NCBI GenBank assembly: GCA_900169235.1
Contig: FWCC01000120.1
Coordinates: 124,001-188,000 of the forward strand
Direction: 5' to 3'
Length of the DNA: 64,000 nucleotides
DNA from: Zarea fungicola
Lineage: Eukaryota > Ascomycota > Sordariomycetes > Hypocreales > Cordycipitaceae
Positions 1-64,000 of this stretch are shown piece after piece. The notes below the pieces were generated by a model. It was not told the DNA's origin. It saw only the letters and a list, made by a program, of their open reading frames with translations, and did no database searches. Position numbers and translations under genes: made by a program. Position 1 is the stretch's first letter. Every line of letters starts with the position of its first letter.

Positions 1-1
1 C

Positions 2-457
2 AACAAGATTGCTCCCAAGCCCCGCAAGATCCTCCAGCTCCTCCGTCTCCTCCAGATCAACAACGGTGTCTTCATCAAGGTCACCAAGGCCACCACTGAG
101 ATGCTCAAGGTTGTTGAGCCCTGGATCGCCTACGGTTACCCCAACCTCAAGTCCATCAAGGAGCTCATCTACAAGCGTGGATACGGAAAGATCAACAAGC
201 AGCGCATTGCTCTCACCGACAACGCCATTGTTGAGGAGAACCTCGGCAAGTACGGCATCGTCTGCATTGAGGATCTCGTCCACGAGATCTACTCTGTCGG
301 CCCCAACTTCAAGCAGGTCTCCAACTTCCTGTGGCCCTTCAAGCTGTCCAACCCCACCGGTGGCTTCCGCACCCGCAAGTTCAAGCACTACATTGAGGGT
401 GGTGACCTCGGCAACCGTGAGGATGCCATCAACGGTCTCATCCGCCAGATGAACTAA
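2..457 (+). CDS. RPL7: 60S ribosomal protein L7 (uL30 family), 3' part only
   Basis: This is the C-terminal 151 residues of cytosolic large-subunit ribosomal protein L7. The reading frame is already open at the window edge, and the first complete codon starts at base 2. The family is about 245-250 residues, so roughly 95 residues and any 5' introns lie outside the window. Visible hallmarks are the L30-like core ([15 protein letters not shown]), the stretch [20 protein letters not shown], and a C-terminal [15 protein letters not shown] followed by a Gly-Asp-Leu-Gly-Asn-Arg segment before the stop. Codon use is strongly biased to C-ending codons, as expected for a highly expressed ribosomal gene. 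It is convergent with ISA2. The identification is secure; the missing start means the gene model is incomplete. Confidence 0.96.
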
Positions 458-899
458 ACTGGTTTTTTTCTAAATAAAAAAATCCGGTTTACAAGTTTAA
501 ATAAAAAAGGAAATGTGTGTATGAAGGGATTGGTAGGGCAAAATGGGTTTTTACTTTAGGCCTACTTATATATGGCATGGATGATTCGGCGTTCGTCAGC
601 ACGACTTGGGCTTTTGTTTTGAGGAATTGAATTCCCCCTTATGAATGACACTCCAGCTTCCTTGCAACTGTGATCTCTCATGTGACGCTGCCTTGTGAAT
701 GTGCCATGCTTCACCCCTAGCAAGCTTGTATCCACTTTAGAGGTTGAGTAAGATGTTGCCTTGATGTATCCGTTGTCCAGGCGTTGTAGTGTACATTTAC
801 TCAATGTCGTGTCTATGTTGTATTTACTATCTGCACAGAGAGGGTCGTGATAAGTTACAGTTTGGAGTGGTGGTTGTCCATCGTCTCTCGCCGGCGCTT
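458..899. other. intergenic, convergent 3' regions
   Basis: This 442-base gap lies between the ends of RPL7 and ISA2. It holds AT-rich 3' UTR sequence with AAATAAAA just after the RPL7 stop (about 473-480 and again near 500), which may serve as polyadenylation signals. I see no coding potential on either strand. Confidence 0.6.
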
Positions 900-1692
900 C
901 TACATTTTAATATCAAAGCTTGTTCCGCAACCACAGCTGCTCGTGGCCAGAGGATTGTCCACAATCTTAAACTGTGACCCAATCAGCTCCATGGTAAAGT
1001 CCACCTTGCTTCCCTTGAGCAGGTCCAACGACGGCTCGTCCAGTATGATGCGGGCGCCGTTGTGCTTGTCCCCCACGGCAGGGTCCTCACCAGCATATTG
1101 GAAAATAGAATCCTCCTCGCTGACAACAGTGGTAAAATCGGCGGCGTCTTTTTGCGGTACCGTGATGAGGCTCATGAGATACTGGAAGCCGTGGCAGCCG
1201 CCGCTTTCGACTTGGATTCGGAGCGCGAGATTCGGGTTAGCATCTTTGGCCATAATCTCCGACAGGCGCTATAGGAAAAGCTCGTTAATATGCGTGTGGT
1301 TTTTCTTGTTGCTCCAAAGACACAGCTTTTGTTCTGTGATGGCTCCAAAAATTGCATACCTTTGCGGCACGAGGGGTTATCTCCAGCAGCATCTCATTGC
1401 CATCCTCGTCCTTGACCGGGTTTTGTACGCACACAGTCGCTCTGACAGGCGCCGAAGACGTAAATGCTCGTTTGCTTATCGTTGTAGCTGTGTTATGCGC
1501 CATGAGATTTCGTCTAGCGAGTGGCCGAGCTGCACCGCTGCTGGTCCGAGGTGGCGACGCCGCCGTTCGTGGCGCAAGAAATTCGAGGCATCCTCTTATT
1601 GTTGGTGTATTTGCGGTAGTATACCGTCTTTTTGCGAGCTGGACAAATGCCCGTGCTGAGCACGAGCTGTGTACACATCGTAGGGGTGTCAT
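900..1692 (-). CDS. ISA2: mitochondrial iron-sulfur cluster assembly protein ISA2 (A-type carrier)
   Basis: There are two exons, 1692-1360 and 1268-900, joined across a 91-nt phase-0 intron (donor GTATGC, acceptor CTATAG), giving 233 aa. The product is an A-type Fe-S carrier acting late in mitochondrial 4Fe-4S cluster maturation together with Isa1 and Iba57 (established for the family). The three conserved cysteines are visible: Cys136 in ESGGCHGFQY, and Cys223 and Cys225 in SSCGCGTSF. The last motif and the FKIVDNP before it are closer to Isa2 than to Isa1. The first ~75 residues are Arg/Ser/Ala-rich and acidic-poor, with RAFTSSAP as a plausible presequence cleavage region, consistent with matrix targeting. 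The start is the first ATG in the open frame. The gene is divergent from eIF3c, with 527 bases between them. Confidence 0.92.
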
Positions 1693-2219
1693 TGTGGTTG
1701 TGCCGAGGTGTAGAGGCGGCGAGACTGCGTAGAGAGAGGGTGTGGTTTCTCTTATTAATACAACATTTGAGGCAAAGCTGATATAGAGCGGCTAGCATTG
1801 GCTGTCTTGTGTGGTTCCAGGTCACAGCGAGTTACAGTGAGAGCATCGGTGCTCAGGCCACTAAAAATGGCCTGTTCGGGTACTCTACAAAAATTTGGCC
1901 GGTTAGCTGAGGTAATCAGGGTCAAGTGTCTAATAAACACAGCAGCGGTGGACCGGGTGCATAGGCTGCACAGTGCGCAGAGGCGGACACAGTTTGCACT
2001 GTGGACGTGTTTGTGTGTGACTCTTTCCCTAGACTGTGCTGCTCCTACTCTTTGGACGTGTCGCTAAGCCCCAAGGTGTGTGCCCCACCTGCCCACCAAA
2101 AATCATCAATTTTCACCCCGCGCATCTGGGCGACTTTGAACAAAGTCTTGAAATTTAAACTCGAGAACGAGGACTGACGATCAACCAAACCCCTTGCCCG
2201 CCAGCCCATCTCGCCCAAC
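1693..2219. promoter_or_regulatory. shared divergent promoter region, ISA2 / eIF3c
   Basis: This 527-base gap lies between the two divergent start codons and must carry both promoters. The part next to eIF3c is pyrimidine- and AC-rich leader sequence (ACCAAACCCC, CATCTCGCCCAAC before the ATG). I could not assign specific factor sites with confidence. Confidence 0.5.
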
Positions 2220-4899
2220 ATGTCTCGATTCTTCCGCCGTGGAGGCGACGATAGCTCCAGCGACAGCTCCAGCGACGAGGAGGAGCTCTACTCGGATAAC
2301 GAAGAGCAGGAAATCCAAGACAAGGGCTCCGACCAGGAGGACTCTGACGACTCGGCATTCCCCTCGGACGATGACAGCGACGACTCCAGCAGCGATGACG
2401 ACGCCCAGGGAAAGAACAGATTCTTGAAGGATGCCAGCTCCGACAGCGAGGACAGCGACGACGAGGCCCGCGCCAAGGTCAGGAGTGCAAAGACCAAGTT
2501 CTCCGACGAACTCGACGGCTCCATCAAGCAGATTGAGAACGGCGAGAAGAACGGCGACTGGACCCTCATTTCTGCTGGTGAGAATACTCTTTTCTGTCCA
2601 ATTTGAGGCCCAGGAAGAAAATTACAGAAAATGTTCGCCGGCTAACATGTCCCTTTTCCCAGAGTTTGACAAGCTCACCAGACAAATCTCCAAGCTTCCT
2701 GCTTCCGGCAAGACCCCCAAGCCTTATATTCGCATTCTGGCCGATCTTGAGGACTTTATGAACGAGTCTCTGGCCAAGCAAAAAGTTACCCCCAAGAAGA
2801 TGAACGCCACTCAGGCCCGCGCCCTTAATGCCGTCAAGCAGAAGATCAAGAAGACCAACAAGGAATACCAGACTCAGATCGACTCGTACCGTGAGGATAA
2901 GGATGCTTTCATGGCCCCTTCGGAAACCGAGGAGGTTGAGGTCCCCAAGGCCGCGAAGAAGGTCCGAATTGCCACCGAGGATGTCCCTGAGGGGGTTGAT
3001 GACGATGGCTTTGCTACCGTTGGCAAGGGCGGCCGCACCCTCCAGTACACTCCTGAGAGCATCTTCAAGCACCTCCGCGCCATCCTTGAGTCGCGTGGTA
3101 AAAAGAACACGGATAGGCCCGAGCAAATCACCGTCATGGAGAAACTGCTCGAGATTGCCAACACTCCCTACCAGAAGATCCGCACTCTGCTGGCCCTTGT
3201 CTCTGCTCGGTTCGATCTCGGCTCCGGCACTGCCACCGCCATGCCCCTTGATCACTGGAAGGCCGCCGAGAAGGAGCTTTCTGCTCTCCTCCAGCTTCTG
3301 AGCGAGGAGAAGGAGTACATTGTTGTTGAGAACGCTGAAGAGTGGGATGATGATGAGAAGCCTCCCACGCTGGCTGCTGGCGAGAAGTATATCAAGGTTC
3401 CTGGTAGCATCGTCTCCTACGTCGAGAGACTAGATGACGAGCTCACCCGCTCGCTTCAGAACATTGATCCCCACACTCCCGAGTATATCGAGCGTCTCCA
3501 GGACGAGAGCGCCCTCTACAACATCATCTTCCGCGGCATGCTCTACTACGAATATCTTGGCAAGGATACTACCCTCCAGACTCCCCAGGACAGCGTCAAC
3601 CGCATTGTTATGCGCAGACTAGAGCACGTCTACTTCAAGCCCGCTGCCGTCATCAAGACCTTTGAGGAGAACTGCTGGGAAGCCGCCGGCGCCAAGGTCG
3701 AATCCGTCATTACTGCCCGCAGCCAGTCCCAGGACGCCAGCAACCTGGTCCACATCCTCTGCAACTACCTCTTCAGCAATGCCGATGGCATCATCCGTGC
3801 CCGTGCTATGCTGTGCCAGGTCTACTTCCTTGCTCTCCACAACGAGTACTACAAGGCTCGTGACATGATGCTCATGTCCCATCTCCAGGAGAACATCCCC
3901 AACTTTGATGTTCTCAGCCAAATCCTGTACAACCGCACACTCGTACAGGTTGGTCTCTGTGCTTTCCGCAAGGGCCTTGTCTACGATGCCCAGAACACCC
4001 TCCAGGAGATCTGCGGCAGCGGCCGCCAGAAGGAGCTCCTCGCTCAGGGTGTCATGATTCAGCGATACAGCCAGGTCTCTCCCGAACAGGAGCGTCTGGA
4101 GAAGCAGCGCCAGCTGCCCTTCCACATGCACATTAACCTGGAGTTGCTCGAGTGTGTCTACCTCACCTGCAGCATGCTTCTGGAGATTCCTCTGCTGGCC
4201 CAGACTGGTTCCTCCCCAGATGTCAAGAAGCGCGTCATCAGCAAGACATACCGCCGCATGCTCGAGTACCATGAGCGCCAAATCTTCACCGGCCCTCCCG
4301 AGAACACGCGTGACCACGTCATGCAGGCCTCCAAGGCTCTCGCGGCCGGCGAGTGGAAGAAGGCCATTACCTTTATTCACAGCATCAAGATCTGGGATCT
4401 GATGCCCGATGCCGAGGACATCAAGACGATGCTGTCCAAGCAGATCCAGGAGGAGGGACTCCGCACCTACCTGTTCACATATGCTCCCTTCTACGACACG
4501 CTCGCTACCGAGACACTGTCGCAGATGTTTGAGCTCGACGACGCCAAGGTCACGGCCGTTGTCAGCAAGATGATTTCGCACGAGGAGCTCGCTGCCTCGC
4601 TCGACCAGGTCACTTCGACCGTCATCTTCCGCAAGGGTGTCGAGCTCAGCCGCCTGCAGTCGCTGGCCCTCACGCTGTCCGACAAGGCCAGTGCCCTTAT
4701 TGAGACCAACGAGCGCACGCTCGAGCAGCGCACACAAGGCACGTCCAACGCCTTTGAGCGCCAGGGCGGCCGTGGTCGTGGCGGTCAAAGAGGTGGCGGT
4801 CGCGGCCGCGGCGGTGCTCGCGTCGGCGGTAACACCCAGCGCCAGGCTGGTGGCACGCAATTTACCGGTGGTGCTCTGGGAGCGGCTGTCCGTGGTTAA
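2220..4899 (+). CDS. NIP1: eukaryotic translation initiation factor 3 subunit C (eIF3c/Nip1)
   Basis: There are two exons, 2220-2577 and 2663-4899. The intron is 85 nt (donor GTGAGA, acceptor CCCAG, phase 1, restoring GEFDKLTRQ), and the protein is 864 aa, the usual length for fungal eIF3c. The product is a core scaffold subunit of eIF3, which binds the 40S subunit and contacts eIF1/eIF5 through its N-terminus. The first ~90 residues are dense in Ser/Asp/Glu, typical of the CK2-phosphorylated N-terminal region. A helical repeat region follows, then a PCI domain from about residue 605, ending in the winged-helix segment around 735-775 ([12 protein letters not shown]). The last ~45 residues are an RGG/Gly-Arg tail. 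The ATG at 2220 sits directly after a pyrimidine/CA-rich leader. A long open frame antisense to this gene is a codon-bias shadow. Confidence 0.96.
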
Positions 4900-5627
4900 A
4901 GCTGAATGAATTTATTTTTTTTGGGAAATGAAAACCATGAATATCAAATGTTGCATATAGGGTCGCAAAAGAGGACAGAAAAGGGGGTTTGAAAAGGCAT
5001 TCTCTCACACCAGGCTTGGGCGTCTTTCTGTTATGCGCTTTCTTAGAGTAGAAAAAAAAACTGGCCATGATACATGACTTTTTTTTTTCGTTTTCATGTC
5101 TGTTATGCATGGGATGGGGACAGTTTTGAAAGGGGTAGAGGGAAAAGAGAAGAGGGAGGGCCGGACCGGCCTTGAACGTTTTGTTTTTTACCATCTTTGG
5201 TTGTTTATTTTCTTTTCCCCTTTTGTTATGTAATGACCAGAAAAGAATTTAAAATTGAAAGGAAAAAAATCATGTATGCAAATAATGGTCTGTAATCTGA
5301 GGTTTTATGAGACGATGGAGTTGTGGCTGTTGATGAAAGTAAGCAAGTTTTAGGCCTCAGAAGTACATGGGCAACAGATCCTCCGAATGACATTATACAG
5401 ACTTTATGTCAATTGCATGCCCGGCATCATACTCATCGCAAGTTCCATTCACATCGAAACACTTTCGGCTTGCTACGGACCTAACTAAACTCACATACAC
5501 TCTGATGCCGCTCACGTCCGTGCTGCACATAACATTGGAACAAGGAAGTTGTTCTTGCATGTGATTTTACTAGTACATTTCTACCTGACTTGTATCTACT
5601 CCAGCGCCTCCCCCCCCTCTCAACGTC
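4900..5627. other. intergenic, convergent 3' regions
   Basis: This 728-base gap lies between the convergent ends of eIF3c and the DUF4246 gene. It is AT-rich with several T-runs and purine-rich tracts (for example 5098-5160). I see no coding or RNA gene signal. Confidence 0.55.
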
Positions 5628-7888
5628 TTAATGCTCACAAAAGTTAAACTCGGTGTCTGCCCATCTACTGTCCGTATTCCGTATCAAGACCTTGCGCTCG
5701 GCCATGAGATCCTCGCGCATGGCCTTGGCGTCGTCGAGCGAAATAGGAAAGTCAATGCCGTCAAGAACCATGTCCCGAAGTTCCACGGGCAGCCGGCGCG
5801 CGACGAGCTCGTCGGCAGACGCGCTGACCTCCTGCTCCCACCAGTGGCGCTGCTGGGGCGGCACGTTGGCGGTCGAGAGCACGGGCAGGTTGGGGTCGAC
5901 GAGGAACAGGGCCAGGATCTTGCGGTGGCCGGGCCTTGTCCTGTCGACGAGCTCAAAGGGGCTCACGCGGTGCTGGTACACGTTGGGGAAGAACAGGGCG
6001 CGGCCGGCGCGCGTGCTGACCTGGCCGAGCTCCTGCAGGATGTTGCCGTCCGGGTCGATGCCCAGGGCGCGGCCGATGCCGAGAACGTCGCTCTGCTCGT
6101 AGAAGCCCTCGGTCGAGAGGTCCTCCTTGTTGGCGCACGTGCGAAAGGCGAGGGCGCTGTCGGTGATGTTGTCCGAGTCGTAGTAAAAGAGCGCCGTCGC
6201 GGCGATGCGCTCGTTGAGCTGGCCCTCGACGTGCCAGGAGCCGCCGTCGTAGGTGGGCTTGTCCGGGGACAGGTGGATGTTGGCGAGCTTGACAATGACC
6301 TGGCACTTGGAGGCGCCGCCAAAGAATGCCTTGCCGTCGCTGTCTCCCTTCCTGACAAGGTCCGGCTTGACAAACGTGTCGCAGTATTTACTGGCCTCTG
6401 GGTCGGGCAAACTCATGGTATGTGTGCGTGCAAACCACTGCTCGCGGGGGTCATCGGCATTAATTTCCCAATAAGCGTCCTCGTCGACTTCATCTTCGCT
6501 CCCAGCGTCATCGGGGTCGGGTACGCCGCCTTCTGAAAGAGGGCAGTTACGGGGATTGCACTCCCCGTCGCAGATGTCGGGAGTGGTGCAGTCAAACTTG
6601 TAAATAGATTTCCAGTGCATCCGCTTAAACTCGAATTCCTTGGGCCAGCGTAGAACTAGATCCCAGGCGGGGAGGGCCAGGTTGATGAATGACTCAATGA
6701 CGGGATATAGGTCAGCATTGTTGACGGGATGGACGTTGTTAATGTAGCTAGCAATGCTAGCTCGTCCCTCGGCCAAGGAGACCTCGCAAGGCAGCCACTG
6801 ATAGCGCGTAGAGACGTCTGGTTCATCAAGCTGGAAATATGCTGTTCGAAACCGGTCACTCCAGCTGTCACCTTTTGTTGATTTCGCTGGTTCGAGATGG
6901 GGGAGAGTGACGCCAGTGCCGCAGTATTCCAAGCAGTCTGCGAGTCCCATAGTCTTGGTGGGAAGAACGCGCGATCGACCATAACAGAGTGGCCAGAGAG
7001 AGGGGTGCACGAGATCAAGCACCTTGCCGTCACTGCCGGGATGCCAGTCCTTGGCCTCGTCGGGCACGTTCTCAAACGGGGCAATGGCAGCTTTTAGACG
7101 CTGGACAAGGTGGTCTGGCATGAGGTTGTCGGACTTGATGGCACAGGCGGAGTAATCCATCACAGGGATGAGACCAGTGTTCTGATACAAGGCTGCTTTG
7201 GCACGCAGCTCATCAATGATCTTGGTGGTTGCCCTCGGTTAGTAAACTCATTGTTGTAACAAGGAGATGGTGGTGTCGGTGGTTGAACGGGGTTCGACTT
7301 ACAGCATCGGCCATTGCAGGAGTGACTATGGCCCAAGCACCAAGAATCGCCTTGTAATCCATTTCCAACGCCTCCTGCCTCCATTTTTTGGCAATCTCCT
7401 CATCGTTGACCTTGAGCCACCAATCAGATTTGTTAGTCAGCTCTTCAATGACGCGGAGAATGCAGAGCTCGCGGATCAAGAGCGTGGCGGCTTGCCAGGA
7501 GAAAACGTAATCATCGTCTGCAGCGGCCATCCTCGGGAAGCATTTATCTTTCCCTGGATCGTACTCGAGCGCTAATCCGTACCCAGGACGCCTCTCAATG
7601 GTGGCACCGTGAGCCTAAGACGGAGGTTAGATACTCTCTACTGCTGTAGCGTTTGCAAACACTGGTATGCCGTAGTTGGCAATCACGGCTTACATCGTAG
7701 GCGTCGATGGCTTGGCTGAGATGCACGACCCTCATGAGTTTTGCGACTCTTTCAGTCGAAACCGATTGATCGTTTTCAATTGTTGAGACAAATGCCTCTA
7801 CTTCATTCTCTGTCCTCTCTGGCCCGCCAAAGAGGAAAGCACGGAGAGCCTGAGCCTCGGCCTTGGTGCATAAGTGGCGTGTGACCAT
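5628..7888 (-). CDS. DUF4246-domain protein, possible 2OG-Fe(II) oxygenase-like fold
   Basis: There are three phase-0 exons, 7888-7694, 7614-7303 and 7220-5628 (introns of 79 and 82 nt), giving 699 aa. The product matches the fungal DUF4246 family, which is common in ascomycetes and has no settled function. Family features are the N-terminal EYDPGKDKCFP-like segment encoded by exon 2, the mid-protein LALPAWDLVLRWP, and a conserved C-terminal half. In that half, WHVEG (His499, Glu501), YQHRVSPF (His586) and GHRKILALFLVDP (Arg602) have the spacing of an H-x-D/E...H...R set, as in double-stranded beta-helix dioxygenases; that reading is my inference. An acidic linker (DDAGSEDEVDEDAY) lies near residues 405-420. 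No signal peptide or membrane segment is visible. The start is the ATG (MVTRHLC) in exon 1; the frame stays open further upstream but without family resemblance. Confidence 0.85.
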
Positions 7889-9011
7889 GCCTGTAAACTG
7901 TGCTGATGGACTGTGTTGTTGTTTGATTAGGATTATGATTTGAAGAAGAAAGAGGCCGGGGAAGGTGTAATTATAGTTGGTTGATGTAACAAGTACAAAC
8001 ACCGTCCCATTTAATAAATGCCGGTCGTGGGTGGTAGAGGCCAAGGATTGTCGCAAACGAGCTGAACCTGGTCCTTCGCGGGGGCTCTGCCTACAACTGC
8101 CTAGTTGACTGTGGAAACTCTGGGGCACGCCGCCACTGCTAGCAGCTCTTCCTGGCGCGATTATCCATATCATCCAGGCAACATTGTCTTCTCAGTGAGG
8201 ATCCAGTGTAGATTCTGTGCAATTTTCCAGCGGAAACTTGCTCTGGGAATTCACAACGTGAACCGCGATGCGGGCTGTCGGATAAAACCCCAGCAAGGGT
8301 CAAAAGTGCCAACACCGCGAGGGAAAATCACCAGGCAGACTTGCCTTTGCCCCGTCTCAATGGGAACGGCCAGTGGTCCATATTACAAAAATCAACTACT
8401 GTCACTCAAGACCGAATCCGTCTGTGATTGTCCCAATGAACAAGAGCCAAGCATTCGGCTTTGCGAAACAAGGCCTCAGCAGCCCAAAAAACGCGGCATA
8501 ATTAAAGTCCAAAAACCAAAGGCATTCCTGAAGATCCTTCCTTGGTCACTAGTTTTGAGCCTCTTTTGACCAACACCGTTGAAACTAAAATAAGCTGGTA
8601 TGGCAGGGCATGATTCTAAGCTTGTTGACAGGGCATGGTTCGAGAACAAACTCGGCAATCTACCAATTGAGGCGTAGTCACTCCTCAACTCGGTTACACC
8701 AACTGAATATTAGCGCATCTCCATTACAGGTAGGCAAGGCTAGTCCATCGGTCACTGCAAGGCTGATTTGCGACGCCTCTCGCATCGCTGATAGGTCTGG
8801 TTTAGCGAGCTGATCATTTTTCCACGCCAGTGCTCAGTCTTGGGACCCTGTTGTCTTGGCACGCCTCAAACTTGATCGTAGTCATAAGAACCATGTCTGA
8901 ACCAGGTAGAAATTCTAAAATCCAAAGTAGTGAATTTTATCATTTTCAAGCAATACGCAAACAATTCGAGCCTGGTTTTTTCCCCTCCCCAAGTGAGCGC
9001 CCCGAGGTGTC
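7889..9011. promoter_or_regulatory. divergent intergenic region
   Basis: This 1.1-kb region lies between the divergent DUF4246 and seven-helix membrane protein genes. A 154-codon open frame at 8105-8569 shows no recognisable motif or codon bias, so I left it out. The region presumably carries both promoters, but no discrete sites could be supported. Confidence 0.45.
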
Positions 9012-10274
9012 ATGGCTGGCGACAAAAGTCCGACTTACACGGTTACGGGTCTGGAGTGGTTCATTCTAATTGCGACACTGGTCCTTTTATGCGGCATCTG
9101 GTGGGTGCCCGAGCTGCCAAGTCTATTCCCACGGAGCCCACGACGACAGCAGACTGTTCAGCAATACGCACCTTATAGGCAATACAATGACTACGGTTAC
9201 TATGCCGCCACTGGGCCACCACCACCATTGATAGTCCAGGAGCAGCAGCACCACCGGCAGCGGCGGCCATCGTGGGGTCCAGGGAGCTTCATCCGCAATG
9301 TCATGTGGGGTTGCCTGCGATCCCTCCAGCCGGGGTTCGTCGTGCGCCTCATCCAGCGCTTCGAGCCCAACCACAGACTCTGGGCTGTGCGGTACTACTT
9401 TGGGCCCGGGACGGCCTCCGAGTTTGACCTCGCGCTCGGCCTGGCGGGGACCCTCGGCGCGGTCCTCGCCGAGACGCTTCCGCTCGCCATCCAGGCCGTG
9501 CTCATCTACGTCGGGTCTACGGACTTTGACAGCGACGGCAGGCTCCTGATTCAGTTTTGGCTGATTGGCCTCCTGCCCAGCGCCGTCTCCGGGCTCAGCA
9601 TCCTGCTCGCGAGCAGCCTGCCTGGCGGCGGCGGCGGCGGCGGCAACGTCATGGTGGTGGTAGAACCCTGGCGGCGGACGCTGGCAACGCTCGTGTTCCT
9701 CGTGTGTTTTTGCGCACTGAGCGCCTCGCTGATTGTGGCCGCCGTGTTCACGGCCCCCGGGTATGGGTTCATCGGGACGCGGGCGCCGTATGGCATCGTC
9801 ATGGCGGCCGCCTGGCTGTTCCACGTGGCGCCGTCCATTTCCGTCGGCCTGCAGTGCAATGCCGTCTTCCACTGCATCATCCTGCTCGTGGCGGCCGCGC
9901 TCCGGGTGGCGCCCATGGTGCTGCTATCCGTGGCCCGCGGCAGCTACACCATGCCGTACCCCGGCATCAACGCGCTGGCATTTGCGATTGCGGTCAGTGT
10001 GGTGGCGGGCGGGTTGGTGTTTGCGCTGGGTGCGGTGGCCATGATACAGTGTCCCGTGTGGGATCATCCGCGCCTGCGAACAAACAACTGGCGCCGACGC
10101 AATCGGTACAAACGCCGGAACAGTGGCGGGGGTGGAGGCAGCGGAGGTTATGGAGGAGGAGACGGAGGCTGGAACTTTGAAGGTGGTGGTGATTTTGGTG
10201 ATGGTGGCGATGGAGGTGGTGACGGCGGCGGGGGCGGCGGCGATGGAGGCGGTGGTGATGGTGGTGGCGACTGA
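9012..10274 (+). CDS. polytopic membrane protein with Gly/Asp-rich C-terminal tail, unknown function
   Basis: This is a single-exon gene of 420 aa that I do not recognise as a named family. Hydrophobic stretches suggest about seven membrane helices, near residues 13-33, 141-167, 179-201, 223-247, 260-281, 284-308 and 319-345. Between the first and second is a ~100-residue hydrophilic region rich in Tyr, Gln and Pro. A Gly7 run sits at residues 205-211, encoded by a GGC repeat near 9626-9645. After the last helix comes a basic stretch (RRRNRYKRRN), then about 50 residues almost entirely of Gly with regularly spaced Asp, ending at the stop. The tail is a simple-sequence expansion (GGTGGTGAT/GGCGGC-like units). 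Strong GC3 and long helices make it a convincing gene. The region between helices 1 and 2 and the tail probably lie on opposite membrane faces if there are six intervening helices. Confidence 0.75.
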   Translation: MAGDKSPTYTVTGLEWFILIATLVLLCGIWWVPELPSLFPRSPRRQQTVQQYAPYRQYNDYGYYAATGPPPPLIVQEQQHHRQRRPSWGPGSFIRNVMWGCLRSLQPGFVVRLIQRFEPNHRLWAVRYYFGPGTASEFDLALGLAGTLGAVLAETLPLAIQAVLIYVGSTDFDSDGRLLIQFWLIGLLPSAVSGLSILLASSLPGGGGGGGNVMVVVEPWRRTLATLVFLVCFCALSASLIVAAVFTAPGYGFIGTRAPYGIVMAAAWLFHVAPSISVGLQCNAVFHCIILLVAAALRVAPMVLLSVARGSYTMPYPGINALAFAIAVSVVAGGLVFALGAVAMIQCPVWDHPRLRTNNWRRRNRYKRRNSGGGGGSGGYGGGDGGWNFEGGGDFGDGGDGGGDGGGGGGDGGGGDGGGD

Positions 10275-11161
10275 GCGAGGTTGATTTCATTTCTCACGCA
10301 TATAGGCACATTTTGTAATTGACAATGATTTAATGAGAATATTCTTTTCCTGTGAATATAAACTGAGACTTGCAGTTGATGTAAGCAGATTGGCAGAAGA
10401 CGGTGCTTGGTGGAGCTTCGGCCATGGCCAGGAACGGACATCAGAGATGAGCCGTAGGGCGCAAACTACGGAGGCTTGGTTACTGATAAGTTGGCTAATT
10501 AGTGGCGCCACTGCCGAAAGAAGCTTGAGACACGGAGCAACCTTTAAAAGGAAGTAGATCCATGGCACAGACATGTGCAAAGATGAAGATTTGATTCAGT
10601 TGCCTTTCGGTGAGACGGACGTGTGTACATGGGTTGGTACTGTTTTGGTAGAAGAGGCCAGACTTTATGAGCTTCGCAGTTGAGCTGAGAGTACTCAAAT
10701 AAAATTAAATACATAAGAAGAAAAAGAACTTTCCGCCACAGCCACATTTCAACGACACAACCTCATGCAGCCATCACAGCACATCGGGCGCAACCCAAGC
10801 GAATGCGAGGACAAGTCCGACAAGTCAAATTTGCCCCCTCCATCCAGTCGGAACGAAATACGCCCGAACAAGGGAAAAACCCAGTGACGAAATGGACTTC
10901 ACTAAACGCCGCCGCTAATGAAGAATTGCGCTGCTAACGAACCCACCCCGTTCCTTTGGCCTCGGCCTGGTGAGAAAAATCCCGGTCTAGTTGATGCGCT
11001 TGCAAATGGACAAGGACTGCGAGCGATCTTTGGCGGCAGTTCCAATTTTAACCTTTACAACCATTTCAAACAGACCGAGTCTGCTTGTTTCTTGCTGAAT
11101 AATATTATCTGTTGGCAGTTTAGAAAAGAGAAACTACGCGACCTTACCTGCTCACCTCAAC
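10275..11161. other. intergenic; leader of the GST gene
   Basis: This 887-base region lies between two plus-strand genes. The right end (about 11100-11161) is CA/pyrimidine-rich leader sequence ending CACCTCAACATG. I see no additional gene. Confidence 0.45.
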
Positions 11162-12173
11162 ATGTCCGCTGACGAGGCCAAAGTCAAGCTCTACTGGTAC
11201 GTGTGCCCTCATGTCTTGCCTCTTCCGACAGACAACGGTCGACAATCCACGCCTCAGCAGCTTCCACTATCTTTTCATTTAGCATCAATTGACAAGATTC
11301 CTTGCAAAGCTCTGCGCAAGAAAAAAAAAGCTAACTTTGGACCTCATCCGCCAGGCTCGACCAGTCGCGTTCGCAGCGCATCCTCTGGCTCCTAGAGGAG
11401 CTCAAAATCAACTACGAGGTCGAAATCTTCCACCGCAACAAGCAGACACACCTTGCGCCCCCTGAGCTCGAGAAAATCCACACCCTCGGAAAATCCCCCG
11501 TCATCGCAATCACACCTCCCGGCGCCGCACCAGATGCCAAGCCAATCATACTGGCCGAGAGCGGCTTCATGACCGAGTACCTCTGCTCCCACTTCCCCGA
11601 GGGCCAGCGACTCGTCCCCAAGAAGTGGCAGGACGGCAAGGAAAACACCATTGGCGGCGAGACAGAGGGCTACCTGCGCAACCAATACTATATGCACTAT
11701 GCCGAGGGCAGCCTGATGCCCTACCTGGTCATGACCCTTGTCATTGGACGTAAGTTGATTCATCACACTGATCCCATTTCATCTCATAGTACCTGCTGCT
11801 GATCCAATGACATACAGGCCTCAAGTCGAATTCGGTTCCCTTTTTCATCCGCCCCATCACATCCATGGTGGCGAACAAAATCTTCGCCTCCTATATTGCC
11901 CCCAACATCGAGAGGAATCTCAAAATGATCAATGAGCACCTCACCACCTCGGGCGGCCAGTACCTCTGCGGCGACCAGCTCGCTGCGGCCGACATCATCA
12001 TGAGCTTCCCGCTCCTTGCCGCCCAGGCCCGCCTCCACAACGTTGTCCCCGGCTGGAATGAGAGGTATCCCCGTATCGGCGAATACATTAAGCTCCTCGA
12101 AAGCACCCCCGGCTTCAAGAAGAGCATTGCAAAGGTGGAGGAGCTGGACGGCAAGTTTACACCTTCGCTGTAG
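11162..12173 (+). CDS. glutathione S-transferase, Gtt1-like
   Basis: There are three exons, 11162-11196, 11355-11749 and 11818-12173, with introns of 158 and 68 nt in phases 2 and 1, giving 261 aa. The joins restore KLYWLDQSRSQRILWLLEEL, the thioredoxin-like N-terminal domain with the Ser-Arg-Ser segment in the glutathione-activating position, and then VIGRLKSNSV. The N-domain covers about residues 8-95 (including IHTLGKSPVI, with the cis-Pro of the fold, and the E-S glutathione-binding pair in LAESGFMTEYL). The all-helical C-domain covers about 115-245 (GDQLAAADIIMSFPL). The APPELEKIHTLGKSP stretch resembles yeast Gtt1, which conjugates glutathione to electrophiles at ER membranes. No targeting signal is evident. 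The tiny first exon of 35 nt is normal for this family. Confidence 0.9.
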
Positions 12174-12578
12174 ATGAATACCCCGAGAAGTTTGTATGTT
12201 GTCATGTAGCTAGATGCCATTGGTGAATATTCTAATATCTAAATATTTGTTGCCATTATTACGAAAATAGATGCAGTCTTTTTTTTCTAATTAAATACTT
12301 TGTAGCTGCATGACTTGGTTACCTTGCAGTAATAATAAATAGACTTGCTTCTTCATGGCTGGACGCTGGCCGATTGGTGGCTCCACCGAAATTATGTCGA
12401 GGATCCACAGCAGAATCTCAACCTTCAAATATTCAATCGAGAGCTTGTCCCTGCCTAGCAACAAACGACACAACCCCCTAGGCGTCGCGGGTGTGCATGC
12501 CCTCTCCCCCAGTAGACGATACTCGACCCGGAGCGCATACACATTAATACGCGACAGCTGGCGTGAGCGTTCGGTGCC
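12174..12578. promoter_or_regulatory. intergenic, promoter of the PPR gene
   Basis: This 405-base gap includes the GST 3' UTR (AATAAATAGA-like sequence near 12333) and the promoter and leader of the downstream PPR gene. No other feature is supported. Confidence 0.45.
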
Positions 12579-15191
12579 ATGCTCTCCTCGCGCACCGTGT
12601 GCTCAAGATGCACCTCGCAGCTCCGTGCCGCCGCCCCAGCTCGACAGCCCGTCGCCAAACTGGCATTTTCGTCCGTCGCCGACTCAACACCCGATAGGCA
12701 GCAAGGGCAATCACCACAGTCCTCTACGCAAGGAAGTAGGGTACAGCGTCATCATGGCGGGTCCCAGAAGCCGAGGCATGGTGGTGCCAGCGGTAACCGC
12801 CGTCGTCCCAATGCCGGCGGCGCATCGGCGTTTGACATGTTCAACCAGATTGTCAACGCACAGGGTCCGGAATGGGCGGGCAAGGCAACTGCTTCTGGCG
12901 CGCCCGACTCATCGGTGGCTGCTTCTACGGGCCCGTCCGAGATTGACTTGACATTCAAGCTGACAAGCCTGATCAAGCGACGACACGAACCCGTCAAGAA
13001 TCGGCTCGAGACCTTTAACGAGTCGATTTGGCCGCAGCTGCAGGCCTACGACACCAATCTGCCGCCTCATATATCCAAGCTCACCAATACATTCATCAAT
13101 GCTGCATGCAAAGATGCGGCCAAGTACAACCAGCCAGGAGTCGGCCTCGAGCTGGTTCGGCTCGCAGTCCGCCTGGGCATCACGAGCCTGGCTGTTCCCA
13201 ACACCATGGCGCTCAGCCTGTGCCATGCCCTGGCCACGGGAAAAAACACCAGCTCATCGCGCAATTTTCTGTCGCAGCAGCTGCTGGAGCTCTGGATGCA
13301 GGTGTCCCAGATGCAGCGCCTGAGCGAGGCTGACCAGCCGCTCCGTCTGGCTGTGCCCGCGTCGGCCGATTTTCGAAAGGCGCTCAAGGCCGCGCAGAAC
13401 TCCGAGGATGAGCTGTATACAAACGTCTCTGTCAAGCCGGCCGTCTTTCTCGACTCTGTGTTTCCGCAATTTGGAAAGGGCCGTGCAAAGGAGCTCATGG
13501 ACGGACTGCTGGCAACACTCTCCGTCTTTTCTGACCCACGGCTCGTGCCAATGCGCGTGCAGAGAGAAGCTGCGCCGCTGCTGCATCTTGCCGGCATATT
13601 TGCCACCGACTACAGCCAAGACGCCGACTCCATGCTGCACGGCCTGTTGAGCAACAGCAACAACACCTTTCCTGCCGACAAGGCAACCGAGCTTGCCGAC
13701 ACCATCAGAAAACAGTGGCCTACGCTTGTCACCTTTTTGACAGATACGAACCAGCCGTGGCGTCAGGGCAATGTGGGCAACAGAGCTGCCGCCAGCCTAT
13801 CGACGCTGCATAAGCGACTCCGCAAGGCCTACCAAACAAGGAATCGGGCCGGCGTGCAGGCCATCTGGATGGAGCTGTACGACGGCCAGGTCGAAAGCGC
13901 CGAGATTCGCGACGCCCTGCAAGCCAAACCCGATTTCATGGATTTCTGGATCTTTGTGCTCTGCGCCCTCCGACTGACGCAAGAGTTCAAGACGACACTG
14001 GAGGTCATGGCGCAATTGCGCATTCCGCTCACGCTCAAGACGTACACGAGCATGCTGCACGGCTGGCGGCTCTGCAAGGACACGAGCAAGATTGAGAAGC
14101 TTTGGGATCAGCTCGTGGCCGCGGGCGTGCCGCTGGACGCGCCGATCTGGACCGAGCGTCTCTCGGCGTTCATCATCCAGGGCCAGGCGCAAGAGTGCAT
14201 CCGGACGGTCGCCGCGCTGCAAAAGAAGTGGGAGGACGCCGTGGCGACCAACACGGTGGAGCAGACGGGCGCCGTGCAGCCGGGCATCGAGATGATCAAC
14301 GCCATCATCAAGGGCCTCCTCGACATGGACCCGCAGGCGGCGCGGGAGCTGCTCGCGTGGGCGCACAACCACGGCATCGCGCCCAACGTGAGCACGCACA
14401 ACATCATCCTCCGCAAGGCCTTTTCCACGGGGCCCGACGACGTGGCCTGGGTCCTCGACGTCATGGCCAAGAGCGGCGTCGAGCCGGACCAGGCGACGTT
14501 TGTGATTCTCATCGAGGAGGTGCTCGCCATGACGGGCAGCGACACGCCGGAGCAGCAGGTCGCCGCCGTGAACCAGGTCTTTGCCGACCTGGCGCGCGTG
14601 CGGATGCGGCCGAGCCTCGAGGTCTACGCCAAGGTGCTGTACGGCGTGGCCTCGCTGGCGGACGCCTCGGACGCGGCCGTCGACGCCGTCATGGCGCACC
14701 TGCAGCACCAGAACGTGCGCGTCAACCCGTACATGGTGACGATTCTGATTGAGCGCGCGCTGCTCCGCGAGCCGGGCTCGTTTGCCCCCGTGCAGGCGCT
14801 CCTCAAGAAGTACGGCATGAACGAGCTGGCGCGGGGCGACCAGACGCTGTGGGAGCGCGTGATTCGGGCCGCGGCCGTGACGGGCCGGCCGGACGTGGCG
14901 CTCGACATGTTTGACAAGCTGGCGGCGGCGGAGCTGCCCGTCACGTCGCTGCCGTGCCTCAAGGAGCTGCTGGTGGCGCTGCTGGACAAGGGCCGCGCGG
15001 ACGAGGCGCGGCGGGTGGTCGGCGCCGTGCTGAAGAACAAGATGGCGGCGGCGGCGCAGAAGGGGGCGGGCACGGACATGCACGATGCGCGGTACTGGCG
15101 GCATCACTTTTGGTTCGTGGCCAAGGAGAACCAGCTGCTTGATTATGAGACTATGCCTTCTGGGCTGCAGCGGTTAATTGACGGACACTAA
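12579..15191 (+). CDS. mitochondrial pentatricopeptide-repeat (PPR) protein
   Basis: This is a single exon of 870 aa. The N-terminus (MLSSRTVCSRCTSQLRAAAPARQ) is basic, hydroxylated and free of acidic residues, as in a mitochondrial presequence, followed by a low-complexity Gln/Ser/Arg linker to about residue 90. The rest is alpha-helical. Helical-hairpin repeats of PPR type are clearest between about residues 470 and 760: TYTSMLHGWRLCKDTSKIEKLW; STHNIILRKAF followed by DVMAKSGVEPDQATF; and EVYAKVLYGVA. PPR proteins bind organellar RNA, so a role in mitochondrial mRNA expression or complex assembly is inferred. In size and organisation it could be the CIA84 or CYA5 type, but I cannot decide which. 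From about 14090 onward the codons become far more G/C-ending than in the first half. A 436-codon antisense frame is a shadow of this bias. Confidence 0.85.
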   Translation: MLSSRTVCSRCTSQLRAAAPARQPVAKLAFSSVADSTPDRQQGQSPQSSTQGSRVQRHHGGSQKPRHGGASGNRRRPNAGGASAFDMFNQIVNAQGPEWAGKATASGAPDSSVAASTGPSEIDLTFKLTSLIKRRHEPVKNRLETFNESIWPQLQAYDTNLPPHISKLTNTFINAACKDAAKYNQPGVGLELVRLAVRLGITSLAVPNTMALSLCHALATGKNTSSSRNFLSQQLLELWMQVSQMQRLSEADQPLRLAVPASADFRKALKAAQNSEDELYTNVSVKPAVFLDSVFPQFGKGRAKELMDGLLATLSVFSDPRLVPMRVQREAAPLLHLAGIFATDYSQDADSMLHGLLSNSNNTFPADKATELADTIRKQWPTLVTFLTDTNQPWRQGNVGNRAAASLSTLHKRLRKAYQTRNRAGVQAIWMELYDGQVESAEIRDALQAKPDFMDFWIFVLCALRLTQEFKTTLEVMAQLRIPLTLKTYTSMLHGWRLCKDTSKIEKLWDQLVAAGVPLDAPIWTERLSAFIIQGQAQECIRTVAALQKKWEDAVATNTVEQTGAVQPGIEMINAIIKGLLDMDPQAARELLAWAHNHGIAPNVSTHNIILRKAFSTGPDDVAWVLDVMAKSGVEPDQATFVILIEEVLAMTGSDTPEQQVAAVNQVFADLARVRMRPSLEVYAKVLYGVASLADASDAAVDAVMAHLQHQNVRVNPYMVTILIERALLREPGSFAPVQALLKKYGMNELARGDQTLWERVIRAAAVTGRPDVALDMFDKLAAAELPVTSLPCLKELLVALLDKGRADEARRVVGAVLKNKMAAAAQKGAGTDMHDARYWRHHFWFVAKENQLLDYETMPSGLQRLIDGH

Positions 15192-15554
15192 GGCACTGCT
15201 GGTCTAAAAGCAGGGGGGAAATGAGTACGCCAGGCCACCTGCTTTGCGCTTTCTGTTCTTCACTTTGTACAACTTCTCCCAGCATATATATAGTGAGCTG
15301 TGCTTGTCAACTCAACGGACATTGAAGCAACTCCCTTGTAGATTTATTTAGCACGCAATACATTGTAAAACACATCTCAGATAATAATTTATTCTTTAAA
15401 ATACTGGTATTGTAGTTGTGAAATCAGATTCTTTCCATTCGCCCCAGCACCGAAATTGCAACGCCAGTTTTTACCCGCTGTTCCCAAATTGTTCCAAATT
15501 TATACATGCATCTTTCCAACATTGTTCTTCTTTACGTCTCCCAGTTTTACACCG
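15192..15554. other. intergenic, convergent 3' regions
   Basis: This 363-base AT-rich gap lies between the convergent PPR and MTW1 genes, with AATAATTTATT and similar possible polyadenylation elements near 15380. No gene is visible. Confidence 0.5.
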
Positions 15555-16884
15555 TTACGATTCGTCCATCTCATTACCCTCATCATCCTGCGTGTCGCCC
15601 TCGCCAGAAGGTGCAGGTGCTTCTTTTGCAGCTGCACCACCACCACCACCACCACCAGATGAGGCACCCAGCACAGCGACAACCCTTTCCAGCCCTTCCA
15701 CCTCGTCCCTCGACAGTCCCCTCCCGGGTCCCTGCCACTCGCCGTCCCGCACCTCGCCGGCAGGGCCCATCTCCACGCCCGCCACGGTCTCGAGGTAGCG
15801 GCGCGTCGCCCTCTCGACGTACTCTGCGCGTTCCCTCCGCCAGCTCTTGTCCTCCCCCTCCTCCCCCTCCCCGTTACCCTCCTCGTCGTCGTCCTCCTCC
15901 TTTTCATCCTCGTCTTGCTCTTCGGCACCGCCGCCGCTGATTTGTGGAATCAGCGTCCGCAGCGACGAGGACAGGGAGCGCAGGGCCTGCAGCTGGGAGA
16001 GCGTAAACTCAGTCGTCGTGGTAATGGGCCGCACCGAGCCGCCCTCTTCCAGCGTGCCCCTGTCCCTGAGAAACCCAAACGCGTTGCCCTGCTGCTTCTG
16101 CCCTGCTGACATCGAGTCGCCGTCTTCGTTGTCTTCCTTTTTAACGGACGACGCTGCTGCTGCTGAGGTGATGGTGGTGGTGGTGGCTTTGACGCCGAGC
16201 GCGGCACGCAGGTTCTTGAGGAGCATGTCGTTGCGCACGCGCTCTGCCTCCAGCGCTACGTGGAGTTGCTGGCTGGCGTGCAGTCGTCGGCGCAGCTGCG
16301 TTATAGATTCCACCGTCGGTGCTGCTGCTGTTGTTGTTGTTGTCGCAGCAGCAGCAGCATCATTAGTGCTGCTACCACCACCCCCTCCAGCGGCGGCTTC
16401 AAAATCCAGGCCTTGATAGTGTGCCAGCTCCATAAACGGCTGGTCCGCCGGCTTGACGGTCAGGATGTTCTGCATGGTGTACAGCTCGAAAATGTCGAAA
16501 TTTTTGTCAATGTTGGTGTTGAGGAGGGTTTCGAGCTTGTGCGTGCCGTTTTCAATCTCGCGCTTGGCCGCCTCCTCCGGGCTCGACGATGCCGCGCCGG
16601 CGCCGCTCGGATCGGCACCGGGTGCGCTTCGCTTCTTGGAGTGGCCGAAGCCAATGTTTTGCGCGGGGAGGCCGATGAGGGCTGTTTCTACGGCGCCGAG
16701 GGCGCGGTCGGCGAGGACATTGACGGCGTTGATGATGTCGTCGAGGAGGGACTAGGAAGACGTTTGCCGCCATGTTAGTAGATTGGGCCCTGGGATAAAC
16801 TTGATACGGGGAACATACGACGGGGGGGTAGCCAAAGTGCTCGGTCAAGAGGTCGTATTCCGCCGCCTTATCTGGCGCAGACAT
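15555..16884 (-). CDS. MTW1: kinetochore protein Mis12/Mtw1 (MIND complex)
   Basis: There are two exons, 16884-16819 and 16751-15555, with a 67-nt phase-0 intron, giving 420 aa. The join reads HFGYPPVSLLDDIINAVN, the diagnostic start of the Mis12 domain, and is followed by REIENGTHKLETLLNTNIDKNFDIFELY. Mis12/Mtw1 with Nnf1, Nsl1 and Dsn1 forms the MIND complex, which links CENP-C and the inner kinetochore to Ndc80. The conserved Mis12 domain covers about residues 10-260 and includes FMELAHYQGLDFE. It is interrupted by a Gly/Ala/Thr low-complexity insertion just after that motif, encoded by GCT/ACA-type repeats. The C-terminal third has a helical segment, a strongly acidic block (EEQDEDEKEEDDDEEG), and a poly-Gly run before an acidic end (MDES). 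Yeast Mtw1 is shorter (about 290 aa), the extra length here being low-complexity sequence. The gene is divergent from the exon-repeat gene. Confidence 0.92.
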
Positions 16885-17502
16885 GGTGTGATTTCGTCTT
16901 TGTTTGTGTTGATATCGAGGGGAGCAAGCGCAGTTTGCGTGGGTGATGTCAGTTGATGGACGCGCCAAAGCTGGTTGTAGGAGACGCGTTTGGGATCTGC
17001 AGAGCGTGTAAAGAGGTGGATGCTGCGTCAAGTATTTACTGGTAGCAGATGCAACGCCAACTAAATTATGCTTAATTTTGGTGGGTGAAGTAAATTGTAA
17101 ACTTGAAACGAATGAATGGTCTGCTGGAAAAAAAATTATAAATTCACAATAAATTCATAATAAATTCAATAAACCTAAATGAGACCCTGCGGCCTGCTAT
17201 CAAGACACTCCAGCGGGTCTCAGGCACAACCGTTTAAAGCTGGGCAGCCTATCAACATCCATCAAGACCCTCCCCGCAGGCCGCATGCCGCAAGCCGCCA
17301 GGTGCGTAATCGATTTGCTTGTCACCCAAGACCCTTTTTTATTTCCCTCCTCTCCTCCTTGTCCCATTCTTTTCTATTCACACATTGTCGCCTTTAATCA
17401 CGCCGAGTCCCAATCAACAGTATTCCATTGCCCGACGCACTCAAGGCTCCGTTACATCGCTGGCGCTTGTTGCACCTTTTCTGCAACGCCATCCCGCCGG
17501 CC
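16885..17502. promoter_or_regulatory. divergent promoter region, MTW1 / exon-repeat gene
   Basis: This 618-base gap lies between divergent starts. It includes an AT-rich patch with repeated ATAAATTCA units (about 17135-17175). A pyrimidine-rich segment near 17326-17395 (TTTTTATTTCCCTCC and similar) looks like the leader or core promoter of the plus-strand gene. Confidence 0.45.
17140..17175 (+). repeat. short direct repeats of ATAAATTCA type
   Basis: Three to four near-identical copies of a 9-12 base AT-rich unit (TAAATTCA with variable spacers) lie side by side in the MTW1/exon-repeat promoter. This is low-complexity sequence and no function is implied. Confidence 0.5.
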
Positions 17503-19210
17503 ATGCCGATCCTAGGAATCAGAGAGGGAGCGGTATGAGACTCCCGCCTCCCAACACATTATCTATTCTTCATTTAATAGTCTAACAAGCTTCTTCTTTT
17601 TCTCTGAATTTTATAGAAAAATCTCGTCGGCCGTGGAAACGATGATCCGTACAAGGAGAAGAAGGGCATAAGAGAATCCGCAGTACGGCATCTACATCTT
17701 TTCCCCCTTGCTTATTCCACATTGCATCTTCTTTTTTTTCTAACAGCTTTTCCCTTGGTCACAGAAAGGTCTCGTCGGTCGCGGAGATGACAATGGATAC
17801 AAGGAGAAGAAGGGCATAAGAGAATCCGCGGTACGACATCTCCATCTTTTCCCCTTTCCTTATTCCACATTACATCTTTTTTTTTTTCTAACAGCTTTTC
17901 CCTTGTCGCAGAAAGGTCTCGTCGGCCGCGGCGAATCCAGCAAGGACCGCTACAAGGATCACGTCTCCCAGCCTCTCAACCGCCTTACCGACCCGTCCAC
18001 GCTTCCTCCCCCGCCCGTACGCCGCGGCACCGGCCTCGCGCCGCCGCCGCCGCCCGCCCCCAAGTCCGAGAAGCGCAAGGTCGTCGCGGCGCCCTCCAAG
18101 TACCAGGATCCCCGCGCCGCGCGCATCGAGCCGCCGCCCACCTTCTCCACGGAAGAGGAGCGAGACGAGTTCGAGCAGCAGCAGCTGATGATTGAGGCGG
18201 CGCCGGATGAGGCCAGGGTGTATCGGACGGACACGACGGGCCTGCGGACAGATCACCTGCCCCCGCCGCCGGGCCGGAGGGATGGTGCGAATATAAGGAG
18301 TCCGCCCTCGTACGACTCGTCCACGTCGGCGGCTGGTGGTGGTAGGCGCTCTGTACCGGCTCTCCCCTCGAGACGTGGGACTGGTTCGCCTGCCGGTGCT
18401 GCGGCTGATGGTGGTGCTGCGGCGCCGAGTTTACCCCCCCGGTTGCCACCCCGACGGGATAGTGGCGCGGCGAGCCCTGCTTCTGCGAACAGCCGTCATA
18501 CGATGGGGACTACTGGCGGTGGTGGTGGGATGCTGAACCAGGGCGCCGTGAGTAGACTCGGGGCCGCCGGCGTCTCCGTGCCTGGTTTTGGAATCGGAAA
18601 GACCAACAACAACAACAACAACAATAGCAATGAGACTGCAGGCACGGAGCAGCAGGATGGTGGCAGCAGCAGCAGCCACATGAATCAGTTGCAAAACCGC
18701 TTCGCCAGGTTCAATACATCAACCTCATCCCAGGATACAGCTGCTGCTGCTTCTGCTTCAGCGCCAACAGGCCAAGGAACGACGTGGGCGCAAAAGCAGG
18801 CGGCCCTCAAGACGGCGTCGCAGTTCCAAAAGGACCCCTCCAAGGTCTCCTTTGCCGACGCCAAGGCCGCCGCCAGCACGGCCAACAACTTTCGGCAGCG
18901 GCACGGGGAGCAGGTCGCCGCGGGCGCCAAGACGGCCCAGGGATGGAACCAAAAGTACGGCGTGGCGGACAGGGTCGGCGGTTTTGCGCAAAGGGTCCAG
19001 GGACATCAGGAGCAGCAGCCGACAGAGAGTCAGGCCGTGTCACCGGCGGCGGCAACAGCAGCACCGAGCGTCACGGGAAAGAAGAAGCCGCCGCCACCTC
19101 CGCCCAAGAAGAGGCCCGGGTTGGCTGCAGCTGCACCTGTCGCGGCACCGGTGGATGATGGTGATGATGTGCCACCCCCAATCCCCATGTCAACACGTCC
19201 AACCTTTTAA
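17503..19210 (+). CDS. proline-rich protein with duplicated KGLVGRG exon modules, unknown function
   Basis: There are four exons, 17503-17532, 17617-17682, 17765-17830 and 17912-19210, all joined in phase 0, giving 486 aa. Exons 2 and 3 are each exactly 66 nt and encode 22-residue modules starting KNLVGRG / KGLVGRG and ending YKEKKGIRESA. Exon 4 opens with a third, truncated module (KGLVGRGESSKDRYKDH), and exon 1 (MPILGIREGA) ends like a module. The rest is Pro/Ser/Gly-rich and probably disordered, with several Pro runs of SH3-ligand type (PPLPPRLPPRR-like and PPPPPPKKRP), an Asn run from an AAC repeat (near 18602-18624), and one conserved-looking helical block, TWAQKQAALKTASQFQKDPS through to QKYGVADRVGG. 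The layout suggests a cortical or actin-associated adaptor; this is inference, and I cannot name the family. The start is the only ATG that joins in phase; more 5' exons are possible. Confidence 0.78.
17617..17911 (+). repeat. tandem exon-intron duplication (two ~148-bp units)
   Basis: Unit 1 (17617-17764) and unit 2 (17765-17911) each comprise a 66-nt exon plus an 81-82-nt intron. By hand alignment the introns differ at about 7 substitutions and 1 indel (roughly 90% identical), while the exons differ at about 12 of 66 positions. A third copy of the exon start continues at 17912. Donors are GTACGGCATC and GTACGACATC, and both introns share TTCTAACAGCTTTTCCCTT before the acceptor. Confidence 0.93.
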
Positions 19211-19614
19211 AGCCTCGTCGTACGTCATGGTATTCTGTTGTGTGTCTTTCTTCTCGGTATATCTTGTAAATTTCTCCATGGCTGTAAATATGCGTACGAA
19301 TCAAAGTCAAGTCACATTAGGCGTCGAGCAACGGTAGTTTTTGTTTAAGGAGCTTATTTGTTTTGGCAAATTGCCATCTTGTGTCATCAATTCATCCCTG
19401 TATTTGGTTCCTTGTTTTTGGTTCAAGCTGGATTATTAAAAAAAAAAGGCTCTAGATCCAGTGATGCATCCACCATGTCTCAAAACGAAAACAAAAAACG
19501 CCACAACTTTTTGGTTTGGCTGTTTTTATATATATGCACGTCAAAAGGTAACTTGACCTAGATCAGTAAAAAAACCACAGGCGTCGGGGTGAAGGAGCAA
19601 CAAGTGCCCACACC
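19211..19614. other. intergenic, convergent 3' regions
   Basis: This 404-base gap lies between the convergent exon-repeat and TCTP genes. It is T-rich, with no coding signal. Confidence 0.5.
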
Positions 19615-20603
19615 TTAGACCTTCATCTCAGAAAGGCCGTGCTTCCAGACAATGATGTAGGGGGTGACACCATCCTCGCGGTAGTTGAGGAGGACAATAC
19701 TAGAGATCGAATCAGCATGCAATTTCGGTGGTTGGAGCGTCTCGGGTGTAGGTGGAGAGAAAATACGTACAGGCCATCGGGGTTCATGGACTCGCCAGTG
19801 TAAAACTCAAAGTCCTTGAAGTTGGGCAGGAGCTTTTCCTTGACGTATTTCGAGGCACCCTTCTCAAAGGCGGTAATCTCCTCCTCAGGAGCGCCCTTCT
19901 CCTGGAGCTTGGCCTTGACAGCCTTCATGTAGCCCTTGAGGTAGACGAGGTAGCCCTTCTTGTCGAAAGAAGTGGACTGGAGACGGAAGGAGCTGACAAT
20001 GTTGTTGACCTTGACGTCGGCGTCCTCGACGGCCTCCTCGGCCTCTTCGGCGGAGGCGTTGGCACCAGTGTCTGCGGCAGGCGTTAGTGAATGAGATATG
20101 CATCGCCATGTGTTGTCTTGATGATTCTGGCCAGCGGCATAGCACAAGAGCATGGGATACAGGAGTAGTATGCATGCAATGCTGTACATCTGGAGCATCA
20201 TGTTTGGATTGACATACTGACGACGACGGCGCCCTCGGTAATCATGGCGCAGTCAGCCTCGTAGACGATGCCGTCGATGAGCTTGGGCTCGTACGAGTCG
20301 GAGATGATCTCGTCATCGGTGAGGATGTCCTTTTAAGAATGGTGTTAGTGGTATGCGTGTGATTATTTTTATTTTTATCTCAGTGCCCTGTTTAGGATGA
20401 CAGATGTCGCTGAGAAGAAGCCAATAATGCGAGGGTGGTGAGAGGGGGGGCCCTCTGGATTGAAAATGGCGGGGTGCAAGAAGAGGAGGGGAAAGGGACA
20501 GCGACAAAGCGTGCCAGTCGCGCGGGGTTGATTGTTGTGGGTGAAGCTGGAACAGTTCATGCAGCACAACGGAAAAGTTGGAACATACCTTGAAGATGAG
20601 CAT
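19615..20603 (-). CDS. TMA19: translationally controlled tumour protein homolog (TCTP/Tma19)
   Basis: There are four exons, 20603-20589, 20329-20218, 20071-19771 and 19699-19615, with introns of 259, 146 and 71 nt, giving 170 aa, the standard TCTP length. The first exon encodes only MLIFK. Joins restore [29 protein letters not shown] and [19 protein letters not shown] is an abundant, conserved cytosolic protein that associates with ribosomes and, in yeast, with mitochondria under stress. It has a Mss4-like beta-tent fold, with the TCTP signature regions around the acidic loop (residues ~45-60) and the helical hairpin ([18 protein letters not shown]). The C-terminus [13 protein letters not shown] matches the family, which usually ends in K-x-x-K-V or a similar motif. 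The long first intron after a 15-nt exon, and C-ending codon use, fit a highly expressed gene. Confidence 0.95.
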
Positions 20604-22787
20604 GATGGCGGTATTGATGTCGAAAACAACAAGAGGTCTTTGGATACGAGTCGAGGAGGTGGAGGGGAAGAAAAAAATAAAAAGAGGCAAAATGGATGGT
20701 AAGAGGGACAGACAAAAAGTGGAGGGGTTTATTTTTTCTCTCCTGCCTTTCCTTTGGCGGGCGTTCCATGGGAGGGGCAAAGTGTTTTGGTGGGGTTCGG
20801 CTTTTTGGTGTGTCGTGTGTATTTTTCCTCGTCTCCTAGTGGACGTGCTATTAATTGCTACTGAACGGAAGAGGGCCCCTCATTTGGTGCCTAGTTGGAT
20901 TTAAGGATGCGATTTTGTGGCTATTTTCCAGACGCTGGTTTGGGCAGCGGGCACCACAGACATGGTTGCGAAGTTACTTGGCGAGGCTGGAGAATATCGA
21001 GGGGCAATCCAGGAAACTTGCACTTGTGTATGCCTTGGAGAACTTGTTGTAGCCTAGAGGATATATCCAGCAACGTACAGTCGAGGTCTGCATCCCTGGC
21101 TTGGATATCGATGCTTGAGAGGTTATGCGTAAGATGGCTTTTAGTAGCAATCTCGTATGTAGCAGACTGGTAGGGTCATGTCGCCGCAGAAACATAATCG
21201 AGCATCAAATTGGATAGTACCAGGTTGCAGGGTAGAAATACAGGACACACCTGCCCATCACATGCCACAAACAGGCACCAGGTATCATCCAAAACCAACA
21301 GTCAACATGCTCTGGTGTTGGTATATTACAGCCTACCCTATACACGCCATGAGCAAGCTGGTCCTCGAGCAAGCTGGCCTTCCAGTGACAGGACGATACT
21401 GTAGCCATGTCAAGGCCCCAGATTATGTCTGGCACGGTACATGCGAGGCGGGACTGGTGTTGCTCGTGTTGTAGACGGCTGTTGGGACAGAGTTGTTCCG
21501 TGCATGGTTGCATGTGACCACAGGTACCTCAAGCAGGAGCAGACTCTTCAGGCATGAGTCTGTCCATTATTATTAGTCTCCTAACATCTGGTCATTCACA
21601 TTGGGAAACCCCCTGATTATAAAGTTGGTAGGATGCTTTGCGGCCAAAGTCACCCCACCTCGGACACCGGCTCGGATCGGACACGAATGGGCTGAGGGGC
21701 GTTCAAAGGGTACAAGCAGACGTCGTATAGAGGGGTAGAGAATGCAGGTACCAAATTATCAGATTGGCCATTGTCCTCCTTGTCTGTAAACATGAGACCC
21801 AGGCAAGAATGCGCAGGGGTCATTGTGCTGGCTGCCCCTGGAAGTCGGATTGCCGAGTGGTGTCATTTCGCAGTATTCGCCCAAGAGTAGCAGTTCTTAT
21901 TACCGGCAGGAGAAGCACGGCGTTTGCCACATATTAATTAAAACGTTTAATGGGGATCAGGCTTGGCTGATGTATGCAACCACGTCATCCAGGACTCGAG
22001 ATGTATACTTTGACAATTGAGCAATGGAATAAAAATTGTTTGTGCCTCTAATTTTGTCAATGAGGATACGTTAGATCAAGTCATCAAATAAGACTGAGCA
22101 GAAAAGACCGAGGGACACTGCTTTCGGACCATCGTCGTCGGTAGTTGTAGATATATGGGACACAATTCACTGGCCAAGTCCGAGCATCCGTTGAATCCGA
22201 AGAGATTATAAAAAATAATAATAATAAAAAACGTAACTACAGGAAACCAATTCTTAGCGCAGTAATAAACTAGCATTCTGTTTAGGACTCGGTCACGTCG
22301 CTTTAGTCTGCGCTGCACCCCTGGACTGCCGGTTTGGGGCACCTCTTCATCCATTTTTACAGGCGAAATCCACCGCCACTCACCTGCTTAATTCTCTGCG
22401 TCCGGCGATCCCATCATCCTCCCTCTGTCTGCAAACCAACCGACCGACGCTCCTTTTCCATTCCCAACGACACAAACCATTGGCGCACTACACCTTTGAC
22501 ACGAATTTTTTGAATTTGCGAATAAAGAGAAGGAAAGCCCCCTTTGCTCTCCATCATCATCCCTCGACTGTCCCATTTGCTCCCGCCGCTGCCGCTACTT
22601 TTTTTTCTTCCTCGCCACTCGCCGTTTTCCATGGTGATTTCTCGCATCGCGGGAACCCTCTGAACACGCGCTGCCGCGCACTCATTGTACAATACTACGC
22701 GCAAACGCCAAGAACAAGACTCAATTGCAATATACAACCCAACAACGTAATACAAAGCCACCCCCCGCGCGTCCAACCCGCCCTGAA
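20604..22787. promoter_or_regulatory. 2.2-kb divergent region, TCTP / SUR2 promoters
   Basis: The right part (about 22380-22787) is a pyrimidine- and CA-rich leader typical of fungal 5' UTRs, ending just before the SUR2 ATG. The middle (20900-22300) has only short frames without motifs. I saw no RNA gene. Confidence 0.45.
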
Positions 22788-23997
22788 ATGGTCAACGCAA
22801 CGACAAGGCCCTTCTCGTCCGTCATGGCCAACAACAACACTCTTTTCGACACGGCCCTGCCGCCGCTGCCCTCCTATGACCTCCAGCCCCGACCCGACCT
22901 CATCTCCTGGTGCCCCGACTTTTGGCTCTCCCTCCTCCTTCCCGTCTTCGTCTACTGGGCCATGTCGCTCGCCTTTCACCTCGTCGACACCCTCGACCTC
23001 TTCCCCCAGTACCGACTGCACACCCCGGAGGAAATCACCCGCCGCAACCACGCCTCGCGCTACGAGGTCGCCCGCGACGTCATCATCCAGCAGGTCATCC
23101 AGGTCGCCACCGGTGCCGTCCTCCAGCTCGCCGACCCGCCCGAGTACGTCGGCAAGGACGAGTACGACATTGCCGTCTGGGCGACGCGCCTGCGACTGGC
23201 CCAGCGCGCCATCCCCGGCCTGCTCGGGCTCGTCGGGCTCAACGCCACGGCCATTGCGAAGAACATGGCCGAGGCACATCCCCTGCTCGCCGGCGCGGTC
23301 GCGGGCGGTTACTACCCGTTTCTCAAGACCGAGGGCGGCGGCGGCGGCGCGGGCGGCGCTGCTGTTCCCATGTTTGCCGGCTGGGAGATGACGCTCGCCA
23401 AAATCATCTACCATGTCCTCGTGCCCGCGCTGCAGTTTTTCGTGGCCGTCTTTATCCTCGACACGTGGCAGTACTTTCTCCATCGTCTCATGCACATTAA
23501 TCGATGGCTATACAGTCAGTTTCTCGTCTCTTTTTCGTTGTATATACAGACTTTTGATTTGCTGACGAATCGTTCTTTTTGCAGCCACCTTTCACTCACG
23601 CCACCACCGCCTCTACGTCCCCTACGCCTACGGCGCCCTGTACAACCACCCCTTTGAGGGCTTCCTCCTCGACACCCTCGGCGCCGGCATCGGCTTCAAG
23701 GTCACGGGCATGACCACCCTCCAGGGCACCTGCTTCTTCACCTTTTCCACCATGAAGACCATTGACGACCACTGCGGCTATGCGTTCCCGTGGGACCCCC
23801 TCCAGCTCATCACCAACAACAACGCCGCCTACCACGACATTCACCACCAGACGTGGGGCATCAAGAACAATTTCTCCCAGCCCTTCTTTACCTTTTGGGA
23901 TCGTCTGCTGAATACGCGATACAAGGGCTCCCGAGCGGATCGTCTGGCGGATAAGAAGCGGACAGAAAAGATGACGACTTCATCAACAGCAAAATAA
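22788..23997 (+). CDS. SUR2: sphinganine C4-hydroxylase (SUR2/SYR2 type)
   Basis: There are two exons, 22788-23514 and 23585-23997, with a 70-nt phase-1 intron, giving 379 aa. This is an ER membrane di-iron hydroxylase that converts dihydrosphingosine or dihydroceramide to the phyto form in sphingolipid synthesis. The fatty-acid-hydroxylase histidine boxes are all present: HRLMH (232-236), HSRHH (246-250, restored by the join RWLYTTFHSRHH), and HDIHH (326-330). TIDDHCGY lies between the last two. Hydrophobic segments near residues 44-65, 205-230 and 268-298 are membrane helices. A Gly-rich loop (about residues 184-191) is unusual but lies between helices. I took the first ATG (MVNATTRPF); a second in-frame Met at residue 13 could also serve. 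Confidence 0.95.
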
Positions 23998-25164
23998 GAC
24001 AAAAAGAGAATGATGATAAAAATTGCATATCAGCTATAATGGTCTTCTTATTTCTTTTCTTTCTTTTCTTTGATTCTCCCCTCGATGGCTCAACTACGGT
24101 GGAAATGGCCTTGAAGAAGGAGGGAATGTTTATTCTATGAAATGGCTCTCTGTTTTTCATTTAAATTTTGTGCGTATTTTTCTGTTTTTGGTGTCTTTTG
24201 GATGATGAGGTACGGTCTGTTTGGTCTGCGCGTTTTACTTGTTTTTTCTCCCGTTGTTGGCACATGTATCCTCATCTCTCTCTCTCTGTTCTGGCCTTCC
24301 TTGAATCGTTTCGTTCTCCTGCCAGAAAAGAGGTTGGATGGAATTTTATGCTGACAACACACTACCCCCAAATCATAATATATAATTTTTGTGTGAATTC
24401 TTTTTTTCAAACAACAAGAACAAAATCTCACCCCATTATTTACTCCCTTTTCTCCCCTTCATTTCATGTACTATACTTTTCTTGTCACACGCCTTGTCCT
24501 GCCTTTTTCTTCTACTGCTTCATTTACATACACACTCGTTTTTTCATAGCATGGCGACGTCATGGGGCTGTCTGAATAGGAATTGATTTTTTCTCTCTAA
24601 TAAATGTCGATGCATCATCCGACTGCACCGTGACCAACTACTCGCAACGTGATCCAAAATGATTGATTTGTCATGATTTGTATTCAGGGCAGTCATCTAT
24701 CTAGCTGTAGACAAGGGAAGCCATCTTCCCTGCCGAATATACTATAGAAAGTGGTATCAAGATTTGAACCGCCGGGATATCTAGTCCCTCCTTGTATCAA
24801 GAAATAAAAAAACGTCTAATAACATCAGTAGGCTCGCAGGCCTATCAGGGGGAATCTTGGCCACATTGTGTAAAAAAAAAAAAAAAAGGTGCAAAACGCC
24901 GCTCTTCCTCCCCAGTCCGCTTTATTTTTCCAAGCGAAGCAACCGCTTCTTCTAAAGGCCATTGTTTCCTAACCAGTAATAGAAATAAAGGCAGATATGC
25001 TAAAACAAAAAAAGGGAGATAAATAATGGTATCAATCATATGCAAAATGTAAAACAAAATGACAACTGCGCACCCTGGGCAACAGTATAAAGGCAAGAAA
25101 ACAAGCAAAATGCAAGATTAAACAAGAGATGAGAAAAGCAAAACAGCTGCATCAGCATCAGCAA
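23998..25164. other. intergenic, convergent 3' regions
   Basis: This 1.2-kb AT-rich gap lies between convergent SUR2 and the glycogen-binding-domain gene. It contains T-rich stretches (24035-24075, 24400-24560) and a long A run near 24870. No gene is supported. Confidence 0.5.
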
Positions 25165-27565
25165 CTAATGGCCTGTGATGGAAGCCGCCATCCAGCTGAG
25201 CTCACTCGCAAAATCGTCAAGACCCATATCAATGCTCGAGCCGAGCGGATTACTACCAATGTTGCTGCCGACGGCCCCCTCATCTCCTCTGGCCAGCAGA
25301 AGCGGCGAGTTGACCGCGGTGAAGCGCGGACTGGACGATAACCCAACCGGCGTAGCCTCTGGCTTGTTGCTCGTGCAGGTGAGCTCCGGCAGGCGGTACC
25401 TCGAGAAGGATGCCGTCGATAGCGTTTTCGTCTGCCTGCTGGCGGCACCAGCTACGCTAGCAGCATCCGGCTCCCCATCTAGGCCAGAAAGAGAAAAGTG
25501 CTCGTCAATACAGTCGTCATCAGGCGAATCGTGATAAAAACTTGGGAATGCGCCCGATGACGTAGGAGACGCTGGCGAGTTCATTGCACTTGATAGTGCT
25601 GAGGAGGGACACGTTGAAGAGTGTGCCCATGTATCCAAGACGGAAAGACTTGGGCTCTTTGGTTCCGAAAGCTGGATGAATGAGTGTCTCGGCACTGGCG
25701 AGATTACGAGGCCAGCTGCTGTATCCTTGGGTGTCGGTGGCCGCTTTTGTGGCGATGCGATAACCGTTTGTGCCGAGGAACTTGTGGCTGTAGCTGAGGA
25801 CGTGTCTCTTTTGAATGGCGGCGGCGAAAGCCGTGTGGTGAATGCCGGCTCTTCCATGGTATGCATAGTGACACCACCAGCGGGGCTTATAAAGTTATCA
25901 TCGTCATCCTCTTCATCGACTTGATCCAAGCTTTCAAATGTCGGGCTGCCGGGCTGCTCAATTAGGTGGCCGCTACGTGAAACTGGGAGGGTTAACGAAT
26001 TCGGTCCTTCGGACAGGAAACGTCGCAGTGAGTCGGGGGAGATTTCACGACTACGGCTTCCATCAGAGGACGTCTGTGGCCGGATATCCGTGCTGGAGCA
26101 GGCAGAGGCAAGAGAGCGGCCACGGCTTTCTGAAGAGCGAGTGAGGGTCTTATGGAAGAAGCGCTTCCAGTAAGCTCTTGTGGGTGAAATGGGTGAGTCG
26201 AGTTGGTCCTGCGACGCCGTGGTCAAGGTCGAGACAGCCGGGACTGCGGTGCCCGTGCGGCGCATCGACAGCTCGGCATAGGAGGCGGGAGCGGGTTGCG
26301 GCGTGGCAAATTTGGAGCGAGGATCCATGGTTTGAAGGTGTTCTTTGGATAACGATGATAGAGAAGCACGTCGCTGCCGACTGGGGCGTTCCTCTGGTAT
26401 ATATAATACGTTCACAGTCTGACCAGGCAGATAAGGACACGATGTAGTGGAAGCCTTAGATGGATCACACATTTCTGTTGAACCGTTTATTTCGTACTGC
26501 AAAGGCGGGGACATACTCATGTTAGCACCTAGACCGGGCGATTTTGAAGCAATGACCACAATAAGACCTGCGTGGGTGGCCTGTGCTGGTGGTGGGGAGG
26601 GCACCGTGAAAGACGAGGAGCAAACGAGAGAAAACGTACGTAATAGTAGTAAGTGTGGCCCATGGAGAGACCGGTGTGCGTCTTATATCGACTGCCAGAG
26701 TCGTCACAAACAACATGCTGGAGTGAGTGACAGCCTCGCCAGTGACCGGGACCGCGCCGGGCGTCACGGTCCATGGGATAGCATGACGAAAAATTGTCCC
26801 AACTGCCAATCAGTTGCACGGATGTGGTAGAGGGATCCGTCTCACTGGAATTGAGAAATCCATTGTTAGCAAAAGGTAATTTCGTGGAAACAAAATAGAA
26901 CAAAATGTCCCGGATGGGACCCATGAATCGAGGTAGAATGCCAGAGTGAGATTGTGATATTGGCCCCCAAGGGAGAGCCATGTGGCTTGCAGATGGCGTC
27001 CACTGGGACGACTTGTGCAGGCAAACAAATATGAAACTTGCTGTTTGGCCAAGGCATATTCGGCATGATCTCCAGACAATACTTTGCTCTGACGATAACC
27101 CGTGGTCCAAGGTGCGTGTAGGCGCCCGCACCGATCCGCACACCGGTTCCAGTTTATCGGGTGGCTGCTGCCTTACCCTCACCGGTGAGAGAAGCAAGAA
27201 GCTAGCAAGCAAGCTGCATATAGTTTGATTGTCCGTGTGGGTATGATGCCAGAATATTGAATTGACAGTGTGAATATGTCTCGGATCGCTCTTCAGTCCG
27301 TGGAGAATCGCTTGGAATAATGGATGAAGGGGACATTGCTCATGCCATGCCCCGTGCAACGCATGTCATTTGGGCCAAGTATTGAATGCTCTCAACCTTT
27401 GCTGAGTGCCTTGCACGGAAGCAAGACCAAAGGGATGTATAATTGGAAACCATTGGCAAGTAATATTGGAAGGGCGTTGGGCAGAAGAAGTAAGACACTG
27501 CTCAAGGGCAGATGCCAATAGTGGACTTACAGAAGGAATGCGATTAAAGTGCGGGAGGGATCCAT
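25165..27565 (-). CDS. protein with N-terminal AMPK-type glycogen-binding (CBM48-like) domain
   Basis: There are three exons, 27565-27531, 26844-26640 and 26496-25165, giving 523 aa. Intron 1 is 686 nt, exceptionally long for this window, and intron 2 is 143 nt. Phases agree (2 and 0), and the joins give AFLLETDPSTTSVQLIGSWDNF and HTYYYYYEINGSTE. Residues ~7-120 form the AMPK beta-like glycogen-binding fold, with the VQLIGSWDNF strand, RGPGHWRGCHSL, and the poly-Tyr strand followed by E-x-N-G. The remaining ~400 residues are Ser/Thr/Pro-rich and disordered, with a basic patch (YWKRFFHKTLTR) and an acidic run (DQVDEEDDDD). Many fungi have such a protein, and no firm function is known to me. 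It is not the Snf1 beta subunit Gal83, since no C-terminal ASC domain is present. The 35-nt first exon is the least certain part. Confidence 0.78.
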
Positions 27566-30500
27566 AGCAACTGGATCGAGGCAGACGCCTCACTCTAAAT
27601 GCACAGCAAAACAAGCGAAGAACAGTGTTGGAAATAATTGACGAAATTTACAAGCAAGGCGATTTTTTGTATCTTGAAACGGATTTGGAAGTCTGACGGG
27701 TGTTGCGCGTTATCCCGAGAAGTCGAGCCGCAACCGGGGCGCAAAATCGGGGCGTGAGACTGGACGCGCGCGCCGTAGTGTTTCGGAAATCCTGGGATGA
27801 GGTTGGGGCCCAGTTTATCGTGTGATGGACAATGCTCAAGAAAAGGGCAGGGAAATATCCGAGAGCAATTGCGAGAGCAGATTCGACGAGATGCTAATGT
27901 AGACAAGTTGCAAATAATGGTTCAAGTATCGCTGAGAATTGAGGTTGGTGGTTTCGTTGTGCTGCTAAAGTGATTTGATTTGAGTGACGGAGTGATATAC
28001 TCGGCGGGTCCGGCAGAGTGTCGTGACGGCGGTGATGGATGATTGGAACAGAACGAGAAAAGTGTAGAACGCAATGCTACGTCGTTGGGGTTTTGTTTGA
28101 AAAAGTTGCAAGAATTTGAAGAATCAAAGTCAAAGAGTAGAGACTATGCGATTGAGAATCTCAGCCGTGGCTTGGGCCGGTTGCGAAAACCAGGTCCCTG
28201 AATCATGGATCCGTTTTGGGCTGGCGGCACAACATAGGCATGCGGTTGAACGGCTGGTTTGTGCTGCGTGGTGAGACACTTGCCGTAGATGTAACGGGGA
28301 AGATTTAGAATAGAAATGAAGAAGAAAAAAAGGGCAAGCTATTTCGAAATGACGAATTTGTGTCGAAGAAGGATAATTAGTGGGATGCGACATGGGTAAC
28401 CGAAAACAAAAAGAAAAAAAACGTGGGACGAGGAGGGACAAGGATGTGCAGCCTGCAAAGGCGCAATTATGGTGACGATGGACTCTAATCGGATATCGGG
28501 TGCTGGATGGTGGACAAGGAACCATGTAATTTTAAAAAAGGTGGACTAATAAATGAGCTTGGGCCGCCGGTCGAAGACGAATCGAAGGTGGTACTGTGGT
28601 TATGCCTGGTAATGGTAGAATTGAAACTGCAAATACAATCAGTATGGATACAATTGATTTCTGGACCGAGATGGAAAAGGATGCTGTTTCTTGCATTGCT
28701 GCTGAGCCATTCTCGAGTGTGTTTTCCGTTTGCTCTCGAGGCTGGCTCGGCGTGAGTGTGCCTGTTGCTGTCAGAATCAATCCAAAGTAGGCTGCATTAG
28801 TTACGCTGTCGATTGATTGGCACAATTGCCCGGATGCGCTGGCCATGGGTAAGAGGAAAGAGGGGCCTAGCAGACATGGCGCCGTGCCAATGCCAATGCG
28901 TGTTGGCGGTCAAAGGGGCAACAGAGAGAGGCGTTGTCGAGATCTCCATCGCCAGTTGCCTGCCAGTTTAATTGAAGGGCCGGCCGAAAACGACCAGAGT
29001 GGCGCACGCCAGCGAGACAATTCGTCCCAGCTCAGCTTAGCCTCTTATTCAGCATGGCTCAGCGTGGCTTCGTGGCTCGTCGCTTGCCTAGTGTGGCTTA
29101 GTCTTGCAGCAGAATGATGCGCTGGGCCAGCAATTTATGCATGGTGCAGCAGCGTCCAGTAGCATCCGACTGGCCAGTGAGTGCCTAAACCCCACGCTTC
29201 AGCGGCCTGCCTACAGCTTGCATTGGCGCATTGGGCTAGCGATTGGCTGCATGTCCCTCAGCCGATAGTGGAGGCCAGTGTAATTTCCCGGCTGTTTAGG
29301 CTCCGTAGGTGCCATCTTGTCCAGGATAAGGTACCAGTCAGTCAGTACCTTTTCTGACGGATAAAACCCCCGGAATAGGCGGACCAGCCATTTTCTACCG
29401 GAAGCTGAGGCAGTGGCTTGTTGCTCCGCTACCATCTTACATTTCATATCGAACGCCGGAGGAAAAAAATCAAAAATCAAAAGGAGAACAAACAAAAAAA
29501 AGAGAGAGAGAGAGAGAAAGGAATGAAACGAAAGCTACAGTGTTTTGTCGAAGCAGTCAACCCCGGCGTGTAGTACCTGTACCAGCGTCATCTTTGGTGA
29601 TTGGCGAGGTCAGTCACCCACTAAAACCACAACTCGAAGCCGCTAGAGGGCCGCTAAACACTCCGTCAAAGTTAGTGTGCTCGCACCCCTGTGATTGCCC
29701 TCTGACTGCCGTAACACCTGTCCTCGGGGCGCTATAGCACAAGAGCTGTATGAGCCTCTTGCAAGGTTCCAGCCCAATCTATTCGCCACATGTCGCGCAT
29801 TTGCCCTGGCTGCTCCCGACACACCAAGTCTCACCTGTTTCACAATGCTATTCTACTCTACAATGAATGGCGTGAAGCTACCGTCTATTAATAGTCTGTA
29901 GCTCATCAATTTGCCACTCGCTGGTCGTCGGTTTGTGTGTGGTTGTGACAATACCAGCCAACGGCCTTCTAACACATGTAGCTGCAGTATTCACGACGCG
30001 TACAAGGATTCACAAAGTGCACATACTGGCGCGCACGAACAAGCTCAGACTTCCTATTCCAATATTACTAGGTCCGGCGTCTTGGCGCTCCATCCAAACT
30101 CCACCCCAGGCCAGACAACATGGTGCACTTGAGCAGGACAGGGCTCAACTACCCGTTCCCAAGTCCCAGCGGCTATTCTCAGCTCGCTACTCAGTAGAGT
30201 TGCTACTCAGTAGACACATTATAGGAGCTCTGGCCGATGATGCTCTGACTGTGACTAGCCCATGAACGCTCACTTGTGCAACTTATCAGCACCGATAGCG
30301 TCTTTGAGCAAGTTGCAGTGCTATATTATTTGACTAATCTTACGTGTCAATAATTTCTCACGGTGTGCTTAATAACACCGACTGGACTACGTTAATGATA
30401 AGGAGAGCGGCGGACCAGCAAGAGACGTGCTCCATGCTCAACCAGTCGGTAAATTGAACGGCAGAAAGTGGTCTGGCATTCTTGGGATTCGAGCAGCCGT

Positions 30501-31581
30501 TGTACCCGGTATCCTTGTCGGTAGCATGCAATGGCCATATAGACGTAAGACGCAACATGATGCCACTGCCAAAGCGTCTTTGAAAATAACTTTGACCTAG
30601 GGTATGTCAGGCTGATTGCTGCAGCACTCTTACCCGTCCTGACCAGCAGCGCACCAGTCTGCTCTGAGGCATGCTCTTCCTGTAAACCGAAGAACATAAC
30701 AATTGCCCAAGCAAATGAAAAAAATTGGCGAGCAGTTGTATCTACGCCACCACTGCATAGTGTTTTGCGGTTCTCTTGGTTGGTTGCCACCATCATTTGA
30801 CTGATACCACAGCATCTTCAGTTTAGCCTGGCACAAATCACAGGCAGAGTTAAGCTATACTGACTCTGGGTCTATCTTGTTTCGTACAATTCGTGTGGCC
30901 TATTGAAAACTGACGTGGGATCCCAGAGGACATTGGCTTAACTGGATAGTCATCCGCATGGTAATTTTTATAACCCGTGTCGATTAACCATAATGGTGAG
31001 AGTTTTGCATGTGTATTGTGAGGGGCTGTTATCTCTCTCCCCAGTCGTCACACATTCTGCTTCATCTTGAATCGCTCGATATACGACAAACGTTGGCTTA
31101 CTGAGCCAATCCCCATATCACGAGAAACCAAAAAAAGGGGAGGGACAAACAAATGCTAAAATTCGAAACTTGGCTTCTATTTCTGCCCTCACGCCCTTTT
31201 CCACTCTGCCGCGAAGCCGCAACTCTAGACGCCGTAGGACCCTAGCTACAGTAGTATACAAAACAATCATGCTTCGTTCGCAGCATCCAAACCAAAAAAA
31301 AATAATGGGGTATCCCGTCAACATTTGTCCGAGCCAGTTCGGCGGGCATATAAAATTTGAAATCCCAAAAACAAAAGAGATAGGGGAATTATCCATAGTC
31401 CGCCTCCCTCTTTGTACGCTCTCCATTAAAACGCCTTCGCCGTATAATATTCTTTGCCATTTTTTTGTGTCATGTTTTTTTTTTAACATTTTTTAGAGCC
31501 ATGCAAGCTTTTGGTCTGTTTTGCCATGCTCCTCTCATGACTCCTGTGTCTATTTGATGTTGGTACAAGCCTTTATCCGGT
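27566..31581. other. 4-kb region without a recognisable gene
   Basis: Reading leftwards from about 28150, the minus strand is CA- and pyrimidine-rich (CAACGAAACCACCAACC-like), so at least 27566-28150 is probably the leader and promoter of the glycogen-binding-domain gene. From about 28500 to 31500 there are only short frames on both strands without motifs or codon bias. A 13-base repeat, GCTACTCAGTAGA, occurs twice (30186-30198 and 30202-30214). The last ~450 bases are the VPS72 3' region. Confidence 0.5.
30186..30214 (+). repeat. 13-bp direct repeat GCTACTCAGTAGA
   Basis: Two perfect copies are separated by 3 bases. Each contains the palindrome CTACTCAGTAG (imperfect centre), so the unit is also a small hairpin. 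Confidence 0.6.
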
Positions 31582-34195
31582 CTATGTTGCGACCACAGGC
31601 GCTTCGGTCTTCATGTTGTCGTTGACTTCGGGCTTGACAGCTTCGGTTTTCTCCGGCCCTGAGGCCACTTCCATGGCGGTGGCACTACCATCTGCGGAGA
31701 TAGCAGCGTCGCTAGAGGTGCCGTTCTGCTTGCTACTTGCAGTTATCTTATTCTTGTCCTTTGTTTGTATCGTCGCTTCCTCCTTGGCCTTCTTTTCGTC
31801 CTCGGCCTGTTGTAGCTTGAGCTTCGCCTTCTCCTCCTTTTTACGCTCAATCCGCTCTATTTCCTCCAGAGTTGGGCACCGGGCCGGATTGAGAAAACGC
31901 TCTGGCACGCCACGAGCAGCATATGCGCCACTGCCCGCCCAAGCACCTAGTAGCTTGCTCCAGCGATACTCGCCCGACTGGAGACGATGCAGCTCCTTGA
32001 ACGCAGCAGCGCTGTAGAAGTGGAGATTAGTTTTGGGGTCACGATAGCGTGCTGGGTTGTTAGTGATGGGACATATCGGCGCCGGTGTCGGTTCTGTTTT
32101 TGTTGTATATTAGCAAAACTGGCATTGCGATAGCTTTTGCGTAGGTAAAACACGTACTTGGCATGCGCGTCATCTTTCGTCCAAAGAGAATCTGTGTCTG
32201 CACAGCCCTGTCCTTGATGGCATTCTCGTCAAAGTTTTGATAAATAATGGCAGTACGCGTAGTTGCGAGTCCGTCCAGTGGAGAGCGGGCTTGCTCCGGC
32301 TGCGGTGTAGCGGCGGCGGACTGTATTTGGCTTACCACCTTGCTTGCCGGTAGCGACTCGTTTTCGATCGGCTGCAAGGCCGTCTGCTTCGGAGCTTCTG
32401 CATCTTTGGCCGTGACAGTGCCAGGCCCAGCATTGGTCTTAGTGGGAGCAGCAACACTGCTATCGGCTGTCTTTTCTGTGGTTGATGCTGGTTGCGGTTG
32501 GGTCTGTTCCACAGGCACCTGGGTGAAGGCCGACGTCTTCTCTGGCGTCTCCAAAGTAGCCGGCACTTCAGATGCCACAGACGGTTTTAATTCAGGCACC
32601 GTGTCAGCATCGGCCTTTATTGACACCTCAACATCTTTGGACAACGGCTCCAGCGGCTTCGTTTCCCCAGATGTCCCGGTCATGGCAGCCTGGGGCTGCT
32701 TGGGGTCACTTTGACCTCCCGTCTCTGTAGTGTTTGAGTTTTCAATATTTTCTGTAGCTGGCGCATCGACCATGGCGACGTCAGATTCTGTATGATTATT
32801 CAGGTCCGATTTACCGCTACTGGTTGTACTTGCGCCGATCTCCGGTACAGGTACTGCTGCTGTTGTTTCTGTAGCCTCTTTGCCTTGTGTCTTGGCCCCC
32901 TCCGGTACGGGTTCATCTTTAGATGTGACTTCTGCCGGAGATTCGTTTTTCGTTTTCTGCTCTTCTGAGCTCGTTTTGGAATCTCCATTCACAGCAGGGT
33001 AACTCACAGCCTGGCTATTTGGTACAGTCGGCTCCAGCTTTGCGCCAGCATCGGCCTGCGCATCAGCGGATTTCGACCCAACTGTAATTTCTCCCGTTGC
33101 GTCGTCCTTTTTCTTCCCCGCCGCCGCCTTTGCCGGTTTCTCTCTCTTCGCCTTTTTCGGCTTCTCCTCCACCGCCACGTGAATGCCCTCGCCTTTCCGC
33201 CAGCCATCGCCAAACTTGCCCATGCCGCTCCAAAACGTAATGACAGGCCCGCTCAGCGTACGCTGCTGCAGGGCTGCGAGCTTGGCGCGCCGCTCCTCCT
33301 CACGCAGCTTCTCCGACTCCTCCCACCGGTTGAGGCTCTTGCTGTTGCGCTCCTCCACCTTGGCGGCCTCCTGGAGGCGCTCCTCCTGCGTCATTGGCGG
33401 CTTCTTGAGAGCCTCGAGGCGCGCTGCCTTTTTCTGCATCTGCGCCACTTGCTTCAGGCGTTTTGCTTCGCGCTCCTCCATTTGCGCGTGGAGCTGCTCC
33501 TTGGAAAGTCGCGTCGTCTGGCGCGAGGAGGCGCGCGTGGGCATATCGGCAACTGAGGGAAGCCATGACGAGCGCTCAGACTTCTTCTTGGGTCGGGGTT
33601 GTTGTTGTTGTTCGGTTTGTGCCCTTCTCGTCGCGGGCGGTTGGGGCGTCGAGGCCGTTACCGAAGAGCGGGGCGTCGAAGCTCTCGTGTCGATGCGCAC
33701 CTTTTTACGAAACTTGGCGGGGATGGCGTCCTGGGCTTTGCGCTTGCGCTGTGCGGCGCGCCGCTCCTTTGCCTCGCGGTCGAGCTCCTTTTCGCCTTCG
33801 AGCTCGTCGGCATCGTTGTCGTCGTCGTCGGACGAGGAATCCATCTGTACGTCGGATGCGTTGTCCGCGGCATCGGAGAAGCCCTGGTCATTCTCGTCCT
33901 CGGCAAAGAGAAGCTCCAGGTCCGAGTCGGGCTCCTCATTGGCGAGCATCGACTTCATGCGGTTGCCGGCTGTTGAGCGTCGCTCGCGGCCCATGGCCAA
34001 CCATTCCACCTGGGGCGCGGCCTCGGACTCGCGACCATCATCGGAGCTGTCATCGCTATCGCTGTCGTTGTCGCTGGCGCCGGGTCCGGGTCCGCCACTG
34101 ACGCTATCCATATCGCTCGGGTTGACGCTCGATAGCTTGGACGACGACTGCGACTCGTTCAGCTCCAACGGTCCGGGGGTGAGTGCCGAATCCAT
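31582..34195 (-). CDS. VPS72: SWR1-complex subunit VPS72/YL1 (Swc2)
   Basis: There are two exons, 34195-32158 and 32093-31582, with a 64-nt phase-1 intron, giving 849 aa. The product is the histone H2A.Z-H2B-binding subunit of the SWR1 remodeller, which deposits H2A.Z. The YL1 N-terminal region (about residues 40-340) shows the acidic block (DLELLFAEDENDQGFSD), the basic stretch AKFRKKVRID, and the long helix LSKEQLHAQMEEREAKRLKQ. TAIIYQNFDEN follows, just before the splice. The YL1_C motif is restored by the join: CPITNNPARYRDPKT with LHFYSAAAFKEL (about residues 687-715). Between the two is a ~300-residue Ala/Thr/Glu/Lys-rich disordered linker, and the C-terminus after residue 755 is a charged coiled stretch. 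The start used is the ATG at 34195, since the frame upstream lacks ATG. Confidence 0.93.
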
Positions 34196-34747
34196 CGTCA
34201 AAGTCTAGGAGCGGATCAAATATCGTCGATACATCACTAGCTGCAGCGATGAGCAGGGTGTCACGCGCCGATGCAGAGGTTTTTGGGAGAGGTGTTGGGT
34301 GATGTTGGTTGATGCAAAAAATAGTTGGGTAACCGCGTTTCTTGGAGGGGCGTCGTGGAAATTTCCATCCCTGACTGCCAACAAGCACCCAACCCGTCGC
34401 ACTAAGGTTTAGCGCACCGGCATGTCACTCCGCCGATCGATCAACAACATTCTATAGGTAATTTTCCAGAAATCCTCACCAAAAGTCAAACATCAACTGC
34501 AATGGATGATAATGACAGTTGTAAGAGAAATGGCAAATTTTCTCATCAAAATCTCACTATGTACTAATACTATTGTTCAAAAACATGAGCCTCTATAAAG
34601 ACATTGTTACATGATGCCCAAAACCCGTTTTTTGCGATGGAAGAAAACAAAAATGCAAATCATGCCGCCAGCGTTACCACGCGAAGAAATAAAACAGTGT
34701 AGCAACTCATTATCAAGTTACGCCCATCTCACATGCTGCGTACTACC
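34196..34747. promoter_or_regulatory. VPS72 promoter and SulP 3' region
   Basis: This 552-base gap lies between two minus-strand genes. It is AT-rich in the part nearer SulP (34440-34700), and I could not assign specific sites. Confidence 0.45.
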
Positions 34748-37262
34748 TTACTGCTCAGTAGGAGTTCCGGCAGTGGTGCTTCTAGCGTCGTTAATGCTTT
34801 CTTCGTATTCGGTCTGCAGCAGTGCCTCCTCGACATTCTTAACAAAATGGCTCTCGCCACAGAGATCGACGATGCCGCTGCTAACCATCAATCGCCATAC
34901 CGGGTGGTTTTTGCCACCGGGCAAACGCGAGAAGAACACACGGACATCACGGTCGCGATAACTGCGTACAATTTCCTCTAGAACCTGGGTGCCGGAACCA
35001 TCAATAGACGTGACGCCATGAATGTCAAAGATGATGTTGCGGTTTGCTTCCTGGCTGCGGAGGCGAGGCAGCGCGGGATGGGCCGAAGGGGTGCCGTAAA
35101 GTTCAAGGCGGCGCAAGCGGGCCTTGAGCTCGCCAGTGTTGGCAAAGGTCAGTGGCTCGGGAATCTTGACAATGAGGCAGCCTTCTATGAATTCGAGACT
35201 GTGGGGATCAGCCTCTGCATTTTCAAAAAGCTGCGTGCCCGGAATCCGGCCAAGAATCTGAATGCGGGGTCTGGTGCTATGCTTGATTACAAGCAGTAAT
35301 GAGATGCCCACGCCGAGAGCCATGCCTAGAGTCAGGGAGTAGAAAATGGTGGCAAGGAAGATGATGGACATGAGACCCAGCTCCGTCCAGCCCCTAATCT
35401 TGATGAAAAATCGTATGTCGTGTGGTGCCTCCTCTATCAGCGACCACGCAACGACGGAGATCATGGAGCACAGGACAGGTTTCTTTGTAAAGTTAGCAGA
35501 GCGGATACATGAATGCAGAGCAGCCAGGTACGTACTGGTAGGAAGTGAAAGTACGGCAAGAAGAAGAGAACCGACATCAACGTGATGAAACTCAAGATGA
35601 TTGAGCTCATCGGCGTCTTTCCACCAGTCGTCTTATTCACCTTGCTTCGTCCATAGCCACCAAAAGCTGGAAGACTCATAAAACACGAGCCAACAACGTT
35701 GGCGACACCGAGGGCAATCATTTCGCGGTTTGCACTCAGCTCCATGCCGGGGACGCTGCTGTTTCCGAGACTCTTGGCCGCAACAGATGATTCGAAGAAG
35801 CCGAGTAGCGCAATGAGGAACGAAGTGGACATGGCAGAGCGGATATGGCGCATGTGAGATAGCGTAAACGGCCAACGGAAAGCAAAGAGGGTTCCAGTAG
35901 CCGACTTGACGTCTCCAAGAATATCGACACCAATCTTGTCCCACCGATAATACCAGCAGAGGATAGCAGAAACGACGACAACGACGAATCGATCCGGCAC
36001 AAACACGACACTCGGGTATCGAGGCTCCATCCGGCGTTTCATTTCACTGGACCATAGTTAGCTCAATTTTTTGGTGGTTTTCCATGCCCCTGGCAGGAGG
36101 CACACGGGTGGAAGGTGCTCACCGGAAGAACATGATGACCAAGAAACTGACGCCAGCAACAGCAAAGGTGGCGTGGTGAACCTTGTTTGTATGCTCAACG
36201 ATAAAGGCAATCTTTTCCACACTGCTGCCGTGGCTTACACCCATCTCATCGGCCAGCTTGGACAAGCCGAGCTCAGGAATCAGCTGGTCCACGGCAATGA
36301 CGAAGCCAATGGCACTGATGAAGCCGCGCAGAAAGGGTCGACTTAGCACCGAGTCAAGGAACCCCAGTCGAGCGAGGCCCGCAATCAAGACCGTCGCGCC
36401 AGCAATTCCCGCAACGACACCGGCAATCTGCGCATGCACGAGATCATTGTCATCCAGCTCGCCGGCGTCCACACTGGCCTTGACCACGGAACCGACGAGG
36501 AGGGAGCCTGCGGCCTCGGGTCCCACCACCATCTGAGATGAGGAGCCCAGGATGGCGTATATGAATGGGTTGAAGATGAACGAGTAGAGGCCGTTGAGGG
36601 GCGATACATGGGCCAAGTTTGCGGCAAGAGAGAGGGCCATGGGGAGGTAAAAGGAAGACACTGTAATGGCGGCCACGGCGTCACCCTTGAGATAGGACCA
36701 GCTGTACTGCCTCATCCACGTCAGGCAGGGGATATAGTACGCCAGGTACCTAAAAAGTTAGTTTCATTAGCAAAAAAAAAAAATCGTAGGTCCTTGTGTG
36801 GCAATTCGGACAAAAAGTCTCTCACATGATGGTGTCATCGTTGACGCCGGCGCGGTGTGCCAGCTCACTGCTCTGTCCCATCTTCTTGGTCCGCATGCGC
36901 TGCTTCAGCCAGGACTTCCAGTCATCCGAGCCCTGCATCCCGTCAATGGCATTCTCCAGCTCCTGGGCCCCCAATGGCGTCGACGCACGCGGGCTAAAGG
37001 TGCCATGGTCGCACTTGCCGGGATGCACACTGGGGGGTTCGGTCGCACTGATCAGAAGCGGTGTCGACTCGGTCGAGCCGCCGGGCCTCACAGGGCCGGA
37101 GCCCGTGTAGACGTGTACGCCGTCGTCGTCGTTGTCGCTGTCGGCGTAGCTGACCGGTCGGCTCGAAGGGACATGGCTCTGCCGTAGAGTACTAGGCTGT
37201 GCAGGCTGATGCGGATGCGAGGCCGAGCCATCGCTACCCTGGGGTCGATGTCGGCTGCCCAT
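34748..37262 (-). CDS. SulP/SLC26-family anion transporter with STAS domain
   Basis: There are four exons, 37262-36826, 36749-36123, 36046-35536 and 35482-34748, with introns of 76, 76 and 53 nt, giving 769 aa. Joins give DTIMYLAYYIPCLTW, MFFRSEMKRRM and HFLPKPVLCSM. The first ~145 residues are hydrophilic, with acidic and Ser/Pro segments (cytosolic extension). The SulP membrane core follows: PMALSLAANLAHVSPLNGLYSF, SSSQMVVGPEAAGSL, the FLDSVLSRPFLRGF region, and ANVVGSCFMSLPAFGGYGRSKVNK. The C-terminal STAS domain runs from about 600 to 745 (IIFDIHGVTSIDGSGTQVLEE). SulP proteins carry sulfate or other anions. The fungal branch includes plasma-membrane sulfate permeases and a vacuolar Vsb1-like group, and I cannot tell which this is, so the substrate is left open. 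The first ATG in frame was used. Confidence 0.9.
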
Positions 37263-38137
37263 TCTCTGCGTTTGGTTGGACAACTCTAGGACTGGCCGTT
37301 GGATGGGAGGACTGTCGCTGGTGTTGTCGTATACGGTAGTGGTGATGGGTCTCGATGGTCAATCCGCTGCTCGATTCGATCCCCCTATTGATTCGACTGG
37401 AGTGATGAACGGGAAAACCAGGGGGCCAACACGAAGAGCAGTGAAAAGAGTCGCAAAGGGAATAGAAGAAGCAGAAGAAGAAGAAAAACAGCTCGAAATC
37501 AAAACGTCAGCAAGCTCTCGAACGGGAGGTTGCCCGCAACTTTACGGTGGGGCGGTATGGCCACTGGTAATAATCCGGACGCTATGAGAGGCTGCGTTCC
37601 TGTGCCGACCAAAAGTGTTTTAGTTGACTTTGGTGGGCAGCTCAGAGGAGGGAGGCTGCTGTTATCTCATTAATAAAATAAAAAAAGGGCGCCGCCAGTG
37701 GGGGTCAATATCTGGATTTACTCGAGACAAGCGGATACTAATTTGACATGAATTGTCTAAGATGCACAATATCGATTCAGTCATGTACATACATACAATG
37801 GCGGCTAGTGAAGGCTGAGGAGCTCTACATATTTATTTTAGAATGCCAAGCACAATATAAATATGCCATGCCGCGTGATGGAGCCCGATGCTGCTTACAT
37901 GCATGAAGGCACACCTCATTGATTACACGTGAGAGACGCCAGCAACCACATTGACAGACACAGGCAGTTTTTGTATTCTTTTTTTATTTATTTTTTAAGA
38001 ATCATAAAAATGGATATTTCCTGATAAAACATAGTCTACGGCAATGATTTTTGCCAAATATTCATACACATAAAAAAAAAAAAAAAAAAGGCTCTATTTC
38101 ATTTTTGCGTCATCTCCAAACCTCCTCTTCCCTCAGC
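37263..38137. promoter_or_regulatory. SulP promoter and thiolase 3' region
   Basis: This 875-base gap lies between two minus-strand genes. The half next to SulP has GC-rich leader sequence and a purine run (AGAAGAAGAAGAAAAA, about 37468-37490) that is pyrimidine-rich on the transcribed strand, as in fungal core promoters. The other half is AT-rich, with an A18 run near 38072. Confidence 0.45.
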
Positions 38138-39601
38138 TTAGTCCTCGCGGACAAACAGACCAGCCATACCCTGGCCGGAACCGATGCACATGCTGGTCAG
38201 CAGGATTCTCTTGTTCTGTCTGCGGAGCTCGCTCAGACCAGTGACAATCTGGCGGGCACCGGTGGCACCGAGAGGGTGGCCCAGGGCAATAGCACCACCG
38301 CGGGGGTTCATCTTGGACCAGTCGAGGTTGAGGGTGTCGCGGCAGTAGACGGCCATGGAGGCAAAGGCCTCGTTGAGCTCAATGACGTCAATGTCGTTGA
38401 GGCTGAGGTTGTACTTGGCGAGCAGCTTGGGGATGGCAACGCTGGGGCCGATGCCCATGATGCGGGGAGCAAGACCGGCGACGGTAGAGCCGACATACTT
38501 GGCAATGATGGGCTGGCCGAGCTTGATGGCGGTGGAACGCTTCATCAGGAGGATAGCGGCAGCTTTAAAAAAGGAAAAAGTTAGCCATTGAAAACCAAGA
38601 GTCAAAAAACTTTCACAGAGATACACATACCTCCGTCAGTGACCTGAGAGGCGTTGCCACCAGTGGTGGTCTCACCCCACTGGGGGAAAGCAGCGCGGAC
38701 CTTGGCGAGACCCTCAGCAGTGGTGCCGGGGCGGATGCCCTCATCCTTGGTGACGGTGATCTCGTGGATCTTGCCGTCCTTGTCCTCGACCTTGGCCTTG
38801 ATGGGGACAATCTCGTCGTCGAACCAGCCGGCCTTCTGGGCGCGCTCAGCACGCTGGAAGCTCTCGGCGGCGTAGGCGTCCATCTGCTCGCGGGTGATGT
38901 TGAAGTCGCGGGCGACGTTCTCGCTGGTCCAGCCCATGGGCTCAAGCGAGTCCTGGACCTCCTGGTTCTCCATGACCTCCTCGTTGAAGGGGTGTGGGGG
39001 AGCACCGGGGGCGGACATGCTCTCACCACCCACGGCGACACCAATCTCAATGGCGCCAGAGGCAATGGAGTCGGCAATGTCGGCGGTGGCCTTGAGGCCA
39101 GAAGAGCAGAAGCGGTTCACCGAGTAGGCGCCGGCAGTGTTGGGGAAGCCAGCGGCGAGAGCGGCAGCGCGGATCTTGGAGGCGGCAAGAGGATCGTTGA
39201 CCTGGCAGAAGAGAGCATACTTGTTAGCTTTCCAGTAGCTTGATGTGGGTGGTAAACATGATGTAAAAGATGGGGCAACGTACATTGCCGAGAGCAAAGT
39301 CCTCGACCAGCGCAGGGTCAATGCCGCTGCGAGTCTTGAGCTCCTTGAGCAGAGAGTAGGCGAGGAACTCGACACCGCTGTCCTTGAAAGCACCCTTGCG
39401 GGCCTTGGTCAGAGGTGTGCGGATGGCGAGGGTGATGACAACATCGTCGGCATTCTTGGCCTGGCTGTAAAAGGTGAGAGCACAGATTAGCTTGTGAAGA
39501 TTTGGAATAGGTCGCCACTGCCTGTCAGACACTCACATGGAGTTGAGCGCCGAGCCGGGGGCAAGGTGCTTGATGATGGAACCAATGCGCTCGACAGCCA
39601 T
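38138..39601 (-). CDS. POT1: peroxisomal 3-ketoacyl-CoA thiolase (acetyl-CoA C-acyltransferase)
   Basis: There are four exons, 39601-39537, 39464-39284, 39201-38631 and 38562-38138, with introns of 72, 82 and 68 nt, giving 413 aa. This enzyme performs the last step of peroxisomal beta-oxidation, cleaving 3-ketoacyl-CoA to acetyl-CoA and a shortened acyl-CoA. A textbook PTS2 peroxisomal signal lies at residues 5-13 (RIGSIIKHL, the pattern R-I-x5-H-L). The catalytic set is intact: nucleophile Cys114 in NRFCSSG, His368 in GHPLGATG, and Cys398 in MCIGSGQG. NEAFAS is also present. Length and motif order match yeast Pot1/Fox3. The PTS2 distinguishes it from the mitochondrial/cytosolic acetoacetyl-CoA thiolases. 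C-ending codons indicate good expression. It is divergent from the GH128 gene, with 2.3 kb between. Confidence 0.95.
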
Positions 39602-41898
39602 GGTGATGTATGTGTGATGTGTATAAAGGGGGGAGTGAAGAGGATGGGTATCTGATGATGCAAAAGAAGAATGATGATGCAGAGGGTGGAAATGTCCTGT
39701 CCTGAATTGTGGTGGGATGCGCTGACTAGAAAAAGGTCGCTGGGCGGGCTCATCCTGGCAAAGGCCGAACCTGGAACCAGTGGAGTTGCCGAGGCAAGCA
39801 CTTGATCCGGAATGCCTGTGGGTGGTTCGGAGAGCAGAGTGACTAAGCAGGTGACGAGCAGCCGAGGCTTGCCACTGGACCGACCGTGAAAAGTCCGGGG
39901 TCCGGGGTACGGGGAGAATTGAACGGTCCAGGGTTCACGCGAGGCGTTCTTTCATGCTGCATTGATTCGAAAAGAATTTTCGGTGCTAAAAAGTGTGTTT
40001 ATTATTTTTGTTTGGGATTTGTAGCATCTGTCGCTGGCTGGTACATGCATGCATCGCCGGAGCTGCCGCATCTCAAGTACGTACCTGTATGTGCATGTAG
40101 CTGGCAGCTGTTGACAAGCGGCGCCTAGACCGCAATAGGAACTGCTGCCGCAGACTTTCACAAGCCAGTCCGGGCCCATCGCAACCACTATGCAAAATTC
40201 TGACATCACGCGCACATTGACGGTTTGGAATATGACGTCCGTCATAAAGGATTATTGAGATTTTTACAAATACTGCTGGTCAAATATATAATTTGATGTT
40301 CTTATTCCATAGCTAGGTACATGTGTCAAGTCTGAACATGTTTCTTTGGCGTTATGATAGCAATACAACCATTTTTAAGCTCATTTTCTTTAATTCTTGG
40401 AGTGACTTGGATGATGGTAGAATAAATTCGTCCATTGAAAAGACAGGCGATATGTCACTGGTTCGAGAGAGTGAGAGAAGAAGTAGGTGAGTGAGTCCGT
40501 TTAGCCTGTGTGCACACTGTGGCTAGCCAGACGTAGTGTTTATTTGTAGACAGGCATCATGTTAAAAGAAAGTGCATGTAGTGAGAATATTGTTCCAGAC
40601 ATAAATAATCATCAGTGGGACGATAATGATGATGGAAAACTCGTTACGTTTGGTGCCCTGCCCGTCTACCTACCACCATAGGCACGTAGGATATGTCTCC
40701 CGCTGCCAACCACCTCGTTTAAGGTTCGGCGCCACACCTGCAATTCGAGGTTCGTGTCTATTGCCAATAAAAAGTTACATCTGTGATGCCAATAAAGTTG
40801 GATGAAGTGAATGGTGTTACGGTTCCGGTGCTACCCTGGATTAGCTGGATTAAATGATCCGACAAACGCCAGCGCAACGATTAAGAATCGGATTTATTTG
40901 ACTTTCGCAGTGAATTGTTTTTTCAAGTACGCCCGTTGATTGAGTGCTTGACTATCGAAGCATTCTCGAGACGCCATTTCCTCTCTCCAGGGCCGCTCCC
41001 ACACTTCTGGACGGCAGCTTCATGGAAGAGTACCTTGTATATGTATGTAAACTAGGGAACTAGAGAACTGAGAAAAAAGACAAAAAAAAAAAAAAGAAGT
41101 CGAATAAAAAGAAACGATGGAAATTCAAATTGAAACAGTTGTAGACACAATTCCCAGCCTTAACAGTCTAAACAAATGTCCTGGACCCTGACAGATCGTC
41201 CCGACAGACGGCAGCCTCAGACAGCGCATCTCAGATGGGCCACCGCTAGCGTAGTACCTGAGCCCTGCAATGGCCATTAATTAACACAACCTCCCCACTA
41301 TACCGGCCAATAGTTAAAAAACGCCACAACTAAGCCACCTTGCGACTTCCCTGTTTCAACACCAAACGCGAATCTCCTTTGCCCACGTTTCTTCACAGTC
41401 TGCGACCTTTTTTTTCTTTTTTCCCTTTCTCTTGCATAATCCCCCTTCTCGTTGCGTTGTCTTATCTACCAACCCTCGTTTTCAAGTGGCGCTGTCGTCT
41501 TGCATCTTCCAATTTCAGCATCTGCTTTTTTGCATATTCTCCTCATCTTCTTTATGCCAATAGTCGCCTTGCTTTCTGTCCCGCAAACCGATTGAGAGCC
41601 TTATAATTATTTGTCGCATTCATCACGAAAACAACCGCAATTCAAGCCAGATTGCATAATGCTTGCTTCTCGCAGTTTGATTTCCCCTTTGTGATAATTT
41701 TCCGTGCCTCAATTTCTTCATGAGGGCTATTTCTCGCTCCCTCTCTTCTTATCGCTACTGATTATTTTCCGCATCCTCACCCTGGCCCTACGGCTTACGA
41801 TCTGCCAAAATCCCCGGCCCACCCGGATCGAGCCGACGACCTATCTACACAACCACATATTTTGTATATAATTTATCTGTATATACTGCACCATCGTT
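39602..41898. promoter_or_regulatory. 2.3-kb divergent region, thiolase / GH128
   Basis: The right-hand ~500 bases (41390-41898) are strongly pyrimidine-rich (for example CTTTTTTTTCTTTTTTCCC near 41406), typical of a long leader or core promoter for the GH128 gene. The central part is AT-rich with no motif-bearing frame. An A-rich tract lies near 41073-41110. Confidence 0.5.
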
Positions 41899-42873
41899 AT
41901 GCATCTACTCACCCCAGGCCTTTGTGCGCTACTCGCCAGCCTGGCAGACGCCAACACCGGCACTGGCAAGCGCGGCCTCGTTTTCACGCCCAACAGTCAA
42001 TACCCCGAGGACAACAAGATCTGGAACCAGGCAGGCAGCGACTTGACGTGGTACTACAACTACGGCAGCATGCCCTCTCCCGCCTTTGGCGGCATATCCC
42101 AGGACAAGTTTGAGTTTGTACCCATGATGTGGGGGCTCGGCGCCGACCCCAACGACACGACCTGGCTGAACGAGGTTAAGACCGTCATGAAGGATCGCAA
42201 CATCAGCTACGTGCTGGGCTTCAACGAGCCCGATGCGCCAGCCTCCTACGGCGGCAGCAACCTTGATCCGCGCAAGGCGGCACAGGCCTGGGTCGCCAAC
42301 TTTGAGCCCCTCGCCAAGCTGGGCGTCAAGCTGGCGCTCCCCGCGTGCACCGGCGCGCCGACTGGTCTCGTCTGGCTCAAACAGTTTCTCGCCAACTGCT
42401 CCGATATTGTCAGCGCCAGCAGCAGCAGCAGCAGCAGCAGCAGTGGTGGTACCAAGAACTGCACCTGGGATGTCCTGCCCGTCCACTGGTACGACAACTT
42501 TGCCGGCCTGGCGTCGCATATAGGCGAGCGCAGGGCGTTGTGGCCAGACAAGGAGATTTGGGTCACCGAGTATGCGTACGCGCACCAGGATCTCCTGCCG
42601 ACGCAGCAGTTTTACAACCAGTCGATTGATTACTTTACGAAGCAGGATTACATTGGCCGATACTCGTACTTTGGAGCGTTTCGCGCCAAGAATGCCAATG
42701 TTGGGCCCAATGCCGCGTTTCTCAATAATGATGGCAAGCTTACGGATATCGGTGCTTGGTATCTCGGTGTCCACGCGACGGGTACGAAGCCGAGCAGCGG
42801 GAGCAGCGCCCTTCCTCTGGGTGCCGCTTGGGTTGGTGCCGTTGCGGCTCTGGCCGGTGCTGTGTTGATTTAG
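41899..42873 (+). CDS. GPI-anchored GH128 endo-beta-1,3-glucanase-like protein (Asl1 family)
   Basis: This is a single exon of 324 aa. It has an N-terminal signal peptide (about residues 1-18), a GH128 catalytic domain (about 24-290), and a GPI-type C-terminus. The last consists of a Ser/Gly-rich omega region (near 295-302) followed by a hydrophobic tail (ALPLGAAWVGAVAALAGAVLI) ending at the stop. Expected catalytic residues are Glu110 in LGFNEPDAP (acid/base) and Glu224 in IWVTEYAY (nucleophile). WYYNYGS, FVPMMWG and PVHWYD are also family hallmarks. An AGC run codes a Ser10 stretch at about residues 173-182, presumably in a surface loop. GH128 enzymes cut beta-1,3-glucan; with a GPI anchor it most likely acts on the fungus's own cell wall. 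N-glycosylation sequons are present (NDT, NIS, NCS, NCT, NQS). Confidence 0.92.
   Translation: MHLLTPGLCALLASLADANTGTGKRGLVFTPNSQYPEDNKIWNQAGSDLTWYYNYGSMPSPAFGGISQDKFEFVPMMWGLGADPNDTTWLNEVKTVMKDRNISYVLGFNEPDAPASYGGSNLDPRKAAQAWVANFEPLAKLGVKLALPACTGAPTGLVWLKQFLANCSDIVSASSSSSSSSSGGTKNCTWDVLPVHWYDNFAGLASHIGERRALWPDKEIWVTEYAYAHQDLLPTQQFYNQSIDYFTKQDYIGRYSYFGAFRAKNANVGPNAAFLNNDGKLTDIGAWYLGVHATGTKPSSGSSALPLGAAWVGAVAALAGAVLI
42418..42443 (+). repeat. (AGC)n microsatellite within GH128
   Basis: This is a 26-base uninterrupted AGC tract, giving the Ser run in the GH128 protein. It is probably length-variable between strains. Confidence 0.9.
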
Positions 42874-45800
42874 CCACCCTTGGGGCATAACTCAAAGGCA
42901 TATATGATATGGGTATAGCTGGTTTTTGGTGGGAACCAGTTTACTCTGCTGTTATTTATTATGAATGGGAAAAAATCTAACGTATATAAGATTTGTTGAA
43001 TATTTGAACGAAACTATGGTGGACATGAACAGATACTGCTTTGGATGATGCTTTGGATGATGCTTTGAATGGAGATCCAAGTAAAGGATACAGACTCTTG
43101 TTTAATTAAATGCATTTATACCTTTATTTGTTTAAAAAGATGTTTTAAAAAATGTTCCATCACTATGGCTGACGTCAGCATCACATCTTCTGTCATATCT
43201 TCCTGTTTCACCAACGATTGACATTACCGTCTTGGCTTTTCAGCATGGGCAATTCCTTGGCTTCAATTTGACCCAGTCTGTTCCACAAAACTTTTCTCCT
43301 GGGCTCTCCTTATTTCTCTTTTCTTCTTTGCTTCTTTCTTCTCTTTTAATCTGATCCGCCTCAAACAGTTACCTCCGGCACCGGCCCGGGAAGAATTTCG
43401 CCATCCAGGTCCCTGGTGATTCAAGATTGACAAGATTCGCCCCCAGTCTTTGCTACTTTGTTGAGGCGCAGCTTAACTGGCGTAGATTAAGTGGGTGTCC
43501 CAGCTCAATAGATGGTGCACGTGATCCACTGCCAAGTCGTTGGCTGCGAGCGAGCGCAATAGAGAGTCAGGTAATGACGTCTTCTACTTTGATGCAGCGG
43601 GATTCGATTTCCGGTTTAATATATTTTTATTTACTGGTAGCAAGAAGTAATTAATTCCCCCCCCAAAAAAGAGCGGGTGGCGGGCGAATGAAGGCGTTGC
43701 TGTGTGGTTGCGCAAAAGACTTAACACCAGCGCTTTGCAGCCCCTATGCATTTATGGTTGCAGCGATCTTAGCGCAGTTACAGGGGGTTTGTAGTGCTGG
43801 AGTACCTACTGATGGGACAGGCTCTCCCATACAGCTCAGAATTGTTAGCAATAACTATGGCATCTACACCTTGCAGATTAACTTTGAAATGAGTAGCAAA
43901 CAACCACACAACAAAACAACCCTCTGCCTACCCCTGCTCGTGTATTGGCACAAGGTCCTGCTTGGCAGACGAGAAGATTCTGCAGCGTGGCGCGGAAAAG
44001 GATTTATAAAGCAAAGCAATGCTTGGTTCTCGAACACGCCGTGTTGCCAAGACGCATGTAATCGTCGCCTTGGCAGAACAACAAAAACGCTTTCCCTTGC
44101 CGTGCTTTGTGTTTTAGGCAGGAATCAAACCGTCGGCAAGTCTTGATTCCGTCGTGTCGCTGAGAACAGATAACGGGTATACGCGGAAGTTTGTTTAGGA
44201 GGGGTTCCTGGCTGTTGTGCGGACAAACGTGCAATGATTTGTATAAACCACTTTGATCTGCCGAGATCCAAGGCTATGCCGCACATGATGTTTGGCGTAC
44301 TTGTAAACAGATGGAGAGCGACCGTTTCTATACGTGCTCCCGTGCTGTCAGTTTCGCCAAGCTTTACAACTCCCAACAGAAACTATTTTCAGTAAATTGA
44401 TACGAGCATTTAGTCTCCGAGTGGGCGACAAAGGACAAAGAAGCTTTCTAGAAGAATCGAGTCCTTTTTGCCGCCTGCCGCCACCGTCGCAAGATGACAG
44501 AACGAAGTCATGCAATCAGGTCGTTTGTTTATGCCAAGATTTGCGTGCTTGTGGGAAAAGCACCCGTTTTCGCTTGGAAGCTGGAACTAATAAAACACCA
44601 GCGTCTTGGCGCGTTTACTTGGAGGGCGTCGCTGGTATGCCGTGTGTACCACAACCGGATGGATGCGGGCAGATAATTTCATATTTTTGGCACGTCTTAC
44701 TAAATATTATTGCCTATAGTGATTTGAGTCTTTTGAGTTTAAGCAGAGATGACGGATGATGGGAATGTGCCTCGACACACATTTTTCAAAATCATTCATG
44801 GGTTGACAATGGAGGCCACGATCTTGCCACATCTCTATCGAGATTCTTAATTCAATTTGGCAAATTTATTTCTAGTAAAAAAGAACAACTATATGCTTGA
44901 CGTCACCCACACTGCATGTAATCAATAGATTGTCTCACACGCGCTTCCATTCTAGGTAGGCTCAGGCTTGACTGTACACGGTTGCTTCCCTCCATCATCA
45001 AGGTCTATTCAGCTGTCATTTTTTTTTTTTCATTTTTTTTTCTTTTCATATTGACACATTAAATCTACAAGCCAGTTAAAAGTCCCGTAGATCCAAACCT
45101 GCTGCGCCTTGATTCGCCTCTCTCTTCCTACTCGGTCTGGCTCGGAGCAGACCGAAGCTAGATGCGAGCCATCCCCTTCCACTGCCCTTCCAGTACCTGT
45201 AATATAACATCCACCGAGCGCTATCTGAGTCACTGGTGTAACTGTAAAACCACTTACCACCATCTTTGACTATTTACGGCGCTCTCTCTTCTTCGCCCCG
45301 GAGACGCTCGACTCTTTGCGGCGGCGCCAGGTGGAGCATCCGGCGCCGCGCCAAGCCGAATGATCCATGTCACAAAACTACGTCTGCCCACTTCTTATTA
45401 GTGACCGGGCCATCATTCGTTATTGCCTGCTCCAACACAAACCTTATCTGGGGTGAAGGGTGGGCACTTTGCTCGCCCCGGAGAGAGTGAGGCGGAGCTA
45501 CTAAGCTGCAAGGGCATCTTGGCTGTCGTAGGCAAAAAGTCCAATCTGTAGTTGCCATGCTTGCCGCGAACAGAAAATTGATAAAGTCGGCAATTACTTA
45601 AGGACCGTTTTCCCCCGCACCCTCGTATTTTTTTTGGCAAATCTCTAAATCTTGATCTGTATAACAGTCTTGCAATAAAACGGGTTTGGGGCAGACAAGA
45701 GAAGCTTCAAAGCATAACCGTTTTTGGGAGAAACCCCCCTCCCACCTCCACGTTTCCCATAATACACAACAAAAAGTTAAAAGAACTCTCAGATTAAAAG

Positions 45801-45977
45801 GCTATCCCTTTAATATCGAGGGATTTGTGCCTTTTAATTTGCCTTGATTTCTTTTCTGGTGGCAAAACCCACCTCAGTCGCTTATGCATCATCTTCGCAC
45901 ATTCATCACCCTCAGCCCCCCATCCGAGCAGCGCGGTACATCCTTTGACACGACCGTCTTCGCCTCGACCTGCGACA
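42874..45977. other. 3.1-kb region upstream of the ENA ATPase, no recognisable gene
   Basis: The GH128 3' region is at left, with a 12-bp tandem repeat near 43038. The middle (43400-44800) has a 152-codon open frame without motifs. The right end (about 45750-45977) is a leader of the ENA gene rich in CA and pyrimidines. A T-rich tract lies at 45018-45050. The long upstream region could reflect the salt- and pH-regulated control usual for ENA genes, but no site is proven. Confidence 0.45.
43038..43073 (+). repeat. 12-bp tandem repeat GCTTTGGATGAT
   Basis: There are two perfect copies (43038-43049 and 43050-43061) and one partial copy (43062-43073). It lies in the GH128 3' region. Confidence 0.7.
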
Positions 45978-48900
45978 ATGGCTGAATTCTCCAAGCATCC
46001 GTTTCTCCTTTCTGTTGGCGAGACGGCAGATGCCCTCGCTACGAATGTGGACACTGGTCTCACCTCGACTCAGGTTGCGCAGCTGTCGCAAAAGTACCCC
46101 AAGAATGAGCTCGACGTTGGCGGCACCATTGCTTGGTACAGTATTCTTACGAAGCAAATCCTCAATGCCATGATTATTGTACGTTTTCTATTCTTTCCTT
46201 CTTTCAGACCCGCGGTCGCGATTTGAGAAAACGAAGCCCCCACTGGCCTGCTTTACTAACCGACAATATCAATGTAGGTCCTGGTTTTTGCAATGGCTCT
46301 CAGCTTTGGTATCAAGGACTACATTGAAGGCGGCGTTCTCGCATGCGTCATTGTCCTCAACGTCACCATCGGCTTCTGGCAAGAGTACCGCGCTGAGAAG
46401 CGTATGGACGCTCTTCGCGCCCTCTCATCACCCAGCGCCATGGTTCTCCGTGATGGCAAGACCCAAGTTATCTCCAAGTAGGTTCCCCCCTTCTTGCTTA
46501 CCTTTCTCTCTTCCTATTACTTAGTTTATGCTAACAATTACCCTGCTCAGCCCCGACGTTATCCCCGGTGACATTGTTCTCCTCAAGACCGGCGACACCG
46601 TTCCCGCCGATCTCCGTCTCTTTGAAGCTATGAACCTGGCCTGCGAAGAGGGCCAGCTTACCGGCGAATCTATCCCCGTCGAAAAGATTATCGAAAACAA
46701 CGTCACCACACCCGGAACCGAGAAGCTCGCTACCTCGGAACAAGAAGTCGGCATCGGCGACCGCATCAACATGGCCTACGCTACCACCGTCGTCCGAAAG
46801 GGCCGCGGCCGAGGCATCGTCACGGCCACGGGCATGACCACCGAGGTCGGCAAGATTGCCGCATCGACCTCCAAGAAGCAGCGCAAAGCTGGCCGCTCCA
46901 TGAACTGGCGCAAATATGGCAAGCGCCAGCCCGTCGTCGGCCTAGCCAAGCGCACCTACGACATCATTGGCAAGTTTCTCGGCTTAACGGTGGGCACGCC
47001 GCTGCAGCGAAAGCTCTCAGCACTCGCCTACGTCCTCTTTGGCTGTGCCATTATCCTGGCCATGGTCGTCTTTGGCGTCAACCACTTCAACCTTCGCAAT
47101 GAAGTCATCATTTACGCCACGTCCCTTGGTATCGCTATTATTCCCGAGTCTCTTGTAGCGTACGTGCCAAAAAGAAACTTACCTAGCTTACAATATGCTC
47201 ATAAATACTAACCAATTTTTTACAGTGTCCTCACTATTACCATGGTTGTGGCCGTCACCGTCATGCGCAAGGCCAACGTCGTTGTCCGTGATCTCTCCGC
47301 CCTGGAGGCTCTCGGCGGCGTCACCAACATTTGCTCCGACAAGACCGGAACCCTGACCGAAGGCGCCATGATTGTCCGCAAGGCTTGGATCCCCAGCAGC
47401 CACATCTACACCGTCCACGACTCTCAGAGCCCCAGTGACCCTACCAAGGGCCGCGTTACCCATGCTCTCAACAAGGATGAGCCCGTCACCGAGGCGCCCA
47501 AGCGTGACTACGATCGCGAGCGCAGCGCTGCTGTCCTCACGTTTGACGTTCCTGATGAGAAGCTCAACCCTAAGAACGAGCGCGAGCAGGCGCCCATTGA
47601 ATCCCCTTGTGAGATGACGGACGAGCTTCAAGCGTTCCTCCTGTCTTCGTCGCTCTGCAACCTGGCCACCGTTCGTTTTGATAAGGAAGAGGAAAAGTGG
47701 CAGACGACTGGTGAGCCCACCGAAGTTGCCCTGCAAGTCTTTTCCCACCGCTTCAACTTGGGTAAGAAGTCGCTGGAGGGAAAAGGGTGGAAGCAGCTGG
47801 CCGAATTTCCCTTTGACAGCTCCATCAAACGCATGTCTGTCATTTATGACGCTCCCGAGGGCGAGAGTGGCTCCATTATCGAGACGGATAGCAGTATGGT
47901 TTTTACCAAGGGTGCCGTCGAGCGTATCCTTGATCTCTGCTCTCATGTAGGCACTGGTCAGGAGCAACAGGCCATCACCGACGAGCTCAAGGAGAGTGTC
48001 TTGCTGCAGATGAACAGCCTCGCATCTCAGGGTCAGCGTGTGCTTGCCATTGCGTACCGTCCATGGGACGGCAAGTTTACACTCAAGCAGTCCTCGAGCG
48101 CCGCTGAGGACGAGAAGCTCCGTGGGGAGGTCGAAAAGAACCTCATTCTACTTGGTCTTGCCGGCATCTACGATCCTCCACGCCGCGAGACCAAGCCCTC
48201 CATTGCAGAATGCTCCCAGGCCGGCATCAAAGTCCACATGCTCACTGGTGATCATCCCGAGACTGCCAAGGCTATTGCTAAAGAAGTCGGCATCATTCCC
48301 AAGAACCTCGGTGTCTTGTCCGAGAAGGTGGCCAACTCCATTGTCCAAAAGGCCACCGACTTTGACAAGATGACTGATGAAGAGATTGACGCCCTGGAAG
48401 AGCTCCCTCTGGTCATCGCCCGCTGTGCCCCTGACACCAAGACTCGCATGATTGAAGCGCTCCGTCGTCGCGGTGCCTTTATGGCCATGACTGGTGACGG
48501 TGTCAATGACGCTCCCTCGCTCTCACGCGCTGACGTCGGCATCGCCATGGGCTCCGGCTCTGACGTGGCCAAGTCGGCGTCCAAGATTGTCCTGACCGAC
48601 GACAAGTTCAACTCGATTGTGGCGGCCATCCGTGAGGGCCGTCGCATGTTTGACAATATCCAAAAGTTCATCCTCCACCTGCTCACGTCCAACGTGGGCG
48701 AGGTCATCCTGCTCATCGCCGGCCTCGGTTTCGTCGACAAGGACGGCTTCTCCGTGTTTCCCATCTCGCCCCTCCATATTATCTGGATCAACATGGTGAC
48801 ATCGTCGTTCCCCGCGTTCGGACTCGGCCGCGAGCCCGCCGCGCAGGACGTCATGCGCAAGCCGCCGCAGGACAAGCGCCGCGGCGTCTTCACCAACCAA

Positions 48901-49569
48901 ATCATTGTCGACATGATTGTCTACGGCGTCATCATGGGCGCCTGCACCATGTGCACCTTTGTCATCATCATCTACGGCGCCAACGGTGGCAACCTCGGCG
49001 CCAACTGCAACACGGCCGACTCGCCCGCCTGCACGGCCGTCTTCCGCGCCCGCGCCGCCACCTTTGCCGAGCTCACCTGGCTGATCCTCATCTCGGCGTG
49101 GGAGTTCAAGAGCCTCCGCCGCTCCATGTTCCGCCTCAACCCGGACGACGACAGCCGCTTCCCCTTCTTCAAGGACATCTACAGCAACCGCTTCCTGTTC
49201 TGGTCAGTCATCATCGGCGCGCTGTCCGTCTTCCCCGTCGTGTACATCCCGTACCTCAACACAAAGTTCTTCAAGCACGAGGGCATTTCGTGGGAGTGGG
49301 CGCTGTCGGTCGGCTTCACCGTCGTCTTTGTCGCGGCCATTGAGGGCTGGAAGCTGGTCAAGCGCCACTTCCACCTGCTCGAGGACCGCGCCGTGCAGCG
49401 CGGCGTCTGGGGCCAGGGCGGCCCGGACGACTCGGGCCCCAAGTTCCGCAAGACCATGTCCATGTCGAGCTTCAAGACGTGGGCGTCGTTCTCGCGCAAG
49501 GACACGGGGGAGACGTTGGCGAAGAGCAACACGCAGGCGTCGGGGCCGAAGAACTCGTCAATGGCTTGA
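45978..49569 (+). CDS. ENA1: P-type ATPase of ENA (type IID) group, Na+/K+ efflux
   Basis: There are four exons, 45978-46178, 46278-46477, 46551-47159 and 47226-49569, with introns of 99, 73 and 66 nt, giving 1117 aa. Joins give NAMIIVLVFAMAL, QVISNPDVIPGD and PESLVAVLTITMVVA. Order of motifs: cation-ATPase N-terminal domain (HPFLLSVGETADAL); actuator-domain TGES at 171-174; the M4 segment IPESLVAVLTITM, which is ENA-like and not the PEGLP of Ca2+ pumps; phosphorylated Asp375 in CSDKTGTLTEG; the nucleotide-binding region; the hinge MTGDGVNDAPSL; and about ten membrane helices. ENA pumps export Na+ (and K+/Li+) at the plasma membrane under salt or alkaline conditions. The C-terminal ~75 residues are a hydrophilic Ser/Lys-rich tail. 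The frame is open further upstream, but conservation begins at this Met. Confidence 0.93.
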
Positions 49570-50644
49570 AAAGAAAAGGAAGTGCTGTGAAGAAGGCGGG
49601 GTTGGAGATTTGGCAAAGTTGTCTGGGCTATTTTGTTTCTTGTCACTTCCATGCGTGCAATTTTTTCCCCATTCTCAATAGAATGGTTTCTAGAATTTAT
49701 TTTTGAGAAGTTAATCATCTTTTCTTTTTTGTAAATCACCAACCTACTTTGAGAGTCCTACACCAACTTGTCCATGTGATGCCGGAGTAAGGGACGAAAT
49801 TTATCTTTCATTGGTTTAGAAACTACGTTAGCACAGCGCTTAAATTCGGGGTCGCTCCCGCCATTGATACAATTGGCGGAGCCGTTTCACCCGCCTTCAA
49901 TTTCAGGCCGAGGAATAAAGCGCACGTAGATCTTAGGGAAAGGATGATTTCGTTCCCATATGAGTATTTCTTCGTGGTTTGTCCAAGAGTGGGCTCTGTC
50001 ACGTTGCTTTCTTAGTTTATTGTTGGTGACATTGTAGGATGTCAAGTAGTACAATACCTATGATATATATCCGTATAGAGTAGTTTATACATGTATATAT
50101 AAAATTATTAATCACACGAGCTAGTGTTTTACTTAACTGTTGCAAGTACATAGGTACATCTGTTCCACATCGGGTAACATATGCAACCTCAATTGCCACA
50201 CTCTACTCATATATCATATATTCAAGGATTTTGGTTGAGGGAAGGCCGTCCCATTAAATGCTCAAGCGTAGACCCAACAAATTTCAATCCACTTCTCTAG
50301 CCCACATATATCAACCCGAAATCATTCATGTTGGACAAAATAGTGTATTTCCCAGTACTGGCTGACTTCGGGTTATCCGAGCAGTTACACACTCATTTGA
50401 ACACCAGCCGCAGAAGAGTATGAAGGTATAAGTTTGGATGGCAAATCCAGGGCTTCCGCGGTAGCTATCTATTTCGTTACTTAGTCAACGAATAAGATTC
50501 TGCTCCTCCCCTATGTGCACCGGCCTAAACCCACATGCCCTGCTCTGCTACCATGAGATAACCCCCGCCTCTTCATGCTGAATCCAAAGGATTTAACAGA
50601 ACTAAAGCACCAATTCCAATAAATCAGTATCAAATACAGCTCTT
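49570..50644. other. intergenic
   Basis: This 1.1-kb AT-rich gap lies between the ENA gene and the small secreted-protein gene (convergent). ATATAT-type runs occur near 50060-50105. No other gene is supported. Confidence 0.45.
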
Positions 50645-50857
50645 TTAGAGTGAGCATTCACCTACCACTCCTTCGCCAGTGCATTGTCCAAGTCGGACAG
50701 CCTCAGGTGTGCAGCTGAAACAGCATTGGCCATTGTGGCAAATCGTCAGCATCCCTCCGCAGCCTTCGAGGCCTTCAACTGAGCAGCTTGATCCCGGGAG
50801 CGGGGTGGCGTACGCCACGGCAGCAAAAGTGCCAATAAGGACGCTAACAAAGTGCAT
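50645..50857 (-). CDS. small secreted cysteine-rich protein (70 aa)
   Basis: This is a single exon with the start at MHFVSVL. Residues 1-17 are a clean signal peptide (hydrophobic core VLIGTFAAVAYA, with likely cleavage before TPLP). The mature part, about 53 aa, has eight cysteines at 25, 33, 40, 45, 46, 49, 59 and 68, i.e. a C-C-C-CC-C-C-C pattern, and no obvious family. An even Cys count, a short length and a signal peptide are what define candidate effector or antimicrobial-type small secreted proteins. The pattern is not that of hydrophobins, which have two CC pairs, nor of CFEM. The frame continues open upstream (MHTEQHE...) but that extension would bury the signal peptide, so I preferred the inner Met. 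Flanking DNA is gene-poor and AT-rich. Confidence 0.68.
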   Translation of the reverse strand: MHFVSVLIGTFAAVAYATPLPGSSCSVEGLEGCGGMLTICHNGQCCFSCTPEAVRLGQCTGEGVVGECSL

Positions 50858-52453
50858 ACTGGTAATCGGCAAGAAAATGAGAATAGAGGGAAACAGGGTA
50901 GAATAGACTATTTCGTGTTGTTCAGTGTGCAAGAGTGTCTACAACAATTGACAGGAAGACGATGGGCTTTGTATATCTCCTGCTACTGCTAGCATGTAAT
51001 ACCTGCAGCTAATAATTACGGGTGGTTGAGTTACATATAAAACGATCGCCATTGTCAATCCGTCCTTGCTTGACCAAAGCAGCTCCCTACTCTAATGAAG
51101 CCGTGGGCGATGTGCCGGTCGGGTCCACTTGATACCCGATGTTATTATCATCATCTCACGTACTCCGTAGTCCCTGCCACAGTTGCCGATGATGCTGCCG
51201 TTGAGACTGTTGTTAGCATCTGCAGGTTAACCATTTCTCACCACTTGGCTCATGGGGAATGTGAGGCTTTGCCGTCTTGGGTCATCGGCACCACTGGATT
51301 TGTAAGAACAGGTTCGAGATACGGCTGATCTGCAGCCCATACAATGGAACTCAATCTTGAAACAGGGGCAGTTGAAGTAGGAAACAGGCACATATTGAAA
51401 GATTTGTGTTCCAAGAGGCGGAAAAGAGAGATTAAGTGGAAACGAAGAATACAGTAACAGTGTCGGATCGCTTCATGGGACACAAGCGCCAACTAATCAT
51501 GAACGAAAGTATAAGCAGGAATTCATGCAGCAATTGGCGTGAACGATTTAGAAAGATTACGAATCATTTGCTTAAAAGAAAGATACAAGCTGCAGCAAAC
51601 CTTTCCACATACAAGGCTGTAGCGAGACCTACATAGCCGAGTCGTAGTACAAAACTTGGGGGTAATAGACTGGGCTATTTGGTTACTATATAGGTATGAT
51701 TCAATGATAAAAGGAAGGAAAGATGGAAGGAAGGACTGATCTGGAGCGTGGAGGTGCCATTGAGAGTCAGGAATTCTGCCCTAGTTAAGCCTAAACATCT
51801 CATCCGACCGATGATGCAACAAAGAAGTAGGTCCCCCAGTTAGACATAATGTATCAGTAGGAGCGAATAGTTATTGAATGAGCCCACCGTGGCGCGGAAG
51901 TTTAAGAAACCCAAATTGCTACCATGCTGCGGAAGTTGGCCGCAGGTTAACAGACATTGGCATGTCATGATATTTTCTACAAGCACGCCCTTTAGGCACT
52001 AGCCCGGAACTTCTGAGAGCAGCAAACTGCTAGCAATGCCGACACGGATTTGTACTAAATTAATAGTGTCATAATATCTTCCGTAAAACATTTATTGCGT
52101 CGCCTAGCAATTCCCCACCATGGAGCGTTTTCTTTACTGAATAGGAGTACTAGTCTGGAACTTTTGCACTGGTGGGCGGATATTCACCACTCTCACCTAT
52201 TTACCCTGCTCATGGCCGCTGAGCAGTGAGCACGAAATTCTAAGTAGCAATCCCACCTGTAATATATGGAGGATAGCCGAGATAATCCACCATATTGGTC
52301 GAAAACGGAAGGGCGCTCCGATCCCAGCCAAAAGTAGGCGGCGGAGGGGATATCACGGAAAAGATTGCACCCACCCCCCCAAGCAGTCTCCTCGACTTGA
52401 CGTGGCAAATAACCCTCCATTTACAACGATTTTAATTCTGGTATATCCAATAC
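50858..52453. other. intergenic, promoters of the secreted peptide and the carboxypeptidase
   Basis: This 1.6-kb AT-rich region lies between divergent genes. It contains a short purine repeat (AAGGAAGGAAAGATGGAAGGAAGG, 51712-51735). I saw no coding or RNA signal. Confidence 0.45.
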
Positions 52454-53941
52454 ATGATGCGGTTGTTTGTATATCTTGCCGTTGCCACCCAGGCACTAGC
52501 ACTATTGGTTCTAGGAGAGCCATACTCAGCTACCCCCAAGTATCTCAATGACAAATCCAGAAAATTTGTCGTCAATGGAAAAAAAATTCCAGATGTTGCC
52601 TTTGATGTTGGCGAGTCGTACGCAGGGTTGATGCCCATCTCGAATATGGCCAATGAGACGCGGCAATTGTATTTCTGGTTCTTTCCAAAAGAGGGAGACA
52701 CAAAGACTGACGACATAATGATTTGGCTCAACGGTGGCCCCGGATGCTCTTCTCTCACCGGCCTGCTGACTGAGAATGGACCATTCCAATGGATTGATGG
52801 AACTCTTGCGCCGGTGAAGAACCCGTACTCCTGGCATAAGCTGACCAACATGGTCTGGGTTGAACAACCCGTCGGTACAGGATTCAGTCAGGGAGAGCCA
52901 AACATTAGCAACGAAATTGAGCTTGCGGCTCAATTCCGGGGCTTTTGGGAAAATTTTGTTCATACGTTCCAGCTACAAGGCAGCAAGATACACCTGGCTG
53001 GGGAATCATACGCGGGTGTATATGTGCCATACATTGCCAACGACTTCCTTGAGCAGAACGACACGACGTATTTTAATGTGAAGGGGATTGCTGTTAATAA
53101 TCCAATCGTTGGCAATGCCTTTATTCAGCAGCAAGTATTTCAAGTACCATTTTTCACATACTGGGCCAACGCCCTCGGCCTCGATCATGACACCATTAGC
53201 CGCTTCCAGGAGCTCCAGGAGCAGAGCGGGTATGCCGACTACTTCGCCAAGCATTTCACTTTCCCACCACCACACGACAACTTCTTGCCCTCTCCCGGCT
53301 TTTCGGATGAATTGAGCGACTTTGTCTCCGACGCTGTGGAGCAGGCCAACCCGTGCTTCAATACCTTCCACATCACTGATTCCTGTCCCCTGCTCTTCAG
53401 TTATGCCGGCCCGCTCCCGGGCATGACATTTGTTCCTGCAGGGGGGAAGGTCTACTTTCAGCGCAAGGATGTACAGAAGGCGATAAACGCTCCGCCAATC
53501 GGCGAGAAATGGAACCAATGCAACGGAAACGTCTTTCTCAATGGCCGGGATAAGAGTTTAGCGCCAGCTCTTACAGGCGTTTTGACGAGCGTCGTCGAAA
53601 AAACGCACAACGTCATGATTGGTTCCGGTGCTCTTGACTCTGCGTTTCCCACCAATGGAACTTTATTTGTCTTGCAGAATATGACGTGGTCCGGCGTGCA
53701 AGGCTTCCAAGAGTATCCCACTACGTCGCTTTTCGTGCCCGATCACAACGTGACTGTTGCCGGCGGACAAGGCTCGTCTGGCAATGTCGGTGTGTGGCGT
53801 CAAGAGCGCGGCTTGACATTCTATGAAGCTAGAGGAGGGGGGCATCAATTGCCTAGATATGCTCCAAGCGCCGCCTATCGGATGTTGCAGGTGCTGCTTG
53901 GGCACGTCCCAGATTTCAGCAGCACGGTGCCTCTCTTTTAG
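52454..53941 (+). CDS. secreted serine carboxypeptidase (peptidase family S10)
   Basis: This is a single exon of 495 aa. The signal peptide is about residues 1-21 (hydrophobic core FVYLAVATQALALLVLG). Family S10 features in order: WLNGGPGCSS (92-100, oxyanion hole); VEQPVGTGFS; the nucleophile motif GESYAG with Ser185; Asp395 in GSGALDSAFP; and His464 in GGHQLPRYAP. The triad is therefore complete. The conserved Glu184 before the Ser and the Cys residues of the cap are present. At least six N-glycosylation sequons occur. S10 enzymes remove C-terminal residues at acid pH. Secretion suggests nutrition or processing of peptides, but a vacuolar location is possible. Unlike its neighbours it has no intron and more mixed third positions (less C-biased), so expression is probably moderate or the gene is less adapted. 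Confidence 0.94.
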   Translation: MMRLFVYLAVATQALALLVLGEPYSATPKYLNDKSRKFVVNGKKIPDVAFDVGESYAGLMPISNMANETRQLYFWFFPKEGDTKTDDIMIWLNGGPGCSSLTGLLTENGPFQWIDGTLAPVKNPYSWHKLTNMVWVEQPVGTGFSQGEPNISNEIELAAQFRGFWENFVHTFQLQGSKIHLAGESYAGVYVPYIANDFLEQNDTTYFNVKGIAVNNPIVGNAFIQQQVFQVPFFTYWANALGLDHDTISRFQELQEQSGYADYFAKHFTFPPPHDNFLPSPGFSDELSDFVSDAVEQANPCFNTFHITDSCPLLFSYAGPLPGMTFVPAGGKVYFQRKDVQKAINAPPIGEKWNQCNGNVFLNGRDKSLAPALTGVLTSVVEKTHNVMIGSGALDSAFPTNGTLFVLQNMTWSGVQGFQEYPTTSLFVPDHNVTVAGGQGSSGNVGVWRQERGLTFYEARGGGHQLPRYAPSAAYRMLQVLLGHVPDFSSTVPLF

Positions 53942-55001
53942 AACACAAGAGACTAGAACTTTCAGTTGTTATCCGCCGTTGCTCGAATATCTATTCAACT
54001 TTCCTGACTGCTGTTCTTGGGAGAATGCTTGGAGAGGGCGGTAAAGCTGATGCGTGATGGATACCGATAGAGTAATTTGATTATTGTGTCTGCCGATGGA
54101 GGAGTCCATTTCAATAGCTCCTGCCTCATAGTACTGCAACACGCCACAGATGCCACTATTGTTCAACAAGCAAAGCAAGTACAAGAAAGTAAATTAAGCA
54201 CGACCTGCTACAGAGCTACGATAACCACAGTTACCAGCTACAGTAGTTATGTTATTATTTACATTGAGTTGGATGGTTGAATTCTTTTAAAATTATAAAA
54301 AGAATCCCGTTATAGTGTACAGCACATCCGCTTCCTTCTGCCGGACACACCATTCAGTTCGTGTGGCGCATGAGAAATCAAGGAACATTCCCAATTAGCG
54401 CCTCAGCCTCGTTAGCTTTAGGGGACCATGCTGCTAAAGGCGGCCCCTGTCAAGCTCCAAAATCAGGGTCCTCCCCCCCCCGCCACAAGCCACAAAGTCA
54501 GGCCGGAGGGTTTCCTCCTCCTCCTCCCCCATTCCCCCGCCACCTCAGCGTCTTTAAGCGTCGCCATGCAGAGACATTTTCTGCGTTCCGACGCTCTTTT
54601 TACACCTGAATACGCGTGGCCTCGAGGTTGGACATTGCAGCCACCAGGGTTTGGGTCGAAACTCGCTCTCCTTGCTGTAGTACTCCGTACAGTGCTCGGG
54701 CACGAAGCTGTCGCCATCGTCGCAACGTGGCGCACCACCGCCACAGCAGCGTTGTCAAACGACACGAGCGACTCGCTCCCATTTCACTAATTGATCAAAC
54801 AAATATCTCGTGACACTCTTTTGTTTCGTCTTCTACTACTACCACGAGCCTGCCCACCTACTTCTGCGATCAAGATAGAACAGTACACGAAGGTCCTATC
54901 TTGATCGTCCATGTCTGCATCCCCGGTGCACTGCCTGGTGTCTCGCCCAGTCCTTTCTTGTGAACCGGCATACCAGCACCTGATTGTTTCCATTTTTGCA
55001 C
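53942..55001. other. intergenic
   Basis: This 1.06-kb region lies between the carboxypeptidase and the GATA-finger gene. Short frames on both strands show no motifs. The last part may hold leader or additional 5' exons of the GATA gene. Confidence 0.4.
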
Positions 55002-55704
55002 ATGCCGCAGCAAGCAGATGACCCGGAACCCAAGAGCCAGGCACCGTTGTTTCCTGGGCAGTTTTGCAAACCGAGAGTCGGCCGCCTGAAAGTGGGCGAG
55101 ACTCTGCAACCGGTAAATCAACACCGCACTGAGAAACATATAACCTCAATTTGTGGCTGATCCTTTTGCCTTTATTGCTTGATAATTGAAGATACGACGT
55201 ACAGCTCAAGATCTGTACCTCTTTCGCGATGATGTTGGCGGTCGCTCTGCTCTTGTCCGCGACCCCAAACCCTGCGAAACATCCGATGACAATACCCAGC
55301 TAAAGCAGCAAGCAACAAAGGCTCCCATCAATAAAGTTCATAATGAGAACAACTCAACTCTCTTTTCGGAGCGGCATGATGCAAAATCCCGACTGAGCAG
55401 GCGCTCGGGGGTTGCAACAGATGACAACGGCCAGTCAAGCCATCTCCGACACATTGCAGTAAGTGTCCTTCTCGAAACGAAAAAGGTATCAGCATGAACC
55501 TAACCGCACCAGTATAAACACATTAGTACTGATATATCGTGCCATCAGTGTGGCGAAATAAGCAGCCCGGAATGGCGATCTGGCCCAAAAGGGCCTGGAA
55601 CGCTGTGCAATGTCTGCGGGCTTGTGTATGCAAAGCAGGAAAGCCACCGACGTCGCGAAAGGTTGAAACCGGAAAAAGCAATTTCACACAGAAAACGGAA
55701 GTAA
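55002..55704 (+). CDS. small GATA-type zinc-finger protein (CX2C-X18-CX2C)
   Basis: My model has three phase-0 exons, 55002-55112, 55192-55458 and 55513-55704 (introns of 79 and 54 nt), giving 189 aa. It is absent from simple long-ORF lists because no exon is long. Exon 3 encodes an unmistakable GATA finger: CHQC, then 18 residues including SPEWRSGPKGPGTLC, then CNVCGLVYAK. The X18 loop is the subtype of WC-2, NsdD and similar fungal factors; the usual Ala in C-N-A-C is Val here, and W-R-R/K is W-R-S. It is followed by a basic tail (SHRRRERLKPEKA and HRKRK), which should bind DNA and act as a nuclear signal. Exon 2 (IRRTAQDLYLFRDDVGG onward) has no domain I know. The finger is certain; the 5' exon and start are tentative. 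It could be the 3' end of a larger or decaying gene. Confidence 0.6.
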
Positions 55705-56229
55705 TCATGATAGCTCTGGAGTCAAATCTGGGCCCACAAGTTGGGCCTCTCTGGTATTGTCAAAACCGCATACATTTGTGACTCTTTCCATTTGGAGTTG
55801 AACTCTTTTTTTTAACATGTCACAGATTTGTTCCATCCACTGTTTTATATACTGTTTTTGACTCAATATAAGTATGATTTATTTATTTTTTTCATAAATT
55901 CAAAAAGTTTCTTTAATCCCTCCACTCTGAAAGGTGGTTCTCTTTAACCATTACATGACCTCGATGGTGGTTTCAAAGCATGGCGGTCGATCACGATAGA
56001 ACTGGCGGGTGTTCCGGGTCGTGGCGGCTGTTGATATCTTCTTGAATTCGCTTTCCAACATCATAATGATGGTATTTTCCCATGACTGTGGCCGGGGCTA
56101 ATGAAAAAATTGTCTGCACTTGGACGGGAAACGACGCGATTGTCACACGGGAGCGAGGATAACATTATGCACAGTGCGTATTTATACTGCAAACTGCATA
56201 AAATCTAGACTCCCAATACAAACCGATGA
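55705..56229. other. intergenic
   Basis: This 525-base gap lies between the GATA gene and the GH78 relic. It is AT-rich near 55800-55920 with T and A runs (possible 3' UTR). Nothing else is seen. Confidence 0.4.
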
Positions 56230-58745
56230 AAGTGTTATCACTAACACTCGTGTACAAGGTTATCTCAACTGCTCAGCTATGTACCGGGAGGCGCTCCGTG
56301 TCGGCTACCCTGAGCCACGCTTTTTTGAAAGAGTTGAAAAAATACCAAACCCTGGGAACTGTCGGTGTACGATATGAGATAACAAAGACTGAAAGCAGCA
56401 AGGACAATATGCCAAGCGGCCAAAACCAACCTGCGAGGTTATGGAGTGGAGGAACAGTCTTCCACACCGTGGTTGATTGGACCACAGCAGTGGTCCAGCG
56501 CAGTACGTACCGCGACACAGCTCGATATTGACGACAATGCTTTGAAACGACCAATAACAAAAATTGAGTTTCCTACGAGGAACGATGTTGCCTCAACTGG
56601 ACTCCGTATACCCGCTTTTTGTTGTATCAGGCACACCTGGATACTCATCGCGTCGGTGACAGTACTCTCACAGGGTAGCAATCGTTCCACTATCGGCATG
56701 GATATGATATATCAGATGTGATGAGCAGCATCAGGAAGCGGCGGATTGTCGTCGGCGTCACTGTTGGCAAGGGATGGCTCTTGGGTGGCATCACTTGGTG
56801 CAGGCAAACTATTGGGGGAAAAACCCATGGCTTGTGATGCCTACTCAGGGCTACTCTACAGGAGGGCAAAACTGTTTCAATGACAACAATGGTTGAATCA
56901 TGGAAATCAAGCACAGACCCTATAACGTTGTCGGAAATTTATGACGGAGAAATATACAAATTTCGACCCAAATTCGGCATTGAGAGTCGGGAGATACTGT
57001 CATTGATAGCGCGAACTGGGCGGGGATTAACCAAATGTCACCTGCAAAGGATTGATTCATGTAACCCAACGGCCCGCCAGGTGGAAAATTTGAGGAGAGG
57101 CAGCCATAAAGAATTTTCAATTCCCCATCTGGTACAACTCTGGTCGATTTCGGTCTGGACCTAGTGGGACGGCTGCAGGTAAAGGTCAAAGGGCCGGCCG
57201 GCACAAGTATTACCCTGCATCACGCAGAAACACGGACAAGGGTCGAAGGTAAGCCACCAAACGAATCGCTTAGAACTTTGGAAAGGCCACAGACAATCTA
57301 ATTCTGCACGGCAGGGGTACCCAGATAATGAGAACCAAGTTTTTCTTCACGGCATTCGCTGACGCTCCGATTGATGGCTGGCCGACAGGTATGCCCATGG
57401 ACAAGGGCATTATCAACTCCATTCTTCTTAACAACCTTGAAAAATACAGTGTGGTTTGAATGTTTGCACATATTGCTGAACAAATGTCACAAAAATGTGT
57501 AGTGGTCGACGAAGGGCAGCGTTCTCATCTCACCACCTCTGGAGAGGCCCCCACGCGCGATCAGAGATTGACATGGGCTGGAGACACGCACCCTTTCGGA
57601 CCTCCCGCAAATTTTCTCTACAATACTAGGGTTTCTGGCGGGGCTGGCATCGCGGTATGTGGCCGAGATGCAGAGACGGGGTTCGATAAAGGGGCCGTTC
57701 TTGGCGTCAACCCTGCCGGCAGAGAGTGACGACCCGGGAGTCGCTGTATGGTCAGATGTGGCCGTCGGCTGCCCCCGGGACCTCATTCGGGCGGAGCAAT
57801 TCCCTCAAGGCAAGGCCTGGATCGACACAGGGTTGCCCGAAGCGAGGTCGGTCTGCGGCAGCAAGATACCTTTCAGCTTGGCGACTGGCCTGTTCCTGGG
57901 GCTTCCCCCGGAGACACCACGATCAAGGCACTGCCTGCTGATGCTTCCCTCATCTGCATGACGAAAATCCTTGCCACAATGTCAATTGAACTGGGTGAGG
58001 AGGCTCTCGAGAAGCAGTATCGCTCCACGACATGCGACTTTGCGCCAACGGCGTTGCCCAAGCCTGGATTACAACACGGCTAGCACCCTGGCCAACAGAG
58101 TGCGACCGGCCTCCGTGCTGACCCTGCACTTTGTTCATGACCTGCGCTGCTGCCGGCAATGCTGACCCAATCGACAGGGGCGATGGCGGCGAGATGGCTG
58201 CACACGGAGAGCATGCCGTCGCGGCGACCAGGCTGCAGCAGACTGTCGCTGTGAACGAACGACTACCTCGCCGGCACGGGTTTCGCTGGCACACACCTGC
58301 GTTGGGCCCCGCGCTGCAGAACGCGGGCGCCACAGGGGACTTTTATCGCACGCTCCTGCAGAAACAAATGTGCTGTCGTGGCTGCACCAAGTGGTGATGA
58401 ACGGCAGGGCGACGTGGGAACGATGGAACAACAAGTTGCCGGACGGCACCGTTACCACCGGCACCACAACAAGGTTCTACCACTATGATTGGGCTCCGTC
58501 GCGGCCAGGACTCATGACACTCATTGGCGGTCTCGCACCAGCGGAAGCCGATAGGAAGTTGGTTGGTGTGGAACCCATCCTAGGCAGGAGGCATAACGAG
58601 TGCCGATGCTCGCTTCATTGGTTCCTACGGCGAAATCAGGCCGAACTGGAAGATATAATCCGCGGGATTTCAGCTGCAGCTATGGATGCCGCCCAAATCA
58701 AGGGCCAGCATGAGACTACATGGAGGCACCAACAAGATTTGTCAT
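56230..58745 (+). pseudogene. GH78 alpha-L-rhamnosidase, decayed
   Basis: Fragments colinear with a full-length bacterial/fungal GH78 alpha-L-rhamnosidase occur in shifting plus-strand frames with stops between and within them. In order: REALRVGYPEPR (about 56285); VGVRYEITKT; VGKGWLLGG; ESWKSSTDPITLSEIYDGEIY (about 56898); LVGRLQVKVKGPAGTSITL (about 57140); DGWPTGMPMDKG; VWFECLHILLNKCHKNV then stop; TRDQRLTWAGDT (about 57553); VAVWSDVAVGCPRDL; AWIDTGLPEA; FQLGDWPVPG; ADASLICMTKILA; RTLLQKQM; HQVVMNGRATWERWN (about 58385); LIGGLAPAEADR; and ITSADARFIGSYGEI then WKI and a stop (about 58590-58655). At least six frame changes and several in-frame stops preclude one product. The general-acid motif D-E-R reads D-Q-R here, while the W-E-R-W of the second Glu is kept. 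GH78 removes rhamnose from plant glycosides. Confidence 0.85.
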
Positions 58746-60060
58746 GGAATCAGGATTCCATGAGTGATATGAGTAAGAATTTGAGTTGGGGGGAAACCGC
58801 CGAAAGGGTTGTTACAAGATAATGTCGGCCTTTAATTTAAATTCATTTAATCAATTTATTTTATTTTAGAGTTGATCAACAGCTTGGTGGAAGCCATGTG
58901 TATAGTCGGCTCCATTAGTGTCTTGAACTTGCTTATGGTCAAGCAATCAAAAGAGATAGACGGCTAACTGGATGCCTAGTCTTATTGCTTACGGGTGTGG
59001 GGTTTTCTGATAAACTATTTCGAAGGGGCCGTGACGATCCAAAATTTTGACCAAACAGAAATGGGCTACTCGGCAGCCTGGTATCAAGTGTCTAATTTAG
59101 GTGATGACATCTTAATGTTGGCCCTGTCAAGCCACATCGGTCGAAAGGACCCCAAAAAAACACCCAGAAGCGAGATACGGTTGACGGCAGCACACACACC
59201 CCGGCCGAAAGCCAACCTATATGGCAAAGAATCAAAGTTCTGACGTGCTATAGTTCCGGACCTTCCGTGATTCGCCGTGACGGATCAGGCGTTCTCCTGT
59301 TCCTGGCGCCACTCTTCTTACTCGGTAACGATATGAGGAAGAGAGAAAGAAAACGGGATCGATGTTTCACGGATAAAGGCAACGACCAAGACCAAAACCA
59401 ACCAAAACTCTGGCAGATTTAGGAGGAAAGAGGGGCACAGATTACACCACCTGCCTCTTCTCTGCTTTTCCCCCAAGGGTTTTCTGTGTTATTACACACC
59501 TTCTTGTTTTGGCCCACGCCTTGCCACAGGGCAGACGTGCGGCGGGCTCATTGGCTGCAGCAGGCCCCTCTGCTTCTGGAAGAGATTTCTGGCTGCATAT
59601 GCGTGCGTCGGGCTCCCGGGTTCGTTCAAAAAATGAGCAGGGCAGGCATGTAAGCCGGTCGTCGCCCGCTAAAATAGAAACTGACCTTGATAGAGCAAGG
59701 CCCCGTAAGCACCAAAAAGATAAAAAAGAAAAGGGCATGAAACAAGAAACGTCCTTGAGAAATGGTGCATAAAGACTAAGCCTAAAATTAGACAAAACAC
59801 GAAAGGCAAAATAAAAGAATAAGAAACCCAAGCAGGAAACACAATAGTCAAGGTTACTCCATAACTAGGCATTAAGAAAGAGTGGGAAAGACGCAGATGT
59901 ATTTTGTTATACCCGCTTTCCCATGTATCCTGCAAAATAACGGATAAGGTATCCATCGTCATCTCCACGCTTGTCGGCAACGATGTCCAAAACGAGACAG
60001 AGGCACAGTTTCTGTCTTGCAAAAATCGGGTTCTTGTATGGAGACTCTTTGCATCTCAGA

Positions 60061-60076
60061 GGGGGGGGGGGGGGGG
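60061..60076 (+). repeat. G16 homopolymer
   Basis: This is an uninterrupted run of 16 G. Such a run could form a G-quadruplex or be a length-variable site, and reading errors are likely. Confidence 0.9.
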
Positions 60077-61748
60077 TTCTTGCAAGACGACGGAAAAATA
60101 ATTTACCTTGAGACCTGTGTCTTCTTGTGCAGAGAGAAGATCGAACGATTTCGAGTTCAGCCTCACCGGCAACATTACCGTGACAGTATGCACGAACGTG
60201 GATATAAGAAATAAGCAATCAGCTTTTTCTTCCCACTTTCAGCTGCTGATAATTTATTGTTACTCGCAAGGATGGCGTTTGGTTAGACAATTTTTGCATT
60301 ATTTTCGTCGCTGAGTTGTTTGCCGATTTGTTAGTCTTGCGGCCCACGCCCTATGGGAGATGGGAGATAGGATGAGTGGCAATGACGCAAACGTTTTGAA
60401 TCAGTACTACCTGCCGACTTTGGGAAGATTGCAGGCATATCTATGTCTGGTGTGTTGCTGACTTGAGCCGTGTTCCGAGGGCAAGTGAGAGACAGAGTGC
60501 GTGCACAGAGTGATCTGCAGGATTCAACGCGCAGTAGCGTTCGGACTTTTGGAGTTTTATCATTTCGCGCAAGGTAATTTTCGTCTGAATCACTTTTTTA
60601 AACCTTTTTCTTCTTTTTTTAACAAAGTGCTTATCATGGCTACTGCTGATTCAGCCAAAACAGTCAGACAGGCTCTGAAACAGTTCTTACTGGCACGCAC
60701 AAGCCAAATAGTCAAAAGAAGCTACCCGAATAGAGCAACTCGAGAAAGCATCACCTTCTCAATTACAGTTTTAACTGAGCTTCGGTGTAATCAAGGAGAC
60801 TGAGATAGACGACCGAGAAAATGTAGATCCTGCGGGCAGGGTCAAAGTAAACAGATCTCAGAAAATACCGAATGCGTGCGCATCTCGTTCCCCATCAACG
60901 GTTCCCGGTCTATGTAGGTAGGGGGGGGTTAGATGCAGGCCGACAATTGGACAAACCTGCCTCTTGAGCTGTATAGCGACTATTGTATTCGGAAGGATGT
61001 GCATTACTTTGCTCGTCGGAATGGAAGCTGAAATAAGGTCCGAGATGCGCGTAATCTTTCGGCCGGTGCGTTTGCGTGAGTGGCCACCGGAGATATGCAG
61101 CTCACGTTGAGTAGAAACAGAGCAAACACTTGAAAACAAAAAGACATAAGAATAGCCAAAAAAAAAAATGCAATTTCACTGCCGACACTATGCAAGGCCG
61201 CCTGTTTCTTAATAGACCTTGGCCAGATCACGTCAAGTTGATGGAATATCTTTGCTTTCAACGTTACACACTTCATCGCCCCAACTCAAGCTGCCCTCCT
61301 AAGAAAGAGTGGTTCAAAGGGGAAAATTGGCCGGTGGACTTACCCTAGGCAAAAAAATAAAGACATGATAAATACAAAGGTAGAGAAAGAGAAGGCAGGG
61401 GAGGGGGTGGTGCCTGTGAGCGGATGCCGGCCATACCATTCCTAGTACGGACACATTTCAGGGCTATCTGCAGATTTATAGTGGATTGTGCTTTTAGTTC
61501 CCTGCCGGCAGGTATTAGAAAAGAGGTTAACTTTGTTGATGTACTACTGATAATACGCAGGATCTTATTCCTGGTGGGCTCATAATTAAGAGAGTTGCGC
61601 GATATCAAGCCCATGTTTTCTCATACGAAGATTTTTTGCTCATAGCTGTCCCCTCCATCTTCTTGTAGATTCCATCCTTGCGTCCCAAATACGGTGGTTT
61701 GTTTTGTTTCCTCCCGTTTTTATGTCTTGCGATTGAACTTTAAACTCA

Positions 61749-61787
61749 CCCCCCCCCCCCCCCCCCCCNNCCCCCCCCCCCCCCCCC
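61749..61787 (+). repeat. poly-C tract with a 2-base N gap
   Basis: Twenty C, then NN (61769-61770), then seventeen C. The Ns show that the assembler could not resolve the run, so the true length is unknown. Open frames crossing it are artefacts. Confidence 0.95.
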
Positions 61788-64000
61788 TTTTGCCTTTTCG
61801 CTTCGGCTCTCGTCGCGCGGCACGTCTTCCACACCACGAACAAACTTCAATATAACGCCACAAAGGCTTGTCGTTCCTTTCGTCCAATGGCGCCGCCACA
61901 AACGGCCTCATGAAACATGGGGAGAGTCGCGAGAATATGGCAGAGAGCATGGCACTGGAAAAAGAAAAACGAAGACGTCGGAAAACTCTGCAAAGGCACA
62001 AAAAAATTTGACACGGACAGGGGGAGGATCCTCAAACCGCAACGGGCAGGTATATTCCGCACTACTGTACTCCAGGAGTGGTGCCGTGTTGCCTTTATTG
62101 AGGCTGAAGATGCAGGGTCTCCAGTATCAGTGGAACGTGACGTATGTGGTAACTACCCAGTACGTTTTTGAAATGAAGCAAAAGCAAGCCACACAGTTGC
62201 AACCATCCGTTCTGCGAACCGTTCCAGCTCGCTTCACAAGCCTGCATAGCTAGGCTGAGAGAATCGCGGGGCCGTTACAGCGAAAAAAAAAACCTTGAAC
62301 AAATTGAACAGAATATGCCCCCATTCCCCATTTAATTTAAACTAAAAGAGGGTCACGGAACAGCACTCGGAAAGACAGTGCCGAGTTGATGTCCATTTGC
62401 TGTACATCTCGCGCATTTTGCGGGGACGAGCATTGTGCAAAATGTCAACATGATGTGAAAGAAGAGGGAAAATGAACGTCTTTTCATGCATGAACAGCAA
62501 TATTTGAACACCATTACCACATCCCTCTCCGCGTATGTATTACTCGATCCGTTCGTAGCTTGGTTGCTATACCGTTTGGACAAGGGGCCTTCGGTTACAA
62601 TCTCTCAAGGGGGGGAGTGAACAGAAGTGTCTGTAAAGAGAACTTGAAGATGGCATCATGATGCCATGCTGCATTACAAGTTGCGTGAGCAAAAAAAAAA
62701 AAAAAAAAGAGTTTATCCAGCGGCCAGATAAATCACACCTACTTCTACGTGGCTTTTTGTCCGGGGGCGGATTACGCTGGCTGGCTTCGCGTTGACTGAT
62801 ACTTTGGGTTTAAACTCCTCGATTGTGCATATACGCAACCTTGCCATTTGGGGGACAAGAAAGAAATAAATTAAGCCAAAAAAAAGTTACCTGGTAAACC
62901 CTTTGGGAGCCGGAAGTACTTGCCGGGTCAACCTCCAAACCACCGCCATCCTTGCGACAGCTCGGCCGCTAAATTAGTTGGCCGGCAATAGCTTAAGCAG
63001 AAAAACGCCTCTTGTCAGCTGTCAGCCTGTCAAGCCATCTTTCAAGTTTCCCTTCACTTGAGATCCCCCCCTTGTCAAAGGTGGCGTTTGGTGTTGAAAA
63101 CGAGGCGTTAAAACAGGGCTTCTGCCACCGCCGCAGGCCAGAAGAAGCCCCGTCCTCGGAGATGAAGTCGCCGGTTTCCTTCATTTTCCTACTGGTGCAT
63201 CGTCTTGACACCTGTTGAGTGACTGCGTGTGGTCAATCACGCGAGCGGCGGCGTCGGAGAACTCGCAGAAAGCCACGGTTCAGCCACAAAGATACAACAC
63301 ATACTGATCGGGTGCTGCTCTTTTGCCCTATTTTTATGGTGCTTATGGCTGGCGGAAAGGCGGGAAAAAAGAGGCTGGATTAATTTAGGATCCCATCCAA
63401 TCACAAAGACACCGCGGATTTGAAATGATGGCTTCGAATCACTTTTTTTTGGACTAAGTGCACAACTTAATCCAGCCTTTATGATTTATCTCCGGCGTTC
63501 CTTGGTCAATGTAGATTTCCAATTTAAATCAAGAATAGAAGAGAGAAAAGGCCGTTGGAGAAAGAACAAGGTGTGGCGCGAGTTGCGACGTTGAAGAGAA
63601 TGGGACTCGGGTAAGTTGGCCGATTTCTCCCACTCCATGTGTCGCACACACACATAGACAAACTCAATGTAACATAATGAATGATGCAGGTTGGGTTTAT
63701 TTTGGTTGATGGATTAAAAAACCGGGTTCTTCCGTTACAGCTGAAGCCGTGAAATGTTGCTGCACATTCACTGCAAGCGCCTTCTCCGTATTTTGTACGA
63801 TGAATTGTATACTCAACACAACTTCCGTGTTTTATTGCCACGGCGTCTCAGAAAGGCATTCTCAGCAGGATGGCTGTGTATACTGAACTATCAATATGCG
63901 GCAACAGGTTGAGTTGCTCCAGCGCTCCAACATAATTATTAGTGGAGTGATTCGGCAGTGTTTATACCGAAGTAGCAACTGTCCGACCGTAACCCTTCGT

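Follow-up and report, generated by a model that had tools for sequence, protein, structure and literature searches.

Internal duplications that carry a whole intron along with coding sequence are a known route by which a gene comes to hold more introns, and the Zarea fungicola gene described here adds another case to those of CNN00420 and TOUCH3. In Cryptococcus neoformans, CNN00420 has undergone an intron-containing repeat expansion whose copy number varies among strains (PMC2395259), and the internal duplications of Arabidopsis TOUCH3 are described, in the sections cited here, as having copied an entire intron (PMC4974935, PMC2395259). AGGT-type intron gain, as those sections present it, also proceeds by internal tandem duplication, with the difference that exon sequence is converted into the new intron (PMC3443670, PMC4974935).

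The Zarea fungicola locus shares features with each of these systems. Like CNN00420, it is a fungal gene in which the repeats carry their own intron and near-identical introns occur within one gene; unlike CNN00420, for which strain variation is shown in the section cited, the joint here, in the one strain analysed, appears to lie inside hybrid exons. As in TOUCH3, a whole existing intron seems to have been copied with exonic sequence on each side, whereas TOUCH3 is a plant gene whose duplication is described as inferred against a paralogue. The rise in intron number by internal tandem duplication recalls AGGT-type gain as outlined above, but each copy here holds an entire intron with matching GT/AG ends, so that an existing intron was apparently copied with its own splice sites instead of a new one being made from exonic sequence. 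We believe the locus offers a clear case from a filamentous fungus, young by its divergence, in which intron number has gone up through the copying of an intron together with the edges of its exons.

A tandem array towards the 5' end of an AIM3-like gene

The array lies within the window, the 64,000-nucleotide stretch analysed here, on a 236-kb contig (236,390 bases) of a 43-Mb genome (43.1 Mb searched). Its gene runs on the + strand from an ATG at 17503 to a stop at 19208-19210, and with the predicted introns removed the frame is open throughout and yields a product of 486 residues. All three introns are in phase 0, and we infer that all are spliced, an assumption with which their GT/AG ends and the frame agree. 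The predicted effects of retention differ: I3 is a multiple of three and free of in-frame stops, and keeping it would add 27 residues without disturbing the frame, while retention of I1 would introduce an in-frame stop and that of I2 a frameshift. The repeat occupies the 5' part of the gene, and the terminal exon encodes a proline-rich protein body.

Table 1. Features of the array-bearing gene, in window positions
Feature	Position	Strand	Description
Exon 1	17503..17532	+	MPILGIREGA; open frame
Intron 1 (I1)	17533..17616	+	84 nt, GTATGA...TATAG, holds TCTAAC
Internal exon x2	17617..17682	+	66 nt, KNLVGRG-NDDP-YKEKKGIRESA
Intron 2 (I2)	17683..17764	+	82 nt, GTACGG...CACAG, holds TCTAAC
Internal exon x3	17765..17830	+	66 nt, KGLVGRG-DDNG-YKEKKGIRESA; linker 17786-17797
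Intron 3 (I3)	17831..17911	+	81 nt, GTACGA...CGCAG, holds TCTAAC
Terminal exon x4	17912..19210	+	begins KGLVGRGESSKDRYKDHVS; stop included
Recent copy, putative natural register	17650..17785	+	x2 end (17650-17682), I2 and first 21 nt of x3
Recent copy, putative natural register	17798..17932	+	x3 end (17798-17830), I3 and first 21 nt of x4

PF17096 (AIM3) is the sole Pfam match at E<=1, covering residues 45-94 with 21.1 bits against a Pfam cut-off of 25.4, a score that falls short of AIM3 membership by the curated threshold; all seven homologues scanned match it equally weakly (16.1-23.3 bits, again below 25.4). In budding yeast, Aim3 and Abp1 are presented in the sections cited as an actin-capping pair (PMC4114835, PMC12422587). 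Several public records name homologues such as P0005 and P0023 'GMP synthase', yet the weak AIM3 match was their only one in Pfam when scanned, and the label looks like a misannotation that has spread. A structure predicted for the homologue P0002 from 40 sequences (mean pLDDT 53, pTM 0.21) is mostly of low confidence, with pLDDT blocks of 49-54 across residues 11-40, where the motif repeated in the array has its counterpart, and says nothing firm about that motif. A helix-moment test of the motif found none of five peptides notable, 723 to 2962 of 5000 shuffles being equally high.

The sequence-only reading had described a tandem exon-intron duplication in symmetric phase 0, and in this it was right: two consecutive units of 147-148 bp occupy 17617-17911 in an open frame, and TRF calls the array at 17615-17931 with a period of 148 and 87% matches. 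A TRF scan of the contig, run beside the window on pieces of up to 10 kb at whose edges arrays could escape, gave two arrays of period >=50, this one and one apparently non-coding. The latter, at 1699-1979 of piece L020, is a tandem duplication of period 141 with 82% matches, and its non-coding appearance was judged by eye.

Where the two units differ

Cut in this way, as an exon and the intron that follows it, the units do give the raw counts from which that reading concluded that the introns are more alike than the exons. Exons x2 and x3 differ at 12 of 66 positions, and I2 and I3 at 7 of 81 aligned positions with one additional 1-nt indel, a likeness greater than chance would give, none of 1000 dinucleotide shuffles matching it in score. 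The contrast itself is not significant (Fisher p=0.14), and it disappears once the 12-nt linker (AACGATGATCCG vs GATGACAATGGA), which accounts for 7 of the 12 exon differences, is removed (5/54 vs 7/81, p=1.0). A proposed comparison of intron with synonymous divergence gave an answer that depends on the register: over the whole exon, synonymous sites exceed the intron (6/14 vs 7/81, p=0.003), with five of the six changes in codons 1-11, linker included, whereas in the register of the motif introduced below the excess is not significant (3/13 vs 7/81, p=0.14).

What does stand out is the position of the exon differences. Nt 1-33 hold eleven of them, against a single one in nt 34-66 (p=0.003), and the first half of the exon, at 11/33, is set apart from the remainder of the unit (8/114, indel excluded; p=0.0003). 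A scan over the unit places 11 of 20 differences in the best 30-column window (p=0.006), with p=0.015 and 0.03 for windows of 33 and 36 columns. The stretch before the linker, nt 1-21, shows an excess that is not significant (4/21 vs 8/114 for the rest, p=0.09), so that it is chiefly the linker that would speak for a greater age of the first half of the exon.

Change in the introns might in principle have been slowed by a conserved regulatory element, for example the TTCTAACAGC stretch that is identical between I2 and I3. TCTAAC is a usual fungal branch-site form, however, and is present in I1 too, the intron differences are spread along the whole length (9-11 of 11 positions identical in each bin), and intron and non-linker exon have diverged equally. 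Such a constraint, raised in the sequence-only reading, is not needed, and we consider it highly improbable.

The family motif and the natural register of the unit

A first protein search returned 18 homologues, the best of those named coming from Beauveria, Akanthomyces, Cordyceps and Trichoderma. A profile search found 1031 proteins at E<=1e-10; the 120 best of these and P0017, 121 in all, were examined, compared as proteins at listed identities of 34-73%. Of these 121, 75 carry the GWxP box close to their N-terminus and 11 begin in the Trichoderma manner, which makes 86 with a recognisable start; the remaining 35 are truncated, run on into an intron or start otherwise. The common start reads MSK..D..KNGWHPEK....KGQV/KGLVGRG-linker-HVS and contains a single motif. 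A count of modules in relatives had also been proposed, and it separates them from this gene: the array is absent from all 86 homologues with a recognisable start, in gene models that can miss short exons, against three motif copies here, and the best internal self-match is 31 among the 86 vs 155 in the Zarea fungicola gene. A short-query protein search for fragments bearing the module gave nine candidates, none at E<=0.1.

The slash in the homologues' start probably marks a phase-0 intron, to judge from protein models in which it appears to have been translated, and I3 lies at the corresponding position. In P0008 and P0118, for example, the inserts between GQV and the motif start with V and finish with Q, and these ends match GTN and CAG intron borders. 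Q, the residue that CAG would give, immediately precedes the motif in 13 models (12 of 103 matched by pattern, and P0079). In P0001, the best hit of the first search, the 5' end read one frame over allows WHPEK.GTTFKGQV, a fit that none of 3000 shuffled peptides allows and that had been spotted by eye before the shuffle test.

The natural unit of the array would therefore span the intron with both exon edges, since the conserved block of the homologues is KGQV/KGLVGRG: the end of one exon, the intron and the start of the next. Three copies appear to be present, ILGIREGA/KNLVGRG, KKGIRESA/KGLVGRG and KKGIRESA/KGLVGRG. Counted in this register, and without the linker because it sits at the joint, the two recent copies show 3 differences over 54 exonic positions, all synonymous (dN=0), and there is no exon excess over the intron (7/81 and the indel; p=0.74), on too few sites to reveal the usual intron excess. 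Hence the introns are not unusually conserved. Their apparent conservation arose because the unit had been cut as an exon and the following intron, and because the linker varies; the exon excess consists of that variable linker and, probably, of earlier divergence at the start of x2. We believe the point applies as a general caution, in that repeats cut at exon borders can show falsely conserved introns when the joint is intra-exonic.

Adaptive divergence of the modules, with the exon outpacing neutral intron sequence, was another of the causes suggested, and the six nonsynonymous changes in codons 1-11 are what it would predict. In those same codons, however, pN is 0.24, below a pS of 0.63, codons 12-22 of x2 and x3 show no amino-acid change, and the linker varies between species as well, in length too. 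There are nine distinct linker sequences of 8-9 residues among 10 Beauveria/Cordyceps-type hits, two of them from one species, and KGLVGRG is invariant in all 10 (by reading; the selection pattern required K[GN]LVGRG). With the motif-register changes all synonymous, adaptive change is an unneeded explanation and in our view a very unlikely one.

The first motif copy is older, differing from the other two at 10-11 of 39 positions. The end of exon 1 (GIREGA) is identical to the ends of x2 and x3 (GIRESA) at 11-12 of 18 nt and looks like a diverged copy of their 3' halves. I1 occupies the same motif position as I2 and I3, but it is not demonstrably a copy of them, 114 and 37 of 1000 shuffles scoring equally high against I2 and I3, respectively.

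A probable origin by duplication across an intron

Exons x2 and x3 look like hybrids that start like the terminal exon and end like the exon 1 of relatives. At the start, DDPYKDHVS in P0001 compares with NDDPYKEKK in x2, and at the end, EKKGIR(ESA) resembles the exon 1 end of the single-copy P0014, EKKGIRGQV. At the supposed joint x2 and x4 have TACAAGGA in common, which could be shared by chance. Across nt 1-21 of x2, x3 and x4, three sites unite x3 with x4 (two of them within one codon), a single site joins x3 to x2, and at a fifth x3 stands alone. These sites lean towards an exchange inside the exon, short of proof, and they resolve the source of the x3 start, x4 or x2, weakly.

Overall, we think it likely that the array arose by internal tandem duplication of an intron together with the exonic sequence on each side of it, and that this made the hybrid exons. 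The ancestor would have had a two-exon start, with a first exon whose end was of the '(E)KKGIR..' type, a phase-0 intron and a terminal exon beginning at KGLVGRG, ancestral states suggested by protein comparison at 34-73% identity. The duplicated unit would have been the intron with its two exonic flanks, its breakpoints falling within exons, inside or close to the linker/YK(E/D) stretch; duplication would then have multiplied the existing intron and produced internal exons that join a terminal-exon start to an exon-1 end. At least two duplications would be required for the three copies of GIRE.A-intron-K.LVGRG, the last of them younger, and the simplest route for it would be unequal pairing of two copies with exchange within an exon. 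Consistent with this proposal, each tandem copy holds a complete intron bordered by exonic sequence at either end, and the relatives, by protein evidence, are single-copy with an intron inferred at the homologous place.

The closest competitor is gene conversion, in which an older duplication of the whole unit would have been followed by homogenisation of the exon end and the intron but not of the first half of the exon. A conversion tract would likewise leave a boundary between old and young inside the exon, but it requires an additional event, and a joint inside the exon is already given by the hybrid exons that the homologues suggest. The similarity also carries on beyond the intron into the first nucleotides of the exon that follows (x3 and x4 differ at 2/21), so conversion would not have acted 'on the intron side' alone, as had been proposed, and with no exon excess in the motif register conversion of that kind explains nothing that needs explaining. 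We therefore regard gene conversion as unlikely, if less so than the other alternatives.

Introners leave near-identical introns and occur in many genes. Independent multiplication of introner-like elements, apart from the exons, would thus lead one to expect a pair such as I2 and I3, and fungal introner-like elements are likewise very similar to one another, in many genes there and in one gene here. I2 and I3, searched as DNA across the 43.1-Mb genome with simple repeats and very common words skipped, matched nothing elsewhere, and a 34-nt core pattern allowing up to 3 mismatches gave two genome hits, I2 and I3 themselves (control, 0). The copies in many unrelated genes that mark introners are thus absent from the 43.1 Mb searched, and the likeness of I2 and I3 extends into their flanking exons. 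To introners we give practically no credence, and internal duplication of the intron with its exonic flanks is the reading we retain.

The sole apparently unusual point is the combination of the array with an apparent loss of GWHPEK: the MSK..D..KNGWHPEK start, whose GWxP form is the common one among the homologues examined, is missing from the Zarea fungicola gene. An upstream exon carrying GWHPEK was sought by tblastn with five homologue N-termini against 15000-18100, which gave weak matches that lack the box. It is a speculative thought, and one we hold with more doubt than belief, that the family start was lost and replaced by a growing array of intron-split motifs that may differ in copy number from strain to strain. 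Were this so, the gene would be a natural system in which to watch intron number change through unequal exchange within exons.

Around the array-bearing gene, the window encodes a pentatricopeptide-repeat protein of 870 residues at 12579-15191 on the + strand (PF13041, E 3.9e-11) and, on the - strand, part of a Mis12 kinetochore protein at 15558-16475 (PF05859, E 3.7e-24) and part of a TCTP gene at 19623-20201 (PF00838, E 4.5e-39).
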